Source: Methanolobus sediminis (GTDB lineage: Archaea > Halobacteriota > Methanosarcinia > Methanosarcinales > Methanosarcinaceae). Taken from it: 64,000 nt of DNA. The notes beneath the pieces are model-generated. The model had not been told where the DNA came from and made no database searches. It saw nothing but the letters and a program-made list of their open reading frames with translations. The translations under genes and the position numbers were made by a program. Location: positions 1,054,001 to 1,118,000 of the forward strand of contig NZ_CP133592.1 of assembly GCF_031312595.1 (NCBI RefSeq), given 5' to 3'. This document shows positions 1 through 64,000 of this stretch, piece by piece. Numbering within the stretch: the stretch's first letter is position 1; each line of letters starts with the position of its first letter.

Positions 1-1644
1 GATTTCAGACCGGAGTACAGAAAACTCGGCATGTTAAAAAAGAAGTTCACGAAAATACCCATTATTGCACTCACAGCCACAGCTACTCCGAAAGTAAGAG
101 AAGACACCATAAAGCAACTTGGAATTGAAAATTGCGGGATATATGTTGCAAGCTTTAACCGGCAGAATCTGTTTTACCGCGTGCGTGCCAAGAAAGACAC
201 ATACAATAACCTTCTGCAGTACCTCCGAAAAAAGAAAGGTGAAAGCGGGATTATTTACTGCCAGAGCCGCAGGACTGTGGATAGCCTGACTACCAAGCTC
301 AGGAAAGACGGATTCAATGCACTTTCATACCACGCCGGGCTTACCGATCTTCAGAGAGCAAAGAACCAGGAGATGTTCATCAAGGACAGAGCAGACATTG
401 TAGTTGCCACCATTGCATTTGGAATGGGAATCGATAAACCCAATGTCCGTTTTGTTGTACACTATGACCTTCCCAAAAACCTCGAGGGATATTACCAGGA
501 AACAGGACGAGGGGGAAGAGATGGACTTGAGTGTGAGTGTGTACTCTTTTTCAGTCGTGGTGATAAATTCAAAATTGAATATTTCATCAAACAAAAGGAC
601 AAAAAAGAAGAAAGAGACATTGCAATCAAGCAGCTCAACGACATTGTAGATTACTGTGAAAGTAACATATGTCGCCGAAAAGTATTGCTCAGGTATTTCG
701 GGGAAGAAATACCGGAAGACAACTGCGGAAAATGCGATGTCTGCCTCCAGCCCCGCATAGAAGTAGACGGGACTGCAGAAGCCAGACTGATAATCAAATG
801 CATCCAGGACCTCGATCAGAGATTTGGAATGAACCATGTTATAGACGTCCTAACTGGTAGCCGGGCAAAGAAGATCACAGACAAAAAACACCACCTGCTC
901 AAAAGTTTCGGACAGGGAGACTCATATTCCAAGAATGAATGGCTGGATATGGCGCGGGAGATGGTCAGGCAGGATGCCATCAAAGTTGAAGGAGCACGTT
1001 ATCCGCTTCTTAAGCTTAACCGGAAGAGCCTGGAAGTGCTGGACGGAAAAAGAACCGTGAATTTTACCCGAAAAGTTGAGGATGCACAAACTGACTACGA
1101 ACCGGTTACGCCAGATATTGATGAAGAAGAATTTGAGGAAGAATACAGGCCAGTGGTTCACCGAAGGATCAGCGATGACCCTGAGAAAATCCTTTTTGAT
1201 AAATTAAAAGAGCTACGCATATCCCTGGCACAGATGCAGGATGTGCCGCCTTACATCATATTTGCGGATACGAGCCTTCGCCAGATGGCTGCCAGAAGAC
1301 CAGCTACAAAAGAGGAAATGCTGAAGATCACCGGTGTTGGCGAGTACAAACTCAAGAAATATGGCGACATGTTCCTCAAAACTATTGCAGAACATCTGGA
1401 GACTGTGGAATCCCCAAATAAGAGTGATGAAAAAAGCAAGGCCAGAGCTCCCGTAAAAAAGGAAGTTAAAAATAAGGTTTCAGGAAATGGATTCCCAAAA
1501 CCAGCCCTTAAAAAAGAAATTGTTCTAAAAGCCCTGGATGAACTGGAAGTTGACCTCATCAGAAGTATAAAAGATAAACTGGGTGGAAACTATTCTGATG
1601 ATGAGATAAGGAATGTTTACCAGTCAATTATCAAAAGGAAATGA
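1..1644 (+). CDS. recQ: ATP-dependent DNA helicase RecQ (5' end outside window)
   Basis: The reading frame is open from base 1 (DFRPEYRKLG, a RecQ motif), so the N-terminal Walker A part lies upstream. The visible 547 residues hold the TATAT motif III (ALTATATP), motif IV (GIIYCQSRRTVD), motifs V/VI (FGMGIDKPNVR and QETGRGGRDG), the RecQ zinc-binding cysteines (CESNICRRK then CGKCDVC), a winged-helix RQC region and an HRDC domain around DDPEKILFDKLKELR. A lysine-rich linker leads to a C-terminal tail (ALDELEVDLIRSIKD) beyond the usual HRDC end. RecQ unwinds 3'-5' at forks and recombination intermediates. RecQ is patchy in archaea, so its presence here probably reflects old transfer from bacteria (inference). 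Confidence 0.95.
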   Translation, partial: DFRPEYRKLGMLKKKFTKIPIIALTATATPKVREDTIKQLGIENCGIYVASFNRQNLFYRVRAKKDTYNNLLQYLRKKKGESGIIYCQSRRTVDSLTTKLRKDGFNALSYHAGLTDLQRAKNQEMFIKDRADIVVATIAFGMGIDKPNVRFVVHYDLPKNLEGYYQETGRGGRDGLECECVLFFSRGDKFKIEYFIKQKDKKEERDIAIKQLNDIVDYCESNICRRKVLLRYFGEEIPEDNCGKCDVCLQPRIEVDGTAEARLIIKCIQDLDQRFGMNHVIDVLTGSRAKKITDKKHHLLKSFGQGDSYSKNEWLDMAREMVRQDAIKVEGARYPLLKLNRKSLEVLDGKRTVNFTRKVEDAQTDYEPVTPDIDEEEFEEEYRPVVHRRISDDPEKILFDKLKELRISLAQMQDVPPYIIFADTSLRQMAARRPATKEEMLKITGVGEYKLKKYGDMFLKTIAEHLETVESPNKSDEKSKARAPVKKEVKNKVSGNGFPKPALKKEIVLKALDELEVDLIRSIKDKLGGNYSDDEIRNVYQSIIKRK

Positions 1645-1666
1645 TGGAACATCTTTCTGACATATG

Positions 1667-1792
1667 TTATTCACAGGTGTCAAGAAGGTGTCTTTTGGGT
1701 CGAACCCTCTGATCACCGGGATGAATAGGGTTTATCTTTGTCTTCTGCTCATCTTCGTTCTGCTTTTTGTTTTCAGGTTTCTTTTCTTCCAT
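1667..1792 (-). CDS. small hypothetical protein (41 aa)
   Basis: An ATG at 1792 is preceded by GGAG at a spacing of eight bases and opens a 41-residue, charged, lysine/glutamate-rich frame beginning MEEKKPENKKQNEDEQ and ending in TAA just after recQ, with which it converges. It has no membrane segment or cysteine motif. It sits about 85 bases downstream of the prepilin peptidase on the same strand and could be its last cistron. I do not recognise the family, and it may be chance coding; the Shine-Dalgarno sequence is the main support. Confidence 0.3.
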   Translation of the reverse strand: MEEKKPENKKQNEDEQKTKINPIHPGDQRVRPKRHLLDTCE

Positions 1793-1876
1793 TGATCCAT
1801 CTCCAGTTAATAATTTGGAAGAAACGATATTAAAACCTGATGCAAAACAGAAGTTAAAAAAAGATTTGAATGCAAT

Positions 1877-2635
1877 TCACATCATCATGAACTGCATTGT
1901 CAGATAGAATATCAGATCACCGAAAACCACGGCAGTAATGAATCCGGCGGTTATCGGAATCATAAACGGCAGACCGGGCGTTATCCATACACCATTTTTT
2001 ACCTTGCCTTCTTTCTCATACGCCTTTAGTTCTTTTATCACATCAGAACTAAGTTCCGTACCTGACCTGGAAAATCTGAAATTTACCCCATCCTTTGTTT
2101 CCTCATAGGAATCGATCATACGGAAATGACCTTTCTCCAGTTTTGATATCGGAGTAAGGTATCCTATGAACATGTATAACGGACGTTTCAGAGATTCAGA
2201 TGGGTTTTTCACCAGATTATACAGGAATAGCCCCAGGGGGACGATCACAGTCAGAATCACTGAATTGCCAAATACACTGAAGGCAAAGAGATCGATCGGA
2301 GGAATTCCATTGAGTGGAAATGCAGTTGATCCGACCACAATGACCGGGAATGTAGGAATGATCAGCGAAATTACCATCAGGACCTTAGCATCTGCACCTC
2401 CGAATGCCCCGAACTGGAAAAGGATGTAAACAAAGGCAAATATGAATAGGAATGAAAGTATGTTGCGTATCAGATACGGAAGTCCATAGGTCATGAGATC
2501 ATACATTATGAATATGAATCCCACACCGAACATCATAAACCATACATCATTGGAAACACGCCGGGTTTTGATATCCGAATAGCAGGAATATAACAAAAAA
2601 GGCATGCATGCAAGCACCTTTAACAATTCGATCAT
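1877..2635 (-). CDS. A24-family prepilin/preflagellin peptidase
   Basis: This 252-residue polytopic membrane protein carries both catalytic aspartates of the type IV prepilin peptidase family: Asp21 in YSDIKTRRVSN after the first membrane segment, and Asp82 in the FGGADAK motif (the GxGD signature). It should cleave class III signal peptides of archaellins or pilins at the cytoplasmic face. About six membrane segments alternate with a soluble loop near residues 155-205. The ATG lies one base after the stop of the HPS-RraA fusion gene, so the two are probably translated from one mRNA. FlaK-, PibD- and EppA-type members cannot be separated by eye. Confidence 0.88.
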   Translation of the reverse strand: MIELLKVLACMPFLLYSCYSDIKTRRVSNDVWFMMFGVGFIFIMYDLMTYGLPYLIRNILSFLFIFAFVYILFQFGAFGGADAKVLMVISLIIPTFPVIVVGSTAFPLNGIPPIDLFAFSVFGNSVILTVIVPLGLFLYNLVKNPSESLKRPLYMFIGYLTPISKLEKGHFRMIDSYEETKDGVNFRFSRSGTELSSDVIKELKAYEKEGKVKNGVWITPGLPFMIPITAGFITAVVFGDLIFYLTMQFMMM

Positions 2636-2636
2636 T

Positions 2637-3935
2637 TCAGTGTTTCTCCCATTTCTTAAGTTTCATGACCTCAGATAATGTCGCACCCCTGCGAATCTCT
2701 TCAAAAAGACGCTGCTCGGTCTTTTCAACCTCTTTTGCACGCCTTGCGATCTCATAGGCGCGTTCTTTAGGGATAACAACAACTCCGCTGTCATCGCCCA
2801 CAATATAATCACCCGGATTTACAGTCTGGTTTCCGCAAACTATTTCGGAATTGATCTCACCGAAACCTTTGGGCTCTCCTGCATTGGGCACATGACACGT
2901 GGCAAAAACAGGAAGCCCTATTTTCCGGATCTCATCGATATCTCTCACTGCCCCATCGATAACCACACCGGCAACTCCTTTGTTAAGACAGCTCAAAGTG
3001 GCAAGTCCGCCCCAGGGAGCTACGTGCCTGCTACCATTGTAAATTACAATGACATCGCCTTGCTTTGCTTCATCTATGGCCTCAACTGCTTTAGCCCAGT
3101 CTCCTTTAAAGGTCTGGACAGTTACCGCAGTACCAACCATCTTTTCCCCTTCAAACATGGGGAAGATATCCTGCATGGCACCTTTTCTGTGCATGGCATC
3201 GGAGATATTAGATGTTGAAACTGATTCCAGTATAGCCCTTATTTCTTCATCCTTTGAAATTTTTGTGATTTGGACCGTTGAGGGCGAATCAACACTTTCC
3301 CTGATAGCCTTTGCAGATGCAGTTACATTAGATGAACGGACAATGTTTCCACCAACGATAACAACATCAGCGCCTGCATTTACAGCCTCTGCACACGAAG
3401 CCGCATCCAGACCACCTGCAATTGCAACCGGGATGTTGACTTTCCTGACCACTTCCTTCATGATAGAAAGTGAATCCTGACCCTCCATCTGCTGGTCAAT
3501 CCCTGCATGTACATTGATATAATCAACACCCAGCTTTTCCACTTCCATACTGCGGGAAACCGGGTCGTTTGCAGATATCAAGTCTGCCATTATCTTTACT
3601 CCGTACTTCCTAGCTGCACGTACGGACTCGAGTATAGTGGAATCATCCGCACTTGCAAGTACAACTATAATATCGGCACCTGCCTTGGCACCCATTTCAA
3701 CTTCCATTGCACCGGTATCAGTAATTTTCATGTCGGCAATGATGGTTTTCTCGGGGAAGGCATCCCTTAGTTTTCTGATAACGTCCATGCCCTCACTTTT
3801 GATGAGAGGGGTGCCAGCCTCAAGCCAGTCTGCGCCGCCTTCCAGAGATTCCTTTGCTATCTGTATTGCCCTGTCGGTTTCCAGGAGATCAAGAGCAACC
3901 TGAATAATTGGTTTAGTAGGATCAACTTTGGACAT
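2637..3935 (-). CDS. bifunctional 3-hexulose-6-phosphate synthase / RraA-like aldolase fusion
   Basis: The 432-residue protein joins two domains. Residues about 5-215 are an OMP-decarboxylase-fold 3-hexulose-6-phosphate synthase ([18 protein letters not shown] holds the Asp-Lys-Asp metal/substrate motif). Residues about 225-425 are RraA/HMG-aldolase-like ([13 protein letters not shown] then [13 protein letters not shown], the DG-x-x-RD metal site). In methanogens lacking the oxidative pentose phosphate pathway, HPS working in reverse supplies ribulose 5-phosphate and releases formaldehyde. The role of the RraA-like half is unknown; its residues fit a class II pyruvate aldolase better than an RNase E inhibitor. 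It is upstream of and coupled to the prepilin peptidase. The window also holds a Fae-HPS fusion. Confidence 0.93.
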
Positions 3936-4013
3936 ACTTACACTACTAAAATACTTGAAAACCTATAAATTTAATCACGTAAAAATTAACATTGTATATT
4001 TGTGAGATAGGAA

Positions 4014-4472
4014 ATGAAGGATAATGAAGAGATTTCAACCCGGGAAAGAGAAAAACTATTGAAAAGCCTTCATAGTAGTCTTTTCTGGGTAGGGAAAGAA
4101 ATCCCCTATACGATTACAATCAATGGGAATGAAGTACACCTGCACGAGATCGTATGGGAGATCGTTAACAAACCCCATATTGAAAGAAGCGATGTGGACA
4201 ACATCGATAAGTTTCTGGAATTGCTGTCAGTTAAGGAGAAGGAGTATGAAGAAGGCCTTGCACATGGAAATGTTAGCTCTGAGAAGGCAAAAGAGATATT
4301 TGAGAAGGCTGCAGGCATTCGCAGGGCCATCATGGACCTTAAGGAATTGACAACATCTGCCAAGAGAAAGACTATTTTCAAATCCAGACACATATGTGAC
4401 AATGTAGAAACATGCGAATGGGATAGTCTGACCGAGAATATGAAGGACAAACGCTGGAGCAAAAAGTCCTGA
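4014..4472 (+). CDS. uncharacterised archaeal protein (DUF5788-like)
   Basis: This is a 152-residue soluble, charged, mostly helical protein with ATG at 4014 after GATAGGAA. Visible blocks include LHSSLFWVGKEIP, HLHEIVWEIVNKP and a long helix EKAKEIFEKAAGIRRAIMDL. A C-terminal CDNVETCEW segment carries two cysteines, too few for a normal zinc ribbon. It resembles the small haloarchaeal/methanogen family DUF5788 from memory; that assignment is tentative. It is divergent from the HPS-RraA gene, sharing a 78-base promoter region, and lies 45 bases before pyrB on the same strand. Confidence 0.75.
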   Translation: MKDNEEISTREREKLLKSLHSSLFWVGKEIPYTITINGNEVHLHEIVWEIVNKPHIERSDVDNIDKFLELLSVKEKEYEEGLAHGNVSSEKAKEIFEKAAGIRRAIMDLKELTTSAKRKTIFKSRHICDNVETCEWDSLTENMKDKRWSKKS

Positions 4473-4517
4473 CATAGCAGGCAAATATTATATCTCATGC
4501 AATGCCTTTAGTAGTCG

Positions 4518-5444
4518 ATGAAATTTAAGGACCAACCTATCATTTCTATGAGAGAGTTCTCCAGAGAGATGATCGACCATATACTTACTGCTGCTGAAAA
4601 AATGGAGCCGATTGCACGCGGAGAAGAAAGGTCGGACCTGCTTTCCGGGAAAATCCTTGCAGTTCTTTTTTTTGAACCAAGTACAAGGACTCGAATGTCT
4701 TTTGAAACTGCAATGCTAAGACTTGGCGGAGATGTTTTGAACCTGGGATCGGTGGATGCCAGTTCCATTGCAAAGGGCGAAACACTTGCAGACACCATAA
4801 GGGTTGTTGACGGTTATGTTGATGCCATAGTTATCCGTCACCCGAAGGAAGGAGCAGCACACCTTGCATCAGAATTTTCCAGTGTACCTATACTTAATGC
4901 CGGTGACGGTGCAGGGCACCATCCAACCCAGACCCTGCTTGACCTTTATACGATCAAACGTGAAAGTCACCTTGATAACCTGAAGATAGCACTTGCAGGT
5001 GATCTCAAGTATGGAAGAACCGTTCATTCATTGTGTTATGCACTATCACTTTACGGTGCGCAGATAAACCTGATATCCCCTAAAGAGCTTCGTATGCCTG
5101 AAGAGATAATCAATGATATTATCGCAAGGGGAGCAAAGATAAAAGAAGTAGATACCATTGAAGAAGCCATCAAGGATGTTGATGTGCTTTATATGACGCG
5201 CATACAGAAAGAAAGGTTCCCTGATCCTGCTGAGTACCATAAAGTTGCTAACAAACTCAAGATCACAACCGATATGCTGAAAGGTGCTAAACCTGACCTT
5301 AAGATAATGCACCCATTACCAAGGGTGAATGAAATAGATGCTAGCGTGGATGATACACCACATGCATGCTACTTTAAACAGGCATTCTATGGAGTTCCTG
5401 TGAGAATGGCATTACTTGGACTTGTATTGGGAGCGATAGAATGA
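4518..5444 (+). CDS. pyrB: aspartate carbamoyltransferase catalytic subunit
   Basis: The 308-residue PyrB condenses carbamoyl phosphate with aspartate in the first committed step of pyrimidine synthesis. The carbamoyl-phosphate site is in FEPSTRTRMSFE (STRTR), and HHPTQTLLDLY is the HPxQ motif; the C-terminal PLPRVNEID block forms the aspartate site. Length is normal for a full catalytic chain. The ATG at 4518 follows a short leader. The gene overlaps pyrI by four bases (ATGA), so catalytic and regulatory chains should be made together and form the allosteric dodecamer. Confidence 0.97.
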   Translation: MKFKDQPIISMREFSREMIDHILTAAEKMEPIARGEERSDLLSGKILAVLFFEPSTRTRMSFETAMLRLGGDVLNLGSVDASSIAKGETLADTIRVVDGYVDAIVIRHPKEGAAHLASEFSSVPILNAGDGAGHHPTQTLLDLYTIKRESHLDNLKIALAGDLKYGRTVHSLCYALSLYGAQINLISPKELRMPEEIINDIIARGAKIKEVDTIEEAIKDVDVLYMTRIQKERFPDPAEYHKVANKLKITTDMLKGAKPDLKIMHPLPRVNEIDASVDDTPHACYFKQAFYGVPVRMALLGLVLGAIE

Positions 5445-5911
5445 CCGATATTGAGACAGAGCTCAGAGTTAGCAGGATAGAGAATGGTACTGTCATCGAC
5501 CATATAACCGCAGGCAAAGCCCTTAATGTGCTCAAGATCCTCGGACTTCCTGATTCATCAAAGGGAGTTGTGAGTGTTGTGATCAACTCCAAAGGAAAAT
5601 ATGGAAAAAAAGATGTGGTGAAGGTCGAAAACCGTGAACTGAATGTGGAAGAAGTTGACAAAATAGCACTTATTTCTCCTAATGCAACCATCAATATTAT
5701 ACGTGACTTCAATGTTGCCAGCAAGTACAAGGTACACATTCCATCATTTGTGGAAGGAGTTGTCAGCTGCATTAATCCAAACTGCATATCCAATAGCAAT
5801 GAGCCCATTACATCAAAGTTTGCTGTTGATACCGAAAATATATCCCTAAAACTCAGATGCTATTATTGCGGAAGAGTAATCTCTGAAAATATTGCAGAGT
5901 ACCTGCTATGA
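5441..5911 (+). CDS. pyrI: aspartate carbamoyltransferase regulatory subunit
   Basis: The 156-residue PyrI is the allosteric nucleotide-binding chain of ATCase. The N-terminal part has the nucleotide-site region (VSRIENGTVIDHITAGKALN), and the C-terminal zinc domain carries the four cysteines in CINPNC and CYYCG that bind Zn and contact PyrB. The ATG overlaps the pyrB stop (ATGA). The gene converges on dapB. A small frame continuing to 6144 after the stop is not supported. Confidence 0.97.
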   Translation: MTDIETELRVSRIENGTVIDHITAGKALNVLKILGLPDSSKGVVSVVINSKGKYGKKDVVKVENRELNVEEVDKIALISPNATINIIRDFNVASKYKVHIPSFVEGVVSCINPNCISNSNEPITSKFAVDTENISLKLRCYYCGRVISENIAEYLL

Positions 5912-5982
5912 AAAGATTCAATAAAAATAAAAGAAGGAAGATATGTTTGGAGGTAGTAACAATTGCACCAGGGCTTTCATGC

Positions 5983-6062
5983 CACAATAGATATTATATT
6001 GTGATATATATAATGTCGATGACCATTATTTCCTATTTGTCATTTAGTATTGTGAGCACAAT
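5983..6062. promoter_or_regulatory. two CACAAT/ATTGTG palindromes between convergent pyrI and dapB
   Basis: 5983-6003 is CACAATA-7 nt-TATTGTG, and 6049-6062 is the perfect palindrome ATTGTGAGCACAAT; a third CACAAT half-site occurs near 6077. Both share ATTGTG/CACAAT arms. They lie between gene ends, so they may be bidirectional terminators, or binding sites for a dyad-recognising protein. No T-rich tail of obvious intrinsic-terminator type follows. Confidence 0.4.
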
Positions 6063-6113
6063 TAAAGAATACTGCGCCACAATTGAACATGTGTGTGCCA
6101 AAAAAAAGGAGAT

Positions 6114-6905
6114 TTATAATCCCAATATATCCTGCATGGTGTAAAGACCGGGAGCTGCATTGCCTATCCAGGCTGCTGCTTTGACCGCACCGCCTGCAAA
6201 AGCCTGTCTTGAATGTGCCTGGTGTTTTATCTCTATTCTCTCACCGTCACCTGCAAAAAGAACAGTGTGATCTCCAACTATATCTCCACCGCGTACTGCA
6301 TGGATACCAATCTCTTTTCCACGGGGTGCAAAACCCTCACGTCCATACACGAATTCTTTGCCGCCAAGTGCTTCACTGATGACCTTTGCTGCACCCAGTG
6401 CGGTTCCGCTTGGTGCATCTTTCTTGTGCAGGTGATGAGCTTCTATAATCTCAATGTCCATGTCACCAAGATACCTGGAAGCTTCTGCAAGTATTTTAAA
6501 GAAAACATTTACTCCTATTGAATAGTTAGGAGATATGATGCCTGCAACGTTGTTGCTGATAATTGACTCTTCAATTGTCTTTTTCTGCTCAGAGGAAAGA
6601 CCGGTAGTTCCGATTACAAGACTCACACCTGCTGATGCAGCCCTTGGTGCATTAACAGCAGTTGCATCTGCAATTGTAAAATCAATAAGAACCTGAGTTT
6701 TGGATTCCTTCAAAACGGATTCCATATCTTCTGCACTGGAAATTGGTACATTAAGAGTGCCGATCTGGGCAACTTCACCCACATCCTTTCCAATGTTCAC
6801 AAGATCGAATGCAGAGGTCAGTTGTACATCTTCTGACCTGAGAATATTATCAATAATAAGTCTGCCCATTCTTCCGGAAGCTCCGGTCACACCAACATTG
6901 ATCAT
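6114..6905 (-). CDS. dapB: 4-hydroxy-tetrahydrodipicolinate reductase
   Basis: DapB reduces the DapA product in lysine/diaminopimelate synthesis. The N-terminal Rossmann motif is VTGASGRMGR, and the catalytic/substrate block is EAHHLHKKDAPSGTA (His-His and Lys). I place the start at the ATG at 6905, whose ATGA overlaps the dapA stop and which follows GGGGTG; a GTG nine bases upstream (6914) would add three residues. The length of 263 aa is normal. It is the third gene of the rps17e-dapA-dapB unit. Confidence 0.95.
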   Translation of the reverse strand: MINVGVTGASGRMGRLIIDNILRSEDVQLTSAFDLVNIGKDVGEVAQIGTLNVPISSAEDMESVLKESKTQVLIDFTIADATAVNAPRAASAGVSLVIGTTGLSSEQKKTIEESIISNNVAGIISPNYSIGVNVFFKILAEASRYLGDMDIEIIEAHHLHKKDAPSGTALGAAKVISEALGGKEFVYGREGFAPRGKEIGIHAVRGGDIVGDHTVLFAGDGERIEIKHQAHSRQAFAGGAVKAAAWIGNAAPGLYTMQDILGL

Positions 6906-7777
6906 GCGATACACCCCAGCTTTCGAAGAGCATTTTCAAGAAGAAGACTGTTCTCGTCGCTAAGTGGCGCAAGAGGAAGTCTCATATCACCACTTGAAAG
7001 ACCCATAAGCTCAACTGCTCTCTTTACTGGTATCGGGTTAGTTTCTGTGAACAATGCACGTATAAGTGGTGCTATCTCAAAGTGAATCCTTCTGGCAGTT
7101 TCAAGGTCACATGCCTTCACAGCCTCTGCAAGCTGTACCATCTTAGCAGGAACAATATTAGCGACCACAGAAATTACACCTGCACCGCCTATGGCCATTG
7201 ATGGGAACGTAAGACCATCCTCACCTGAGATTACCTCAAAGTCTTCGTCTGCAGTTTCTTCAATTATCTGTGAGAACTTGCTAAGACTACCGCTTGCTTC
7301 CTTGACAGCTACGATATTCTCAACCCTTGAAAGCTCTACAATAACTTCCAGTGGCATGTCCTGTCCGGTACGTGAAGGGACATTATACAATACAATAGGA
7401 ATATCGGAAGCTTCTGCAATCTTCTTAAAATGAGCAATAAGCCCTGCGTTGTTGGGCTTGATATAATACGGGGATATTACAAGAGCGCCATCTGCTCCCG
7501 CGTCCGCTGCGTGTTTAGTAAGTTCCACCGCCTCTGCAGTGTTGTTAGAACCTGTACCGGCAATGACAGGAACCTTTGCGCAATCAACACAAAGATTAAT
7601 CAGCTCTTTGTGTTCCCTGGTTTCCAGGGTTGCAGATTCACCAGTCGTACCACAGACAACAACTCCGGAAACGCCACCATCTTCCACAAAATCGACTATG
7701 TTCCTGAAACTTTCAGAATCAATAGAACCGTCCTTTGAGAATGGCGTTACAAGAGCAGGCAAAACTCCTTCGAACAT
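6902..7777 (-). CDS. dapA: 4-hydroxy-tetrahydrodipicolinate synthase
   Basis: The 291-residue class I aldolase condenses pyruvate with aspartate semialdehyde. It starts with the typical FEGVLPALVTPF; the general-acid tyrosine is in VLYNVPSRTG, and the Schiff-base lysine in VAVKEASG. The gene lies 24 bases downstream of rps17e and overlaps dapB by four bases, indicating one transcript for lysine synthesis driven from the S17e promoter. Confidence 0.97.
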   Translation of the reverse strand: MFEGVLPALVTPFSKDGSIDSESFRNIVDFVEDGGVSGVVVCGTTGESATLETREHKELINLCVDCAKVPVIAGTGSNNTAEAVELTKHAADAGADGALVISPYYIKPNNAGLIAHFKKIAEASDIPIVLYNVPSRTGQDMPLEVIVELSRVENIVAVKEASGSLSKFSQIIEETADEDFEVISGEDGLTFPSMAIGGAGVISVVANIVPAKMVQLAEAVKACDLETARRIHFEIAPLIRALFTETNPIPVKRAVELMGLSSGDMRLPLAPLSDENSLLLENALRKLGCIA

Positions 7778-7801
7778 GGGAACTTCCCCTCTCCAGAAAC
7801 C

Positions 7802-7996
7802 TTACTCTCTTGGCCTGTGTGTCATCTTCCTTGTCACGTAACCTGCTACACGGTTTCTGATGACCTTACTCTCGATGGTTGTGTACTTTGTTACAAGGTG
7901 CTTGTTTGTGTCAAAATCTGTTGTAAATACGTTTCCGTGGTTTTCGGCTAAGCGAAGTGCAATTCTCTTGATGTTGGTTTGTCTAATATTTCCCAT
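7802..7996 (-). CDS. rps17e: 30S ribosomal protein S17e
   Basis: This 64-residue basic protein ([18 protein letters not shown], then FDTNKHLV and [13 protein letters not shown]) matches archaeal/eukaryotic S17e in sequence pattern and length. It is a small-subunit protein without a bacterial equivalent. The ATG at 7996 follows GGAGAATTATC. It heads the transcript that continues into dapA and dapB, an arrangement seen in other methanogens. Confidence 0.95.
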
Positions 7997-8080
7997 GATA
8001 ATTCTCCATTATTATGAATCAATTATTTGATGAAACTTTATAGTAGTAACTTGTATCGGGGTTATAATAAATACCCTTAC

Positions 8081-8095
8081 ATTTATACCTTTTGG
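8081..8095 (-). promoter_or_regulatory. BRE/TATA promoter of rps17e-dapA-dapB
   Basis: On the minus strand CCAAAAGGTATAAAT reads as a textbook archaeal BRE followed by a TATA box. Transcription would start near 8055-8060, leaving a leader of about 60 bases before the S17e ATG. Confidence 0.6.
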
Positions 8096-8123
8096 ATTAC
8101 TGGAACTGCACCTGAATACTTGA

Positions 8124-8414
8124 TTATATATCAGTCTTTCCCAGAAAACGATCCTTTCCATCAGCATTGATGAAAACGCGTTCTCTAACACCTTTTTTGT
8201 TGAAGTACAAACCAACAAAAACAATCAAAAGTCCCAGCTCAGGATTAAAAGTGGTGAACAGAATCCCCAGTAGTACAATTGAGGAAGCAAGAATACCTTT
8301 CATTGCTCCCTTACGATACGAATCAATTTTGGTCCTTTTATAGATCCGGATATCTCTCAATGTTAGATAAAGAACAGCTACGTAAGCAAAAATTGCAAGA
8401 TAGATATAATACAT
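8124..8414 (-). CDS. small membrane protein (96 aa)
   Basis: This is a 96-residue protein with a first membrane helix at residues about 2-20 (YIYLAIFAYVAVLYLTL), a basic loop (RIYKRTKIDSYRKGAMK) and two closely spaced helices between about 42 and 74. A polar C-terminal tail ends in KDRFLGKTDI. No enzymatic motif is visible and I do not recognise the family. It lies upstream of rps17e on the same strand, but that gene has its own promoter in the gap. Confidence 0.65.
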   Translation of the reverse strand: MYYIYLAIFAYVAVLYLTLRDIRIYKRTKIDSYRKGAMKGILASSIVLLGILFTTFNPELGLLIVFVGLYFNKKGVRERVFINADGKDRFLGKTDI

Positions 8415-8578
8415 GATTTACAGGACCATTGATTTATTACATTTATATGTTGCCATGGTTCGTGATATTATATCAGAGTTCCGTTTACTATTAGCAAAAC
8501 AAACAGCAAAACAAACGATATATCCAATTGAATCTATAAATGTCACTGCATTTGAATAAAAATATCAATGGAGATTCA

Positions 8579-9667
8579 ATGGAAAACTCTCGAAAAGAAA
8601 GGATAACACTGCACATCGATATGGACAGTTTTTACTCCTCGGTGGAAGTAAGGGATAGACCGGAACTTAAAGGACTGCCCGTTGTTGTGGGTTCTGACCC
8701 GAAAGCTGGCAGTGGCAGAGGAGTTGCCAGCACCTGTTCTTATGAAGCAAGAGCATATGGCATACATTCCGGCATGGCAATCTCAAAAGCTTACAAACTG
8801 TGCCCTGATGCAGTATATCTTCGAGTCAACATGAAGCTTTACAAGGAAGTATCAGCAGAGATAATGCAGACACTCCGTATTTTTGCTGACAGGTTCCAGC
8901 AGGTAAGTGTTGACGAAGCATACCTTGACATTGGAGAATCAATATCGGATTATGCATCAGCAACCCTGCTTGCAAAGAAAATCAAAAGTGAGGTTCAAAG
9001 ACTTCATGGGCTTACATGCTCCATAGGTGTGGCTCCGAACAAGGTGATTGCAAAGATCGCATCCGATTTTAACAAGCCTGATGGACTGACTATTGTAAGA
9101 CCTGAGGACATACAGGATTTTCTGTTCCCCATGCATGTGTCAAAGATACCTGGAATCGGTAAGAAAACACAGCCAATTCTGGAAGAGATGGGAATTGAAA
9201 CTGTGGGACAGCTTGCAACCTGCGATGTGCAGTTACTTATAGCACGTTTTGGAAAATTCGGTGTTGTTATGCACCAGCTTGCAAATGGTATTGATACAAG
9301 AGAAGTAAAGGAAAGAGAAGAAGTCAAATCCGTGAGCACTGAAGATACTTTCGATGAGGATATCTCCGACCCCGGTAAAATAGAACAGGTTTTCACAGAA
9401 CTGACCGAAAAAGTCCACACGTCAATGATGAAAAAACGATTCCGCTACAGAACTGTAACAATCAAGGTTCGTTTTGAGGATTTTAGGACATACACCCGGG
9501 CAAGAACCCTGAATGCTGCAACCACAGATAAAGAAGTCATCACAAAGAATGCCCTAATACTCATGGAAGAATTCATGGGAAAAGGCAGATTCAGGTTACT
9601 TGGTGTAGGGGTCACAAAACTTGAAAAGATAGATGAAAGACAGACTTTTTTGAGTGATTTTTACTAG
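8579..9667 (+). CDS. dinB: Y-family DNA polymerase IV (translesion)
   Basis: DinB/Dpo4-type polymerase. Metal-binding residues are in HIDMDSFYSSVE and SVDEAYLDI, and the steric motif YEARAYGI is present; thumb HhH (KIPGIGKKT) and little-finger domains follow. The C-terminus QTFLSDFY fits a PCNA-interacting peptide (Q-x-x-L-x-x-F-Y). I choose the ATG at 8579, preceded by GGAG with five-base spacing, giving 362 aa; an in-frame ATG at 8540 without a Shine-Dalgarno would add 13 residues. It stands alone and should act in lesion bypass. Confidence 0.95.
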   Translation: MENSRKERITLHIDMDSFYSSVEVRDRPELKGLPVVVGSDPKAGSGRGVASTCSYEARAYGIHSGMAISKAYKLCPDAVYLRVNMKLYKEVSAEIMQTLRIFADRFQQVSVDEAYLDIGESISDYASATLLAKKIKSEVQRLHGLTCSIGVAPNKVIAKIASDFNKPDGLTIVRPEDIQDFLFPMHVSKIPGIGKKTQPILEEMGIETVGQLATCDVQLLIARFGKFGVVMHQLANGIDTREVKEREEVKSVSTEDTFDEDISDPGKIEQVFTELTEKVHTSMMKKRFRYRTVTIKVRFEDFRTYTRARTLNAATTDKEVITKNALILMEEFMGKGRFRLLGVGVTKLEKIDERQTFLSDFY

Positions 9668-9693
9668 GAACCTTTACACCCTAAAACACATTA

Positions 9694-9771
9694 TTGTAGC
9701 GCGCTACAAGGAAGTAAATCAAGTATTAATAGATATTAAGGATAAAATTAGCTTTTTTACAGAAAAAAAGC
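9694..9771. terminator. palindrome and A/T-rich hairpin downstream of dinB
   Basis: 9694-9709 is the perfect 16-base palindrome TTGTAGCGCGCTACAA, and 9751-9771 is GCTTTTTT-ACAG-AAAAAAAGC, able to form a hairpin with an oligo-U arm. The second is terminator-like for dinB. The GC-centred palindrome stands out from its very AT-rich surroundings and could instead be an operator. Confidence 0.4.
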
Positions 9772-9949
9772 ATATAAATTGTGTATTCTATTTTTTAAAA
9801 ACTAATATACCATTTAAAACAAAATAGAACAAATATTATCAGATTATATCTAAAATAAATGATTTATCGTAGATTATTTATCCTTAAACCCTAGTATAGC
9901 CTTTGAATACACTGTGATGTGTGTTCCGAAAATTAGAGGGTTATACCTG

Positions 9950-11866
9950 ATGAAAGAAAGACCTAAAGAATACCAGAACAAAGAAAAACAAAAATCAAGG
10001 ACATTGGGACCTGTCCCACACCTGGAAGAGCATGTGAACCCCGACTGGTGGAAGAAAATATTCAATTCACTCTACCTGAAGACCGATGCGGACATCGTTG
10101 AGGATGCAAATATCACCAGACAGGAAATAGACACCTTTTCTTCAATACTTGGCCTGACACCTGAAAGCCACGTACTTGACCTGTGCTGTGGACAGGGAAG
10201 ACATACACTTGAACTTGCAAGAAGAGGTTTGAAGAACCTTGAAGGCTTAGACCGGTCACACTACCTTATCCAGAGGGCAAAGGGCACTGCTAAAAAGGAA
10301 AGTCTTGGTATCAAATTCAAGGAAGGGGACGCAAGGAAAACACCATACACGACTGACACTTTCGATGTTGTGATGCTCCTTGGCAATAGTTTTGGTTATT
10401 TTGAAACGTCTGACGAAGACCTGAGGGTCTTAAAAGAGGTAAAAAGGATACTAAAACCCTGGGGAAAGGTGCTGCTTGATGTAGCTGATGGCTCTTACCT
10501 CAAGGAAAAATACCAGCCACGCTCATGGGAATGGATCGACAAGCACAACTTTGTGTGCAGGGAGAGGTCCATATCTACCGATGGGCAGAAGCTCATATCC
10601 AGAGAAGTAATCGTCAACGACACATCAGGAGTTATAGCAGACCAATTCTATGCGGAACGCCTCTACACCACGGAAGCACTGAAAGAACTGCTAAAAAAAG
10701 CAGATTTCACGGATATCGAGATAGTTGATTCCATCAATTCACAGACACTGAGAAACCAGGATCTTGGAATGATGGAGAGACGCATTATTGTGACTGCAAC
10801 GGTCAGGAAAGAATGGACACCTAATAAGAAGAAGGCAAAGGAAGCAAAGAGGAATGTAGTTGTTGTCTTCGGAGACCCGAGGAAGAATGATTCACTAAAG
10901 CCATGTGGTGTCTTTGACGATGATGACATGTACACCATAGACCAGCTCAAAGGCGGACTTCATGAACTTGAAAACTATTCTTTCAAATACCTGGATAACC
11001 ACGATACACTTGTCACTGACCTTGCAAAGATAAGATCTAAAACAGATTTCATTTTCAACCTCTGTGATGAGGGCTATGATAACGACCCTAAAAAAGAGCT
11101 GCATGTGCCTGCAATACTTGAGATGTTCGACATCCCTTACACAGGTTCGGGACCGCAGTGTCTTGCATTCTGTTATGATAAGGCACTTGTGAGAGGTATT
11201 GCAAAGGACCTTGGAGTTCCGGTTCCTGAAGGTATCGTTGTTAAAGGAGAGGACACTCTATTCGAGCTGCCCATGGATTTCCCGGTTATCGTGAAACCTA
11301 ACTTTGGAGATTCCAGTTTCGGACTGAACCAGCACAGCGTTTGTAACAGTCGTGATGAAGTTGTCAGGGCAATCTATGACATAAGGGAAGGACTTGGTTA
11401 TGATAAACCAATACTTGTGGAAGAATTCCTAACCGGAAAAGACCTCAGCATAGGGATCATAGGCAACCCGCCGGAGAACTATACCGTACTGCCGCTTACA
11501 CAGGAAGATTACTCTGACCTGCCTGAAGACCTTCCAAAACTCTGCGGATACGAGGCAAAGTGGATACCTGACTCACCTTACTGGAAGATCAAGTCCGCAC
11601 CTGCAAACCTTCCAAAAGAGACAGAGGAACTCATTATTGAGTGCAGCCTGAAACTCATAAACAGGCTTGAGTGCAGGGACTACACCCGCCTTGACTGGAG
11701 ACTTGATGAAAAAGGCAATCCAAAGCTCCTCGAAGTCAACCCTAATCCCGGCTGGTGCTGGGACGGACACCTTGCAAAGATGGCTAAAATCGCTGATATC
11801 TCGTACAGCGATATGATATCCATGATTCTCAAGAGTGCGGATGAGAGGATATCGGGGCAGAGATAA
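9950..11866 (+). CDS. SAM methyltransferase / ATP-grasp (D-Ala-D-Ala ligase-like) fusion
   Basis: This is a two-domain protein of 638 aa. Residues about 55-270 are a class I SAM methyltransferase (VLDLCCGQGRHTLELARRG is motif I; VVMLLGNSFGYF motif IV region). Residues about 295-638 are an ATP-grasp ligase of the D-Ala-D-Ala ligase type (IPYTGSGPQCLAFCYDK, PVIVKPNFGDSSFG, LLEVNPNPGW with the Mg-binding Glu-Asn). Such ligases join a carboxylate to an amine. Archaea lack peptidoglycan, so the substrate is not D-Ala-D-Ala. ATG 9950 follows GAGGG at nine bases; an earlier ATG at 9914 has no such site. It is followed 44 bases later by pirin. The substrate is unknown. Confidence 0.88.
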   Translation: MKERPKEYQNKEKQKSRTLGPVPHLEEHVNPDWWKKIFNSLYLKTDADIVEDANITRQEIDTFSSILGLTPESHVLDLCCGQGRHTLELARRGLKNLEGLDRSHYLIQRAKGTAKKESLGIKFKEGDARKTPYTTDTFDVVMLLGNSFGYFETSDEDLRVLKEVKRILKPWGKVLLDVADGSYLKEKYQPRSWEWIDKHNFVCRERSISTDGQKLISREVIVNDTSGVIADQFYAERLYTTEALKELLKKADFTDIEIVDSINSQTLRNQDLGMMERRIIVTATVRKEWTPNKKKAKEAKRNVVVVFGDPRKNDSLKPCGVFDDDDMYTIDQLKGGLHELENYSFKYLDNHDTLVTDLAKIRSKTDFIFNLCDEGYDNDPKKELHVPAILEMFDIPYTGSGPQCLAFCYDKALVRGIAKDLGVPVPEGIVVKGEDTLFELPMDFPVIVKPNFGDSSFGLNQHSVCNSRDEVVRAIYDIREGLGYDKPILVEEFLTGKDLSIGIIGNPPENYTVLPLTQEDYSDLPEDLPKLCGYEAKWIPDSPYWKIKSAPANLPKETEELIIECSLKLINRLECRDYTRLDWRLDEKGNPKLLEVNPNPGWCWDGHLAKMAKIADISYSDMISMILKSADERISGQR

Positions 11867-11910
11867 AAAGATTTAACATAATTCGAAGCCAATTTTCCAT
11901 AGGGATTAGT

Positions 11911-12813
11911 ATGGGAAACATCAGAAAGATACGCAAGATACTGAAGAGTATGCCCACTATTGAAGGGGCAGGTGTACATTTAAAGAGAGCATTTGGATTC
12001 AATCATGTGCCGGAGCTTGATCCATTCCTTTTGTTGGATGATTTTCATTCGAACAACCCGGAGAACTACATAATGGGTTTCCCCTGGCATCCCCACAGAG
12101 GAATGGAAACTATAACATACGTACTCCAGGGAAATGTGGAACACGGCGACAGCATGGGGAATAAAGGAGCCACTGGCCCCGGAGATGTGCAATGGATGAC
12201 CGCAGGTAGCGGCATTATCCATCAGGAGATGCCAAAGGGAGATGACAACAACAATCTCTGGGGATTCCAGTTATGGGCAAACCTGCCCGCATCCCACAAG
12301 ATGATGGACCCTCGCTATCAGGAAGTGAAGGGCAGTCAGATCCCCGAGATCACCAGAGACAACGGCACACGTATCAAGATCATCTGCGGCAATATGGACG
12401 GAGTTCAGGGACCTGTCAGGGACATAGTCACAGACCCGGAATACTTTGACATAACAATACCTGCAAATACTATTTTTGAGTACGCCACAAAATCCGGTTA
12501 CACAGTACTGGCCTACGTGATAGAAGGAGAGGGATGCTTCGACCCAGAGAACGACCAGTATTCATACGAGGTGGACGGAGCAAAGTACTTCGACCTTCAA
12601 AGCGGTGCATCCACCGGAAAGGAGAATCTTGTCATGTTCGACGATGGCGACAGCATAGTTGCTAGAGCCGGCAAAGATGGTGTCCGTTTCCTGCTCATGA
12701 CAGGAAAGCCGATCGGTGAGCCAGTTGCATGGTACGGACCCATTGTCATGAACACGCAGGAAGAGTTACAGAAGGCTTTTGATGATTACAGGAACGGGAC
12801 TTTTGTGAAATGA
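11911..12813 (+). CDS. pirin family protein
   Basis: This 300-residue bicupin has the pirin N-domain metal ligands in FPWHPHRGMETITYV and GSGIIHQEMP (His, His, His, Glu), followed by a C-terminal pirin domain. Family members are nuclear cofactors or quercetinase-like dioxygenases; the cellular role in methanogens is not known. The internal block HPELDPFLLLD-type sequence (VPELDPFLLLDDF) is typical. It probably shares a transcript with the preceding ATP-grasp fusion. Confidence 0.93.
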   Translation: MGNIRKIRKILKSMPTIEGAGVHLKRAFGFNHVPELDPFLLLDDFHSNNPENYIMGFPWHPHRGMETITYVLQGNVEHGDSMGNKGATGPGDVQWMTAGSGIIHQEMPKGDDNNNLWGFQLWANLPASHKMMDPRYQEVKGSQIPEITRDNGTRIKIICGNMDGVQGPVRDIVTDPEYFDITIPANTIFEYATKSGYTVLAYVIEGEGCFDPENDQYSYEVDGAKYFDLQSGASTGKENLVMFDDGDSIVARAGKDGVRFLLMTGKPIGEPVAWYGPIVMNTQEELQKAFDDYRNGTFVK

Positions 12814-12841
12814 AAGAAGGGAGATATAATCTCTCTTTCTT
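12814..12841 (+). terminator. hairpin terminator after pirin gene
   Basis: GAGAT-ATA-ATCTC, extended by further A-U/G-U pairs (AAGG with CTTT), lies directly after the stop and is followed by pyrimidine-rich sequence. Confidence 0.45.
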
Positions 12842-12947
12842 ATCCTGCCCTATTCAAACATTCCAGCTACCTTCTCAGGCAAACCAGCCGCAAGAATTAC
12901 AAACAGATAACATGGGAGTGGATACAGGCTATTGTCATTGACCCCGC

Positions 12948-13232
12948 TCAGACTATTACGTCTTCTATTTTGTCCAGGAAGATTATCTCTGGTTTGCTGA
13001 TCACGCCTACTTCTTCCATTTTCTGCTTTAACTCTGCGGATTCAGTGAACTTGCGTGCATTCTCAATAGTATCCCACTCAAACAGAATCGCCAGAGAATT
13101 AGGATCATCTGAAGTGCGGAAAAGCATTCCACCTTTGGAACCACTCTTCTTTCGTGTGGAACCGTGCTCGTCAAATCCTGGTTTCCATTTAGAAAAATCT
13201 TCGACTACATGTCTGATAAGTACATATACCAT
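12948..13232 (-). CDS. dimeric alpha-beta barrel protein (antibiotic monooxygenase/cyclase-like)
   Basis: This 94-residue single-domain protein has the ferredoxin-like ABM/EthD-type pattern: MVYVLIRHVVEDFSKWKPGF, a glycine-rich turn (SKGGMLFRT), LAILFEWDTIENARKFTES and a final strand (PEIIFLDKIE). Family members act as heme-independent monooxygenases, cyclases or isomerases, often as dimers; no catalytic residue can be assigned here. It stands alone between the pirin and DUF1624 genes, and convergent with pirin. Confidence 0.8.
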   Translation of the reverse strand: MVYVLIRHVVEDFSKWKPGFDEHGSTRKKSGSKGGMLFRTSDDPNSLAILFEWDTIENARKFTESAELKQKMEEVGVISKPEIIFLDKIEDVIV

Positions 13233-13393
13233 AGTTTAAACCCCAATAACCATCTGTTTTACATGTATATAGTGTTTTACAGTCAAAATAGATCATTCCT
13301 AAACAGAACTCTTTGTTAGAACCAATTGGCTTTGAGCCCGACCATAGAATTCTCAAAACATTGATGGCCTGTACAGACACAGAATACGGTCAT

Positions 13394-14140
13394 TCAGATC
13401 GAAATAAACAAAAACAAAATCCCCACAATCACCGGCTGATGCACCAGGTAAATCAGCAGTGACTTTTTCCCCAGATATTCGAGCAATTTCACAGCAGCAT
13501 TCCCTTCACAGTCACACATATAGAAGTTCCTCCGGTAATCAGGATACAGGCTGTTCCCTGTAAAAATACCCAGAAGAACAACACCAAACCAGGGAATCAG
13601 GGGGACGTAATCAAGAGAGTAAAAACCATAGGGTTTGACGCCAAGAAATAGCAACCAAGGGTAATTTGCATAGGCCCCCTTCATGATAACGCCTGCAAAC
13701 AGGAATGAAAGACCCAAATGGAGATTCTTATTTCTGTATTTCAATAATGGATAAGAAAGAATTATAGAAACACCGATCAAATGCAGTATTCCAAAATAAA
13801 TAGTACCGTGTTCAAGGAGTGTAGCTGTAACAACTGTAATTACCATGCCCCAGCCAAAGATACCAGCACCTCTTTTGAGATAATGAGTGAATTGACCTTG
13901 TGTGCCATCTGATGAGATCTTTGCTCTTGAATAGCTCAACGTAAGGGAAACACCAACAAGAAATAGAAAAAGGATTGCAGCACTTCTGCCGATTACCAGA
14001 AGAATACCGGAATGCATATCAAATTCATGAATACCAAAGTAATCAATAGTAAAAATGAAATGAAATATAACCATCATTATGATGGCAATGCCGCGCAGGG
14101 CATCAACTTCAAAGAAACGTTGTTTTCGAATTTGATCCAT
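13394..14140 (-). CDS. DUF1624 (heparan-alpha-glucosaminide N-acetyltransferase-like) membrane protein
   Basis: This 248-residue protein has about seven membrane segments and opens with the family signature RFFEVDALRGIAIIMMVIFHF (Asp, Arg and His conserved). Related proteins are membrane acyltransferases; the archaeal substrate is unknown. A TM-adjacent MRPSF-like motif is not seen. It lies 24 bases downstream of the zinc-ribbon gene on the same strand and may be co-transcribed. Confidence 0.87.
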   Translation of the reverse strand: MDQIRKQRFFEVDALRGIAIIMMVIFHFIFTIDYFGIHEFDMHSGILLVIGRSAAILFLFLVGVSLTLSYSRAKISSDGTQGQFTHYLKRGAGIFGWGMVITVVTATLLEHGTIYFGILHLIGVSIILSYPLLKYRNKNLHLGLSFLFAGVIMKGAYANYPWLLFLGVKPYGFYSLDYVPLIPWFGVVLLGIFTGNSLYPDYRRNFYMCDCEGNAAVKLLEYLGKKSLLIYLVHQPVIVGILFLFISI

Positions 14141-14164
14141 AGTCAGCTTTCTGAAAGAAAATAA

Positions 14165-14623
14165 TCACTTTTTCTTCTTTTTCTTATCTTTGTTTTCCTT
14201 GAAAACAGAACCAAGATGCAAGGCGTATGCACCATCTTCCTTGAAAGCCATCACTATCTCTTTACGGTCAAGCAGGGAATCAAGGTTCAGTTCATAAGAA
14301 CCGGGACCAAGGATACGCACGGATTCAACCCTTTCACCATCCTCTTCAGTAACACTGGATTCCTTCTTTTCAATACCCAGGATGTCATCAATTTCCCGTA
14401 TAATTTCGCCAGAGGGTTGTTCATCTGTAGTTTCAGATGAGGTCTCATCAATGACATGTTCCTCTCCGGCTTCAATTGTCTCAGACTCTTCAGGAGATTT
14501 ACTCTCAAGCTCTTCATCCTTGACATAAAGGAACTTATTCCAGCCACAATTAGGGCATCCGCTAAGTATTACTGAAGCACCGTCTACAAAGATTGATTCA
14601 CATCTTGTACACTTATGAGGCAT
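14165..14623 (-). CDS. archaeal zinc-ribbon protein (OapC/ArvC-like, former DUF2072)
   Basis: This 152-residue protein has an N-terminal zinc ribbon (CTRCESIFVDG then SGCPNCGWNKFLYV), an acidic low-complexity linker rich in Ser/Glu (residues about 40-100) and a conserved C-terminal block (GPGSYELNLDSLLDRKEIVM, DGAYALHLGSVF) ending in a lysine run. That architecture matches the archaeal family now named OapC/ArvC zinc ribbon, some of whose relatives associate with structured RNAs. RNA or nucleic-acid binding is an inference from the ribbon and the basic tail. Confidence 0.8.
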   Translation of the reverse strand: MPHKCTRCESIFVDGASVILSGCPNCGWNKFLYVKDEELESKSPEESETIEAGEEHVIDETSSETTDEQPSGEIIREIDDILGIEKKESSVTEEDGERVESVRILGPGSYELNLDSLLDRKEIVMAFKEDGAYALHLGSVFKENKDKKKKKK

Positions 14624-14695
14624 GGTCCACCGAATTAAATAAGCATCATGATATATTAAAACACTTGCGATAAGCCACTTACAGATAGTTCAGAC

Positions 14696-15565
14696 TCACC
14701 CATTCAGATATTTCCCGATAAGAGGAGCGAGTCTTCTCTTTGTTTCATGAGGGATCATGGACGGAACTGTTGTTATCGCACCCATGAGAGCATCCTTACA
14801 CATACAGTGCTGCTCGACACTCAGTTGATCCAGAGTTGATACAATGATATCCTTTACAGCCGCTTCGTTCTTCATCGCATTCTCAATGATGGCCTCAATA
14901 GTGACATCTTCCTCATGCCACACATCGTAATCGGTCACAGTAGCGATCATGGAGTAGCATATTTCAGCTTCACGGGCAAGTTTTGCCTCCGGGATAGCAG
15001 TCATGCCGATGATATCAAAACCAAGTGCCTGATAAACCCTGGACTCCGCACGGGTTGAGAACTGCGGACCTTCCATACAAACGTAGGTTCCACCTTCCTT
15101 GACACTGTAACCCTTTGAATTGGCAACATCGACTATGGTTTTTGAAGTCTCTGGACAGAATGGGTCTGCAAATCCCATGTGAACCACAATACCATCCTCA
15201 AAGAAAGTTGAGGGTCTGGATTTTGTACGGTCATATATCTGGTTTGGAATGACAATATCCAGTGGCTTGAACTCCTCTTTCAGACTGCCAACAGCAGATG
15301 CAGCGATTATACGCTTCACACCAAGCTTCTTGAGAGCGAAGATATTAGCTCTTGAGTTCAGTTCAGATGGAGATATCCTGTGGCCAACGCCATGCCTTGG
15401 AAGGAAACAGACACTCAGATTACCATGGTCACCAATTGTTATTGAATCTGAAGGTTTTCCAAAAGGAGTGTCAATATCAACATCCCGTACATTGTCAAGC
15501 AGATTGGCATCATAAATGCCGCTTCCGCCTATAATTGCGATATCAGCTTTGGTTTTTTCCTGCAT
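14696..15565 (-). CDS. mtnP: S-methyl-5'-thioadenosine/thioinosine phosphorylase
   Basis: The 289-residue PNP/MTAP family enzyme cleaves methylthioadenosine (or methylthioinosine in some methanogens). Motifs include IIGGSGIY at the N-terminus, FLPRHGVGHRISPSELNSRAN (phosphate/ribose site), YVCMEGPQFSTRAESR and GMTAIPEAKLAREAEICY. The C-terminal VTDYDVWHEE is MTAP-like. It lies 17 bases downstream of a phosphoribosyltransferase, so the pair salvages purine rings from polyamine/SAM metabolism. MTA and MTI specificity cannot be decided here. Confidence 0.93.
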   Translation of the reverse strand: MQEKTKADIAIIGGSGIYDANLLDNVRDVDIDTPFGKPSDSITIGDHGNLSVCFLPRHGVGHRISPSELNSRANIFALKKLGVKRIIAASAVGSLKEEFKPLDIVIPNQIYDRTKSRPSTFFEDGIVVHMGFADPFCPETSKTIVDVANSKGYSVKEGGTYVCMEGPQFSTRAESRVYQALGFDIIGMTAIPEAKLAREAEICYSMIATVTDYDVWHEEDVTIEAIIENAMKNEAAVKDIIVSTLDQLSVEQHCMCKDALMGAITTVPSMIPHETKRRLAPLIGKYLNG

Positions 15566-15582
15566 TTTATCACTCGTTTTAT

Positions 15583-16281
15583 TCAGGCAAGTTTCCAGTA
15601 CTGTTTTCCATCCTCATTCACAGAGCATACGACACCTCTGCGGTGCATCTCTTCCATAACCTCAGGAAGCCTGCCGGGCTGGGCAATTTCAAATGCGAAA
15701 GAGTCAAGTGAGTGATACATGTAGAGACCATGTCTTATAGAAGCAACATCCCAGAGTTCTTTGTCCTCTTTTGTCATGAGGGTTGAAATGAGATCGATCA
15801 TATCCTCTATGAAGTTCCATGGGAAAACGACCCATGCCCATTCTTCAAGGCGTTCTCCTACAAAATCAGGATTATATTCAGAGGAATCCAGATATTGGAG
15901 AGCTGCAGTTCTGACTTCCTTTGGGTCCTGCTCATTCACATATTCAAGAGAATGCATCAGGCTTTTGCCTGTGTCTGCAATATCATCAACAATAAGGATC
16001 TTCTTTCCTGCAACTGCATTGTCGGCAAGAGGATACTTTATCTGCGGCTCATCACCTGCAAGTGCAGTTCCAAGGTAGTGCTCTATCTTAAGACTTGTAA
16101 GGTCATCAAGACCAAGGAAATCACATAACACACGACCTGCAAACCATCCTCCCCTTGCAAGGGCAACTATCATGTCAGGTTCATACCCTGAAGCTTTCAC
16201 TTCGTTTGCAACTTCTCTGCAAAGGTCATAAATGTAATCCCAGTTTGTAACAACACATTTGAATTTGTCAGGTAAGGCCAT
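15583..16281 (-). CDS. purine-type phosphoribosyltransferase
   Basis: The 232-residue type I PRTase has the PRPP-binding motif ILIVDDIADTGKSL, preceded by VALARGGWFAGRVLCDFLG. It transfers phosphoribose to a nucleobase, probably hypoxanthine, guanine or xanthine given the adjacent mtnP. A C-terminal extension of about 80 residues (YHSLDSFAFEIAQPGRLPE) is winged-helix-like in pattern. ATG 16281 follows GGAGAGATTTA. It is the first gene of the salvage pair. Confidence 0.9.
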   Translation of the reverse strand: MALPDKFKCVVTNWDYIYDLCREVANEVKASGYEPDMIVALARGGWFAGRVLCDFLGLDDLTSLKIEHYLGTALAGDEPQIKYPLADNAVAGKKILIVDDIADTGKSLMHSLEYVNEQDPKEVRTAALQYLDSSEYNPDFVGERLEEWAWVVFPWNFIEDMIDLISTLMTKEDKELWDVASIRHGLYMYHSLDSFAFEIAQPGRLPEVMEEMHRRGVVCSVNEDGKQYWKLA

Positions 16282-16459
16282 TAAATCTCTCCAATTAATA
16301 CAACTAAATATGAATCTCTATATTTAGACAGATAAGAGATATAATTTACCTATTTATGTATCAGGCATTATATTGTGAAAACCCGGTCATACGCAAACTA
16401 TATCAACAATGAAATAGTTGAAGAGGGAGTACCCTTCCAGAACAAACATCAATCTCCGA

Positions 16460-16534
16460 AGCGGGGTGGGGTAGCCAGGAGATCCCGACGGGCTCATAAC
16501 CCGTAGACCGATAGTTCGAATCTATCCCCCGCTA
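16460..16534 (+). tRNA. initiator tRNA-Met(CAT), copy 1
   Basis: 75 bases fold as a cloverleaf: acceptor AGCGGGG with CCCCGCT, an anticodon stem GACGGG/CCCGT with loop CTCATAA (anticodon CAT), and T arm GATAGTTCGAATCTATC. The A1-U72 pair and three consecutive G-C pairs in the anticodon stem are initiator features in archaea. CCA is not encoded. Confidence 0.95.
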
Positions 16535-16664
16535 CTTTTCTAACACATTTTCAATTTAACCATCAATTAGTGTATTAGTGTGTTAGAGACGTTTTCTGGA
16601 AATATACATATATAGTATGCAGACATAGAAGGATTTGCTTTACAAATAAAACTTCAATCCCCGA

Positions 16665-16739
16665 AGCGGGGTGGGGTAGCCAGGAGATCCCGACGGGCTC
16701 ATAACCCGTAGACCGATAGTTCGAATCTATCCCCCGCTA
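16665..16739 (+). tRNA. initiator tRNA-Met(CAT), copy 2
   Basis: Identical over 75 bases to the copy 205 bases upstream, including about 18 preceding bases with few changes, so this is a tandem duplication. A TATA-like ATATACATATATAG near 16601 could serve its own promoter. Confidence 0.95.
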
Positions 16740-16837
16740 CTAATTCTCTTTTCTAAATATCATTTTATCATTTTCGGAAACTGAGTTGTAACTCTTTTAT
16801 ATCATTTACTCATTCCAGTAAGTTCAGGATATTAAAA

Positions 16838-17671
16838 ATGGAACTATCTATTGCTATTTTCGGACTTGTGGCTGCTTTGTGTTGGGGAGCCGGAGACTTC
16901 AGCGGCGGAGTTGCAACCAAACGCAACGGAGTAATGATTGTTGCAATCATTTCCCAGGCAATAGGATTGATAATCCTTACGGTATCTGCGATCATTTTTA
17001 AAGAGAATATACCTCCTAACACTGACTTGCTGTTGGGTGCTGTTGCAGGACTTTGCGGAGGTGCAGGCCTTCTGGCACTCTACCATGCACTTTCTGTAGA
17101 AAAAATGGGAATCGTAGCACCAGTTACGGCTGTATGGAGTGCAGCGATACCAATGGTTTTTGGAATGATTACAGAAGGAATGCCAACCATGAGTCAGCTT
17201 ATCGGATTTGCTTTTGCTTTTGCAGGAGTATGGCTTATCTCCAGGGATGAGACCAGCCAGAGACTAGAACTGGAAAAGATAAAACTACCACTTCTTGCAG
17301 GTACAGGCTTTGGGCTTTTTATGATACTCATTGATCAGGTGCAGAGTTCCGGAATATTCTGGCCGCTAGTGGGAACAAAAATGGCAACAATCCCTGCATT
17401 TATTATAGTGGCATATTACGGCAAAAAACTGACTATACCAGGAATAAAATACCTTCCGCTTATTGTGCTTGCAGGTATTCTGGATATTGGAGGGAATGTA
17501 TTCTATGTACTTGCAGCAAAAACCGGAAGACTTGATATTGCAGCTATTCTCGCTTCACTTTACCCGGCTGTGACAGTACTTCTTGCATGGGTACTTCTGA
17601 AAGAGAGACTCAAGAACAGGCAATGGATTGGAGTGTTTGCAGTGCTAGTCGCAGTAATGTTGATCACATAA
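16838..17671 (+). CDS. EamA/DMT-superfamily transporter
   Basis: The 277-residue protein has ten predicted membrane helices in two repeated EamA halves; the first starts FGLVAALCWGAGDFSGGVATKR and the second near residue 150 (LLAGTGFGLFMILIDQV). Substrates of this superfamily are drug-like compounds, amino acids or nucleotide sugars, and none can be assigned. It stands between the tRNA genes and the SRP54 gene. Confidence 0.9.
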   Translation: MELSIAIFGLVAALCWGAGDFSGGVATKRNGVMIVAIISQAIGLIILTVSAIIFKENIPPNTDLLLGAVAGLCGGAGLLALYHALSVEKMGIVAPVTAVWSAAIPMVFGMITEGMPTMSQLIGFAFAFAGVWLISRDETSQRLELEKIKLPLLAGTGFGLFMILIDQVQSSGIFWPLVGTKMATIPAFIIVAYYGKKLTIPGIKYLPLIVLAGILDIGGNVFYVLAAKTGRLDIAAILASLYPAVTVLLAWVLLKERLKNRQWIGVFAVLVAVMLIT

Positions 17672-17790
17672 TTGAGAGGAATTTGAAAGCACAAATCAAC
17701 TCAACGTAGGTATGATTTTCACAACAGAATTAAATATGAACTCCCCATTTATTAGAACAAAAAGAGAGAACTGAACAGGAAGATCCTTAA

Positions 17791-19110
17791 ATGGTAATGG
17801 ATAAACTCGGAAATTCCCTGCAGGATGCCCTGAAGAAACTGGTTAAATCAGGGCGTATTGACGAACGTACAGTAAACGAGGTCGTCAAGGATATCCAGAG
17901 GGCTTTGCTCCAATCAGATGTCAATGTCAAACTTGTCATGCAGATGTCACAGCACATCAAAGAGCGTGCATTGAAAGAAGAAGTACCCTCCGGAATGAAC
18001 CCCAGGGAACATGTAATCAGAATAGTTTACCAGGAACTCATCAGTATCATTGGTAAAAGTACCGATATCCCACTCAAACCACAGACCATAATGATGATTG
18101 GTCTGCAGGGAAGCGGTAAAACAACCACCACATCAAAACTTGCACGTTACTTCCAGAGGAAAGGACTGAAGCCGGGCGTAGTCTGCGCTGATACATTCAG
18201 ACCTGGCGCATACCAGCAGCTAAAGACCCTCTGTACCAAACTTAATGTTGCATTCTACGGAGAAGAAGGCAACCCTGATGCAGTAGGCATTGTAGAGAGA
18301 GGTCTCAAGGAACTACATAAGAACGATGTTCTTATTGTGGACACCGCCGGTCGTCACTCACTTGAAAGCGACCTCATTACTGAGATGGAACAGATTCATG
18401 CCATGGCTAAACCTGACTACAAGCTGCTTGTGCTTGACGGTGCAATCGGTCAGCAGGCAAGCGAGCAGGCACGTGCATTCAATGATTCTATCGGAATCTC
18501 CGGTGTTGTGATCTCAAAACTCGACGGTACCGCAAAAGGTGGTGGAGCACTCTCTGCCGTTTCAGAAACAAATTCATCTATCGCATTCATTGGTGTTGGT
18601 GAGACACCGGATGACCTTGAAAGATTCGAGCCTGACAGGTTCATCTCCAGACTTCTTGGAATGGGTGACATCAAGAGTCTTATCGAAAAGGCGGAGGAAG
18701 CGCTTGGAGAAGAAGATTTCGACATGGAATCGATGCTCCGCGGTAGGTTCACTCTAAAAGACATGTACAAACAGCTTGAAAGCCTTAACAAGATGGGACC
18801 AATGAAGCAGATCATGCAGATGCTTCCACTAGGAGGAATGGGAGCAAAGATTCCCGAAGATGCATACCAGGTTACCGGAGACAAGCTGGGCCGTTACAGA
18901 GTCCTTATGGACTCAATGACAGAAGAGGAGATGCTTAATCCAAGAATTATTGGCAGTGCCCGTATCAAAAGAATTGCCAGAGGATCAGGATGCAATCCTG
19001 AAGATGTCAGAGAACTCTTAAAGTATCATAAAATGATGCAGACCGCCATGAAAGGATTCCGCGGCGGAAAATTCAATATGCAAAAAATGATGAAGAAAAT
19101 GGGAATGTGA
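17791..19110 (+). CDS. srp54: signal recognition particle 54 kDa protein
   Basis: The 439-residue SRP GTPase co-translationally targets membrane proteins. N-domain helices (residues 1-90) precede the GTPase: G1 [29 protein letters not shown]3 DTAGRH, G4 [12 protein letters not shown]. The methionine-rich M domain (from about 300) ends in [13 protein letters not shown] and binds signal peptides and 7S RNA. ATG at 17791; ATG 17797 is possible and would remove two residues. Confidence 0.97.
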
Positions 19111-19128
19111 GAGCAATAGTTCTCACAT
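19105..19128 (+). terminator. hairpin at the srp54 stop
   Basis: ATGTGAGA-8 nt-TCTCACAT forms an eight-base-pair stem that includes the stop codon. TCTCACAT recurs at 19151-19158 and 19183-19190. Confidence 0.45.
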
Positions 19129-19168
19129 CAAAAATGTTAGATTAAATAATTCTCACATAGACAAATGC

Positions 19169-19185
19169 GAGACTTAGTAAGTCTC
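19169..19185 (-). terminator. hairpin at the guaA-subunit stop
   Basis: GAGACTTA-G-TAAGTCTC is a perfect inverted repeat over the stop codon of the minus-strand GMP synthase gene, in the convergent space with srp54. Confidence 0.4.
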
Positions 19186-19743
19186 ACATATCTCAAAGAA
19201 ATTCGTCAACAACTTTTCTCCTTTTTCGGTATGAGCCACTTCGGGATGCCACTGTACTCCGAATATTGGTCTTTCTTCATGCCTCATAGCCTCACATTCA
19301 CAAATGTTAGACCTTGCAAGCCGAATGAACTGCTCCGGCATTCTGACAACCTCATCTGCATGTGAAGCCCAAACGGATGTTTTTGGGCCAATTCCCTTCA
19401 GCAGATCATCTTCGTCAACTATCTCAACTTCTATATCTGCATAACCGCCGGAGCTGCCCTGACCTACTTCACCGCCAAAAGTCTTAGCGATAATCTGATG
19501 TCCAAGACAGATTCCCAGAATTGGGAGGTCAATGCTTTCCACATACTCTGAACAGATTCCTGCACGTTCCATTGTCGGACCGCCACTGAGGATCAGGCCA
19601 TCAGGCTCCTCATCGAGAATCTCCTCGACCGGAGTGGTATTGGCAACTATCTTTGTATCCATGTCCAGATCCCTTACTGAACGGTGGATAAGATGGCAGA
19701 ACTGCCCATAATTGTTGATTACAAGGATTTTTAACTCTCTCAT
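19174..19743 (-). CDS. guaA: GMP synthase glutamine amidotransferase subunit A
   Basis: The 189-residue class I glutaminase supplies ammonia for XMP amination; archaea keep it separate from the ATP-pyrophosphatase subunit. The catalytic triad is in GICLGHQ (Cys) and VQWHPEV (His, Glu), with the oxyanion block LILSGGP. I start at the ATG at 19743 ([14 protein letters not shown]), preceded by AGGGA; the frame runs 22 residues further upstream without support. The synthetase subunit is not in this window. Confidence 0.95.
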
Positions 19744-20064
19744 ATTAGTTCCCTGATTGGTTTGTGTTAAATTATAAGTATGGAGAATATCTCCAAATAT
19801 GATCAGCATAGAATTACAATTAATGCCAGTATTATATTGGCGTTATAGTAATTAACCATATAAGAGGGTTTCATAACACAAATATGATCAATCTAATGGA
19901 AAGTCATTCAAGCAGATTTGAACTTTAGTTGTTTATAATATATAAAATCACGAATAATGTTAAGTAAAATTAAAAATAAATTAAGTAAGGGAGAGGAAAT
20001 TTCATATAAATCCTTTACATAAAAATCTCATTATTGCTTAGCAATACCGGACGAGGTTCTGAAA
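19744..20064. other. 321-base divergent intergenic region
   Basis: AT-rich region between the divergent guaA subunit and the KaiC-like gene. It contains TATA-like TTTATAATATATA at about 19932-19944 facing the KaiC-like gene. No coding frame or strong hairpin was seen. Confidence 0.5.
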
Positions 20065-21432
20065 TTGGAAACAAAATTCACAGGGATAGACGGTTTCGAT
20101 GAGATACTGGGAGGCGGAATAACTGCCTCATCTACAATATTAATAGCAGGTAACCCAGGTAGTGGAAGGACCATACTTGGAGTACAGAGCTTATGTGAAG
20201 CAGCACGTAACGGTGAAAAGGTACTTTACATCTGCATCACAACACAATCTGAAAATTCCATCAGAGAATCACTTTCAGAATATTCATTTTACGAAGAAGC
20301 TCTGAATGTACGCATATTCAATGTCAGCTCAGTTGAAAGAGACCCGCTGACAATGCTTGTTGAACTTGGAAACATAGTTAACTCCATCAAACCTGACAGG
20401 GTACTCATTGACCCGATAACACCTATTGGATTTGGTTTCCCTGAAGCTGAAAGAAGGAGGTTTATCTACTCACTTAATTCAGCCATTGTTGAATGGAATG
20501 CTATTGTATACCTTACCGGAACTATGTCAAAGTCAGACATCTGTAAATCAGTGATCAGCGATGTAGCAGACGGGATAGTTTATCTGTCCCAGGAAATACT
20601 GAGAAGAGGAAGCAAGCGCATGATCACAATACATAAGATGAACCGTCCGAACTATATTGATGGTGAGCATAGTTTTAGCATAAATACCAATGGAATTACT
20701 ATTTATCCCAGAATCACTGCACCTGTTGTAGAAGAAACAGCACAGATCAGCAGAATTAGTGCAGGCATTCCTAAATTTGATGAATTAAGCAGAGGCGGTC
20801 TTTTTGAACGATCAGCTACGTTGATAGCTGGAAATACAGGTACCGGAAAAACACTGTTTGGTCTCAGTTTCATTGTAGAAGGTGCCAAAAATGGCGAACC
20901 CGGAATAATCACTACTTTTGAAGACAGCCCCACAGAGCTGAGACGCTATGCAGCAAGTCTTGGACTTGGACTGGAAGAACTGGAAAAACAGGGATTAATA
21001 CGGATAATTTACACACCACCTTCTGAGATAAATGCATGCAAGCACACAATCGAACTCCGGAACTACATTCAGGAAATGGGAGCAAAAAGAGTACTATTGG
21101 ATGATATTTCAGGCTTTGATTATGTTTTTGACAGCCAGATAGCAAAAAGAGAGCATATTGCCAACCTGATACGGCTTTTCAAGAATATGGGCGTTACATC
21201 TATGTTCATAAGCGGCAATATGGCTGCAGGGAGTAACATACTACAATCAGAGATACCTGTATCCTCGCTTGTTGACGTGCTGATCCTTCTCAGACATATG
21301 GATATTGGGAAAGAGATCAAAAAGACCATGTCCATTCTCAAAATGCATGGTAGTGACCACGAGAAACACCTTATAAGCTACGACATAACTTCTGAGGGAA
21401 TAAGAATCGGCGAATTCCTGAAAGATATGTAA
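20065..21432 (+). CDS. KaiC/RadA-like protein with two RecA ATPase domains
   Basis: The 455-residue protein has two KaiC-type RecA folds. Domain 1 has the P-loop GNPGSGRTILG and Walker B VLIDPI; domain 2 (from about residue 230) has GNTGTGKTLFG, EDSPTELRRYA and Walker B VLLDDIS. Archaeal KaiC homologues without KaiA/KaiB act as ATP-dependent signalling regulators, some on motility. The start is TTG at 20065, eight bases after GAGG; no ATG lies nearby upstream in frame. Domain 1's GRT instead of GKT removes the usual Walker A lysine, so that domain may bind but not hydrolyse ATP (inference). Confidence 0.88.
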   Translation: METKFTGIDGFDEILGGGITASSTILIAGNPGSGRTILGVQSLCEAARNGEKVLYICITTQSENSIRESLSEYSFYEEALNVRIFNVSSVERDPLTMLVELGNIVNSIKPDRVLIDPITPIGFGFPEAERRRFIYSLNSAIVEWNAIVYLTGTMSKSDICKSVISDVADGIVYLSQEILRRGSKRMITIHKMNRPNYIDGEHSFSINTNGITIYPRITAPVVEETAQISRISAGIPKFDELSRGGLFERSATLIAGNTGTGKTLFGLSFIVEGAKNGEPGIITTFEDSPTELRRYAASLGLGLEELEKQGLIRIIYTPPSEINACKHTIELRNYIQEMGAKRVLLDDISGFDYVFDSQIAKREHIANLIRLFKNMGVTSMFISGNMAAGSNILQSEIPVSSLVDVLILLRHMDIGKEIKKTMSILKMHGSDHEKHLISYDITSEGIRIGEFLKDM

Positions 21433-21473
21433 GCTTTATTTTTTAATTCGTTTCAGCCAATCATACAAAAACT

Positions 21474-21482
21474 TTTATATAC
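21474..21482 (+). promoter_or_regulatory. TATA box of the shikimate operon
   Basis: TTTATATAC is preceded by the purine-rich CAAAAAC (BRE-like). The start of transcription is expected near 21500, so the leader would be about 90 bases. Confidence 0.5.
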
Positions 21483-21493
21483 TAAACCGTGCT

Positions 21494-21508
21494 AGTATGT
21501 CACATACT
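21494..21508. promoter_or_regulatory. palindrome at the expected transcription start of the aro operon
   Basis: AGTATGT-C-ACATACT is a perfect 15-base dyad about 12 bases downstream of the TATA box. A bound protein here would block initiation, so this is a candidate operator. Confidence 0.45.
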
Positions 21509-21527
21509 GACACAGATATTAACAACA

Positions 21528-21555
21528 CATTAATGTACTATATAATACATTAATG
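21528..21555. promoter_or_regulatory. long inverted repeat in the aro operon leader
   Basis: CATTAATGTA and TACATTAATG are perfect ten-base arms separated by eight A/T bases; a third half-like CACATTAA follows at 21556. It lies between the promoter and the first start codon and could be an operator or a leader hairpin. Confidence 0.45.
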
Positions 21556-21589
21556 CACATTAAATTGAGATCATAGAAGGCGAAAGCAA

Positions 21590-22387
21590 ATGACAGAAAT
21601 TGGCAAGAAAATCCGTATTGAAAGAATTATGCACAGAGACAGCAGGAACATGGTAATCATACCAATGGACCACGGAATATCAGACGGACCTATAAAAGGA
21701 CTCATTAACGTAGCTGATACAATCAACAAAGTTGCAGAAGGTGGAGCTGATGCAGTTCTTATGCAGAAAGGAATTGTCAACCACGGACACAGAGGATACG
21801 GTCATGACGTTGGACTTATAGTTCATATGAGCGCATCAACTATCCTTGGCCCTGACCCAAACAACAAGGTTCAGGTATGTTCTGTTGAAGAAGTCATGAA
21901 AATGGGAGCAGATGCAGTTTCTATCCATGTGAACGTCGGTTCTGAGACCGAAGCAGACCAGCTCCAGAAACTTGGAAGCGTAGCCGAGGAATGCAACTAC
22001 TGGGGAATGCCACTTCTTACAATGATGTACCCACGTGGAAAGGACATTAGCAACCCGCATGACTCCGAACTTATAGCCCATGTTGCCAGGGTTGGTGCAG
22101 AGCTTGGTGCAGATGTTGTTAAAACACTATACACCGGCAACCCGGATACATTCAAAGATGTAGTGCAGGGATGTCCAGTACCTATAGTGATTGCAGGCGG
22201 ACCAAAAACCAATACCGATGAAGAATTCCTTCAGATGATAGAGGGTGCTATGGAAGGTGGCGCAAGAGGAGTTGCAATAGGAAGGAACGTATTCCAGCAC
22301 GAGAACCCTACAAAAATTACAAAAGCAATTACAGAGATAGTGCACTACAAAAAGTCAGTTGAAGAAGCACTGGAAATGCTGAAATAA
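21590..22387 (+). CDS. 2-amino-3,7-dideoxy-D-threo-hept-6-ulosonate synthase (archaeal aroA')
   Basis: The 265-residue class I aldolase of the FbaB/ADHS family starts the archaeal DHQ route to aromatic amino acids. The Schiff-base lysine is in [10 protein letters not shown]; the N-terminus has [12 protein letters not shown], the phosphate site [14 protein letters not shown] and [14 protein letters not shown], rather than fructose-bisphosphate aldolase, is supported by the gene sitting directly before DHQ synthase II and three further shikimate genes. A close paralogue is at 37909-38700. ATG 21590 follows GAAGGCGAAAGCAA. Confidence 0.9.
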
Positions 22388-22422
22388 TAAGATCATTTTC
22401 TGTGCTTGCGGACGTGCTCATT

Positions 22423-23565
22423 ATGAATAATAAGATAATCTGGATAAAAGCCGATGAAGGCAACTGGGATGAACGCAAGGCTGTAATTACCACCGGAATG
22501 GAATCCGGCGTGGATGCAATTATGGTTGATGCTGCTGATGTTGAAAAAGTAAAAGAGCTTGGAAACGTGAAAGTAGCAGCATTCTCCTCAAACCCTGTTG
22601 AAGGGGCAGAGATTGTAGTAGTTGGAAAAGGTGGAGAAGGAGATGGAACAAAACCATTGCCACCAGACTACGCTGGTTCACTCGACATTACAACAGCCCT
22701 TCGCCTGAAAGATAAGGGACTCAAGGTTGCAGGATATGTCGTTATCCGTAACAAGGACTACGAGAACTTTGCAGCTGAAATGGGAACTGTATGTGATTAT
22801 CTTGTAACTATAGGCACAGACTGGCAGGTCATTCCACTGGAGAACCTCATTGCAGGACTTCAGAAGAAGGATGTTAAGCTCCTATCTGGCGTCCAGACAT
22901 CAGAACAGGCAAAGCTTGCATTCGAGACAATGGAACACGGTACTGATGGTGTAATGCTTGACACAAAGGACCTGAGTATGATTAAGAAGACAGCGGAAGT
23001 TGCAGAAACTGCCGGTGTCAAGAACCTCACAATCCAGACTGCAGTTGTCACAAGGGTCGAATCAATCGGCATGGGTGACAGGGTTTGTGTCGACACATGC
23101 AACCTCATGGTAAGAGGCGAAGGAATGCTTGTGGGTTCACAGGCAAACGGAATGTTCCTTGTGCACTCCGAATCAGAGGAAAGTCCATACGTTGCTTCCC
23201 GGCCATTCAGGGTCAATGCAGGTGCAGTTCACGCTTACATCAAGGTAGGAGAGAAGACACGCTACCTCTCAGAGCTTAAAGCAGGTGACCAGGTTACGAT
23301 AGTAGATGGTGACGGTAAGCAGAGAACAGGTGTTGTCGGCCGGGTCAAGATCGAGAGAAGACCACTCATTCTTGTTGAAGCAGACCTTAACGGTAAGATA
23401 ATCAAGAACATCCTGCAGAATGCAGAGACCATCAAACTCGTCACAAAGGACAAGGAACCAATAGCTGTCACAGATGTCAAGGTTGGCGATGAGATACTTG
23501 TACACTCAGAAGATATTGGTCGTCACTTCGGTATGAAGATCGAAGAGACGATCATCGAGAAATAA
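22423..23565 (+). CDS. 3-dehydroquinate synthase II (archaeal aroB')
   Basis: The 380-residue enzyme oxidatively deaminates and cyclises ADH to 3-dehydroquinate, replacing bacterial AroB. The N-terminal WIKADEGNWDERKAVITTG, the central GMGDRVCVDTCNLMVRGEGML and the C-terminal VGDEILVHSEDIGRHFG are family hallmarks. I start at the ATG at 22423; a GTG at 22402 would add seven residues that relatives lack. It is the second gene of the aro operon, 35 bases after aroA'. Confidence 0.93.
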   Translation: MNNKIIWIKADEGNWDERKAVITTGMESGVDAIMVDAADVEKVKELGNVKVAAFSSNPVEGAEIVVVGKGGEGDGTKPLPPDYAGSLDITTALRLKDKGLKVAGYVVIRNKDYENFAAEMGTVCDYLVTIGTDWQVIPLENLIAGLQKKDVKLLSGVQTSEQAKLAFETMEHGTDGVMLDTKDLSMIKKTAEVAETAGVKNLTIQTAVVTRVESIGMGDRVCVDTCNLMVRGEGMLVGSQANGMFLVHSESEESPYVASRPFRVNAGAVHAYIKVGEKTRYLSELKAGDQVTIVDGDGKQRTGVVGRVKIERRPLILVEADLNGKIIKNILQNAETIKLVTKDKEPIAVTDVKVGDEILVHSEDIGRHFGMKIEETIIEK

Positions 23566-23596
23566 TCGAGAAGAAGAGAAAGTCAGGAGCGATTCA

Positions 23597-24301
23597 ATGG
23601 TAAAGATAGGAAACTTTGACCTTGATGAAAAGCCCGCTATCGTTTCAGTGATAGACGATGACCCGGCTGAGAATGCAAAGGCTGCAAACTGGCTGGGTGC
23701 TAATGTTCTTGAACTGAGACTTGATCTTCTCAATTTTTCAGACCTTGAAGAAGCTAAGAAGACCATTGACAGAATCAAAGTGAATACAAACCTGCCTTGC
23801 ATTGCAACCAATCGTTTACAATCTGACGGTGGTAAGTGGGAAGGTTCTGAAGAAGACAGGATTAAACTTCTGATAGATATTATGCCTTTTGTGGAAGCTG
23901 TAGATATAGAGCTTAGCGCAGACGAAGACCAGCGCAACAAGGTAGTTGCAGCAGCAAAAGCAGCAGGAGTTACTGTAATTGTATCTGCTCACGATTTTGA
24001 TGCAACTCCTTCTGTTGAAATCATGAAGAAGATACTCACCAGCGCACATGAAGCAGGTGCTGATATTGCAAAACTTGCAGTCATGGCACAGTCAAAGCAG
24101 GATGTTCTGAACGTTCTTCAGGCGACTGCGGACATGAAAAAACCAGTATGCACCATTGCAATGGGCGAGATCGGCAAACATAGCCGCATTGTTGCCCCAT
24201 GCTATGGTTCACGCCTCACATACGGAGCAATCGCGCAGGCAGTCGCTCCCGGACAAATAAAGATACACGAACTTAAATCAGCTCTGGAGATTCTCTTTTG
24301 A
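23597..24301 (+). CDS. aroD: 3-dehydroquinate dehydratase (type I)
   Basis: The 234-residue type I dehydratase uses a Schiff base: lysine in ADIAKLAVMAQ and the catalytic histidine in VIVSAHDFDATP; the substrate-binding LELRLDLL motif is near residue 38. ATG 23597 follows AGGAG. The stop overlaps the TTG start of aroE (TTGA). Confidence 0.96.
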   Translation: MVKIGNFDLDEKPAIVSVIDDDPAENAKAANWLGANVLELRLDLLNFSDLEEAKKTIDRIKVNTNLPCIATNRLQSDGGKWEGSEEDRIKLLIDIMPFVEAVDIELSADEDQRNKVVAAAKAAGVTVIVSAHDFDATPSVEIMKKILTSAHEAGADIAKLAVMAQSKQDVLNVLQATADMKKPVCTIAMGEIGKHSRIVAPCYGSRLTYGAIAQAVAPGQIKIHELKSALEILF

Positions 24302-25113
24302 ACACAGTTTTCGGCGTATTCGGTGATCCTATAGCACATTCAAAATCGCCCGATATGCATAATGCAGCTTTCAGGGAACTTGGCATGGAATGCACATACC
24401 ATGCTTTCAGGGTCAGCCCTGAGAACCTGAAGGATGCACTCCTTGGAGCTAAAGCAATGGGTTTTGGCGGAGTGAACCTTACTGTTCCGCTGAAACAAGA
24501 AGCATTGAAGATTGTTGATGCTGATCCGCTGGCAGAAGGTATCGGTGCTGTGAACACTGTTGACTTCAAGGATGGAATGGTCGGCTACAATACCGACGGA
24601 CTTGGTGCTAAACGCAGCCTTGAGGAAAAAGGAGTGAAGATAAAGAACTCCAACGTACTGATAGTAGGAGCAGGTGGAGCTTCAAGGGCTATCGCATTCC
24701 AGTTTGCAAAGGATGGAGCGGACATCACCATCGCCAACAGAACCGAGGAAAAAGCTATTGAGCTTGCTGCCGGTGTGTCGGAAGTAGGTAATGCAAAAGG
24801 TAGTGGTCTTGGAAATCTGAAACAACTGATAGCTGATAACGATATACTCATCAATTGTACCACCCTCGGAATGCATCCGAAGACCGAGGGAACAATAGCA
24901 ACAGCAGAGGACATGCATCCTAATCTTACTGTATTTGACATAGTGTACAATCCTCTGGAAACCACCCTTCTGAAAGAAGCGAAGAAAGCTGGTGCTAAAG
25001 CTGTCACCGGTGAGATGATGCTTGTCTACCAGGGTGCAGAGGCATTTAAGATATGGACTGGCGTTGAGCCACCAATCGACGTTATGAAGAAAGCGGTACT
25101 GGAGGGCTTTTGA
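24298..25113 (+). CDS. aroE: shikimate dehydrogenase
   Basis: The 271-residue NADP-dependent enzyme reduces dehydroshikimate. Substrate residues lie in GDPIAHSKSPDMHN, the catalytic lysine in NLTVPLKQ and the aspartate in NTDGLGA; the Rossmann motif is VLIVGAGGASRA, with ANRTEEKA for NADP. Translation begins at TTG 24298 overlapping the aroD stop, with GGAG eight bases upstream; no other start precedes the GDPIAHS motif. Confidence 0.96.
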   Translation: MNTVFGVFGDPIAHSKSPDMHNAAFRELGMECTYHAFRVSPENLKDALLGAKAMGFGGVNLTVPLKQEALKIVDADPLAEGIGAVNTVDFKDGMVGYNTDGLGAKRSLEEKGVKIKNSNVLIVGAGGASRAIAFQFAKDGADITIANRTEEKAIELAAGVSEVGNAKGSGLGNLKQLIADNDILINCTTLGMHPKTEGTIATAEDMHPNLTVFDIVYNPLETTLLKEAKKAGAKAVTGEMMLVYQGAEAFKIWTGVEPPIDVMKKAVLEGF

Positions 25114-25115
25114 GT

Positions 25116-26429
25116 TTGAAAGTCCTTATTATAGGCGGTACCGGTGAAATGGGGCAGTGGTTCACTCCTTTTTTTAAGAACCACGGTTACGATGTTGTTG
25201 TCTGGGGCAGCAGCGGGAAAGTTGAAGTTGCTGAGCGAATGGAAGTTGAGTTTGCCAGTGATCTTGATGCTGAAATCAGCACCAGCGACATTGTTATCGT
25301 AACAGTACCCATCAATATTACCGAGAAGGTCATCAGTGAGACTGCACCCAAGATGAAGAGTGGAAGCCTGCTTATGGATTTCACTTCCCTTAAGGTAGGA
25401 CCCACTGAAGCCATGAAGAAGTATGCTCCCGATGGTGTGGAGATACTCGGTACCCATCCTATGTTTGGACCATCCATACCAAGTCTACACGGACAGATAT
25501 TCATTTTAACACCAATTAACGGCCGCTGTGAGAAATGGTTCCCCGTAATGCGCTCACTTTTTGAAGACAACGGCGCACACATCGAAATAATCACCCCCGC
25601 AGAACACGACAGATTCGTTTCCGTTGTACAGGGACTGACACACTTCGCTTACATCACCATTGGTACAACCTTTGATGCTCTTGATTTCAGTGTGAACGAA
25701 TCAAGGAGATTCATGAGCCCGGTCTACGACATCATGCTTGATTTCGTTGGCAGGATACTCGGACAGAACCCATACCTTTACGCATATATCCAGATGGAGA
25801 ACCCGGAAGTTCTCAAGGTGCATGATGCTTTCATGCAGCAGTGCAGCGAGATGTCATCCATCGTCAGGAAAAAGGATGTTGAAGCCTTCACAGCAAAGAT
25901 GAAGGAAGCAGCAGCTCATTTCGGAGACACGGCATCTGCACTCCGCAGGTCTGACAAACTCATAAATTCAAAGATTGCTGAGTTTGACAGGTTGCTTGAT
26001 TCCATAGGACAGGAAATTGGCGTAAGGCACATCTATTCAGGTGTAGTGCACACAGGAATTGTCAAGAAAGTAAGCCCAAGAGACGTAGTTATTGAATGTG
26101 GCAGCAGGATGGTACCTCTCAAAATTGAGAACATCCGCCTGTTAAGCGACGAGGAAATGCATGAGTGGAAACTCGAAAACCTCGAACATCAGTTAAGAGA
26201 TATATCTGTGCTGATTCCTGAGGGAGCTGATGAAGCTGTAATTATGGAGCTTGTTTCCTGCAATGATGATATTGTTTCAATTGAGATCATTGACAGATAT
26301 GAGGGTGTTGAAGGAACTAAACGGCTGAGTGTTACATTCCGCGTTATGATTATGGGTGATGTTGAAGCTGAGAAGGTGCATCAGGAAGTGGAGAGGCAAC
26401 TGAAGGGTATTGGTTGCTGTATAAGATAA
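25116..26429 (+). CDS. tyrA: prephenate dehydrogenase with C-terminal extension
   Basis: The N-terminal Rossmann motif (VLIIGGTGEMGQWF) and the TyrA catalytic block LGTHPMFGPS are followed by the helical dimerisation region to about residue 290. The last roughly 140 residues form an extra region, including a Lys/Val-rich strand segment (HTGIVKKVSPRDVVIECGS) and a beta-alpha-beta module (LSVTFRVMIMGDVEAEKVHQ) that resembles an ACT or FDX-ACB fold. I start at TTG 25116, nine bases after GGAGGG; a TTG at 25110 overlapping the aroE stop is alternative. It ends the aro operon and makes hydroxyphenylpyruvate for tyrosine. Confidence 0.93.
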   Translation: MKVLIIGGTGEMGQWFTPFFKNHGYDVVVWGSSGKVEVAERMEVEFASDLDAEISTSDIVIVTVPINITEKVISETAPKMKSGSLLMDFTSLKVGPTEAMKKYAPDGVEILGTHPMFGPSIPSLHGQIFILTPINGRCEKWFPVMRSLFEDNGAHIEIITPAEHDRFVSVVQGLTHFAYITIGTTFDALDFSVNESRRFMSPVYDIMLDFVGRILGQNPYLYAYIQMENPEVLKVHDAFMQQCSEMSSIVRKKDVEAFTAKMKEAAAHFGDTASALRRSDKLINSKIAEFDRLLDSIGQEIGVRHIYSGVVHTGIVKKVSPRDVVIECGSRMVPLKIENIRLLSDEEMHEWKLENLEHQLRDISVLIPEGADEAVIMELVSCNDDIVSIEIIDRYEGVEGTKRLSVTFRVMIMGDVEAEKVHQEVERQLKGIGCCIR

Positions 26430-26441
26430 AAACAAAAATCT

Positions 26442-26457
26442 GCTCTGTAGAAATCCT
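26442..26457 (+). repeat. left copy of an IS-end-like repeat flanking the TIR island
   Basis: GCTCTGTAGAAATCCT is identical over 16 bases to 27668-27683 and inverted relative to the end at 27746-27757 (TTCTACAGAGCC). It also lies within an A/T-rich imperfect dyad that may terminate the aro operon. Confidence 0.55.
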
Positions 26458-26570
26458 CTAAATTTTCTGTTTTTAGAACATGAAATCTATCTGCTATTTC
26501 TAATTGACATTTTTGTGATTTAAGACCGCCTATATGTAATAAATTGTACACGGTTATTTAAAGTAATTTA

Positions 26571-26580
26571 TTTATATAAT
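26571..26580 (+). promoter_or_regulatory. candidate TATA box for the TIR-like operon
   Basis: TTTATATAAT preceded by TAAAGTAA lies about 103 bases before the chosen start. The surrounding A/T richness makes this only a candidate. Confidence 0.35.
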
Positions 26581-26682
26581 ATAGAAAATTATGTAGTGTG
26601 GTCCATTATCAGAGAATAAAACTATTCACTATTAATGTTCAACCAACAAAAAGGTCCTATTAATCCAAAAAGAGGCAATTTA

Positions 26683-27171
26683 ATGGTAAGAAGAAGAGTG
26701 TTTTACAGTTTCCATTATCAAAATGATGTAATGAGAGTCCAACAAATACGAAATATAGGTGCTATAGAAGGTAACACACCTGCTCAACCAAATGATTGGG
26801 AGCAAATACAAAATAATTCCAATGCTATTAAAAAGTGGATTGACGACAACATGAATAATCGCTCATGTGTTGTCGTCTTAGTAGGTGAAGAAACAGCAAA
26901 TAGAAACTGGGTAAATTATGAAATACAGAAAGCTTGGAATGAAGGCAGAGGTCTTTTGGGAATTTATATTCATAATATAAACTGCCCTCGCAATGGAAAA
27001 TGTAGAAAAGGTCAAAATCCCTTTGATAAATACACTATTAATGGTAGAAGACTATCAAGCATTGTAAAATGCTATGATCCACATCCCATGAACGCGTACG
27101 GAGATATAAAGATTAATATGGGGAACCTAATTGAAGAAGCAATTCAGATAAGGAGTAACTATCGTGGCTAA
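26683..27171 (+). CDS. MTH538-type TIR-like domain protein (DUF1863; Thoeris ThsB-like)
   Basis: The 162-residue protein matches the MTH538 TIR-like pattern: RRRVFYSFHYQND, RVQQIRNIGAIEG, WIDDNMNNRSCVVVLVGEET, then NWVNYEIQKAWNEGRGLLGIYI and a CPRNGKCRKGQNPFDKYTI segment. This is the family that includes ThsB of Thoeris, which makes a cyclic ADP-ribose-type signal on phage infection. I use ATG 26683, which follows GAGG; the frame extends to 26635 without support. Codon use and composition are more AT-rich than the aro genes upstream. It overlaps the next gene by eight bases. Defence function is inference. Confidence 0.82.
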   Translation: MVRRRVFYSFHYQNDVMRVQQIRNIGAIEGNTPAQPNDWEQIQNNSNAIKKWIDDNMNNRSCVVVLVGEETANRNWVNYEIQKAWNEGRGLLGIYIHNINCPRNGKCRKGQNPFDKYTINGRRLSSIVKCYDPHPMNAYGDIKINMGNLIEEAIQIRSNYRG

Positions 27172-27604
27172 TACAGACATATTGAAAGAAAATTCGCAGG
27201 CCATACAGGCACATTTGGGTATAATGCAATCCGTCATTCAGCGTATGGCTGCTAATAGTGCTTCTTGTAAGACATGGTGCATTACACTGGTTTCTGGAAT
27301 ATTGGTTATCCTTACAGATGAGAATAAATCGCAGAATGCATTTATCGCACTAGTACCCATCATTCTCTTTTTTTCATTGGACACTTATTATCTTGCACTT
27401 GAAAGAATGTTTCGTCAATCATACAATAACTTTATCGAAAAATTGCACACGGGCAATATACAAATTAATGACCTTTATGTAGTGACACCAACAGGTAGTT
27501 TAAAAACAACTTTTGCGACTTCTATTGCTTCATTTTCAGTTTGGCCATTTTATTTGACGCTTGTAGCCGTTATAATAATAGTCAAAAAATTCATCATAGA
27601 GTAG
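27164..27604 (+). CDS. membrane protein paired with the TIR-like gene (candidate effector)
   Basis: The 146-residue protein has a soluble N-terminal helix (QAHLGIMQSVIQRMAANSASC), two membrane segments at about residues 37-78, a cytoplasmic stretch (SYNNFIEKLHTGNIQINDLY) and a third hydrophobic segment at about 119-143. It overlaps the TIR-like gene and is AT-rich like it. I do not recognise a named family with certainty; the IQRMAxNSASCKTWCITLVS block looks conserved from memory in membrane proteins next to DUF1863 genes. A role as a membrane-disrupting effector is inference from this pairing. Confidence 0.75.
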   Translation: MANTDILKENSQAIQAHLGIMQSVIQRMAANSASCKTWCITLVSGILVILTDENKSQNAFIALVPIILFFSLDTYYLALERMFRQSYNNFIEKLHTGNIQINDLYVVTPTGSLKTTFATSIASFSVWPFYLTLVAVIIIVKKFIIE

Positions 27605-27666
27605 GCTGAAAGACAGAAATTGGAAATCGTTCAGATTTACACTAAGTAATAAGAAATCATTTTTAA

Positions 27667-27757
27667 GGCTCTGTAGAAATCCTTGTTTGAACAACAAGCA
27701 CAGCCTTAGGCATTTCAAGGTTGCACTAATTACACATATAAAGACTTCTACAGAGCC
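27667..27757. mobile_element. 91-bp MITE-like element with GGCTCTGTAGAA termini
   Basis: GGCTCTGTAGAA at 27667-27678 and TTCTACAGAGCC at 27746-27757 are perfect 12-base inverted ends of a 91-base non-coding element, typical of a deleted insertion sequence or MITE. No target-site duplication is obvious. A third copy of the end lies at 26442. Confidence 0.6.
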
Positions 27758-27833
27758 CGAAATTTATTTATGACACGATAACAACATTGACTTTTTGAGC
27801 ACCTACATCAATGCTCAATATTTGTATAAATAC

Positions 27834-27867
27834 ATTATAGTTAAACACCAAGGTTCTTAACTATAAT
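27834..27867 (-). terminator. hairpin downstream of tpiA
   Basis: ATTATAGTTAA and TTAACTATAAT are perfect 11-base arms around a 12-base spacer, 39 bases after the tpiA stop. Confidence 0.45.
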
Positions 27868-27905
27868 TAATGAAGCAATGTGAAACTTCAGTAAAAAAAG
27901 AATGA

Positions 27906-28574
27906 TCAGACCTTGCTCACAAGGTCTTCAAGTGCTGCCTTAGGATCAGCAGCCTTCACAATACCTGATGCCAGGAGAACTCCTACAGAACCAAGTTCAA
28001 GAGCTGCTGCAAGGTCCTCTCCTTTTGAGATGCCCGCACCGCAGAGCACCTGCACTGCCGGATTGATCCTCTTGACCGCTTCAACTGAACCTGTGACAAC
28101 CTCAGGGTCTGCTTTTGACACAGGGATGCCGGAGCCGATTAGCTCTGGTGGTTCTACTGCAACGTAATCAGGACCGAGTGCTGCTGCAGCGGCTGATGTT
28201 GCAACGTTGTTGGTGCAGACTATTGTCTTGAGAGCTGCGTTTCTTGCGGTTGTGATAGAAGCATCGATGTTTGCAAGAGTAAGACGGCATTCGGAGTGGT
28301 TGATAAGGGTTCCAACTGCGCCTGCGTCTTTGATTGACTGAACGAATGCATGTCCTGTAAAGCTGCCTGCTCCTACCGGGTCAAGACTCTGTGAGTAGAC
28401 CGGCAGGTCAACCTGTGATGCTACACGATAGATGTCACAGAACTGTGGTGCAACACCAATCTCAATTCCGCTGTCATCTGCAACTTCTTTACATGCCTGT
28501 GCAACCTTTACGGCGCCTTCGCCTGTACCCTCAAGGTATGTCTTGAGGTTCAGGACAATTAGTGTAGAACTCAA
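27906..28574 (-). CDS. tpiA: triosephosphate isomerase (archaeal type)
   Basis: A short archaeal TPI: substrate lysine in VLNLKTY, electrophilic histidine in INHSECR, catalytic glutamate in VAVEPPELIGSG and the phosphate loop CGAGISKGED. I place the start at TTG 28574, seven bases after GGAGAG (222 aa); an in-frame TTG at 28589 lies upstream of that Shine-Dalgarno and would add five residues. It interconverts DHAP and GAP in gluconeogenesis. It is upstream of no gene on its strand and converges on the TIR island. Confidence 0.95.
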   Translation of the reverse strand: MSSTLIVLNLKTYLEGTGEGAVKVAQACKEVADDSGIEIGVAPQFCDIYRVASQVDLPVYSQSLDPVGAGSFTGHAFVQSIKDAGAVGTLINHSECRLTLANIDASITTARNAALKTIVCTNNVATSAAAAALGPDYVAVEPPELIGSGIPVSKADPEVVTGSVEAVKRINPAVQVLCGAGISKGEDLAAALELGSVGVLLASGIVKAADPKAALEDLVSKV

Positions 28575-28705
28575 ATCAAATCTCTCCAATATGATTATAT
28601 GAATATCAGTATGCGCATCTTGTATGCAGCACTATAGATGTAACTCCAACTATAAATATAATCTTGGAAGAAAGCTGGAAGAAGTCAAAGCGAGAGTGAA
28701 AGTCT

Positions 28706-28740
28706 AGAAAAAAGAAGATAAGAGTGTGGAAATTCCACAC
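28706..28740 (-). terminator. intrinsic-type terminator of fae-hps
   Basis: GTGTGGAA-A-TTCCACAC at 28724-28740 directly follows the stop; on the minus strand it runs into a T-rich tail (TTCTTTTTTCTAG). Confidence 0.6.
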
Positions 28741-28742
28741 GC

Positions 28743-29921
28743 TTAGAAGTCGGTCATAACTCTGAACTGGTCGATTTCAGGGTTGTTAAGACCTTCAATG
28801 AATTTCTCTGCGACCTGCCTTACATCCTTTGCGTTGGTGATTGCTCTTCCAACTACAAGGACATCTGCGCCTGCCTTAAGTGCAGCTGGCATAGTGTCGA
28901 TACGTACACCACCAGCAACTGCCACCAGGATCTTTGGTGAGAGTGCCTTGATAGCATCGATGTTACCCCATGCGTGCTCTGTCTCCTCGATGTCGATTCC
29001 ACGGTGGAGTTCAACTACATCAGGAAGTACATCGAGCTGTTTGAGTACTGCTACAGGGTCGTCACAGTTGAGTGTGTCCATGATAGCATAGATACCTGTC
29101 TTGTGAGCTTCCTCAATTGCCTTGTTCATGGTTGCGATTGGTGCAAGAGCGGAAACTACAATTGCATCTGCTGTTGCGTCTGCTACCATACGTGCCTCGA
29201 GGTTTCCTGTGTCCAGGGTCTTAAGGTCAGCAACTATGAATGCATCAGGACGGATCTCTCTGAGCTTGCTGATTACGTCAACACCATAGCGCTTGATAAG
29301 AGGTGTACCTGCTTCAAGGATAACGTGATCGCTCTTAGGGATCTGCTTAACGATGTTCTGGATAACAGGAAGGTTTGGATTGTCAAGTGCAACCTGAAGG
29401 TATGGTGGGTTCCAGAGTCTGGATACCTTGAATCCCATGATTGCGTGTCCCATTCTGTCCTTCTCCTTGAGTACTGTGTCAATGTCCGGGAAGCCATCTA
29501 CTGCGCGCTTTACAGCAAGCTTTGTAGCTCCGTAGTTGTACCTGTAGATCCTGTTATAGTCTGTTGCTTCAGGATGGATGAAAACACTTGCAACAACCAC
29601 AAGGTCTTCAGGGTCAAGGTCACCGAATGCTCCCTCTTCAAGAGCATCTGCAACAGCCTTTGCAACAGCTGCCTGTGCAGGACCGAAGATCTGAGCTGCC
29701 TGGCCCATGTTCTTTACAGTGACCTTTGGTACGATAAGTGTTGCAGGTTTTGTTGGAAGGTTTGGACGAATAACTGAAAGCAGAGGTGTGTGACCTGCTG
29801 AAAGCTGTGTTAAACCATTTGCGAATGCCTGACCAACAGGACCGTCTTTGTTTCCGATCATGAGGTCTACGTGTGCGAGTTCTGGTTCCTCGCCGATTAA
29901 TGCTTCTCCGATTAATAACAT
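28743..29921 (-). CDS. fae-hps: bifunctional formaldehyde-activating enzyme / 3-hexulose-6-phosphate synthase
   Basis: Residues about 1-160 are Fae (IGEALIGEE, the catalytic histidine in [22 protein letters not shown]), which condenses formaldehyde with tetrahydromethanopterin. Residues about 165-392 are HPS ([15 protein letters not shown] metal/substrate motif, [27 protein letters not shown]). The fusion is typical of methanogens, where HPS makes ribulose 5-phosphate from hexulose 6-phosphate and Fae captures the released formaldehyde. ATG 29921 is used; the GTG at 29930 lies in GTGAGAATC and probably forms part of the ribosome site. Confidence 0.97.
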
Positions 29922-29966
29922 GATTCTCACTCGTATATGCTGGATAAATGTACTTGCCTATATCTC

Positions 29967-29994
29967 ATAGTATTTCATAAATAAATTATACTAT
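29967..29994 (-). promoter_or_regulatory. inverted repeat around the fae-hps promoter
   Basis: ATAGTAT-14 nt-ATACTAT brackets an A/T-rich TATA-like element on the minus strand, about 50-70 bases before the start codon. A dyad flanking the TATA box suggests repressor or activator binding. Confidence 0.35.
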
Positions 29995-30153
29995 TCGTTA
30001 ATATGAAATTTATCACTGCTCGTGCAAACCAGTCCTTTATATATTAGACTTGTGGCAGGAACATGAGATTTGTGCTTTATATAGAATATGGCAATAAATA
30101 GTTTGTTGAAACTCGGGTTTTTGCCAAACTGCTAAAATTAGATCATATAAATA

Positions 30154-30765
30154 TCAGATCAGTTTCGGACAAATGTCATCCATTATGCATTCGGCACATT
30201 TCGGGCCCACTGGCCTGCATATATTCTGACCAAACAATACCATAAGTCCGTTGATATCTTTCCAGTCGTCTCTTGAAAGCACTTTTTCAAGCTCTTTCTC
30301 AGTCTCGTTTGGCTCCGAAGTCTCTACCAGACCCATGCGATTGGATATCCTATGTACATGAGTATCAACTGCAATGACATCCTGCTCAAATCCATAACCA
30401 AGTACACAGTTTGCAGTCTTCCTGCCAACACCAGGAAGCTTGAGTAGTTCATCCATACAGTCAGGAACAACTCCGTCGTAGTCCTGCAAAATGATACGTG
30501 AAATATCAATTATCCTCTGAGCCTTCACTCTATAAAATCCTACATTCTTAATGAGTTCCTGAATCTCATCGACATCAGCCTCTGCCATTTCTTGTACCGT
30601 GCTGAAAACACTGAAAAGCTTCTGAGTTGTTGGAATGGTCACCTCATCTCTTGTGCGCTGGGACAGAACAGTGGATATCAGCAAGTAAAAGGGATCCTTA
30701 TTGATATGAAAATACCCACCGGGATACAATTCCCATAAACGTGAGACTACATCTTCAGCATACAT
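30154..30765 (-). CDS. nth: endonuclease III
   Basis: The 203-residue DNA glycosylase/AP lyase removes oxidised pyrimidines. The helix-hairpin-helix and catalytic lysine are in LLKLPGVGRKTANCVLGY, the aspartate in AVDTHVHRISNR, and the 4Fe-4S loop is CRPVGPKCAECIMDDICP (C-x6-C-x2-C-x5-C). Length is normal. A gap of 232 bases separates it from the fae-hps gene; two TATA-like plus-strand stretches lie in that gap but no gene follows them. Confidence 0.96.
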   Translation of the reverse strand: MYAEDVVSRLWELYPGGYFHINKDPFYLLISTVLSQRTRDEVTIPTTQKLFSVFSTVQEMAEADVDEIQELIKNVGFYRVKAQRIIDISRIILQDYDGVVPDCMDELLKLPGVGRKTANCVLGYGFEQDVIAVDTHVHRISNRMGLVETSEPNETEKELEKVLSRDDWKDINGLMVLFGQNICRPVGPKCAECIMDDICPKLI

Positions 30766-30857
30766 CAGAACAAAGAGAAACTTCAGGCTATAAAATGCTT
30801 TGTGATATACAAACCAGTGAAAATAGATTTACAAAAACGAAAATCGTGAAATACTGA

Positions 30858-33155
30858 TTAATTTGACCGGGAAAATGCAGGGAATATTACGTGAACCGTA
30901 GTACCTGAGCCTTCAGTACTTTCCACCCACACATTACCATGATGTACCTCAGCTATGGTTTTGCTGACATACAGACCCATTCCGCTTCCACCGTATTTAC
31001 GGGACTTCGAACCATCTATCTGGTAAAAACGCTCAAAAACATTTTCAATTTCATGCTCAGGAATACCAATTCCTGAATCTGTCACCGTCACATGCACATA
31101 TCCTTCATCCTCAAATGCACGTATCAATATCTCGGAGTCGTTTGGACTAAACTTTAAAGCATTATCGATGATGGACCTGAAAAGATAAGGTAAATACTCC
31201 ACATCACCCTTCATCAGTGGCAGATGCTTCTGGAAATCATATGAAAAAATAATGTTCTTTTCCTGGGACTTAAAGGAGAAATATTCCACAACTTTTGTAA
31301 GAGTATCCTCAATTCTAATAGGATCAAGCCTGTATTGAACTTTCCCAGACTTGATAATGCTCATATAGAGAAGGGAATCCATAAGGAAACTTAGATGGTC
31401 ATACTTTTCAAGTACTGTTTTCATGGCTGCTTTTTGCCTGGAATTTAGTGGTCCCATAACTTCATCGTGAACCAGTTCACTATAACCTTTGATGGAGATA
31501 AGAGGTGTTTTCAACTCATGGCTCAGATTGGATATGAACTCATCCTTCATCCGGTCAAGAGATTTTAGTTCTTCATAGACCCTTGCCAATTCCTCAGTAT
31601 ACCGTTTGATCTCTTCCTCAGCTTTCTTACGCTCAGTGATATCACGCGTAACACCAAGGAAAAACTCAAAAGTACCATCCTCAGCAAAAACAGGATTTGC
31701 AACAGCTTCAGTCCATCTTTTAGAACCGTCTTTGTGATATTGTTCAATCTCGAATGTTTCCGAATATTTTACTTCACCGGCCTTGAGATGATCACGAAAA
31801 CGTGCTATTGCATCTAATATAATTTCTATGTGCTCAGGAGGAAATATTTCCTCAAATGATTGCTCTGCAACCTCTTCAGGAGTATATCCCCTTAATTTGA
31901 AAACAGAAGGACTGGTATATGTGAATTTGCCCTCCTTACTCAGAGTCCATATTACATCATTTGCGTTTTCAGCAAGTAGACGGAATTTATGTTCACTTTC
32001 CCTAAGCTCTTTTTCAGCGAGTTTTCTTTCAGTTATGTCCCTTACATTGCTCAGAAGCACCTGTTTACCATCATACTCTATAATCCTCACACCCATCTCA
32101 ACCGGAATACGGGAGCCAGCCTTTGTCATGTAGACCATTTCCAGTCTTAAGGACTGGTGTTCCATGAAATCCTTCATTATTTCACTACACATGCCATCGA
32201 ATTCAGGTGCTACAAGGTCATAACGAGTCATTTTTAAGAGTTCATCTATTGAATAACCAAGCATTTCTAATGCTATTGAATTTGCATCAATTATATTACA
32301 ATCAAAATCAAATATCAATATAGCATCGGCAGCATTTTCAAAAAGTGCCCTGAATTTGGATTCAGATGCCTGGAGTTTTAATGTTGCCAGCCTTTCTTCG
32401 GTAACATCAGAACCTGAACTGAGAATACCAATTATATCACCATCAGAATCCTTAAGATAAGAATTATTCCAGAGTATTATTCTTTTTTCTTTGTTCTTTG
32501 TCAGAACCCCATTCTCATTTACTTTTACAAGCTCCAGGTTGCCATTTGATACATTTTCAAAAACCCAGGATACACGTTCTTTTTCATCATCGGGAACAGC
32601 AATATCCACCCAATTCCTACCGAGAAGTTCCTGCTCGGTATATCCCAATAACTGACAGCATTTTTTGTTTGCAATTTTTACTGTACCGTCTTTATTAAAG
32701 GCAACAATTATGCATCCTGCAATATCAAGATAGGATTGTACCCTGTCTCTTTCAAGTTTTAATTCATCATAGAGATGCTTATTTTTCAGAAGAGTGCGCA
32801 CACGAGTGAGAACTTCCACCCTGTCCACAGGTTTTACGAGGAACTCATCTGCACCTGCTTCTATTCCTTTTATTCTGTCGTCTTTAGAAGAAAGAGCTGT
32901 AACGATAATCACCTGAATGAATTTTGTAGATTCATTGGCCTTTATCCTGCGACATACTTCATACCCATCCATTCCAGGCATCATTATGTCAAGTATTACA
33001 AGGTCAATAGGTTTAGATCCCACTATTTCAAGAGCTTCTTCCCCACTGTATGCAGCGAGAACGGAATAGTGTTTTGAGAGAAATACTTCCAAAAGCCTGA
33101 CGTTTAGCGGGTCGTCATCTACAATCAATACGGTATGTCCGGTTTTTTCATCCAT
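30858..33155 (-). CDS. response-regulator/PAS/PAS/PAS sensor histidine kinase
   Basis: The 765-residue hybrid has an N-terminal receiver domain (LIVDDDPLNVR; phospho-acceptor Asp in LVILDIMMPGMDGYEV), three PAS domains (about 135-510; each ends DITERK-like), a HisKA domain with His in FISNLSHELKTPL, and an HATPase with DSGIGIPEHE and GGSGMGLYVSKTI. No membrane segment is seen, so it is cytoplasmic. I start at ATG 33155, seven bases after AAGG; ATG 33185 lacks a site. The phosphorelay partner is not adjacent. Upstream is divergent from the DedA-like gene. Confidence 0.93.
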   Translation of the reverse strand: MDEKTGHTVLIVDDDPLNVRLLEVFLSKHYSVLAAYSGEEALEIVGSKPIDLVILDIMMPGMDGYEVCRRIKANESTKFIQVIIVTALSSKDDRIKGIEAGADEFLVKPVDRVEVLTRVRTLLKNKHLYDELKLERDRVQSYLDIAGCIIVAFNKDGTVKIANKKCCQLLGYTEQELLGRNWVDIAVPDDEKERVSWVFENVSNGNLELVKVNENGVLTKNKEKRIILWNNSYLKDSDGDIIGILSSGSDVTEERLATLKLQASESKFRALFENAADAILIFDFDCNIIDANSIALEMLGYSIDELLKMTRYDLVAPEFDGMCSEIMKDFMEHQSLRLEMVYMTKAGSRIPVEMGVRIIEYDGKQVLLSNVRDITERKLAEKELRESEHKFRLLAENANDVIWTLSKEGKFTYTSPSVFKLRGYTPEEVAEQSFEEIFPPEHIEIILDAIARFRDHLKAGEVKYSETFEIEQYHKDGSKRWTEAVANPVFAEDGTFEFFLGVTRDITERKKAEEEIKRYTEELARVYEELKSLDRMKDEFISNLSHELKTPLISIKGYSELVHDEVMGPLNSRQKAAMKTVLEKYDHLSFLMDSLLYMSIIKSGKVQYRLDPIRIEDTLTKVVEYFSFKSQEKNIIFSYDFQKHLPLMKGDVEYLPYLFRSIIDNALKFSPNDSEILIRAFEDEGYVHVTVTDSGIGIPEHEIENVFERFYQIDGSKSRKYGGSGMGLYVSKTIAEVHHGNVWVESTEGSGTTVHVIFPAFSRSN

Positions 33156-33340
33156 TTTTAAACCTTGGAAATCAAAATTTTGCATATATTTGGCCTAGTG
33201 ACTATTCTGTGAAATGCGGTTATGATTATATGTGATGATTTTCACACTAGTGAGCAAATGTTACATTGCAGTAGATAGTGCTATTAATATATAAACATCA
33301 TTAACACGTTTTATCAAATGGAACGAAGAAAAATTAAGAC

Positions 33341-33820
33341 TTGGAGCTGAAAACAATACAAATCCTATCTATGCTTGTAGAAGAACATGCCCTTGCTGGT
33401 TTGTTCATTACAAGCTTTCTTGCATCAACTATTCTTCCCATCGGTTCGGAAGCTTATGTAGTCCTGCTTATAAGCAAAGGATTTTCTATCCTACCTGTAA
33501 TCATGGTTGCTTCTGTTGGTAACTACATGGGAGCATGTACTACATATTACATTGGGATCAAGGGCAGACAGGACATCATTGAAAAGTATTTTTCAATTTC
33601 TGATGAACAACTGAAAAAAACGGATAGATTGTTTGCCAGATATGGGTCTTTTTTGTTACTCTTTACATGGGTTCCAATCATAGGCGATGCAATTACTGCA
33701 GCAGGGGGAATTATGAAGCTTGATTTCAGGATATTCTCGTTCTATGTGTTCATAGGGAAAGCTGCAAGATATGCAGCATTGGCTTATCTCACAGCAGGAA
33801 CTCTGATGTTTTTCCAGTAA
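33341..33820 (+). CDS. YqaA/DedA-type (VTT) membrane protein
   Basis: The 159-residue protein carries the VTT/SNARE-associated pattern: ITSFLASTILPIGSEAYVVLL, then GNYMGACTTYYIGIKGR and a re-entrant-like block FTWVPIIGDAITAAGGIMK, with about five membrane segments. Relatives act as lipid scramblases or undecaprenyl/polyprenyl-phosphate flippases. The annotated start is TTG 33341; ATG 33371 (149 aa) is possible, neither with a strong Shine-Dalgarno. Confidence 0.88.
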   Translation: MELKTIQILSMLVEEHALAGLFITSFLASTILPIGSEAYVVLLISKGFSILPVIMVASVGNYMGACTTYYIGIKGRQDIIEKYFSISDEQLKKTDRLFARYGSFLLLFTWVPIIGDAITAAGGIMKLDFRIFSFYVFIGKAARYAALAYLTAGTLMFFQ

Positions 33821-33978
33821 AATTAGATTTTGATGTACACGGATTGAGTATTTTAAGCCATAATTGAGGTGGAATTGTTCAAACAGATGCCGCAGAAAGG
33901 ATAAAGTATATATACCCATCCAGAACATATGAATAATTATATATTATTAGAGATGGCAAAACATTCAGAGACGTGGAA

Positions 33979-34179
33979 ATGGCAAAATTAGAAATTGAAG
34001 AAAAGACACTTAAGCAAAATTCTTTGCTCATACCTGTTGCTGTAGCTCTTGGAACCCTGTTGGCAATTATTGCCTACACATATCTACCAAACAACACAGC
34101 ATTAATTACCATCTTATCAGGCGCAATTATAGTGGCTTTGATAACTTATGCCTTATTAAAAAAAAAGAAAGAAGAATGA
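33979..34179 (+). CDS. small two-helix membrane protein (66 aa)
   Basis: The protein starts with a charged N-terminus (MAKLEIEEKTLKQN), followed by two membrane segments (about residues 14-33 and 38-58) and a lysine-rich tail. ATG 33979 is chosen over GTG 33973. A TATA-like AAGTATATATACC lies near 33904. I do not recognise a family. It precedes tRNA-Val by 62 bases. Confidence 0.6.
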   Translation: MAKLEIEEKTLKQNSLLIPVAVALGTLLAIIAYTYLPNNTALITILSGAIIVALITYALLKKKKEE

Positions 34180-34241
34180 CCCATAGCGATGTTAACGACA
34201 CTTTTATAGACACGAACACATAATAGATTCTCTTCTTATCA

Positions 34242-34315
34242 GGGCTCGTGGTCTAGCTGGTCATGACGTTGCCTTCACACGGCAGAGGTCGCGAATTCGA
34301 ATTTCGCCGGGCCCA
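34242..34315 (+). tRNA. tRNA-Val(CAC)
   Basis: 74 bases fold as a cloverleaf: acceptor GGGCTCG with CGGGCCC (one G-U pair), anticodon loop TTCACAC giving CAC, T loop TTCGAAT. Discriminator A at 34315; CCA is not encoded. Confidence 0.93.
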
Positions 34316-34550
34316 TCACGCTTATTTTGGTCTGTTGAGATGGATTTTTATAAGATTGACAGCTTCTTTGATTATTAGTAATCAGCTCAAATATTCAAGC
34401 ACTATCAGATTCCCTGGTGAACAATCTCCGCAATCGTAATCGGAACAACAGAAGCTGAATAAATTGTTTCGTTAATTGACTCAATTAGATGAATGTATGA
34501 GATTGCCCAGATGATCGATATTTGTAATTTGAGTCAAATTTAATGAGTGA
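34316..34550. other. gene-poor stretch after tRNA-Val with a dyad
   Basis: No coding frame is supported. TTGACTCAA at 34476-34484 and TTGAGTCAA at 34529-34537 form a perfect nine-base inverted repeat just before the CPBP remnant. The region looks like decaying sequence. Confidence 0.4.
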
Positions 34551-34874
34551 CTCTGGCACTTTCCACTGATATTTGTCAACAACTCCTATCAGTATGAGAT
34601 ATTTCAAGAAAGCATCTGGTATGGTGTGAACTTCTTTGTCAGCATCGTCCCTATGGGAATGATCATCAGCTGGATATGTATAAAGAACGGAAAAAGCATC
34701 CTTGCTGCCATTATCTTTCACTTCATAGTCAATATGTCACAGGAGATGTTGGATATAACACAGACCACAAAATGCATTGAAACCGCGGTCCTCATTGTTG
34801 TGGCCGTTGCCATCATTGCATATGATAAAGAAATGTTCTTTTCAAGAGAACATCTTGCATACGAGACCGGCTGA
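34551..34874 (+). pseudogene. remnant of a CPBP (CAAX) intramembrane protease
   Basis: After a TGA at 34548 the frame is open and reads LWHFPLIFVNNSYQ, IWYGVNFFVSIVPMGMI and KSILAAIIFHFIVNMSQEM, which correspond to motifs 2 and 3 of the CPBP/Rce1 family (catalytic His and Asn/His). The N-terminal half with the EExxxR motif is missing and no start fits before the LWH motif, although a GTG at 34626 would give an 82-residue product. It is therefore a truncated copy. CPBP genes often accompany peptide or immunity loci, but none is adjacent here. Confidence 0.65.
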
Positions 34875-35033
34875 GATCTCCATCACATTTCTCTAATTTC
34901 CCATCATATGAGAGGACAGGCTAAACACCTTACCAGAATTAGCATTCATTCCCATGAAAGGTAAAGAAGCCTTAGAAGATCCCATGTTCCCCCATCCCAT
35001 CAATTCATTCTATTCCCAATATAGATGCATATT

Positions 35034-36680
35034 CTAACACACTTTTACCGGATCTGCACGGACCGGTATCGAGAAACTGAACTTACTTCCTTCACCAAAC
35101 CTACTCTCAACCCATACCCTGCCCTCATGCAGTTCTACGAACTTCCTGACAAGAGCAAGACCAAGCCCTGTTCCTTTTTGATCTCTGGCCAGATAGGAAT
35201 TCAACTGAGTGAACGGGTGGAAGAGCTTGTCAATATCCTCTTCCGAAATACCGATGCCACTGTCCTCCACACTGATAACAATAACACTGCCCATAAGTTT
35301 TCCAGATATATCAACAGAACTCCTCTCCGGAGCGAACTTAATTGCATTGCTTCCCAGATTATACAGGATCTGCTTGAACTTGGTCCTGTCAGCATTGATA
35401 ATATTCACCTCCGGTTCAATATCGACTTCCATCTTGATATGTTTCTTCTTTGCAAGAGGTGATAGTAACACCTGAACTTCATCTATTGCAACAGGAACAG
35501 AGAACTCTTCTACTAAGAGCTCCATTTTACCTGCTTCGACCTTAGAGATATCGAGTACATCGTTTATTAACTTTAACAGATGCTTTCCTGCATCTGATAT
35601 ATGACGTACATATCTGGTCTGCTTCTCATCCAGGTCACCGAATGTACGGTCCAGAAGTACATCAGAGAAACCGATAACAGAGGTCAGCGGAGTGCGTAAT
35701 TCATGGCTCATGGTTGCCAGGAACTCATCCTTACTGCGATTTGCAGCCTCTGCAACGATCTTTGCATGAAGAAGTGCGTCTTCTGTTTTTTTACGTTCTG
35801 TAACATCCTGGATTGTACCTATAACAATATTTTTCTCTGCATCATACTCAGCAACTGAATGAATATCCCTAATAGCACCATCGTTTCGCCGGGCGATCCT
35901 GTACTGTACATCATAAGGAGAAAAGTGCTCAATCAATTCCCTCATAGCCTCATCCATCATTGGACGATATTCTGGCAAAACTACTGACTGCACCTCTTTA
36001 AGAGGTAAAATTTCATTATCTGTATCGTATCCATATATCCTTTTAGCCTCATCCGAAGAATCCATCATACCAGAATTAAGATTTAACTCCCAGCTCCCTA
36101 TATGCCCTATTTTTTGAGCAGTTCTTAGTTGCATATTTCGTTTATGGAGTTCAACTTCGGCCTTTTTGCGCTCAGTTATGTCATGAACAATTGAGTAAAG
36201 GAGCTGCTGTGAATTCACAATAACAGGACTGCTGTAAACTTCAACATCACGAATCTGGCCATTTGCAAGTTTGTGCCTGAAAAGAAAATAGTTCCTTTTT
36301 TCAGCAACTGCATTCTGCATCTCTTCCAGTACTTTATCAGGAGGCAGAATATTGAGATCATGTATCTTCATGTGTGTGATTACTTCAAGTGGCCAACCAT
36401 AGTAATCACATGCAGCATTATTGGCATCAATGATTTCAAAGTTCTCAGGGTTTATGAGTAAAGTAACTGCTTTGTTATACTTAAAAAGTGAGTGATATAC
36501 GTCACCTTTCTCCATGAAGAATCGATCAGCACTTAGATATTCATTCACACAAGCAACATCGCTTGATTCTATATTTGCACCTGAATCACTTGATTGAATA
36601 GTGTCAAGTGTCTGGGATGAATCATAAGAGGTGTCTAATTCAGCTTTTGAACGAACACCATCAAACCCTGCACCTTCCAT
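35034..36680 (-). CDS. PAS/PAS sensor histidine kinase
   Basis: The 548-residue cytoplasmic kinase has a low-complexity N-terminus (about 1-65), two PAS domains (about 70-180 and 185-305, each ending HDITERKK or QDVTERKK), HisKA with His in FLATMSHELRTPL and an HATPase (DSGIGISEEDI, GTGLGLALVRKFV). No receiver domain or transmembrane helix is present. The partner regulator is not next to it. ATG 36680 is preceded by GAGTGTGG. It ends convergent on the CPBP remnant. Confidence 0.93.
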   Translation of the reverse strand: MEGAGFDGVRSKAELDTSYDSSQTLDTIQSSDSGANIESSDVACVNEYLSADRFFMEKGDVYHSLFKYNKAVTLLINPENFEIIDANNAACDYYGWPLEVITHMKIHDLNILPPDKVLEEMQNAVAEKRNYFLFRHKLANGQIRDVEVYSSPVIVNSQQLLYSIVHDITERKKAEVELHKRNMQLRTAQKIGHIGSWELNLNSGMMDSSDEAKRIYGYDTDNEILPLKEVQSVVLPEYRPMMDEAMRELIEHFSPYDVQYRIARRNDGAIRDIHSVAEYDAEKNIVIGTIQDVTERKKTEDALLHAKIVAEAANRSKDEFLATMSHELRTPLTSVIGFSDVLLDRTFGDLDEKQTRYVRHISDAGKHLLKLINDVLDISKVEAGKMELLVEEFSVPVAIDEVQVLLSPLAKKKHIKMEVDIEPEVNIINADRTKFKQILYNLGSNAIKFAPERSSVDISGKLMGSVIVISVEDSGIGISEEDIDKLFHPFTQLNSYLARDQKGTGLGLALVRKFVELHEGRVWVESRFGEGSKFSFSIPVRADPVKVC

Positions 36681-36892
36681 TGTACCACACTCATATAGCC
36701 AACAGGATTAGTTGCTGACCAGCTGTAAAAAATCATATCTCAGAGGAAATGTTATTCCGGATTAATTATTTGCAAGTCATGATAAATAAAAGTATTTTAT
36801 CCAAATTAATACAAGCGCATCTGATAGAAACAACAAGAACACAGGAAAAATAAACACAAAAAACAATTCAAAAAATAGAGAGGATCTTAAAA

Positions 36893-37105
36893 TTAATCCT
36901 CTATCTGGAAGTGCCACTGACATTCATCATTAGTGATGTTGGCAGGAGAAATAGATTCCTCTTTATAATGAGGAAGATCTGCACTTGCATACTTAGGGAA
37001 AACAAGAGAGATCTCTTTCTGGTAAGATGTCCCATCAGGGCTTAAACTTACTCTAAACAACATTTCAGGTCTGCTTCCATTCTTTACTAGATCCGTGCTA
37101 CTCAC
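36893..37105 (-). CDS. small hypothetical protein (70 aa)
   Basis: GTG at 37105 lies eight bases after GGAG, and opens a 70-residue frame (MSSTDLVKNGSRPEMLFRVS, ending DECQWHFQIED). A longer ATG start at 37129 would swallow the Shine-Dalgarno. The sequence has beta-strand character without membrane segments or metal motifs; one cysteine. No family recognised. It lies between a sensor kinase and dut with its own upstream space. Confidence 0.5.
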   Translation of the reverse strand: MSSTDLVKNGSRPEMLFRVSLSPDGTSYQKEISLVFPKYASADLPHYKEESISPANITNDECQWHFQIED

Positions 37106-37341
37106 ATCATTCACTCCTTCTAATAACATATTTTATGTATTTTATACAGGCTTCCACATCCAACCCCCTGTATCCAGGGAAGTGGGAGTATGAAAACATT
37201 CTCAAACTCACCACATGCATAAATGTTACTAATACATATAAACTGTTTGGTTTACAAATATAGCCATATACAATTAGTTATGTTTACAGACATGACGGAT
37301 ACTACACAAAACAATATATCCCATAATGCAAACCTAAAACC

Positions 37342-37854
37342 ATGGCCCTATTATCCAGAAATGAACTAAGGGATTTGATAAACAGCGAAACACCGCTTGT
37401 TGAGAATATGATCGATACAGAGACACAGTTACAACCAAACAGCGTTGAGCTAACCCTCAAAGGTATTGAAACATACACCAGTTCCGGTGCAGTTGACTTT
37501 GACAACAGTGAAAGAGAAACACCAGCAACTGAACCGATAGAATTCGATGAGAGAGACTGGGCATACCTTAAACCCGGGGTCTACAAGATAACATTCAACG
37601 AGATAGTCAATATTCCACTTGACAGAGCTGCTATTGCAAGACCAAGATCAACCTTACTCAGATGTGGAGCGAATATCGGGACTGCCGTATGGGATTCTGG
37701 ATATAGAGGCAGAAGTGAATCCATGCTGGTTGTTTACAATCCTCACGGGTTCAGGCTGAAAAGAAATGCACGTGTAATGCAACTAATATTTTTTGACCTG
37801 CACAGCGAGCTTGCAGAAGGATACAACGGAAAGTACCAACATGAGAATCTGTGA
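37342..37854 (+). CDS. dut: deoxyuridine 5'-triphosphate nucleotidohydrolase (archaeal dUTPase/Dcd fold)
   Basis: The 170-residue trimeric enzyme has the archaeal dUTPase pattern: LQPNSVELTLKGIE, IARPRSTLLRCGANIGTAVWDSGYRG and NARVMQLIFFDL. Family members hydrolyse dUTP to dUMP, and some related proteins deaminate dCTP; the absence of the Dcd-type HxTAG motif favours dUTPase. It is 54 bases upstream of an aldolase-family gene on the same strand. Confidence 0.88.
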   Translation: MALLSRNELRDLINSETPLVENMIDTETQLQPNSVELTLKGIETYTSSGAVDFDNSERETPATEPIEFDERDWAYLKPGVYKITFNEIVNIPLDRAAIARPRSTLLRCGANIGTAVWDSGYRGRSESMLVVYNPHGFRLKRNARVMQLIFFDLHSELAEGYNGKYQHENL

Positions 37855-37908
37855 CATAGTGACACAATCTACGTTAGGATTATCTATAATTAAAGCAATC
37901 ACGCAAGC

Positions 37909-38700
37909 ATGAGTGAAATAGGCAAATCTGTCAGGATGGAAAGGATCTTCGATCGAAATACAAAGAATGCAATCATCATTCCAATGGACCATGGTGTAGG
38001 TGCAGGGCCTATAAAAGGAATTATTGACCTGCCTGCTGCAGTGAACAAAGTTGCAGATGGCGGGGCAAACGCAGTTCTCGGACACATGGGACTTCCTAAA
38101 CATGGACACCGTGGATACGGAAGAGATATAGGACTTATTATACACCTCTCAGCTTCAACTTCTCTTGGACCTGACCCAAACCATAAGGTCATTGTCACAT
38201 CAATTGAAGAAGCTATCAAAGTCGGTGCAGATGCGGTATCAATCCACGTAAACGTTGGCGCTGACGATGAAGCGGAAATGCTTCAGGATATGGGATATGT
38301 TGCCCGTCAGTGTGATGAGTGGGGAATGCCACTTCTTGCAATGATGTACCCAAGAGGACCAAAGGTAACCTCCGAGCATGATGTTGAATATGTAAAGCAT
38401 GCAGCAAGGATCGGAGCAGAACTTGGAGCAGACATCGTCAAGACAAACTACACCGGTGAAATTGACACATTCAAGGAAGTAGTCAACGGATGTCCTGTAC
38501 CGGTTGTAATCGCAGGTGGTCCAAGAATGGACACCGAACAGCAGCTTCTGGAAATGATCTACGATTCACTCCAGGCCGGTGGAAAAGGGGTAGCTATTGG
38601 AAGGAACGTTTTCCAGTCAGATGATCCTACAAAACTGGTATCTGACATCTCCAAGATCGTACATGGTGGAATGACACCAGAAGAAGTGCTCAAATTATAA
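37909..38700 (+). CDS. class I aldolase of the FbaB/ADHS family (second copy)
   Basis: The 263-residue paralogue of the enzyme at 21590 has the same [12 protein letters not shown], lysine in [23 protein letters not shown] and [10 protein letters not shown]. Being outside the aro operon, it may be fructose-1,6-bisphosphate aldolase for gluconeogenesis, or a second ADH synthase; context does not decide. Lys-Thr-Asn-Tyr replaces Lys-Thr-Leu-Tyr after the Schiff-base residue. A strong terminator follows at once. Confidence 0.88.
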
Positions 38701-38719
38701 GAGCACTTTTTGTTTTTAG
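38684..38719 (+). terminator. intrinsic-type terminator after the aldolase gene
   Basis: AAGTGCTC-9 nt-GAGCACTT forms an eight-pair stem spanning the stop codon and is followed by TTTGTTTTT. Confidence 0.65.
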
Positions 38720-38930
38720 TATTTTTTTATTATTTATAGTATATATTTTATACTCCAGTGGAAACAAGGGGGTTTTTGTTCAATATTCACAAATGCATTC
38801 TTTTTTGACTTGTGCACCCTTACACAATGTGAAGCTAATTGAAAATAGCTATGGAGATAAAGGACTGGTATCATTTTAACAAAAAACAACATTGATAAGT
38901 AAAAATCAATATCAAAAAAATGGATCGTAA

Positions 38931-39014
38931 GAGCAAGGTCAGTGTTGAAATGACAAATAGAATCATATTTAAGATGGTGGTACGATATGATTTGATTGAG
39001 ATTCAACCTTGCTC
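38931..39014 (+). repeat. structured repeat copy 1 (possible small RNA)
   Basis: 84 bases bounded by GAGCAAGGT and ACCTTGCTC. The ends pair (GAGCAAG with CTTGCTC, then GTTGAA with TTCAAC after a six-base bulge), and an inner stem AATCATAT/ATATGATT carries a loop containing GATGGTGGTACG. About 90% identical to copy 2. No coding frame. The strand is uncertain because it is nearly a dyad; the G-rich loop favours plus. Confidence 0.6.
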
Positions 39015-39114
39015 AAACATATAATATACTCCGGCATATATAATAATTACGGAGATATATGGAGAGAAATATCATTGAAAGTCAAGAAACTACTACCAAA
39101 AAAGTGAATAAGAA

Positions 39115-39197
39115 GAGCAAGGCCAGTGTTGAAATGACCAATTGAATCATATTTAGATGGTGGTACGATATGATTTGATTGAGATTCGACCTTGCTC
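39115..39197 (+). repeat. structured repeat copy 2 (possible small RNA)
   Basis: 83 bases, 184 bases after copy 1. The same outer and inner stems form; the change TTCAAC to TTCGAC keeps pairing with GTTGAA through a G-U wobble, and the loop loses one A. Weaker similarity (CATATAATAT, GGAGATA) extends beyond both copies, so the duplicated unit is larger than the hairpin. It lies 181 bases before glyS. Confidence 0.6.
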
Positions 39198-39378
39198 AAT
39201 TATACCATGTATGAACATACATATAATATCTGCGAGAATAAAAATGGGATATTACTACATGAATCGAGATGTTGTGAACATACATGTTTTGAAATTGCTT
39301 TCGTTACCATTAAATGCAATGGGCATATCGATGAACTCATAAGAATCATAAATATACCCAAATTATCGAGGATCATTC

Positions 39379-41133
39379 ATGGATAAATATGAGCAGGTAA
39401 TAGAACTGGCTAAACGTCGCGGATTTTTGTGGAACTCTTTTGAGCTTTACGGAGGTACTGCTGGATTTTACGATTACGGACCACTTGGAAGCACCCTGAA
39501 ACGCAGGATAGAACAGATCTGGAGAGAGACCTACGTTGTACAGGAAGGTTTCATGGAGATAGAGGCCCCTACTATCGGAATTGAAGAAGTGTTCGTGGCA
39601 TCCGGGCACGTTGGCGGTTTCTCAGACCCACTCTGCGAATGTAAGAACTGTGGAGAAGCATTCAGGGCAGACCACCTTATAGACAAAATCGTAGACTGTG
39701 CTGATGCGCTCAGCGTTAAAGAGCTTGACAAAGTAATCATAGAGAACAACGTCAGATGTCCTGAATGTGAAGGAGAACTTGGGGAAGCTTACGAGTTCAA
39801 CCTCATGTTCAAGACAAACATAGGCCCAGGCACAGGAAGAAAGGGATACATGCGTCCTGAGACCGCACAGGGAATGTTTGTGGATTTCTTAAGACTTGCA
39901 AGGTTCTACCGTGAAAAACTCCCATTCGGTGCCACACAGATAGGAAAATCATATCGTAACGAGATCTCACCAAGACAGGGAGTAATCAGGCTCAGGGAAT
40001 TTACTCAGGCAGAAGCTGAAATATTCATTGACCCTAACGACAAGAAACACGCAAACTTCAGCAGGTTTGCTGACACAGTTGTCAACCTTTACTCAGAGGA
40101 AGCACAGCACAAAGGCGTTATTGAGAAAATGACTCTCGGCGAAGCAGTTAAGAAAGGCACAATTGCCCACGAGTTCCTGGCTTACCAGATAGGACTTACA
40201 AACCACTTCCTCCAGCGCATTGGAATTACAGCAGACAAGCTGAGATTCAGGCAGCACCAGAAAGACGAGATGGCACACTATGCGATCGACTGCTGGGATG
40301 CCGAGATCCAGACTGAAAGGTTTGACTGGGTTGAAGTTGTGGGAATTGCAGACAGGACAGACTATGACCTGAAGGCACATGCTGCTGTGAGCAAGACCGA
40401 ACTCTCAATTTACAGAGAATACAGCGAACCCAAGATGGTTACACAATTCGTTGTCAAGCCAAACATGGGAAAGCTTGGACCACTTTTCAAAGGCAAGGCA
40501 AAAGCTGTTGCGGATGCACTCAAGGCACTTAACCAGGCAGAACTGGAACAGGAGAACATCACAGTTACTGTTGATGGTGAGGAAGTCAACGTACCGGGAG
40601 ATATTGTAGAGTTTGCAGAGGAAACTGTTAAGATCAGCGGAGAAAATATCATTCCTCACGTTATAGAGCCATCCTATGGTATTGACAGGATATTCTACTC
40701 AACCATGGAACATGCATTTGAAGAAGAAATGGTCAGCGGCAAGGAAGAAGCTGAGGACGAAGAAGCAGAAGCAAGGATTGTCCTGAGATTCAAGAAAGAA
40801 GTCGCCCCAGTGCAAGTCGCAATTCTTCCACTGCTTACAAGGGAAGAGCTCATCAACCCTGCAAGGAAGATAGAGGCTCAGTTGAAGCAGAAAGGTCTGC
40901 TTGTTTCCTATGACGACTCAGGAACCATCGGAAGACGTTACAGAAGAAACGATGAGATCGGAACCCCATACTCCATCACAATCGACTATGACACACTGGA
41001 AGACAACACCGTCACCATCAGGGACAGGGACAGCATGAAGCAGGTCCGTGCACCTATTGACGGAATTGCAGACCTTGTTTATGAAATGATTTATATGGGC
41101 AGGGACTTTGAGAGTGCTGGAAAGGCACTCTAA
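39379..41133 (+). CDS. glyS: glycyl-tRNA synthetase
   Basis: This 584-residue class II alpha2-type GlyRS has motif 1 around GPLGSTLKRRIEQIWRETYV, the glycine-site FNLMFKTNIGPG and GYMRPETAQGMF, motif 2 in RQGVIRLREFTQAEAE and motif 3 near SYGIDRIFYS; a zinc-knuckle insertion carries CECKNC and CPEC. The C-terminal anticodon-binding domain (VQVAILPLLTREELINPA) completes it. The ATG follows a GAGG. The 181-base upstream gap and the tandem repeats before it are unexplained. Confidence 0.97.
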   Translation: MDKYEQVIELAKRRGFLWNSFELYGGTAGFYDYGPLGSTLKRRIEQIWRETYVVQEGFMEIEAPTIGIEEVFVASGHVGGFSDPLCECKNCGEAFRADHLIDKIVDCADALSVKELDKVIIENNVRCPECEGELGEAYEFNLMFKTNIGPGTGRKGYMRPETAQGMFVDFLRLARFYREKLPFGATQIGKSYRNEISPRQGVIRLREFTQAEAEIFIDPNDKKHANFSRFADTVVNLYSEEAQHKGVIEKMTLGEAVKKGTIAHEFLAYQIGLTNHFLQRIGITADKLRFRQHQKDEMAHYAIDCWDAEIQTERFDWVEVVGIADRTDYDLKAHAAVSKTELSIYREYSEPKMVTQFVVKPNMGKLGPLFKGKAKAVADALKALNQAELEQENITVTVDGEEVNVPGDIVEFAEETVKISGENIIPHVIEPSYGIDRIFYSTMEHAFEEEMVSGKEEAEDEEAEARIVLRFKKEVAPVQVAILPLLTREELINPARKIEAQLKQKGLLVSYDDSGTIGRRYRRNDEIGTPYSITIDYDTLEDNTVTIRDRDSMKQVRAPIDGIADLVYEMIYMGRDFESAGKAL

Positions 41134-41303
41134 ACTCTTTTTCTTTTACTTTTCCAGGTCATTTCCCGTTTCTGAAATTAAACAATACTTTCACCCTGCT
41201 TAGCTCAGCTTTAAAAGTCTGAAGAGAATATATATTGCAAAGCCAGATACTTAATGTAAAATTGTAAGAATTATAAGATTTTCAAACATGCAAGTATGGT
41301 AAC

Positions 41304-43595
41304 ATGCCGGAATATATCAAACACCCTTTGATAAAAGCAGACACTGTGGAGCAGAGGCTATATCAGCTTGATCTGGCAGGCAAGGCTCTTGATGTTTCCA
41401 CACTTGTTGTATTGCCAACCGGACTTGGAAAGACCGTTGTATGTCTTCTTGTTATGGCTTCCCGCCTTGAGACATTAGGCGGCAAGGTAATGGTGCTTTC
41501 TCCAACAAAACCTCTTGTGGAGCAACATGCATCTTTTTTCAGGAACGTGATGAACATCCCGGAGGAAGATGTCCTCACTTTCACAGGTAGTGTTAGTCCT
41601 GAGAAAAGGTCAGAACTCTGGAAAACTGGCAAAGTTATCATATCCACACCTCAGGTTATTGAGAATGATATACTGACCAAAAGGATAAGCCTTGAGGATG
41701 TTACCCACATTACATTTGATGAGGCTCACCGTGCAGTCGGAAACTATGCTTACACATACATTGCAGAGAGATATTTTGAAACTGCAAATAATCCTCTTTG
41801 CTTAGGGATAACTGCAAGTCCCGGAAGCTCGGATGAAAAGATAGCAGAAGTTTGTGAGTCACTTCACATCGAATCGGTTGCTGTTAAAACTGAATCAGAC
41901 AGCGATGTCAAACCGTACATTCATAAAAAAGAGATCGAATGGAAGCGCATCAACCTTCCTGACGAGATGAAAGAGATCAAAGACCTGTTGAACAAGGTTC
42001 TAGAAGACAGGTATAAGAAACTCACCGAGCTTGGCTATCCAATTTACAACCAGAGATATGTTTCTAAAAAAGACCTGCTTGGTTTGCAGGCAAAACTTCA
42101 GGGAGAACTCAGAGGAGGAATGCCTGATAATTCAGTTTACAGCGCGATTTCCTTACTTGCAGAGATACTCAAAGTAAGCCATGCTGTGGAAATTACGGAA
42201 ACACAGGGACTGGAAGCACTCCGCATGTACATGGAAAGGCTTGACAACGAAGCAGGTTCTAAAAGCGGAAGCAAGGCATCAAAGCGCCTGGCTGAAGACC
42301 TCTACATCAGGCAGGCGGTTCACCGCCTGAGAGACTGTGACCTTGAGCATCCCAAACTGGAATATGTAAAGGATATTGTTCTCAATGAGCTTGAGAACAA
42401 GCCGCATTCCAGAGTTATTGTTTTTGCCAATTACCGTGATACTGCCGAGATGCTGACTAATGCACTCGCTGAAGTTGAAGGAATAAGACCTGTGAGGTTT
42501 GTGGGACAGGCATCCAAATACAAAGACAAAGGACTGACACAGAAGCAGCAGGTTGAGATCATCGAGCAGTTCAAGGCAGGAGATTACAATGTACTTGTGG
42601 CAACCTCGGTTGCAGAGGAAGGGCTTGATATCCCATCCACAGACCTTGTGCTGTTTTACGAACCGATTCCCTCTGAGATCAGGAGTATCCAGAGGAAAGG
42701 ACGAACCGGAAGAAAGCATGAAGGTCGTGTTGTCGTGCTTGTGACAAAGGGCACCAGGGATGAAGGATATTACTGGAGCAGCCTTTCAAAAGAAAGGAAA
42801 ATGCAGAGTAACATGAGAGAGCTTCAGGCTTCCATGCCGGCAAGGAAAAATAACTCAATTGAAGAAGAGTTCATGCTGGATGGCAACGGGAATGACCAGA
42901 AAACATTGTTCGAATACGATGACAAGAGTGATGTTAAACCGGAAAACAAGGATAGTATCAAAATTGCTGTAGACCAGCGTGAGATTCGCAGTTCTGTTGC
43001 CCGCTCCCTTGACAGAAGTGGAGTAGAAATAATAGTGAAGACACTGGAAGTCGGGGACTACATCCTGAGTGACCGCATTGCTGTGGAAAGAAAAGAGACA
43101 CAGGACTTCGTTGGTTCGCTTATCGAGCAAAAATTGTTCGAACAAATATCCAATCTATCAAGAGCTTACGAAAAACCAATACTCATAATAGAGGGTGAAA
43201 GCCTCTTTAATTGCAGAGGAATTAGTCCAAATGCGATTCATGGAACCCTGTCATCAATATCACTGGATTTTGGCGTTTCAATATTCTATACGCGCGACCC
43301 GGAAGATACTGCCGCCCTATTGCAACAGATCGCAAAGAGAGAACAGGTTGATGAGAAACGGGAAGTGAACATGCACGGGAAGAAAGCGGCAGCCATGTTG
43401 CCGCAACAACAGGAATATGTTGTGTCTTCTATATCTGATATCGGTCCTAAAGCAGCCAGAAATCTTCTGAAGCATTTCGGCTCTGTGGAAAATATGATGA
43501 AAGCCAGTTATGAGGAACTGCTTGAAGTCAACAATGTCGGGCCTAAGACTGCGGCTAAGATCAGAGAAATAATTGGCAGCGAGTATAAACGCTAA
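41304..43595 (+). CDS. hef: Hef helicase/nuclease (FANCM/XPF homologue)
   Basis: The 763-residue fork-processing enzyme has an N-terminal SF2 helicase (Walker A LPTGLGKTVVC, FDEAHRAVG, VATSVAEEGLDIPSTD, QRKGRTGR), an ERCC4 nuclease near residues 555-690 (GDYILSDRIAVERKETQDF, the ERKxxxD site) and tandem HhH motifs (SDIGPKAARNLLKHFG, NNVGPKTAAKIREI). Family enzymes branch and cleave stalled forks in euryarchaea. Length and order are complete. Confidence 0.96.
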   Translation: MPEYIKHPLIKADTVEQRLYQLDLAGKALDVSTLVVLPTGLGKTVVCLLVMASRLETLGGKVMVLSPTKPLVEQHASFFRNVMNIPEEDVLTFTGSVSPEKRSELWKTGKVIISTPQVIENDILTKRISLEDVTHITFDEAHRAVGNYAYTYIAERYFETANNPLCLGITASPGSSDEKIAEVCESLHIESVAVKTESDSDVKPYIHKKEIEWKRINLPDEMKEIKDLLNKVLEDRYKKLTELGYPIYNQRYVSKKDLLGLQAKLQGELRGGMPDNSVYSAISLLAEILKVSHAVEITETQGLEALRMYMERLDNEAGSKSGSKASKRLAEDLYIRQAVHRLRDCDLEHPKLEYVKDIVLNELENKPHSRVIVFANYRDTAEMLTNALAEVEGIRPVRFVGQASKYKDKGLTQKQQVEIIEQFKAGDYNVLVATSVAEEGLDIPSTDLVLFYEPIPSEIRSIQRKGRTGRKHEGRVVVLVTKGTRDEGYYWSSLSKERKMQSNMRELQASMPARKNNSIEEEFMLDGNGNDQKTLFEYDDKSDVKPENKDSIKIAVDQREIRSSVARSLDRSGVEIIVKTLEVGDYILSDRIAVERKETQDFVGSLIEQKLFEQISNLSRAYEKPILIIEGESLFNCRGISPNAIHGTLSSISLDFGVSIFYTRDPEDTAALLQQIAKREQVDEKREVNMHGKKAAAMLPQQQEYVVSSISDIGPKAARNLLKHFGSVENMMKASYEELLEVNNVGPKTAAKIREIIGSEYKR

Positions 43596-43619
43596 TCATT
43601 GAAAATAAAAATAAGGTAA

Positions 43620-43637
43620 AAGTGGAAACTTCCACTT
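43620..43637. terminator. bidirectional hairpin between hef and ZNRD2-like gene
   Basis: AAGTGGAA-AC-TTCCACTT, a perfect dyad in the 62-base gap between convergent genes. Confidence 0.5.
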
Positions 43638-43657
43638 CAAAATAGCAAATCATTTTG

Positions 43658-44125
43658 TTAGTTCATTTTATTCATAATATCCATGCAGCGCTCAATCATA
43701 TCCAGATAATCGGATATTCTCCGGACATCTGTCTCATCCTGCATTGCACTTGCAAGTGACACCATTTTTCTGATCAGTAAAGTTTCCAGTTCGGGAATTG
43801 ATGCAGGAATTGAAGATGATTGATCTAAAGATGTTTCTTCGTGTGGAGGGATTGAAGGAGTGGATTTAGGGACTGCCGCAACAGGAGATTCCTTTATTTC
43901 TACTGGAGAAACTTCTGTTTTTTGTTTTGGTGGGACTGCCGGAGCAGATTGTGGCTGCATGCCTCCACGAGGGTCACGGACATCATCACAGACAGGGCAT
44001 AGTACCCTACCTTGATACCGGAAGAGAGGGGCACCACAGTTGCCACAATGTTGTGCAAGCATTGTTCCGCCAATCTCAAGCATTCGGGATATTTTTTGTA
44101 CATTTTCATCATCAGTATTTGACAT
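43658..44125 (-). CDS. ZNRD2/SSSCA1 (autoantigen p27) family zinc protein
   Basis: The 155-residue protein has an N-terminal helix (KISRMLEIGGTMLAQHC), a zinc ribbon (HCGNCGAPLFRYQG then CPVCDD), a Pro/Ser/Gln-rich low-complexity middle and a C-terminal helical segment (ISDYLDMIERCMDIMNKMN). This order is typical of archaeal Sjogren/scleroderma autoantigen-1 homologues, whose role is unknown. ATG at 44125 follows AAGGAGATAAC. Confidence 0.88.
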   Translation of the reverse strand: MSNTDDENVQKISRMLEIGGTMLAQHCGNCGAPLFRYQGRVLCPVCDDVRDPRGGMQPQSAPAVPPKQKTEVSPVEIKESPVAAVPKSTPSIPPHEETSLDQSSSIPASIPELETLLIRKMVSLASAMQDETDVRRISDYLDMIERCMDIMNKMN

Positions 44126-44242
44126 GTTATCTCCTTTTTCTCAAAACCTATATACCAATGAAAGTCTTTTTATAGAATATAATTATTTAGGAATAAATTG
44201 AGCAACCCTATTTTGATTTCAAAGTTATCAAGGTGATCCTAT

Positions 44243-44509
44243 ATGTCAAATTTTGATCAAGTCATTGAAGAATGCAAGCAAAAGTTAGAATATATCGCAA
44301 ACGATAATTCAGTACCAAGAAACATCAGGCGTTCTGCAAATGATATTCTGGAAACATTAAGTAAAAGTGATGAGCCGCTCTTTTTGAGGACATCATCAAG
44401 TATATCCATTCTTGAGGATATCAGCAACGACCCTAACATCCCTGTTCACACAAGAACACTCATCTGGGATGTTGCAAGCCAGCTCGAGACCATTCCGGTC
44501 GACGAGTAA
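44243..44509 (+). CDS. UPF0147 family protein
   Basis: The 88-residue all-helical archaeal protein of UPF0147 pattern has [32 protein letters not shown] and [14 protein letters not shown]. Conserved through euryarchaea, function unknown. It has a clear terminator immediately downstream and stands as a single-gene unit. Confidence 0.92.
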
Positions 44510-44511
44510 AA

Positions 44512-44537
44512 CGAACAATCTAATTGTTCGCTTTTTT
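44512..44537 (+). terminator. intrinsic-type terminator after UPF0147
   Basis: CGAACAAT-CTA-ATTGTTCG followed by CTTTTTT. Confidence 0.65.
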
Positions 44538-44649
44538 ACCTTTTTTAGTTTTGAACTGCGATTCTTGTAGTTCCTACTAAATATCACCGCATCACCTATT
44601 TTATCCGCGCTTTTGAAAAACTGTTTATATCAAGCTGTAAATGAACTAA

Positions 44650-45288
44650 ATGATTGGAATGATCTACAATATATCCTGCAGCATAAAAGATAGCTTTGAA
44701 GAAAAAGACAAAGCAAGAGAAAGCAGTCTGGCAATTTCCAGGGATGTTGTGCGCAACTGCAGGACAGCAATGTATAGCATACATAACAGGGATTTTGATA
44801 GGGCGAAGAAGCTGATATCCGAAGCCATGGAAATGACAGAGAAAATGAACACATTGCTTGCGGATCATCCTGACATATACTATTCCGGTTTTCTGGAACA
44901 TGCGCAACAGGAATTCGTTGAGTGTCTGGTGATATACAACATACTCAACGGTGAAGACAAAGAAATGCCCGGACCTCAGGAGCTTAATGTCAGCAGTGTG
45001 GCATATCTTAACGGACTTGGAGATGTTGGCGGGGAACTCAGACGGCACATCCTTGACTTGATAAGAAAGGACAGACCTGAAGAAGGTGAAAAATACCTGG
45101 GGCTTATGGAAGAGATTTACAATTGCCTTATGATGTTTGATTATCCTGATGCCATGACCAAAGGACTCCGGCATAAGACAGATGTCACAAGGTCAATTAT
45201 AGAGAAGACCAGAGGCGACCTTACAAATGCCATGAGGCAGCAAAAGCTGGAAAAGGCAATGAAGGAATTTGAGAACAGAATCAATTAA
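44650..45288 (+). CDS. archaeal translin homologue
   Basis: This 212-residue helical protein of the translin/TRAX family has EEKDKARESSLAISRDVVRNC (nucleic-acid-facing basic helix), AQQEFVECLVIYNIL and LNGLGDVGGELRRHILDLIR, the conserved GDxxGE/LRR signature. Translin octamers bind single-stranded RNA/DNA, and some archaeal forms have RNase activity through acidic residues (EFVE, DVGGE). ATG 44650 is used, with ATG 44659 possible. It is 72 bases upstream of sepS. Confidence 0.92.
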   Translation: MIGMIYNISCSIKDSFEEKDKARESSLAISRDVVRNCRTAMYSIHNRDFDRAKKLISEAMEMTEKMNTLLADHPDIYYSGFLEHAQQEFVECLVIYNILNGEDKEMPGPQELNVSSVAYLNGLGDVGGELRRHILDLIRKDRPEEGEKYLGLMEEIYNCLMMFDYPDAMTKGLRHKTDVTRSIIEKTRGDLTNAMRQQKLEKAMKEFENRIN

Positions 45289-45360
45289 CCAATTGGCCTT
45301 AATTGATCCGTTTATTTCAATTTCAAGATCACATATTTACACATATTACGAGGAATATAC

Positions 45361-46980
45361 ATGAAATTCAACCCTGATGATATTAAAAAAGCAGCTAGCG
45401 AGGATTTTGACGCTGCATGGAATAAGGGTACAGAGTACATCAGCGAGTCTAAGCTGAATGACCAGTATCCACACATGACCATCAAATTCGGTAAGCCACA
45501 TCCGGTATATGATACAATCTCAAAGCTTCGTGATGCTTACCTTAGAATGGGATTTGAGGAAATGATGAATCCGCTCATTGTTGATGAGAGAGAGGTTCAC
45601 AAACAGTTCAGCCATGAGGCACTAGCGGTCCTTGACAGGTGTTTCTACCTTGCAGGACTCCCACGTCCGAATGTAGGTATCTCAGACGAGCGTATTGCCC
45701 TGATAAAGGAAATCCTCGGTGGTGTTGACGATGAAGCCATTGAGACCATCAGGAAAGTCCTTCACGCATACAAGAAGGGAGATGTCGAGGGAGATGACCT
45801 CGTACCTGAGATCGCAGCCAGCATCAATATCTCAGACTCACTTGTCGTTGAGATGATCGACCAGGTCTTCCCTGAATTCAAGGAACTTATTCCTCAGGCA
45901 ACCAAGAAGACCCTCAGAAGTCACATGACCTCCGGCTGGTTCATCAGTCTTTCATCTATAATCGAGCGTGCAAACCCGCCTTTTAACTTCTTCTCAATTG
46001 ACCGCTGCTTCAGAAGGGAACAGGACGAAGACGCTGCGCGTCTTATGACATACTACTCTGCATCCTGTGTGATCATGGATGAGAACGTGACCATCGATCA
46101 CGGAAAAGCAGTGGCACAGGGATTACTTTCACAATTCGGTTTCGAGAAGTTCATGTTTAGGCCGGATGACAAGCGCAGCAAGTACTACGTACCTGACACT
46201 CAGATAGAGGTATTTGCTTACCATCCAAAGCTGGTCGGTTCTAACACAAAGTACTCCGACGGATGGATAGAGATAGCAACTTTCGGTATTTACTCTCCTA
46301 TCGCCCTCTCACAGTACAATATACCATATCCGGTGATGAACCTTGGACTTGGCGTGGAAAGACTTGCTATGATTCTCCACGATGCAACTGACATCCGTTC
46401 ACTCACATATCCGCAGATCACACAGTATTCTGAATGGAAGATGACCGACAATGAGCTTGCAAAGAATGTCAAAGTTGCAAATGTTCCTGAGACCGCAGAA
46501 GGCATGGAGATTGTAAAGGCTATTGTGGCCATCTGTAATGAACATGGTTCAACTCCAAGTCCATGCGAATTCCCTGCATGGGAAGGAACGATCAACGGAA
46601 AGACAGTGAAGGTAGCTGTTGTTGAACCGGAAGAGGAAACAAAGCTCTGTGGACCTGCTGTATTCAATGAGGTCGTTGCATACGAGAACGACATCCTTGG
46701 AGTACCGGATAACAAGAAGTGGAAGAATGTACTTGAGAACCACTCTGCAAGAACCGGCGTCACATTCCTTGATGCATTTGCATGCCAGGCGGCAAAGGAT
46801 ATTGAAAATGCAATTGCAAACGGTGAAAGCGAAGTTGAGACGAGGGTCAGGATCGTTAAGGTTCCTTCCGAGATCAACATCCGCCTTGAACCACTTGCAC
46901 AGCGTTTCATCACAAGCAACAAGAAGAAGATCGACATCCGTGGACCTGTGTTCACTACTGTGAGGGCAACTATTGAATAA
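45361..46980 (+). CDS. sepS: O-phosphoseryl-tRNA(Cys) synthetase
   Basis: The 539-residue class II SepRS charges tRNA-Cys with phosphoserine, which SepCysS then converts to Cys. Signature blocks include HPVYDTISKLRDAYLRMGFEE, KTLRSHMTSGWFISL, DRCFRREQDEDAARLMTYY and NLGLGVERLAMILHD (motif 3). Found almost only in methanogens and relatives, which supports the taxonomy. The C-terminus holds the anticodon-recognition domain. Its stop overlaps endonuclease V by eight bases. Confidence 0.97.
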   Translation: MKFNPDDIKKAASEDFDAAWNKGTEYISESKLNDQYPHMTIKFGKPHPVYDTISKLRDAYLRMGFEEMMNPLIVDEREVHKQFSHEALAVLDRCFYLAGLPRPNVGISDERIALIKEILGGVDDEAIETIRKVLHAYKKGDVEGDDLVPEIAASINISDSLVVEMIDQVFPEFKELIPQATKKTLRSHMTSGWFISLSSIIERANPPFNFFSIDRCFRREQDEDAARLMTYYSASCVIMDENVTIDHGKAVAQGLLSQFGFEKFMFRPDDKRSKYYVPDTQIEVFAYHPKLVGSNTKYSDGWIEIATFGIYSPIALSQYNIPYPVMNLGLGVERLAMILHDATDIRSLTYPQITQYSEWKMTDNELAKNVKVANVPETAEGMEIVKAIVAICNEHGSTPSPCEFPAWEGTINGKTVKVAVVEPEEETKLCGPAVFNEVVAYENDILGVPDNKKWKNVLENHSARTGVTFLDAFACQAAKDIENAIANGESEVETRVRIVKVPSEINIRLEPLAQRFITSNKKKIDIRGPVFTTVRATIE

Positions 46981-47671
46981 TAACGAACTGGACTACTGGT
47001 TCGACCCATCTTCACGTACACTGGAGGAACTGAGAGTCCTCCAGAACAAAGCCATTGAAAAGTTAAGTCTTGAAGATGGCTTTGGAAAGATAGACAGGAT
47101 TGCAGGTGTGGACTGCGCATATTTTGAAGACAGGATTGTCTGTGCCATGCCTGTTCTGGACTATAATACACTTGAAGTCATTGAAAAGAAATACATCGTG
47201 CAAAAGGTTGCTTTTCCGTATATTCCTACTTACCTGAACTTTAGGGAAGGAAAAGCCATTGCATCTGTTTTTATGGAACTTGAAAATAAGCCGGACATGA
47301 TTATGTTTGATTCCTGCGGCATCAACCATCCGATCAAGGCAGGAATGGCTACTTATTTTGGAGCAGCCATGGATATACCGACTATTGGTGTTTCCAAGAA
47401 GATACTTTGCGGCGATTCAGAAACGCCTGTTGAGGTTGGAGAATCACAGAAACTGATGTATGAAGGCAATCAGGTTGGCTGGCTTCTGAAAAGCAATAAA
47501 CGCAGCAATCCGATTATTGTGGCACCCGGACACAAAGTTTCTGTTGAAAGCTCGCTTGAGATTGTGAAACACTGCCTGAAAGGATATAAGCTGCCCGAAC
47601 CTACCAGGCTTGCACATATGTATGCGGCAGAAGCTAAGAAAGAGATTCTGGAACAGAAGGACAGGAATTGA
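46973..47671 (+). CDS. nfi: endonuclease V
   Basis: The 232-residue deoxyinosine-specific nuclease has the metal-binding aspartates in IAGVDCAYFEDR and MFDSCGINHPIKAGMA, the substrate wedge FPYIPTYLNFREG and IGVSKKILCG. It nicks 3' to the base after inosine in deaminated DNA. Translation starts at TTG 46973 inside the sepS end, preceded by GAGGG. Confidence 0.93.
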   Translation: MNNNELDYWFDPSSRTLEELRVLQNKAIEKLSLEDGFGKIDRIAGVDCAYFEDRIVCAMPVLDYNTLEVIEKKYIVQKVAFPYIPTYLNFREGKAIASVFMELENKPDMIMFDSCGINHPIKAGMATYFGAAMDIPTIGVSKKILCGDSETPVEVGESQKLMYEGNQVGWLLKSNKRSNPIIVAPGHKVSVESSLEIVKHCLKGYKLPEPTRLAHMYAAEAKKEILEQKDRN

Positions 47672-47675
47672 TATT

Positions 47676-48338
47676 ATGAACCCATGCAAAGATTCAAATT
47701 ATCCTGATCATCTAAATTATCAAAAATACCCGAATATTGAAGCGCTTGTGGACGAAGGTGAACCTGTGTGCATCACCCTTTGTGATGATGACGGTGAGAC
47801 TTCAGAGATGCTTTACTGTGAACTTGTACATCTGGCGCGAAACGGGAAATCTTTCCTGATAGAAGACCAGAGATGCAGACCTGGAAAATTCATACTTGGT
47901 GTGAGTGAGAACAGTCCGGCAGACTATTACCTGAAATCCAATAGGTATAAGGATGAGGAGACGGCACAGAGGGCTGTGAATTCGCTTCCGAGGATTGAAA
48001 GGGAGTACAGATCAATTAAAATCGAGCCTCTTGGGAAAAATAATGGCAAATTTAATGTTCTTTTGCTTTATCTTAAACCTGAAAGTGCTATGAAGATCAT
48101 ACAGGCATATGCATTTCATTTTGGGGAGGGAATTACTTCAAGGTCAATTGGTGCGGCGTCCATATGCGGAGATTGTACTGCAAGGGTGCTGAAAGATGGG
48201 ATTGGTATTTCCTATGGATGCAAGGGTTCCAGAAAACATAGCGGCTATGCTAATGAGGAAGTTCCTATTGGAATTGCTTATAGTATGCTGGAAAAAATAG
48301 AAGAGGGACTGAAAAACATCCCTGCAACGTTTGATTGA
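47676..48338 (+). CDS. DUF169 family protein
   Basis: The 220-residue protein of the DUF169 (COG2043) family has an N-terminal region (EPVCITLCDDDG, CRPGKFILGVSE), VLLLYLKPESAMKIIQAYAF, and a cysteine block ASICGDCTARVLKDGIGISYGCKGSRK. Four to five conserved cysteines suggest metal or cluster binding; function unknown, widespread in methanogens. ATG 47676 follows AGGA; the frame runs 22 residues upstream into nfi without support. Confidence 0.9.
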   Translation: MNPCKDSNYPDHLNYQKYPNIEALVDEGEPVCITLCDDDGETSEMLYCELVHLARNGKSFLIEDQRCRPGKFILGVSENSPADYYLKSNRYKDEETAQRAVNSLPRIEREYRSIKIEPLGKNNGKFNVLLLYLKPESAMKIIQAYAFHFGEGITSRSIGAASICGDCTARVLKDGIGISYGCKGSRKHSGYANEEVPIGIAYSMLEKIEEGLKNIPATFD

Positions 48339-48380
48339 TTATATGGCTTGTATTGAATCTATTGATCCTATTGGGTATAA

Positions 48381-48770
48381 TCATCTGGCGTTGTAGAGTG
48401 GAATTTCTTCCGCGTCTACTTTTGTGACTTCACCTATGGTGTTGTTCAGAACTTTCCTTATACGAGCAATGCATTTTGGATCGAGCTGAAGTCTGAGGCT
48501 TGTGGTTTCACGTTCCTCATAATAGGCCTCACTGCTCTGCGTTACGCGGTGTGTTGATACCTGATGCCTGACCAGTTTGGCGACTATGCCCATGTTCCCG
48601 CCTGTGAGATCATCAGGGCTTGTGTGGGTGAGGAGTAACATATCACCTACGTTCATGTGCAGTGCTGCCAGAAAGTTGTGAGGACTCCTGATCTCTATTG
48701 TCAGAAGCCGGTTCTGCCTCAGTTCTGAGATAACACGCTCAGATATTCCTGTCAAAGCAATATATTCCAT
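48381..48770 (-). CDS. DUF473 family protein
   Basis: This 129-residue archaeal protein (MEYIALTGISERVISELRQN, NVGDMLLLTHTSPDDLTGG, ending EIPLYNAR) has the DUF473 pattern seen in methanogens. Small, beta-rich and uncharacterised. I use ATG 48770, four bases after the PAC2 gene's stop and preceded by GGGTGA; a longer frame to 48806 overlaps that gene. Probably co-transcribed with PAC2. Confidence 0.85.
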   Translation of the reverse strand: MEYIALTGISERVISELRQNRLLTIEIRSPHNFLAALHMNVGDMLLLTHTSPDDLTGGNMGIVAKLVRHQVSTHRVTQSSEAYYEERETTSLRLQLDPKCIARIRKVLNNTIGEVTKVDAEEIPLYNAR

Positions 48771-48774
48771 GTTA

Positions 48775-49524
48775 TCACCCGTACATTGGGAACTCTTTTC
48801 TTCCACCTGTTGTTGGCTGTTCGGTTGTCCTTACGTCCTCGGCAAGTCTCTGCATCTCAATCTCGATCTTCTCTGCCTGTTCTATGAGGCCTGCGGTGTT
48901 GATCTTATAGTCGTAAAGAATATTCAGGACATCGATCACCACTGCTGCTGCCCTTGGATCAGGGTTCTGGCTCATGGTTGAACCGAGCAGGCTTATGGCA
49001 GGGATTTCACGCACGAGACATTCACCCATGATGCTGCCGGATATTCCTGAGATGGTTCCCATCTGGAATAATTCTACTTTGTCCTTTATCCTATCCAGCA
49101 TCTCCATGGTGGTGGCTGCACCGAATACTTTGTGTTCCTCACTCATGGTTGCGATTCCTGCAAGAGATACGATCTCTTTTACATTGATGGACTGTGCCCA
49201 TGAGAGAAGAGCTTTGCTTATATCGTATGCAATTACCGGATTGATCGGAATGTCAGAGACTACCATTACCATGCCATGCTCTGTGCTTTCGTAGATCCTG
49301 ACAGGCATGTTTATGAGTCCTTCGTAAAGAACCGCTATCGGAGGGAAATGCCTGGAATCTATGGAACCTACATATTCCATCTTAAGTTCGTCTATTATCT
49401 GCTGACTGGCAATGTTACCAACTAAACCTATTCCCGGAAAACCCTCTATTAATATAGGATTTTCAGTCTGAATCTCTGTGGTTATGATCTTTACATTGTT
49501 GTCCTCATAATCTGTTTCAGCCAA
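48775..49524 (-). CDS. PAC2 family proteasome-assembly chaperone-like protein
   Basis: The 249-residue PAC2 fold has NPILIEGFPGIGLVGNIASQ at the N-terminus, GMVMVVSDIPINP, EIVSLAGIAT and a helical C-terminus. Archaeal homologues of PAC2/PbaB bind proteasome components via an HbYX-like tail; the C-terminal sequence here ends FPMYG, which is not a clean HbYX. Start TTG 49524, six bases after AGGTGAT. Upstream partner of DUF473. Confidence 0.87.
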   Translation of the reverse strand: MAETDYEDNNVKIITTEIQTENPILIEGFPGIGLVGNIASQQIIDELKMEYVGSIDSRHFPPIAVLYEGLINMPVRIYESTEHGMVMVVSDIPINPVIAYDISKALLSWAQSINVKEIVSLAGIATMSEEHKVFGAATTMEMLDRIKDKVELFQMGTISGISGSIMGECLVREIPAISLLGSTMSQNPDPRAAAVVIDVLNILYDYKINTAGLIEQAEKIEIEMQRLAEDVRTTEQPTTGGRKEFPMYG

Positions 49525-49735
49525 ACGATCACCTTTTAAAATCCAACTTAGTAAACTCCCTATATTAATATAAGATTTAGCTTATAGATAAGAGCATCGT
49601 TTGCCAGCGTTGATTGAACTGTTACATGATGAGTAAGATTTAAAGGCAGTTAAACTGTATTAATAAATGTTGTGAATATAGCCATATTCATCATAGGTTT
49701 TGTATTTTATTAAATTGAATAGGAGGGTTCATAGT

Positions 49736-50191
49736 TTGGATATTGAGTATGGAAATGGAAAAAATATGTTGTATCGTTATTTGAGTCCAAGTGTAATGAA
49801 AAAGAAGCACATTGACCACCCTGATCCATTATTTGATGAATTAACTTACGGAGAAGGTGGAAACTTTAGTAGTATGGTTAGGCAAAATGTTCTACCTGGA
49901 AGCCATATTTTCTTTCATACTACAATTGGAGGACAACGCTATATTACAGCCCATTATTTTGTTTCTAAGATTATGGAAGGCTTTGACGCAAGGCAAGATA
50001 AAGATACCAGAGCAACATATAGAAACGTACACATTCACCCTGAAAATTTCGAAGAGTGGTGGCCATCCTATGATGTTAATTTGGAAAAAGAGACAGATTC
50101 AAATGACATTGTCATTTTTGGAGATAAAAAAAGTCTCTTGGGAAACTTGAGAATCCATTACCTTTTGATAAAGAACTCGCTGAAAAATTAG
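49736..50191 (+). CDS. N-terminal half of a split nuclease: putative modification-sensing (Nmad/PUA-like) domain
   Basis: From TTG 49736, eight bases after AGGAGGG, 151 residues run to a stop at 50191: LYRYLSPSVMKKKHIDHP, NVLPGSHIFFHTTIGGQRYI, AHYFVSKIMEGFDARQD. The pattern recalls the nucleotide-modification-associated (Nmad) or EVE/PUA-like beta-barrels; this is tentative. After the A7 tract at 50126-50132 this frame continues only with unrelated residues, while the -1 frame continues in good coding sequence through GKLENPLPFDKELAEKLVFEG into the nuclease. A single A insertion or -1 slippage would give one protein of about 342 residues. Composition is AT-rich and unlike neighbours, suggesting transfer. 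Confidence 0.65.
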   Translation: MDIEYGNGKNMLYRYLSPSVMKKKHIDHPDPLFDELTYGEGGNFSSMVRQNVLPGSHIFFHTTIGGQRYITAHYFVSKIMEGFDARQDKDTRATYRNVHIHPENFEEWWPSYDVNLEKETDSNDIVIFGDKKSLLGNLRIHYLLIKNSLKN

Positions 50192-50760
50192 TGTTTGAAG
50201 GCAATCAAATAAATCTTGGAATAATAAACAAAAACGGACGAACTATGAGTGATAGTGAATGTATTACTTCCTGTACACGAGTTCCTCGTTACATCACTAA
50301 AAACGATGTTCGTACTTTATTTGAAGAAATTAGCTTATTGAATGAAATTGACGGTTTCAGCAAAGAAAGCAATAAGGCGTATTTAGAATTCGAAACTCGA
50401 TTGGACATTGATTTTCCAGAAAAATATATAGAAGACATGGTTTTTATGCAACCCAATCTTGTAGAACCCGGAATGAAAGTAATTTCAAGACAGCTAACAA
50501 TACCCACGGGAAGAATTGATCTTTTATTAGAAAATGAAGCCGGCGAAATAGTGATTCTTGAAATAAAAAAAGGATTTCCACGTGATGATGTTGTAGCTCA
50601 GGTTCTTAGTTACAAAGGAGATATTGAAGACCGATATCCTGACAAAAATGTTAAAACTGCAATATTGTGTGAAGATTGTTCCAATAGAGTAAAAAATGCT
50701 GCAAAATCTGCAGACATGATAATTTACAAATATGGAGCGTATTTCCAAATTAGTGCTTAA
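50191..50760 (+). CDS. C-terminal half of a split nuclease: NucS/EndoMS (DUF91)-like endonuclease domain
   Basis: This 189-residue open frame has the RecB-like nuclease core of NucS: YIEDMVFMQPNLVEPGMKVI, catalytic Asp in PTGRIDLLLENE, Glu-x-Lys in VILEIKKGFPRDD and Gln in VAQVLSYKG. The nominal GTG 50191 overlaps the upstream stop; ATG 50245 is another possible start. Coding sequence in this frame really begins after the TAA at 50125, so most likely this is the second half of a frame-shifted fusion gene. N-terminal sensor plus NucS core suggests a modification-dependent or mismatch nuclease; inference. Confidence 0.7.
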   Translation: MFEGNQINLGIINKNGRTMSDSECITSCTRVPRYITKNDVRTLFEEISLLNEIDGFSKESNKAYLEFETRLDIDFPEKYIEDMVFMQPNLVEPGMKVISRQLTIPTGRIDLLLENEAGEIVILEIKKGFPRDDVVAQVLSYKGDIEDRYPDKNVKTAILCEDCSNRVKNAAKSADMIIYKYGAYFQISA

Positions 50761-50961
50761 CATGCGGATAACAACAACTTAACATATAATTTGAGTTTGG
50801 TGAGTAAAAAGAAAGCTCAAAAAAATAGTACAAACACTCACCTTTAAATCTTTTTTATGTAAACACAATACAAACACATCACTAAGCCACAATACAAAAA
50901 TATCATCATCAACATGCCATTAACGAAGCAATCATAAAACCATAAGCATGAAGGCGATACT

Positions 50962-51555
50962 ATGGAAAAGACAATCACATACTTTAACGAAGTTGGAAAA
51001 GCAAACACTGAAGAGGTCATGAAGTTATCTGCAAAGAGGGCAGCAGAACTTGGAATCAAATACGTTGTGCTGGCAAGCACAAGCGGGGAAACAGCACTTG
51101 TTGCCGCAGAAGCATTCAAAGGACAGGATGTCAAGATCATAGCGATCACACACCAGTACGGACTTAAGGAACCTGGAAAGTGGGAAGTCGATGAAGACAA
51201 GCTTGCAAAGCTCAACGAGCTTGGAGTTGTAATGACAACACAGTCACACATGTTCTCAGGCGTTGAGCGTGCTATCCAGAAGCGTATTGGCGGTGCAAGC
51301 CGTGCTGATGTCATATCCGACACACTGAGAGCTGTATTTGGAAAAGGATTCAAGGTAGCTCTGGAATGCGTAATGATGGCAGCCGACTCAGGTCACATAC
51401 CAGTATCCCTTGACACAGAAATTATAGCAATTGGCGGAACCAGGCAGGGAGCAGACGTATCCGTAGTTGTCAGACCTGCACATTCCTTTGATTTCTTTGG
51501 CATGCAGGTAAGGGAAATCATAGCAATGCCAAGGGCTAAGGAAGAGCCAAAGTAA
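50962..51555 (+). CDS. pyruvate kinase C-terminal (alpha/beta) domain protein
   Basis: The 197-residue stand-alone version of the PK C-terminal domain has EEVMKLSAKRAAELGIKYVVLAS, SGETALVAAEAF, KIIAITHQYG and IIAIGGTRQGADVSVVVRPA. It lacks the catalytic barrel, so it is not a pyruvate kinase; a small-molecule sensing role is plausible. The ATG follows GAAGGCGAT. Convergent with mtd; the stop is followed by a strong hairpin. Confidence 0.9.
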   Translation: MEKTITYFNEVGKANTEEVMKLSAKRAAELGIKYVVLASTSGETALVAAEAFKGQDVKIIAITHQYGLKEPGKWEVDEDKLAKLNELGVVMTTQSHMFSGVERAIQKRIGGASRADVISDTLRAVFGKGFKVALECVMMAADSGHIPVSLDTEIIAIGGTRQGADVSVVVRPAHSFDFFGMQVREIIAMPRAKEEPK

Positions 51556-51575
51556 CTATAAAATAAGAATCTTTC

Positions 51576-51604
51576 AATGGGAATCAATTCCCATTCTCAT
51601 TTTT
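51576..51604 (+). terminator. intrinsic-type terminator after PK C-domain gene
   Basis: AATGGGAAT-CA-ATTCCCATT is a nine-pair stem followed by CTCATTTTT. Confidence 0.6.
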
Positions 51605-51742
51605 AACATCATATTCTTTATTCCCTTCTGCTTCATTAGACTGCTTATTCATGTACAATGTACTTTTCATAAAATAAGCAGTGAAGAGAACAAATGCCAG
51701 AAACAAAGCTATGGCAAATAGTATTACGTAAATAGTATCCAT
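51584..51742 (-). CDS. small single-helix membrane protein
   Basis: 52 residues from ATG 51742: one membrane segment (MDTIYVILFAIALFLAFVLF), then a polar tail (KQSNEAEGNKEYDVKNENGN). It follows mtd by 40 bases on the same strand; no Shine-Dalgarno is visible, and its end overlaps the opposite-strand terminator. The frame can also start at 51766. No family recognised; reality is uncertain. Confidence 0.4.
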   Translation of the reverse strand: MDTIYVILFAIALFLAFVLFTAYFMKSTLYMNKQSNEAEGNKEYDVKNENGN

Positions 51743-51782
51743 AAAAAGAGAAAGAAAGTACCACAAGGGTACTTCATTGAAT

Positions 51783-52607
51783 TTACTGCTGTGGCTTCTC
51801 GTAGAGAGCTGTCTTGGTCATCTGGTAGCCCTTCTTTGCGTGTGGCTGCCTGAAGACACTGTCGTTTGCTTTCTCGATCTCTCTTGCGTCGATTGCCAGC
51901 TGTGCTGCAGCACGCATCATTTCGTGACCTGCTGCTGCTGTGAGTGTAACCTGCTCGATCTCCTTCATCATGAAACATGCTGGGAAGTTGATCTTTGCGA
52001 CGGAGTCAGCCATGTGGAGAGCTGCAAGTGCCTTTGCCTTTGCGTATGGGTTGTTGAATCCTGCTCTCTCGATGCACTTCTCTGGCTTTGCGAGGATGTG
52101 TGGAAGTTCGAGTTCCTTACCTTCGTCTGCCATTGCAGCGACCTTGTCAAGCTCTTCCTGAATGAGTCTTACAACACCACAGGTTGAAAGGACCTTCATT
52201 GCGTCAGAGTTGAATGATGCCATCTCTACAGGGTCGAGGAATTCGGTCTTTGCGCCGATGAGTGGGTCTACGGTCATGATAATGTAACCGAAACCTGCTG
52301 CCTGGAGTGCCTCACGGTCTTCCTTCTTTGTAGGACCGTCTGAGATAACGATACATGGAACGTCCTTGTATATCTCACGAGCTGCGGTTGGGCCTGGTGC
52401 GCTTGAGTTAGGGCTGATCATTACGTAGAAATCAGCATCGAAGTTTTTGAGTTCTGCTGTTGCTGCTGCTTCGTCTTTACCCATTTTAGGACCTGTACCG
52501 AATACGCGAACGGAAATTCCTTCTCTTGCTGCGATCTCGTCCTGTACGAGGTCAATCACCTGGCTCATGCCTAAGTTACCTAGCTTAATGAATCCAATCT
52601 TTGCCAT
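51783..52607 (-). CDS. mtd: F420-dependent methylenetetrahydromethanopterin dehydrogenase
   Basis: The 274-residue Mtd reversibly transfers hydride between methylene-H4MPT (H4SPT) and F420 in the C1 branch of methanogenesis. Signature blocks are IGFIKLGNLGMSQVIDLV, MISPNSSAPGPTAAREIY, IIMTVDPLIGAKTEFLDP and NFPACFMMKEIEQVTLTAAAGH. Full length with a good promoter. Single-copy neighbour genes are unrelated, so it is a one-gene unit, perhaps with the small membrane protein after it. Confidence 0.98.
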   Translation of the reverse strand: MAKIGFIKLGNLGMSQVIDLVQDEIAAREGISVRVFGTGPKMGKDEAAATAELKNFDADFYVMISPNSSAPGPTAAREIYKDVPCIVISDGPTKKEDREALQAAGFGYIIMTVDPLIGAKTEFLDPVEMASFNSDAMKVLSTCGVVRLIQEELDKVAAMADEGKELELPHILAKPEKCIERAGFNNPYAKAKALAALHMADSVAKINFPACFMMKEIEQVTLTAAAGHEMMRAAAQLAIDAREIEKANDSVFRQPHAKKGYQMTKTALYEKPQQ

Positions 52608-52632
52608 GTAAAATCACAGTAGTGCAATGGGC

Positions 52633-52672
52633 AGTGTAGCATATATTACTTTTGGAATAATACCGCTACACT
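52633..52672 (-). promoter_or_regulatory. mtd promoter flanked by an inverted repeat
   Basis: On the minus strand CCAAAAGTAATATATG gives BRE plus TATA. AGTGTAGC at 52633-52640 and GCTACACT at 52665-52672 are perfect eight-base inverted arms bracketing it, so one protein dimer, or two, could occlude TBP/TFB. Confidence 0.5.
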
Positions 52673-52732
52673 TCAATAATGAATAATTATACCAGAAATA
52701 AAATGAAAAATGAGAAAATATGAATGAAAGAA

Positions 52733-53749
52733 TTAATCTGTGTGCACCTTGTTGAGACGCACCCAGAATGTGCTGCCATCTTCAGGATAATTACTATCCA
52801 CACCAACCTCACCATTATGGAGAGTTACGATCTTATGAACGATTGCAAGACCTAATCCTGTTCCCTTTATACACCCTTTTTTAACCTTATCCAGTCTTGA
52901 AAAACGAGTGAAAATCAGTTCTCTGTCTTCTTCAGGGATACCGGACCCATGATCTATTATATTAACCTGCCACTGTTCACCGATATCTGATATAGTTACC
53001 TCTACATGGCTGCCTTTTGGACTGTATTTAATAGCATTTGAAATCAGGTTGATAAAGACCTGATCAATAACGGAATTCACCATTGAAGGATAAAAGCTAT
53101 TGATCTGAACATCCACCGTCATTTCATTCTCTTCAAATCTGGGCCTGAAATTATCAACTATGTTCTCCAGGGTTGAACCAAGATCATGAATCGAAAAATC
53201 AATTTCTTCCACAGAGTCAAGTTTGGCAAATTCTGCTGCTTTTTCTATGATAGAGATAAGGTTCCTGTTACTTTTATCAATATTTGATAGCAGTGACTTT
53301 TTCTTATCGTCAGCCTCCCATTCAAGAAGGACAGCAACAAAGCCGTTTATCAAAGATGCCGGATTCAAAAGATCATGCCGCATTATATCAGCAAAAAGTT
53401 CTTTCAGCTCATTGGAATGTTGCAATTCCTGTGCATAAACCTCAAGTTCCTTCTTGTTTTTTTCCAGATCCTCTATCCATTGTCTGAATGCAAGACCATA
53501 AGCCATCATTAATTCTACAAGAGGAGTTGAAAGGAAACCGACTGATTCCATCACACTTTTAGCAGGCAAGTCTGCTGCCAGCTTCTTTACCGCTAGCTCA
53601 TGCATTTCAATAATATCTTCGGGAGGCACATTTAATCTGACCAATTCATACCCAAGGTCCTCTGACCTCATTAGATATTTTTCTTCACGAGTGGAGACAT
53701 ACCCCTTCAAGATATCGTAATATCTGTCGTTAATTTCATCGTTATTCAT
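52733..53749 (-). CDS. histidine kinase with RsbU-type N-terminal (RsbT-binding) domain
   Basis: The 338-residue protein has an N-terminal helical domain (RYYDILKGYVSTREEKYLMR, LVRLNVPPEDIIEMHELAVK, LMMAYGLAFRQW) that closely follows the N-terminus of Bacillus RsbU, the RsbT docking domain. A coiled linker leads to HisKA (LFADIMRHDLLNPASLINGF, His before Asp) and an HATPase (DHGSGIPEEDRE, GTGLGLAIVHKIV). No PP2C domain is present. I start at ATG 53749; a GTG at 53758 overlaps the preceding stop. It is the last gene of the six-gene stressosome operon and the likely output kinase (inference). Confidence 0.88.
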   Translation of the reverse strand: MNNDEINDRYYDILKGYVSTREEKYLMRSEDLGYELVRLNVPPEDIIEMHELAVKKLAADLPAKSVMESVGFLSTPLVELMMAYGLAFRQWIEDLEKNKKELEVYAQELQHSNELKELFADIMRHDLLNPASLINGFVAVLLEWEADDKKKSLLSNIDKSNRNLISIIEKAAEFAKLDSVEEIDFSIHDLGSTLENIVDNFRPRFEENEMTVDVQINSFYPSMVNSVIDQVFINLISNAIKYSPKGSHVEVTISDIGEQWQVNIIDHGSGIPEEDRELIFTRFSRLDKVKKGCIKGTGLGLAIVHKIVTLHNGEVGVDSNYPEDGSTFWVRLNKVHTD

Positions 53750-53754
53750 ATTGA

Positions 53755-54327
53755 TCACTTCATTGTACAGACCAATATGGTTGCATCGTCAGTCATACGT
53801 CCATAATCCCCAAGTATTGCCTTTGCCAGTTGTTGTTCATCCTGCAGCAGATACATACCATACGATGATAGCTTAATATGTTCAGGTATGCCATCTGTCC
53901 ACATGACCAGGAGCCCATAAGAAGAGATATCCACTTTCTCCACATACAGGTGCCTGTATCCACCACCTACGATACCCCAGCTGGATGTAAGATGAGAGGA
54001 CTTTTCACCATACAACATTGTACGGGTATTTCCAATACCGCCATATTCGAGAGTGACATCATCCTGATAGATGCGTGCAATACTCATTGCCACACCCCTG
54101 GTATGCTTGATAGCTTTGTCACAACCTGAAAACAATTTATCAAGCGACTCATCCAGATGGAGAGATACATAATCAAGAGCTTCTTTTGCCGCTTCTTCAG
54201 CGTGCTTCCCATGTCCCAGACCATCGATCATGCACATTGTCAATGTGCCATCTTCAAGCCACCAGTCGCACTGGTCACCGCAATGTACATCGTTATTAAA
54301 TGAACGGGATTCCGTTGCTATTCGCAT
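53755..54327 (-). CDS. rsbX: RsbX-like PP2C/SpoIIE-family phosphatase
   Basis: The 190-residue single-domain phosphatase resembles RsbX: CGDQCDWW near the N-terminus, the metal site MIDGLGHGKHAEEAAKEAL, GVAMSIARIY, YGGIGNTRTML, MWTDGIPEHI and the final Asp in MTDDATILV. RsbX dephosphorylates RsbS/RsbR and resets the stressosome. ATG 54327 lies inside the upstream ATPase gene's end (10-base overlap). Its lack of an N-terminal sensory or RsbU domain distinguishes it from RsbU/RsbP. Confidence 0.87.
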   Translation of the reverse strand: MRIATESRSFNNDVHCGDQCDWWLEDGTLTMCMIDGLGHGKHAEEAAKEALDYVSLHLDESLDKLFSGCDKAIKHTRGVAMSIARIYQDDVTLEYGGIGNTRTMLYGEKSSHLTSSWGIVGGGYRHLYVEKVDISSYGLLVMWTDGIPEHIKLSSYGMYLLQDEQQLAKAILGDYGRMTDDATILVCTMK

Positions 54328-54761
54328 GAATACCACAACCGTGTTATAATACAGGTATTTGTATCATCTGTCACTGAGATTTCAAGTTCGTCCATCATCC
54401 TTTTTACCGCAGATAAACCTGAACCAAGACCTGGACCTGTCGAATAACCATCCACTAAAACCCGTTCAGCATCCTTTATTCCTGGGCCAGAGTCGTTAGA
54501 AATAAGTTCAATTCCTACGTAGCCTTTTTTTCTTAACTCACAAATCGTGATAGTGCCACCACTAAGAGTATGGTAAACCAGATTCGAAGCAAGCTCTGAA
54601 GCAGATGTGGCTACTTTATGAGCATCTATATCCGAAAAGCAGAGTTTTCTTGCGAAGGATAAGGCTTTTGTCTGGACGTTCGCAACATGTACCAGGTTAG
54701 TTACCTCTATTGTTGCTTCCAGATATTTCTCAGTAAATGCATTATCTCCAGTTTCAGACAT
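54318..54761 (-). CDS. second RsbT/RsbW-like GHKL ATPase
   Basis: The 147-residue HATPase_c_2 protein has N-box ATSASELASNLVYHTLSGG, G1 ELISNDSGPGIKDAE and G2 YSTGPGLGSGLSAVKRMMD. It is a diverged paralogue of the adjacent RsbT and might be a second switch kinase or an RsbW-like anti-factor. There is no sigma factor or anti-sigma antagonist next to it. ATG overlaps the RsbT stop by eight bases. Confidence 0.85.
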   Translation of the reverse strand: MSETGDNAFTEKYLEATIEVTNLVHVANVQTKALSFARKLCFSDIDAHKVATSASELASNLVYHTLSGGTITICELRKKGYVGIELISNDSGPGIKDAERVLVDGYSTGPGLGSGLSAVKRMMDELEISVTDDTNTCIITRLWYSCE

Positions 54762-55164
54762 TCGGACGACTCATTTCTAAATTAATTTTGGTATAACCCG
54801 GACTGGATTCTATGGAAAAATCATTAACGAGCCTTTTTGCACCCGGAAGACCTGCTCCCAGACCTCCGCCTGTTGTGTAGCCATCTTCCATAGCCTTATC
54901 AATGTCTTCGATACCTGGCCCATAGTCCTCAATCTCTACCTTGATCCTGATCTCTTCAGATGAGGATTCGGTAACTATATGGCATACACCATGACCTGCA
55001 TATTTTATTACGTTCCTTGTCAGTTCAGAGATGGCTGTAGCCATACGGGTCTGGTCGGCCGAGCCAAATCCAATGTCTGCCATTTCCTGCCTAGCAATCT
55101 TCCTGGCTATGAGAATATCATCCTCGATCTTGAGTTCAATACACTTATCAGTGATGTTAATCAA
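54754..55164 (-). CDS. rsbT: RsbT-like serine/threonine protein kinase
   Basis: The 136-residue GHKL kinase matches RsbT along its whole length: MADIGFGSADQTRMATAISE, NVIKYAGHG, EDYGPGIEDIDKAMEDGY and TTGGGLGAGLPGAKRLVND. RsbT phosphorylates RsbS and RsbR in the stressosome and, once released, activates an RsbU-type partner. The start is TTG 55164 overlapping the rsbS end by eight bases; the GAGGGAG lies immediately before it, so the precise start is uncertain. Confidence 0.92.
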   Translation of the reverse strand: MINITDKCIELKIEDDILIARKIARQEMADIGFGSADQTRMATAISELTRNVIKYAGHGVCHIVTESSSEEIRIKVEIEDYGPGIEDIDKAMEDGYTTGGGLGAGLPGAKRLVNDFSIESSPGYTKINLEMSRPNV

Positions 55165-55540
55165 CTCCCTCTGATATCATTTCCAGAAGCTTATCAAAGC
55201 CTTTATCGAGATTCAGAGCAGTATCTACGCCGATAAGTTCACGTCCCATTTCCACCAGTGTAAGCGCAACCATTGGCTGCATTCCACATAGAACGACCTT
55301 AGCACCCATTAGACGTGCCATTCTTGCAGTCTCGTTTATCACACGGGCCATGAAGGAATCAACAATATCCATTGCAGTGATATCTATGATAAAGCCCTTT
55401 GCATCACTCTTTTCGAGGAAAGAAACAACATCCGCCTGATACCTCAAGGCATCATCATCGGTCATGTCACTCTGTATTGATGTAAGGAGAATATTCTTTA
55501 GTTTAAGTATTGGTATTTGCACGGAAACACCCCTTATCAT
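55157..55540 (-). CDS. rsbS: RsbS-like STAS-domain stressosome protein
   Basis: This is a 127-residue single STAS domain. The phosphorylatable serine is Ser62 in DITAMDIVDSFMARVINETA, matching the RsbS Ser59 context. It begins VQIPILKLKNILLTSIQ and ends GVDTALNLDKGFDKLLEM. With RsbR it forms the stressosome core that holds RsbT. The ATG overlaps the rsbR stop (ATGA). Confidence 0.93.
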   Translation of the reverse strand: MIRGVSVQIPILKLKNILLTSIQSDMTDDDALRYQADVVSFLEKSDAKGFIIDITAMDIVDSFMARVINETARMARLMGAKVVLCGMQPMVALTLVEMGRELIGVDTALNLDKGFDKLLEMISEGVD

Positions 55541-56328
55541 ACCAGTTTCTTGCCTATTATGCCGAATGCTTTTGAGACACCGTCACGCAATGAACCACTG
55601 GTAGTGATATCACCGAGGTTAACTCCAAGTGTCACAAGTGTCTGTGCGACATTTGGACTGAATCCTGTAATGATGACTTCAGCACCGAGCATTTTTCCGG
55701 CACTTACGGTTTTAAGTATATGCTGGGCAACACTTGTATCGATCATAGGAACACCGGTTACATCCAGAATTGCTACTGCTGCTTCATTCTCTACTATGGA
55801 AGCTAGCAGGTTCTCTATTATCTGCTGGGCACGCATTGTGTCAATTACACCTACAAGCGGAAGAATAACAATGCCTTCCCACAGTTTGATGACAGGTGTT
55901 GAGAGTTCCATAATAGTACGACTATGGGCACGGACTTCTTCCTCTATCTTTACCCTTTCACTTATATCGACGACATACTCCAGTCCACCCACTATGTTAC
56001 CCTCTTTGTCCTTCAAAGGGGCAGCAGTATATTCAATGGGAAATGTTTTTCCAGCAGCTGTCATCTTATTTCTCCATACATATATGCGATCACTTTCCAT
56101 TGCCTGCTTTACACGGCAGTTGTCTGTACGACAATGAGGAGATTGCACTATATCATAGCATTTCTTACCTTCAAGATTCTCCACCTCAAGCCATTTACAT
56201 CCAACTGCATTAAGAGAAAGAATATTAAAATCCCGATCAATTGCCATGACCATGCATGGCAGCTGGTCAAGAACATCCTTTGTAATATCGAAATTCTCAA
56301 TTTTAGCAGATATATCATTTGTTATCAT
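55537..56328 (-). CDS. rsbR: RsbR-like stressosome sensor (PAS + STAS)
   Basis: This 263-residue protein has an N-terminal PAS domain (LPCMVMAIDRDFNILSLN, a CYDIVQSPHCRTDNC segment with three cysteines, ending GLEYVVDISER) and a C-terminal RsbR-type STAS (LDVTGVPMIDTSVAQHI, ITGFSPNVAQTLVTLG). Both threonines equivalent to Bacillus Thr171 (DTS) and Thr205 (AQT) are present. The cysteine-rich PAS could sense redox or metal in place of the globin domain of Bacillus RsbR (inference). ATG 56328 follows GGAGG; the frame's further 34 upstream residues are unsupported. It heads the operon. Confidence 0.93.
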   Translation of the reverse strand: MITNDISAKIENFDITKDVLDQLPCMVMAIDRDFNILSLNAVGCKWLEVENLEGKKCYDIVQSPHCRTDNCRVKQAMESDRIYVWRNKMTAAGKTFPIEYTAAPLKDKEGNIVGGLEYVVDISERVKIEEEVRAHSRTIMELSTPVIKLWEGIVILPLVGVIDTMRAQQIIENLLASIVENEAAVAILDVTGVPMIDTSVAQHILKTVSAGKMLGAEVIITGFSPNVAQTLVTLGVNLGDITTSGSLRDGVSKAFGIIGKKLV

Positions 56329-56551
56329 CGGAAACCTCCAGACTAGAAGTTGTATTATGAATCCTACATATATAATATTGGTATTATATATTATGGTTGA
56401 ATTATAGCTTATACTCACACCATCCGCCAAAAAAATAAAAAGATGTACCGGGTATTGTCCGAAAGCCTTAAAAGCAATGTAACTTATCTCACATCAATCT
56501 CGGCACTTAAATACTGTTTCAATACGGGATTCAAATTCCAGGTTTGATGAA

Positions 56552-57220
56552 GTGAGTCGTACCAGCAACAATTCTGATAGGATCAAGTTAATAGTTTTTG
56601 ATATGGACAGCACCCTTATTGATGCTGAAACCATTGACGAGCTAGCGGAGGCCGCAGGAGTGGGAGACGAAGTAGCCGCCATAACTGAAAGGGCAATGCA
56701 TGGAGAACTTGACTTTTCCGAAGCTCTTCAGCAAAGGGTTAAGCTACTTAAAGGACTGCCACTTGAAAGGGCAAATGAGGCTCTTGCCAAAATGCCTTTT
56801 ATGCCAGGTGCGAAAGAACTGGTATCTTACCTGAAATCTCAGGGTTATAAAACTGCAATGGTCTCAGGCGGCTTTACAATAGCTGCTGACCGTGTTGGAG
56901 AGACACTGGGAATGGATCACGTGGTTTCAAACGAACTTCTGATAGACAATGGGTGTCTTACAGGAGAGGTAAGAGGTCCGCTGACAGATCAGGGCTCCAA
57001 GGAGTGTGTTCTGGAAGAGATCTCAGAAAAATATGGAATTAAGCCTGATGAATGTATAGTAGTTGGCGATGGTGCCAATGACATATGCATATTCAAAAGG
57101 GCAAAGTATGCCATTGCATTCAATTCCAAACCGATCCTTCATGCACATGCTGATATTGTCATTACAGAGAAGAACCTTGAAGCAGTTATACCTGTAATCC
57201 AGTCTCTGGATTGCGAGTAA
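56552..57220 (+). CDS. serB: phosphoserine phosphatase
   Basis: The 222-residue HAD enzyme makes serine from phosphoserine. Motif I is VFDMDSTLIDAETIDELA (nucleophile Asp), motif II AMVSGGFTIAAD, motif III lysine in LTDQGSKECVL and motif IV VVGDGANDICIFKRA. The start is GTG 56552. In this organism phosphoserine is also the substrate of sepS, so SerB competes with Cys-tRNA formation. Divergent from the stressosome operon. Confidence 0.95.
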   Translation: MSRTSNNSDRIKLIVFDMDSTLIDAETIDELAEAAGVGDEVAAITERAMHGELDFSEALQQRVKLLKGLPLERANEALAKMPFMPGAKELVSYLKSQGYKTAMVSGGFTIAADRVGETLGMDHVVSNELLIDNGCLTGEVRGPLTDQGSKECVLEEISEKYGIKPDECIVVGDGANDICIFKRAKYAIAFNSKPILHAHADIVITEKNLEAVIPVIQSLDCE

Positions 57221-57290
57221 TGCCAAGTATCGTGCATTAGAGATGCATGAAATGCCAGCTTTTTTGCTGGACCGGGAGGATAATAAGGAA

Positions 57291-58151
57291 ATGATGAAAG
57301 AACTGAACGACAAGAAGACAGAGCTTAAGAACCTGTCTGAAGACTACAAGAAGAAACGTAACGAACTCAACGCAGAAGCAAGTACACTCGCAGCAAAGCG
57401 TAACGAGCTGAACAAGAAAACAAAAGACCTTATCAATGAAGCACAGGAATACAAAGTGCTCCGTGACGAGAACAACGAGAAGGTAAAGGAGAACAAAGCA
57501 CTCCGTGATGAGGTCAACAACAAGGCTAACGATGTATTTGCCAAGATCGACCAGATACGCAATGAGAACAACCTTGGTGGTCCTTCTATCAAAGATATCC
57601 GCAAGGAGATCGACAGGCTGGAATTCGCACAGCAGACAGAAGTCCTTACAACCAACAAGGAAAGAGAGCTGGTCAACAAAATAACTGAACTCCAGAAACA
57701 GTATGTTGTAAAGAAACAGCAGCTTGAAAGCAACGATGAGCTTAAGACACTGCTGAATGAAGCACAGGAGATCAGGGACGAGGCATCCACCTATCACACT
57801 ACACTTTCAGAGTACGCACAGAAGGCTCAGGAGTATCACGACAAGATGATCACTACCTTCAAAGAGGCTGACAAGGTCCGTGCAGAATCTGATGCTGCTC
57901 ACAAAGAATTCGTTAACTTCCAGGAAAAGGCTGATGAACAGCACAAGCTCTTCATTACAGCTCAGAAAGAGATCCGTGACATCGACAAAGAACTCCGCAA
58001 GATGAAGAAGGGAGATGTTGATGGCAAGAAAGAAGCTTCAAAGGCAGAGGCACGCAAGGATGCAGAAGACATCTTTGACAAATTCAAATCTGGTGAGAAG
58101 CTTACTATGGAGAACCTCATGGCGCTCCAGAGATCAGGTTTCCTGAAATAA
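57291..58151 (+). CDS. archaeal coiled-coil protein (COG1340)
   Basis: This protein of about 286 residues is almost wholly coiled coil, with heptads of Lys/Glu/Asn/Leu (ELKNLSEDYKKKRNELNAE, KRNELNKKTKDLINEA) and a central break at NENNLGGPSIKDIRKEIDRL, then a C-terminal globular tail (FDKFKSGEKLTMENLMALQR). It matches the widespread uncharacterised archaeal family COG1340. ATG 57291 follows GGAGG; a frame from 57243 would add 16 residues. It is 70 bases after serB and may share its transcript. Confidence 0.88.
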   Translation: MMKELNDKKTELKNLSEDYKKKRNELNAEASTLAAKRNELNKKTKDLINEAQEYKVLRDENNEKVKENKALRDEVNNKANDVFAKIDQIRNENNLGGPSIKDIRKEIDRLEFAQQTEVLTTNKERELVNKITELQKQYVVKKQQLESNDELKTLLNEAQEIRDEASTYHTTLSEYAQKAQEYHDKMITTFKEADKVRAESDAAHKEFVNFQEKADEQHKLFITAQKEIRDIDKELRKMKKGDVDGKKEASKAEARKDAEDIFDKFKSGEKLTMENLMALQRSGFLK

Positions 58152-58162
58152 TCAAAATTTAG

Positions 58163-58186
58163 AGGGTGATTTTTCACCCTTTTTTC
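58163..58186 (+). terminator. intrinsic-type terminator after the coiled-coil gene
   Basis: AGGGTGA-TTTT-TCACCCT followed by TTTTTC. Confidence 0.7.
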
Positions 58187-58298
58187 AACTGTTTTTTATT
58201 AGTTATTTTCTTACTATTGCAAGTTATTAGCTAGTTCTTGAAGTAAAAATATGCTTAAATTTCAGATGATTATCTGAAAGAGTAAAAAAGAAATAATC

Positions 58299-59444
58299 TT
58301 AGCGTTCAAGGCCAAGATGATTTATCCTGAATGAAGAATCACGCATCAGACAGGGACCTGTACCGAACACAGGGTCTGTGTATATCTTCTTCCATATAGA
58401 TGCAAGACTATCTGAGTGAATATTACCATATGGTTTTGGCATGCATGCACATGGAAGTACGTTACCTTCTGGAGTTACATGGAGCCATTTCCTGCCTGCA
58501 AAGCATCCCATTTTTCTGATGATCTGAGGAATCGGGAATACACGGGGACCTTCTGTATGGGAGGTTCTTTCAACAAAATCATCGAACTTTTTGATATCTT
58601 CCAGCGAAAGCACTTCTTTCTCATGAGCTTCCCACCTGCCTGTTGGAACTATCTCGTAGAATGAAAGTTCATGAACACCAATCTCTTTTGCAAGCTCGTA
58701 GAAATCATCAAGCTCATCAACGTTACGTGGCGAAAGAACTACATAAATTCCAACCAGCAGACCTGCGTCAAGTCCATTCTTGAGAGCATTTACAGCTTCC
58801 TTGAAAACACCCGGCCTTCCTCGCATGTAATCGTGCCCTTCTTCACTGGCACTGTCAAAGCTTACACTTAACATTGAAAGACCTGCGTTTTTGAGACTCT
58901 CTGCACGCTCCGCAGTCATTCCTACACCTGATGTGAACAGACCCGGAATTGCACGTGACTGGTCTACATAGCTAATAAGATCTTCAAGGCCATCATAAAG
59001 CAAAGGTTCGCCACCATCAAAGATTATGAGCGTGGTACCAAGATCAATAGTCTGGTCAATCACACTTTTTACAGTATCAGGGTTTAACCTTGCTTTGTTC
59101 TTAGTATCCGGAAGAGCACAGTGAAGACACCTGTTAGGACATTCTTCGGTAATTGAAATTGTGATCTGCTCCGGAACATACTTTCCCCTCATAGCTTTCA
59201 TCTGGCTTGATACAAGCCTGTCGAATGCCTTGCTTGGTATCGGAGGCATCCATGTTGAATAGATGAGTTTATCCTTTTCAACCTTTGAGGGTTTTGTGTT
59301 CTCGAATATTTCCATCATATCCGCTACAAAAGAACCCATAATAGATGATGCAATACCTGAGGTCTTCATTCTTACCCGGTTATTTTCAACCTGGGCATAT
59401 ACCTTGAAAACCGGGTTCCTGTAGAAATAATATTTTGGCTTCAT
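58299..59444 (-). CDS. radical SAM/SPASM-type protein
   Basis: The 381-residue protein binds 4Fe-4S/SAM via the CxxxCxxC in EECPNRCLHCALPDT, followed by GGEPLLYDG and VSFDSASEEGHDYMRG. The C-terminal cysteines (GCFAGRKW, LPCACMPKPYG, GTGPCLMRD) suggest a SPASM-like auxiliary cluster. The N-terminal 90 residues are unusual (KYYFYRNPVFKVYAQVENNR). ATG 59444 lies two bases after the GGR stop. Position after UbiA and GGR suggests work on a prenyl lipid or cofactor such as methanophenazine; unproven. Confidence 0.9.
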   Translation of the reverse strand: MKPKYYFYRNPVFKVYAQVENNRVRMKTSGIASSIMGSFVADMMEIFENTKPSKVEKDKLIYSTWMPPIPSKAFDRLVSSQMKAMRGKYVPEQITISITEECPNRCLHCALPDTKNKARLNPDTVKSVIDQTIDLGTTLIIFDGGEPLLYDGLEDLISYVDQSRAIPGLFTSGVGMTAERAESLKNAGLSMLSVSFDSASEEGHDYMRGRPGVFKEAVNALKNGLDAGLLVGIYVVLSPRNVDELDDFYELAKEIGVHELSFYEIVPTGRWEAHEKEVLSLEDIKKFDDFVERTSHTEGPRVFPIPQIIRKMGCFAGRKWLHVTPEGNVLPCACMPKPYGNIHSDSLASIWKKIYTDPVFGTGPCLMRDSSFRINHLGLER

Positions 59445-59446
59445 CA

Positions 59447-60604
59447 CTACTTGTTCCTGAAAACTGCCCTGTATGACAGTATAGAAGATGGATTGTTCTT
59501 CAGTATCATCTTTGATACTTGTAGTGCCTGATTGAAAGGACTTCCGCTAAGAACCTTCAGGTCCTCACCTTCAAAGACCTCCATCATCCCATCGATCTCC
59601 TTGTCAGTCATCTTCCTGAGAGTCTCCATTGCGAACCTTCCAAGATAGTATTCTGTCCTGTAAGCTTCGTTCCAGCGTTTTCTGTACTCGAACAGGAAGT
59701 TCTTGAAAGTATTACCTTTTGCAATGGCATCGGCTGCAACATCACCGCACATCTGTCCCGCATGCATACCATAACCAATTCCGGACTGTGCTGCAGAACC
59801 TCCGACAATCATCACACCGTCAGCCACAAGCTCACCTGGAATTGCAACTATCGGGTCACCACCAACAGATTTGCTTATAATCTTCACATCATCCAGACCT
59901 TTAAGCTCCTTGAACTTTTCAAGCCATGCATCGAAGAAGTCTGAAACATCTGTACCATGCCTGCGTACATACATTCCAAGTGTAGCCCTGTTGCCACCGC
60001 ATGGAGAGTATGTGGATTTCCATCCGGGAGCATGATTACCTACATAATACTCAAAATAATCAGGTTCACCAATTCCTTCTGCCTCGATCTCAGCCTCAAG
60101 GGACCAGGCAATATCCTGTGTATGTTTGATCGGTTTCATTCCAAGAAGTGCGGCAATCCTTGAATTAATTCCATCTGAGACAATGACAAGTTTGCATTTT
60201 ATCTTGCCTTTTGATGTGCTTACAATAAAGCCACCTTCTGTCCTGAGGACATTGAGCACTTCAATACCGAAGCGAACATCAGCACCTGCATCCCTGACCT
60301 GCTTGACATAGAATTCATCGAACTTTTTCCTGTCGAGGAAATAAGCATCACCTTCAAAGAGTACATTCTTCCCGGAAGGTGCGATGATATAGGCACCTTT
60401 GAGGTTCTTTATTACATAACTCTGGTCTACTTCCTCTCCGGTCCTGTCAAACATTCCTTTGAAAAATGTGTTTGCAGGATGAGTGGGTACTCCCACAGCT
60501 TCCTTCTTGTCGAGAAGTATGACCTTGCAGCCTTTTGCCGATGCATTTCTGGCTGCCATGACTCCCGCAGGGGAAGCTCCTATTACTATGATATCTGCAT
60601 CCAT
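59447..60604 (-). CDS. geranylgeranyl reductase-family FAD oxidoreductase
   Basis: The 385-residue flavoprotein has the dinucleotide motif IIVIGASPAGVMAARNA, the second FAD block VIVSDGINSRIAALLG and the third GVMIVGGSAAQSGIGYGMHA. The family saturates isoprenoid chains of archaeal lipids and quinone-like carriers. The usual active-site PxxCG-type motif after the first strand is replaced by VGVPTHPANTFFKG, so this is a divergent branch. ATG follows GAGG. Middle gene of the UbiA-GGR-radical SAM cluster. Confidence 0.9.
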   Translation of the reverse strand: MDADIIVIGASPAGVMAARNASAKGCKVILLDKKEAVGVPTHPANTFFKGMFDRTGEEVDQSYVIKNLKGAYIIAPSGKNVLFEGDAYFLDRKKFDEFYVKQVRDAGADVRFGIEVLNVLRTEGGFIVSTSKGKIKCKLVIVSDGINSRIAALLGMKPIKHTQDIAWSLEAEIEAEGIGEPDYFEYYVGNHAPGWKSTYSPCGGNRATLGMYVRRHGTDVSDFFDAWLEKFKELKGLDDVKIISKSVGGDPIVAIPGELVADGVMIVGGSAAQSGIGYGMHAGQMCGDVAADAIAKGNTFKNFLFEYRKRWNEAYRTEYYLGRFAMETLRKMTDKEIDGMMEVFEGEDLKVLSGSPFNQALQVSKMILKNNPSSILSYRAVFRNK

Positions 60605-60624
60605 TTTGAACCTCTAGACTAAAT

Positions 60625-61569
60625 TTACCACAGGATACCGGAATATGCCGGTACGAGTATACAAAGTATTACATCAAGTATGAGAGAACCAAACATTATT
60701 CCCCTGTATCTGGAACCCTGAAGGAAAAGTCTTCCTCCACGCTCTTCTGTTGGATTCTTTATGAAATCAAATGACTGGATGAGCATCCATCCGCCTGCAA
60801 GCAGTGCGCCTGCAAAGTATATAGGACCTATCTTTGCAGTAATTCCAATGGCAACTGAAGCAATTACACCTACTGTCCACATGAAAGTGACAAATTTTGC
60901 TGTTGCGGGAATGCCGAAGGTTACCGGGAATGTTGGTGCTCCTCTGGCCCTGTCACCTTCTACATCCCTTGCCACACCTGAAAGTGTGAATCCCCAGTCT
61001 GTAAAGCACATCATCAGACCAAGGAATATTGCAGGAAGCGGGAGAATTGAACCGTAATCCGGTGTTTTCAGGAAGCCTGCAGGGTCAAAGGCAAGCCATA
61101 TGCCAATGGGCACAAGTCCGTATGCAATTCCTACGGGAACAAAGCTCAGGAATGTCATTCTTTTTGCGAGTTTTGAGTATATACTGATGGTTAACACAGC
61201 AATTACAAGAACCAAAAATGATTCCGGATTGAGGTAAAGAGCTGCTGCACTGGCAACTAAAAACAAAAAACCTGCATATTTAAGTGCCTGATCCCTTGTG
61301 AGCTTGTTAGCTACAAGCGGCCTGTCAGGCAGGTTGATGGTATCAATATCGATATCACAACAATCATTGTAAACATAGGAACTGGTGATAGCCGCATAGC
61401 CACCTATCACAGCTATAATGAACATTATTGGGTCCGGCAGTGCCCCTATTGTGAGATATGATGCCAGTAAAGCGCTGGCTGCAGGCAGGGCTAAGTCCAT
61501 GTCCGAAATTTCCGGCCTTAACATCTCAAGATAGGGATTTCGTGTTTTAGAGCCTGAAGTGGAAACCAA
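60625..61569 (-). CDS. UbiA-family prenyltransferase
   Basis: The 314-residue membrane protein has about eight to nine helices and both Mg-prenyl-diphosphate motifs: NDCCDIDIDTINLPDRPL and DVEGDRARGAPTFP. It transfers a prenyl chain to an acceptor: archaeal ether lipid (DGGGP synthase), heme or a phenazine/quinone ring. Clustering with a GGR and a radical SAM enzyme makes methanophenazine or another redox lipid possible (inference). I use TTG 61569, five bases after AGGTGA; GTG 61578 would be inside that site. Confidence 0.9.
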   Translation of the reverse strand: MVSTSGSKTRNPYLEMLRPEISDMDLALPAASALLASYLTIGALPDPIMFIIAVIGGYAAITSSYVYNDCCDIDIDTINLPDRPLVANKLTRDQALKYAGFLFLVASAAALYLNPESFLVLVIAVLTISIYSKLAKRMTFLSFVPVGIAYGLVPIGIWLAFDPAGFLKTPDYGSILPLPAIFLGLMMCFTDWGFTLSGVARDVEGDRARGAPTFPVTFGIPATAKFVTFMWTVGVIASVAIGITAKIGPIYFAGALLAGGWMLIQSFDFIKNPTEERGGRLFLQGSRYRGIMFGSLILDVILCILVPAYSGILW

Positions 61570-61702
61570 GTATATCACCTGATAGATTATAGCTTCTAAT
61601 CTCCAGTATCGTATATTAGTATTAGGGTTATGTGGATTAAAAACCCGGATCGAATTTTAAAAAGTAAGAATTACATCATGTATAACTTCAGAAGTCTGTT
61701 GA

Positions 61703-62116
61703 TCAAATCCCTGAATATTCTGCCTCAGCAATCTCCTTAATCCTTCGAATAATAGAAGCCAGACCATCAGCCCTTGCCGGAGACAGATTAGACTTCAGAC
61801 CGATGGCCTCTATGAAATACAGATCAGTGTCAAGGATCTCCTGAGGATAACGGTCGTTCAGAACCCTGAGTACAAGAGAGATTATCCCTTTGGTGATCAT
61901 GGCATCACCGTCATACTCGAAATGCAGTTTGCCATCATTGATATAACTCCTGATCCAGACCTTTGACTGACAGCCGCTTATGGAGTTCTCCTCGATCCTG
62001 AATTCTTCGGCCATGGTCTCGACCTGTTTCGCAGAGGATATCAGGAGTTCATACTTGTCGAACCATTCGAGTCCCTCGAACTCCTTTATAATCTCATCCT
62101 GAACAGCATCAATCAT
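61703..62116 (-). CDS. sufE: SufE-like sulfur acceptor protein
   Basis: This is a 137-residue SufE fold: EGLEWFDKYELLI, the sulfur-accepting Cys49 in NSISGCQSKVWIRS, and the C-terminal LSPARADGLASIIRRIKE. It takes persulfide from SufS. The ATG overlaps the sufS stop (ATGA). Uncommon in methanogens, where most Fe-S sulfur comes from sulfide, so its presence beside an EgtD-like gene is notable. Confidence 0.93.
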   Translation of the reverse strand: MIDAVQDEIIKEFEGLEWFDKYELLISSAKQVETMAEEFRIEENSISGCQSKVWIRSYINDGKLHFEYDGDAMITKGIISLVLRVLNDRYPQEILDTDLYFIEAIGLKSNLSPARADGLASIIRRIKEIAEAEYSGI

Positions 62117-63294
62117 GCATGCAGCACCCTTACTTTCTCTATGCCTTCGACCAGCATGTCTGCATCTTCTTTAGTACTATATAGTGCAAAGCTCGCCCTC
62201 ACAGTGCCTTCAATGCCAAGTGACCTCATCAACGGCTGAGCGCAGTGGTGACCCGTCCTTACGGCAATTCCCATCTTATCCATGATCAGACCTGCATCAT
62301 AATGATGGACACCTTCTATGTTGAATGAGATAGCTCCGCACATCTCATCGGTGTTCCCGTAGACCGTCACACCGTCCATTTCCAGCAGCCTTTCCCTTGC
62401 ATAGGAATATACCTCATGCTCGTGCTCTTTTATCTTATCCATGCCTATATTTTGCACATAATCAACAGCTACACCCATACTTATGGCTCCTGCAATATTA
62501 GGTGTGCCTGCCTCATATCTCTGCGGAGGGTCCAGATAGGTCGTCTTTTCAAGGGTTACTTTGTCGACCATTCCTCCACCTCCTCTTGCAGGCAAGAGAT
62601 CATTGAAACGTTCACTTACATACAGCACTCCCACACCAGTGCCTGCATACATTTTATGGCCTGAAAAAGCAAGAAAATCACAATCAACATCCTTTACATC
62701 AATGGGTACATGCTGAACTGACTGGGCTGCATCCACCAGAACCGGAACATCATGGTCTTTTGCAATCTCAGTTATCTCTTTAATGTCATTCACCGAACCA
62801 AGTACATTGGAAGCATGGTTTATTGCCACTAATTTAGTCCTGTCAGTAATTTCCATTGAATCTATCAATACATTGCAGTCGTCATCCATCTGAATTGCTT
62901 TTAATGTGGCTCCTGCCATCTGCCATGGCACTATATTCGAATGATGTTCCACACCAGTTATCAGAACCTCGTTCCCGGCCAGTACTGGCCTTAACGAGCA
63001 TGCAACCTGATTGATGGAATCGGTCGTACCGGCAGTGAATACCACTTCACTCGAATTACGGGCACCAATGAAATCACTTACCTTTTCCCTTGCCTTCTCA
63101 TATCTCTCACTTGAAACTTCGCTCAGATAGTGAACTCCCCTGTGGATATTGCTGTTACCCGACCTGTAAAATTCAGAGATAGCATTGATTACACAGGATG
63201 GTTTCTGGGTAGTGGCCGCACTGTCAAGATAGACAAGTCTCTTTCCATAGACCTCTTTTTCAAGTATAGGGAAATCCTTCCTGACATCTATCAT
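62113..63294 (-). CDS. sufS: SufS-type cysteine desulfurase
   Basis: This 393-residue PLP enzyme of group II has YLDSAATTQKP, TTDSINQVA, EHHSNIVPWQ, the PLP lysine in FSGHKMYAGTG and the catalytic cysteine in RTGHHCAQPLM. It releases sulfur from cysteine as persulfide for SufE. Overlaps the EgtD-like gene upstream and sufE downstream by four bases each, a tight operon. Confidence 0.95.
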   Translation of the reverse strand: MIDVRKDFPILEKEVYGKRLVYLDSAATTQKPSCVINAISEFYRSGNSNIHRGVHYLSEVSSERYEKAREKVSDFIGARNSSEVVFTAGTTDSINQVACSLRPVLAGNEVLITGVEHHSNIVPWQMAGATLKAIQMDDDCNVLIDSMEITDRTKLVAINHASNVLGSVNDIKEITEIAKDHDVPVLVDAAQSVQHVPIDVKDVDCDFLAFSGHKMYAGTGVGVLYVSERFNDLLPARGGGGMVDKVTLEKTTYLDPPQRYEAGTPNIAGAISMGVAVDYVQNIGMDKIKEHEHEVYSYARERLLEMDGVTVYGNTDEMCGAISFNIEGVHHYDAGLIMDKMGIAVRTGHHCAQPLMRSLGIEGTVRASFALYSTKEDADMLVEGIEKVRVLHA

Positions 63295-64000
63295 CTTTTC
63301 ACCATCCTAACAAGAGAAAACCATTTCCTTTCATCGGTAAAGACATTCTCCACATCAAGTCCTGCCGCAGCTGCCAGTTCTTCGATGTCATCCTCAGTAT
63401 ACTTGTGGGAATTTTCAGTATGGATCATCTCATCTTTCCTGATGAAGACCCTTTCGTTCAACACAGGGATCATTATTTCCAGATCCTTCTTTGCCCTCAG
63501 ATGCATCTCGATCCGTGAATATTCCCTGTTGAAAAAAGCCACATGTTCGAAATCGTCCGGGTCGAAGTCGGTCCCGAGATTGTTGTTCGTGACATTAAGA
63601 ATATTCTTGTTGAACTCAGCCGTAATTCCTTTATCATCGTTATAGGCCCTCTCGATGATATCGATATCCTTCACCATATCCATCCCCAGGATCAGCCGGT
63701 CATTAATGTTCATGACCTCACCAAGATTTTCCATGAACTCCATCGCTTTTGCTTTAGTAAGATTACCTATTGTGCTTCCGAAAAAACAGAAGAACCTTTT
63801 CCTGTCCCCCGGAATCATCTCCATATGCTCAAGGAAATCGGCAGTGATGCCATGTATCTCCATTTCAGGATATTTCACATTGAGATTGCATGCGGATTTT
63901 TCAATAGCCTCCTTACAGACATCAACAGGATAGTAGGCCATCGTCGCACGAACATCCTTTGGAACTTCGTCAAGGAACACAGATATCTTCGAGCAGTCGC
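63291..64000 (-). CDS. EgtD-like SAM-dependent methyltransferase (5' end outside window)
   Basis: The frame is open to the window end, adding DCSKIS before VFLDEVPKDV, which is the EgtD glycine-rich SAM site and following loop, so about 80 N-terminal residues lie outside. Visible blocks are YYPVDVCKEAIEKSA, FFCFFGSTIGNLT, GMDMVKDIDIIERAYND, NREYSRIEMHLRA and FIRKDEMIHTENSHKY (histidine-binding region of EgtD). EgtD makes hercynine from histidine. Whether this methanogen enzyme uses histidine is not known; its operon with sufS-sufE suggests sulfur chemistry on the product. Confidence 0.88.
   Translation of the reverse strand, partial: DCSKISVFLDEVPKDVRATMAYYPVDVCKEAIEKSACNLNVKYPEMEIHGITADFLEHMEMIPGDRKRFFCFFGSTIGNLTKAKAMEFMENLGEVMNINDRLILGMDMVKDIDIIERAYNDDKGITAEFNKNILNVTNNNLGTDFDPDDFEHVAFFNREYSRIEMHLRAKKDLEIMIPVLNERVFIRKDEMIHTENSHKYTEDDIEELAAAAGLDVENVFTDERKWFSLVRMVKR

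Follow-up and report, generated by a model that had tools for sequence, protein, structure and literature searches.

A stressosome operon in the methanogen Methanolobus sediminis ends in a histidine kinase with an RsbU-type N-terminal domain, a candidate target of RsbT

In the window analyzed here (the whole stretch of 64,000 nucleotides from Methanolobus sediminis), six genes follow one another on the minus strand from position 56328 to 52733, in the order rsbR, rsbS, rsbT, a second GHKL ATPase (termed GHKL2), an rsbX-like gene, and a gene for a histidine kinase with an RsbU_N domain. All six frames are intact and the genes overlap or adjoin each other, with intergenic gaps of -4, -8, -8, -10, and +5 nt, which bears out an earlier note's description of six closely packed same-strand genes. 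The identities proposed there for the products (RsbR, RsbS, RsbT, a GHKL protein, RsbX, and a kinase) are backed by Pfam matches and PDB relatives, with the SpoIIE match of the RsbX-like protein falling just below the cut-off. The operon adjoins mtd and is kept in 7 Methanolobus genomes, so its composition is not due to chance.

RsbR (55537..56328, minus strand; 263 aa) combines a PAS_4 sensor with a STAS domain (Pfam E-values of 1.4e-12 for PAS and 4.8e-14 for STAS), and its best PDB relative is the STAS domain of a stressosome RsbR (7o0i, E 2.8e-34). Its residues T164 and T198, spaced by 34, fall on the conserved IDT and VVDT positions in the alignment, and we take them to be equivalent to T171 and T205 of Bacillus subtilis RsbR, which have the same spacing of 34. 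RsbS (55157..55540, minus strand; 127 aa) is a single STAS domain (E 6.4e-10) most closely related in the PDB to RsbS 6jhk (E 4.3e-30); in the alignment its S62 occupies the RsbS S59 position in a DSF motif, and an S-to-A chain (9o4r) aligns at the same residue. The RsbX-like protein (53755..54327, minus strand; 190 aa), a stand-alone SpoIIE-like PP2C, scores 24.4 bits against a Pfam SpoIIE cut-off of 25, possesses the PP2C metal motifs DGLGHG, TDG, and DDAT, and is matched by bacterial RsbX proteins encoded at the same gene position (1e-23 to 2e-50).

Two of the products are small GHKL ATPases, both with HATPase_c / HATPase_c_2 matches in Pfam. RsbT (54754..55164, minus strand; 136 aa, TTG start) is the GHKL switch kinase; its N-box, G1, and G2 boxes are intact, and its residues R21 and R25 correspond to R19 and R23 of B. 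subtilis RsbT, which contact RsbU. A PDB sequence search returned no close structure for RsbT. GHKL2 (54318..54761, minus strand; 147 aa) belongs to a family of its own: in the tree, RsbT and GHKL2 form separate clades, each at 100/99. The R19 equivalent is present in 25/25 RsbT proteins (the R23 position being R or K) vs only 3/20 GHKL2 members, and the idea of GHKL2 as a second RsbT is thus ruled out by the tree and the contact residues. GHKL2 nevertheless keeps the ATP-binding N-box and G1 residues. Gram-negative operons (L035-L037, L039-L049, and L057) have the same gene in this position, after rsbT and before rsbX; the second GHKL gene, left unexplained in the earlier note, is an ordinary part of the Gram-negative layout.

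The kinase (52733..53749, minus strand; 338 aa, without a receiver domain) has an RsbU_N-HisKA-HATPase_c architecture, and its start may be the GTG at 53758 instead of the ATG at 53749. Its first ~85 residues had been likened to the N-terminal domain of Bacillus RsbU, a proposal that an HMM search could have overturned; the search gave an RsbU_N match of 51.5 bits (E 1.2e-13), over the Pfam cut-off of 25.5, along with matches to HisKA and HATPase_c, and the best PDB relative of this region is the RsbU N-domain (E 9e-10). The domain proper lies at 53489..53725 on the minus strand (PF08673 genome search, E 3.5e-14). RsbU_N spans residues 9-87 and is followed by a linker at about 91-114 and by H125; the remaining kinase boxes are all present (N-box from 234, G1 at 266, F at 280, and G2 at 296). 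For relatives that lack a normal kinase start, a fusion of the rsbX and kinase genes by read-through or frameshifting was considered, and was discarded because their two frames differ between species.

Residues of RsbU described as contacting RsbT are E24, Y28, I74, and I78 (available text of PMC12143880). Among these, E24 corresponds to the invariant E23 of the kinase, and I74/I78 to the hydrophobic V78/M82. Y28, on which binding of RsbT depends in B. subtilis, corresponds to M27 of the kinase, and tyrosine is absent from the Gram-negative RsbU_N domains too, which makes it less likely that the Bacillus interface was simply copied. In the AlphaFold2 model (pLDDT 83.6, pTM 0.58), helices at 3-20, 23-38, 43-60, and 63-72 are followed by a single helix, 74-144, that continues from RsbU_N through the linker past H125; this predicted helix offers a route from the docking site to the DHp. 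Residues 1-112 modeled alone are helical (pLDDT 94.6), and in Foldseek their seven best PDB matches are all RsbU, with probabilities of 0.96-0.99. The E-values of 0.14-0.27 and the rmsd of ~6 A mean that the fold gives weak support for RsbU_N, and it is the sequence match that carries the homology. The full-length kinase returned, as expected, only histidine kinases among the matches listed.

We searched the rest of the genome for other parts of a stressosome cascade. The operon kinase contains the sole RsbU_N copy (PF08673 search), which by this search leaves RsbT no other RsbU_N protein to act on. Elsewhere in the genome, no protein reached the cut-off for the SpoIIE family and, besides RsbR and RsbS, no STAS protein stands alone, the other three STAS matches being in frames of 560-572 aa; therefore, there is no RsbU/RsbV cascade. 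These results agree with the earlier view that a kinase takes the place of the PP2C output, as HisKA and HATPase_c follow RsbU_N. To our knowledge, archaea have no sigma factors. The operon encodes no response regulator, and of the 22 genomic receiver matches that pass the cut-off, none is adjacent to it. Since most archaeal receivers are reported to lack DNA-binding domains (available text of PMC5847659), the output is no less likely to run through protein contact than through control of transcription.

The RsbT/RsbU_N-kinase arrangement is not new. According to the excerpts available, some archaea carry rsbRSTX modules, and proteobacterial effectors encoded downstream of rsbX bear RsbU_N (Heinz et al. 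2022, PMC9237108); stressosome operons of Proteobacteria have already been reported to include histidine kinases with RsbU_N (PMC9237108, PMC12143880); and RsbT has been described as controlling RsbU by ordering its linker, a mechanism that has been suggested to apply to histidine kinases as well (Baral et al. 2025, PMC12143880). The Methanolobus case is not named in the accessible portions of PMC9237108 and PMC12143880, and RsbU comes up, in the available part of a census of two-component systems in archaea from 2018, only in a receiver-PP2C context (PMC5847659).

As a comparison set we took loci from Gram-negatives and Bacillus that a search with RsbT retrieved (L034-L059). The order R-S-T-GHKL2-X-RsbU_N effector is common among the Gram-negatives in this set, and in four loci (L037, L039, L048, and L057) the effector is a plain HisKA kinase, so that these modules share with Methanolobus the gene set and order, the second GHKL gene, the RsbU_N-HisKA-HATPase protein after rsbX, and the RsbT and RsbU_N clades. 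The Methanolobus operon differs in its archaeal host, in its resident methanogen kinase core, and in an RsbR sensor that is a PAS domain rather than a globin; moreover, its kinase has no receiver or phosphotransfer domain, unlike those of L035, L036, and L041. With the RsbRST-RsbU-RsbV-RsbW-SigB system of B. subtilis it shares homologues of RsbR, RsbS, RsbT, and, putatively, RsbX, the phospho-acceptors, and the RsbU_N docking domain, but it lacks a PP2C output and any RsbV-like stand-alone STAS elsewhere in the genome, its RsbT falls in the Gram-negative clade, and Y28 of RsbU is not kept. In Moorella thermoacetica, RsbU_N has likewise moved to another enzyme under an RsbT homologue, where the output is a diguanylate cyclase (RsbU_N-GAF-GGDEF) instead of a histidine kinase (available text of PMC12143880 and PMC4976288). 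The closest archaeal parallels, four operons from other families (L017-L020) and that of the sister genus (L021, L138, and L139), encode RsbR, RsbS, and RsbT beside, or not far from, a histidine kinase with RsbU_N; the former differ in a Bacillota-side RsbT and probably represent a separate acquisition, whereas the latter differ in a SHELRTP-type kinase core and in the lack of GHKL2.

In the RsbT tree, the six Methanosarcinaceae proteins form one clade (97/95) within the Gram-negative set (100/99), and the four RsbT proteins from other archaeal families (L017-L020) are on the Bacillota side. The RsbU_N tree shows the same split, with Methanosarcinaceae among the Gram-negatives and L017-L020 among the Bacillota. 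Because both trees divide in this way, archaea probably acquired stressosomes with RsbU_N kinases on two or more occasions. The kinase cores have a different history. The core of the Methanolobus enzyme falls together with PAS kinases resident in Methanolobus (100/99; 45-51% identity) and, judging from this placement, is a native methanogen kinase. The sister-genus core, of the SHELRTP type, groups with a different resident-type kinase, that at 35034-36680 of the window (99/99), and the same grouping led us to drop the notion of that core as bacterial-like. A single clade of the RsbU_N kinase cores of Methanolobus and its sister genus is rejected (AU p 1e-57). As far as the trees reveal, RsbU_N travels with RsbT, and the kinase core behind RsbU_N is exchanged. 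No relatives of the kinase were found in viral contigs by the patterns used.

Of 27 genomes of Methanolobus, 7 encode both RsbT and the RsbU_N kinase, 2 (G125 and G308) the kinase alone, 0 RsbT alone, and 18 neither (Fisher p 4e-5 for co-occurrence, ignoring shared ancestry). The locus lies beside mtd and/or serB in 9/9 kinase-bearing genomes, and these two genes are close together in 10/10 kinase-less genomes examined. One kinase-less genome, G302, retains a 25-codon rsbR remnant at serB/mtd; thus, loss of the locus has happened. In G125 and G308, rsbR to rsbX are missing, yet an intact kinase is kept at the same site, with 7 residues lost from its linker (one heptad, if the linker is a coiled coil). 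In the RsbT-bearing genomes, conservation of RsbU_N is about equal to that of the kinase core or higher. On the stem of the RsbT-less pair, by contrast, the branch length is 0.469 for RsbU_N and 0.152 for the core; their ratio is 3.1 there and 0.62 over the remaining tree, so that RsbU_N evolved ~5x faster relative to the core; this comparison represents one loss event. Similarly, among columns invariant in RsbT-bearing species, 18/55 changed in the RsbT-less pair for RsbU_N vs 21/130 for the core (Fisher p 0.017). These rates suggest that RsbT constrains RsbU_N. Between G125 and G308, conservation is 81% for RsbU_N vs 77% for the core; as the kinase is kept without RsbT and its RsbU_N is conserved again, RsbT is not the only possible use of RsbU_N.

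We consider it likely that a Gram-negative-type stressosome operon was acquired by an ancestor within the Methanosarcinaceae and kept in some Methanolobus, with a cytoplasmic effector made of RsbU_N and a resident-core histidine kinase, and we propose that RsbT docks on RsbU_N. RsbR, through its PAS domain the sensor, would form with RsbS a STAS core that holds RsbT; upon a PAS signal, RsbT would phosphorylate RsbR at T164/T198 and RsbS at S62, and then leave the core. The freed RsbT would dock on the RsbU_N dimer and the following helix, and would stiffen or re-register this helix, which is predicted to run unbroken into the histidine-bearing DHp helix. The altered helix would shift the kinase/phosphatase balance at H125 and so change the phosphorylation of an unlinked response regulator, RsbX would reset the STAS core, and GHKL2 probably modulates one STAS protein. 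The earlier claim of a direct line from RsbT through RsbU_N to a histidine kinase fits all of the sequence evidence, and comparative evidence backs the link; the wiring itself we still infer, as we do the binding of RsbT to the kinase and the sign of its effect, the signal and the response regulator at the two ends of the pathway, and what GHKL2 does.

The intact kinases at the same site in G125 and G308, in genomes without RsbT, together with the conservation of RsbU_N between them, could instead indicate that RsbU_N is only a dimerization domain, that the kinase is independent of RsbT, and that the operon is a relic of co-transfer. We regard this as unlikely, given that RsbT without the kinase was never seen in the 27 Methanolobus genomes, that RsbU_N is unusually fast exactly on the RsbT-less stem, that it tracks RsbT and not the kinase core, and that the four other archaeal operons, those with a Bacillota-side RsbT, have an RsbU_N kinase gene directly after rsbT. 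RsbT, in which all kinase boxes are present, might also phosphorylate the kinase rather than dock on it and order the linker, as suggested for D1 of V. vulnificus, but that proposal concerned effectors that lack RsbU_N. The Methanolobus kinase has this domain, connected to the DHp by one helix in the AlphaFold2 model, and docking is established for RsbU_N in B. subtilis (available text of PMC12143880); direct phosphorylation is therefore very unlikely. Nor do we give more than a slim chance to the idea that the RsbU_N kinase, or a second switch, has GHKL2 instead of RsbT as its partner: the retention of GHKL2 at the same place in Gram-negative operons and its N-box and G1 residues are consistent with such a role, but 17/20 members lack the RsbU-contacting Arg (R19), and the sister-genus and other archaeal operons keep RsbT and the RsbU_N kinase without GHKL2.

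Beyond docking of RsbT on the kinase, we lean towards a broader reading, in which RsbU_N is an exchangeable socket for RsbT, joined to different resident kinase cores in sister genera of the Methanosarcinaceae and turning a bacterial partner-switching hub into an archaeal two-component input; when RsbT is lost, the socket would be remodeled and the kinase kept. What is new here is that the kinase core is native and has been exchanged between genera, and that the evolution of RsbU_N is coupled to RsbT. Direct switching of a histidine kinase by RsbT is an open proposal (in the available text of PMC12143880) that this locus is well suited to test, as it offers compact soluble proteins and a natural experiment in relatives with and without RsbT. 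The locus suggests that exchange of the effector alone can make a sigma-factor signaling hub useful to a host that has no such factors, and it would give archaeal two-component systems, for which little is known about inputs and outputs, an input by protein-protein contact. On the sensor side, the PAS cysteines C57, C66, and C71 of RsbR are kept in its relatives.

The junction between rsbX and the RsbU_N kinase lies at 53749-53760 in the window and, in the operons of five Methanolobus relatives, at 8170-8190 (L024), 7850-7870 (L025), 8420-8435 (L026), 8435-8455 (L027), and 8290-8320 (L112). Where the window's kinase has its ATG, all five relatives have ATT, preceded by the Shine-Dalgarno-like run GGTGAT. 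No ATG, GTG, or TTG was found in their kinase frame from the in-frame TGA to the RsbU_N domain, and the earliest ATG is codon 28 or 50, already within that domain. The 18 kinase codons from RYY onward are under purifying selection (e.g., synonymous 8/11.8, nonsynonymous 1/42.2). Judging from these sequences, the kinase of the five relatives apparently starts at AUU. Another genome, G302, has lost the operon; a remnant is left between serB and mtd (locus L127), roughly 25 codons from the beginning of rsbR.

In other archaeal loci, RsbU_N is fused to HisKA_2 (L028:7484-8083, a short frame), to GAF (L022:7472-8269), or, in L029-L031, to a region that probably consists of PAS domains; RsbR, RsbS, and RsbT were not found near these fusions. 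The sole receiver match within the window belongs to a protein (30858-33185) that combines a receiver and a PAS kinase in one chain; its gene lies 20 kb away from the operon. A distinct PAS kinase (35034-36680) carries SHELRTP, the motif of the kinase core type found behind RsbU_N in the sister-genus operon.

The PAS domain of RsbR (gene at 55537-56328) contains three cysteines, C57, C66, and C71 (spacing C-x8-C-x4-C), which are kept in Methanolobus, the sister genus, and the bacterial loci L035 and L048; such a domain could possibly act as a redox or metal sensor.
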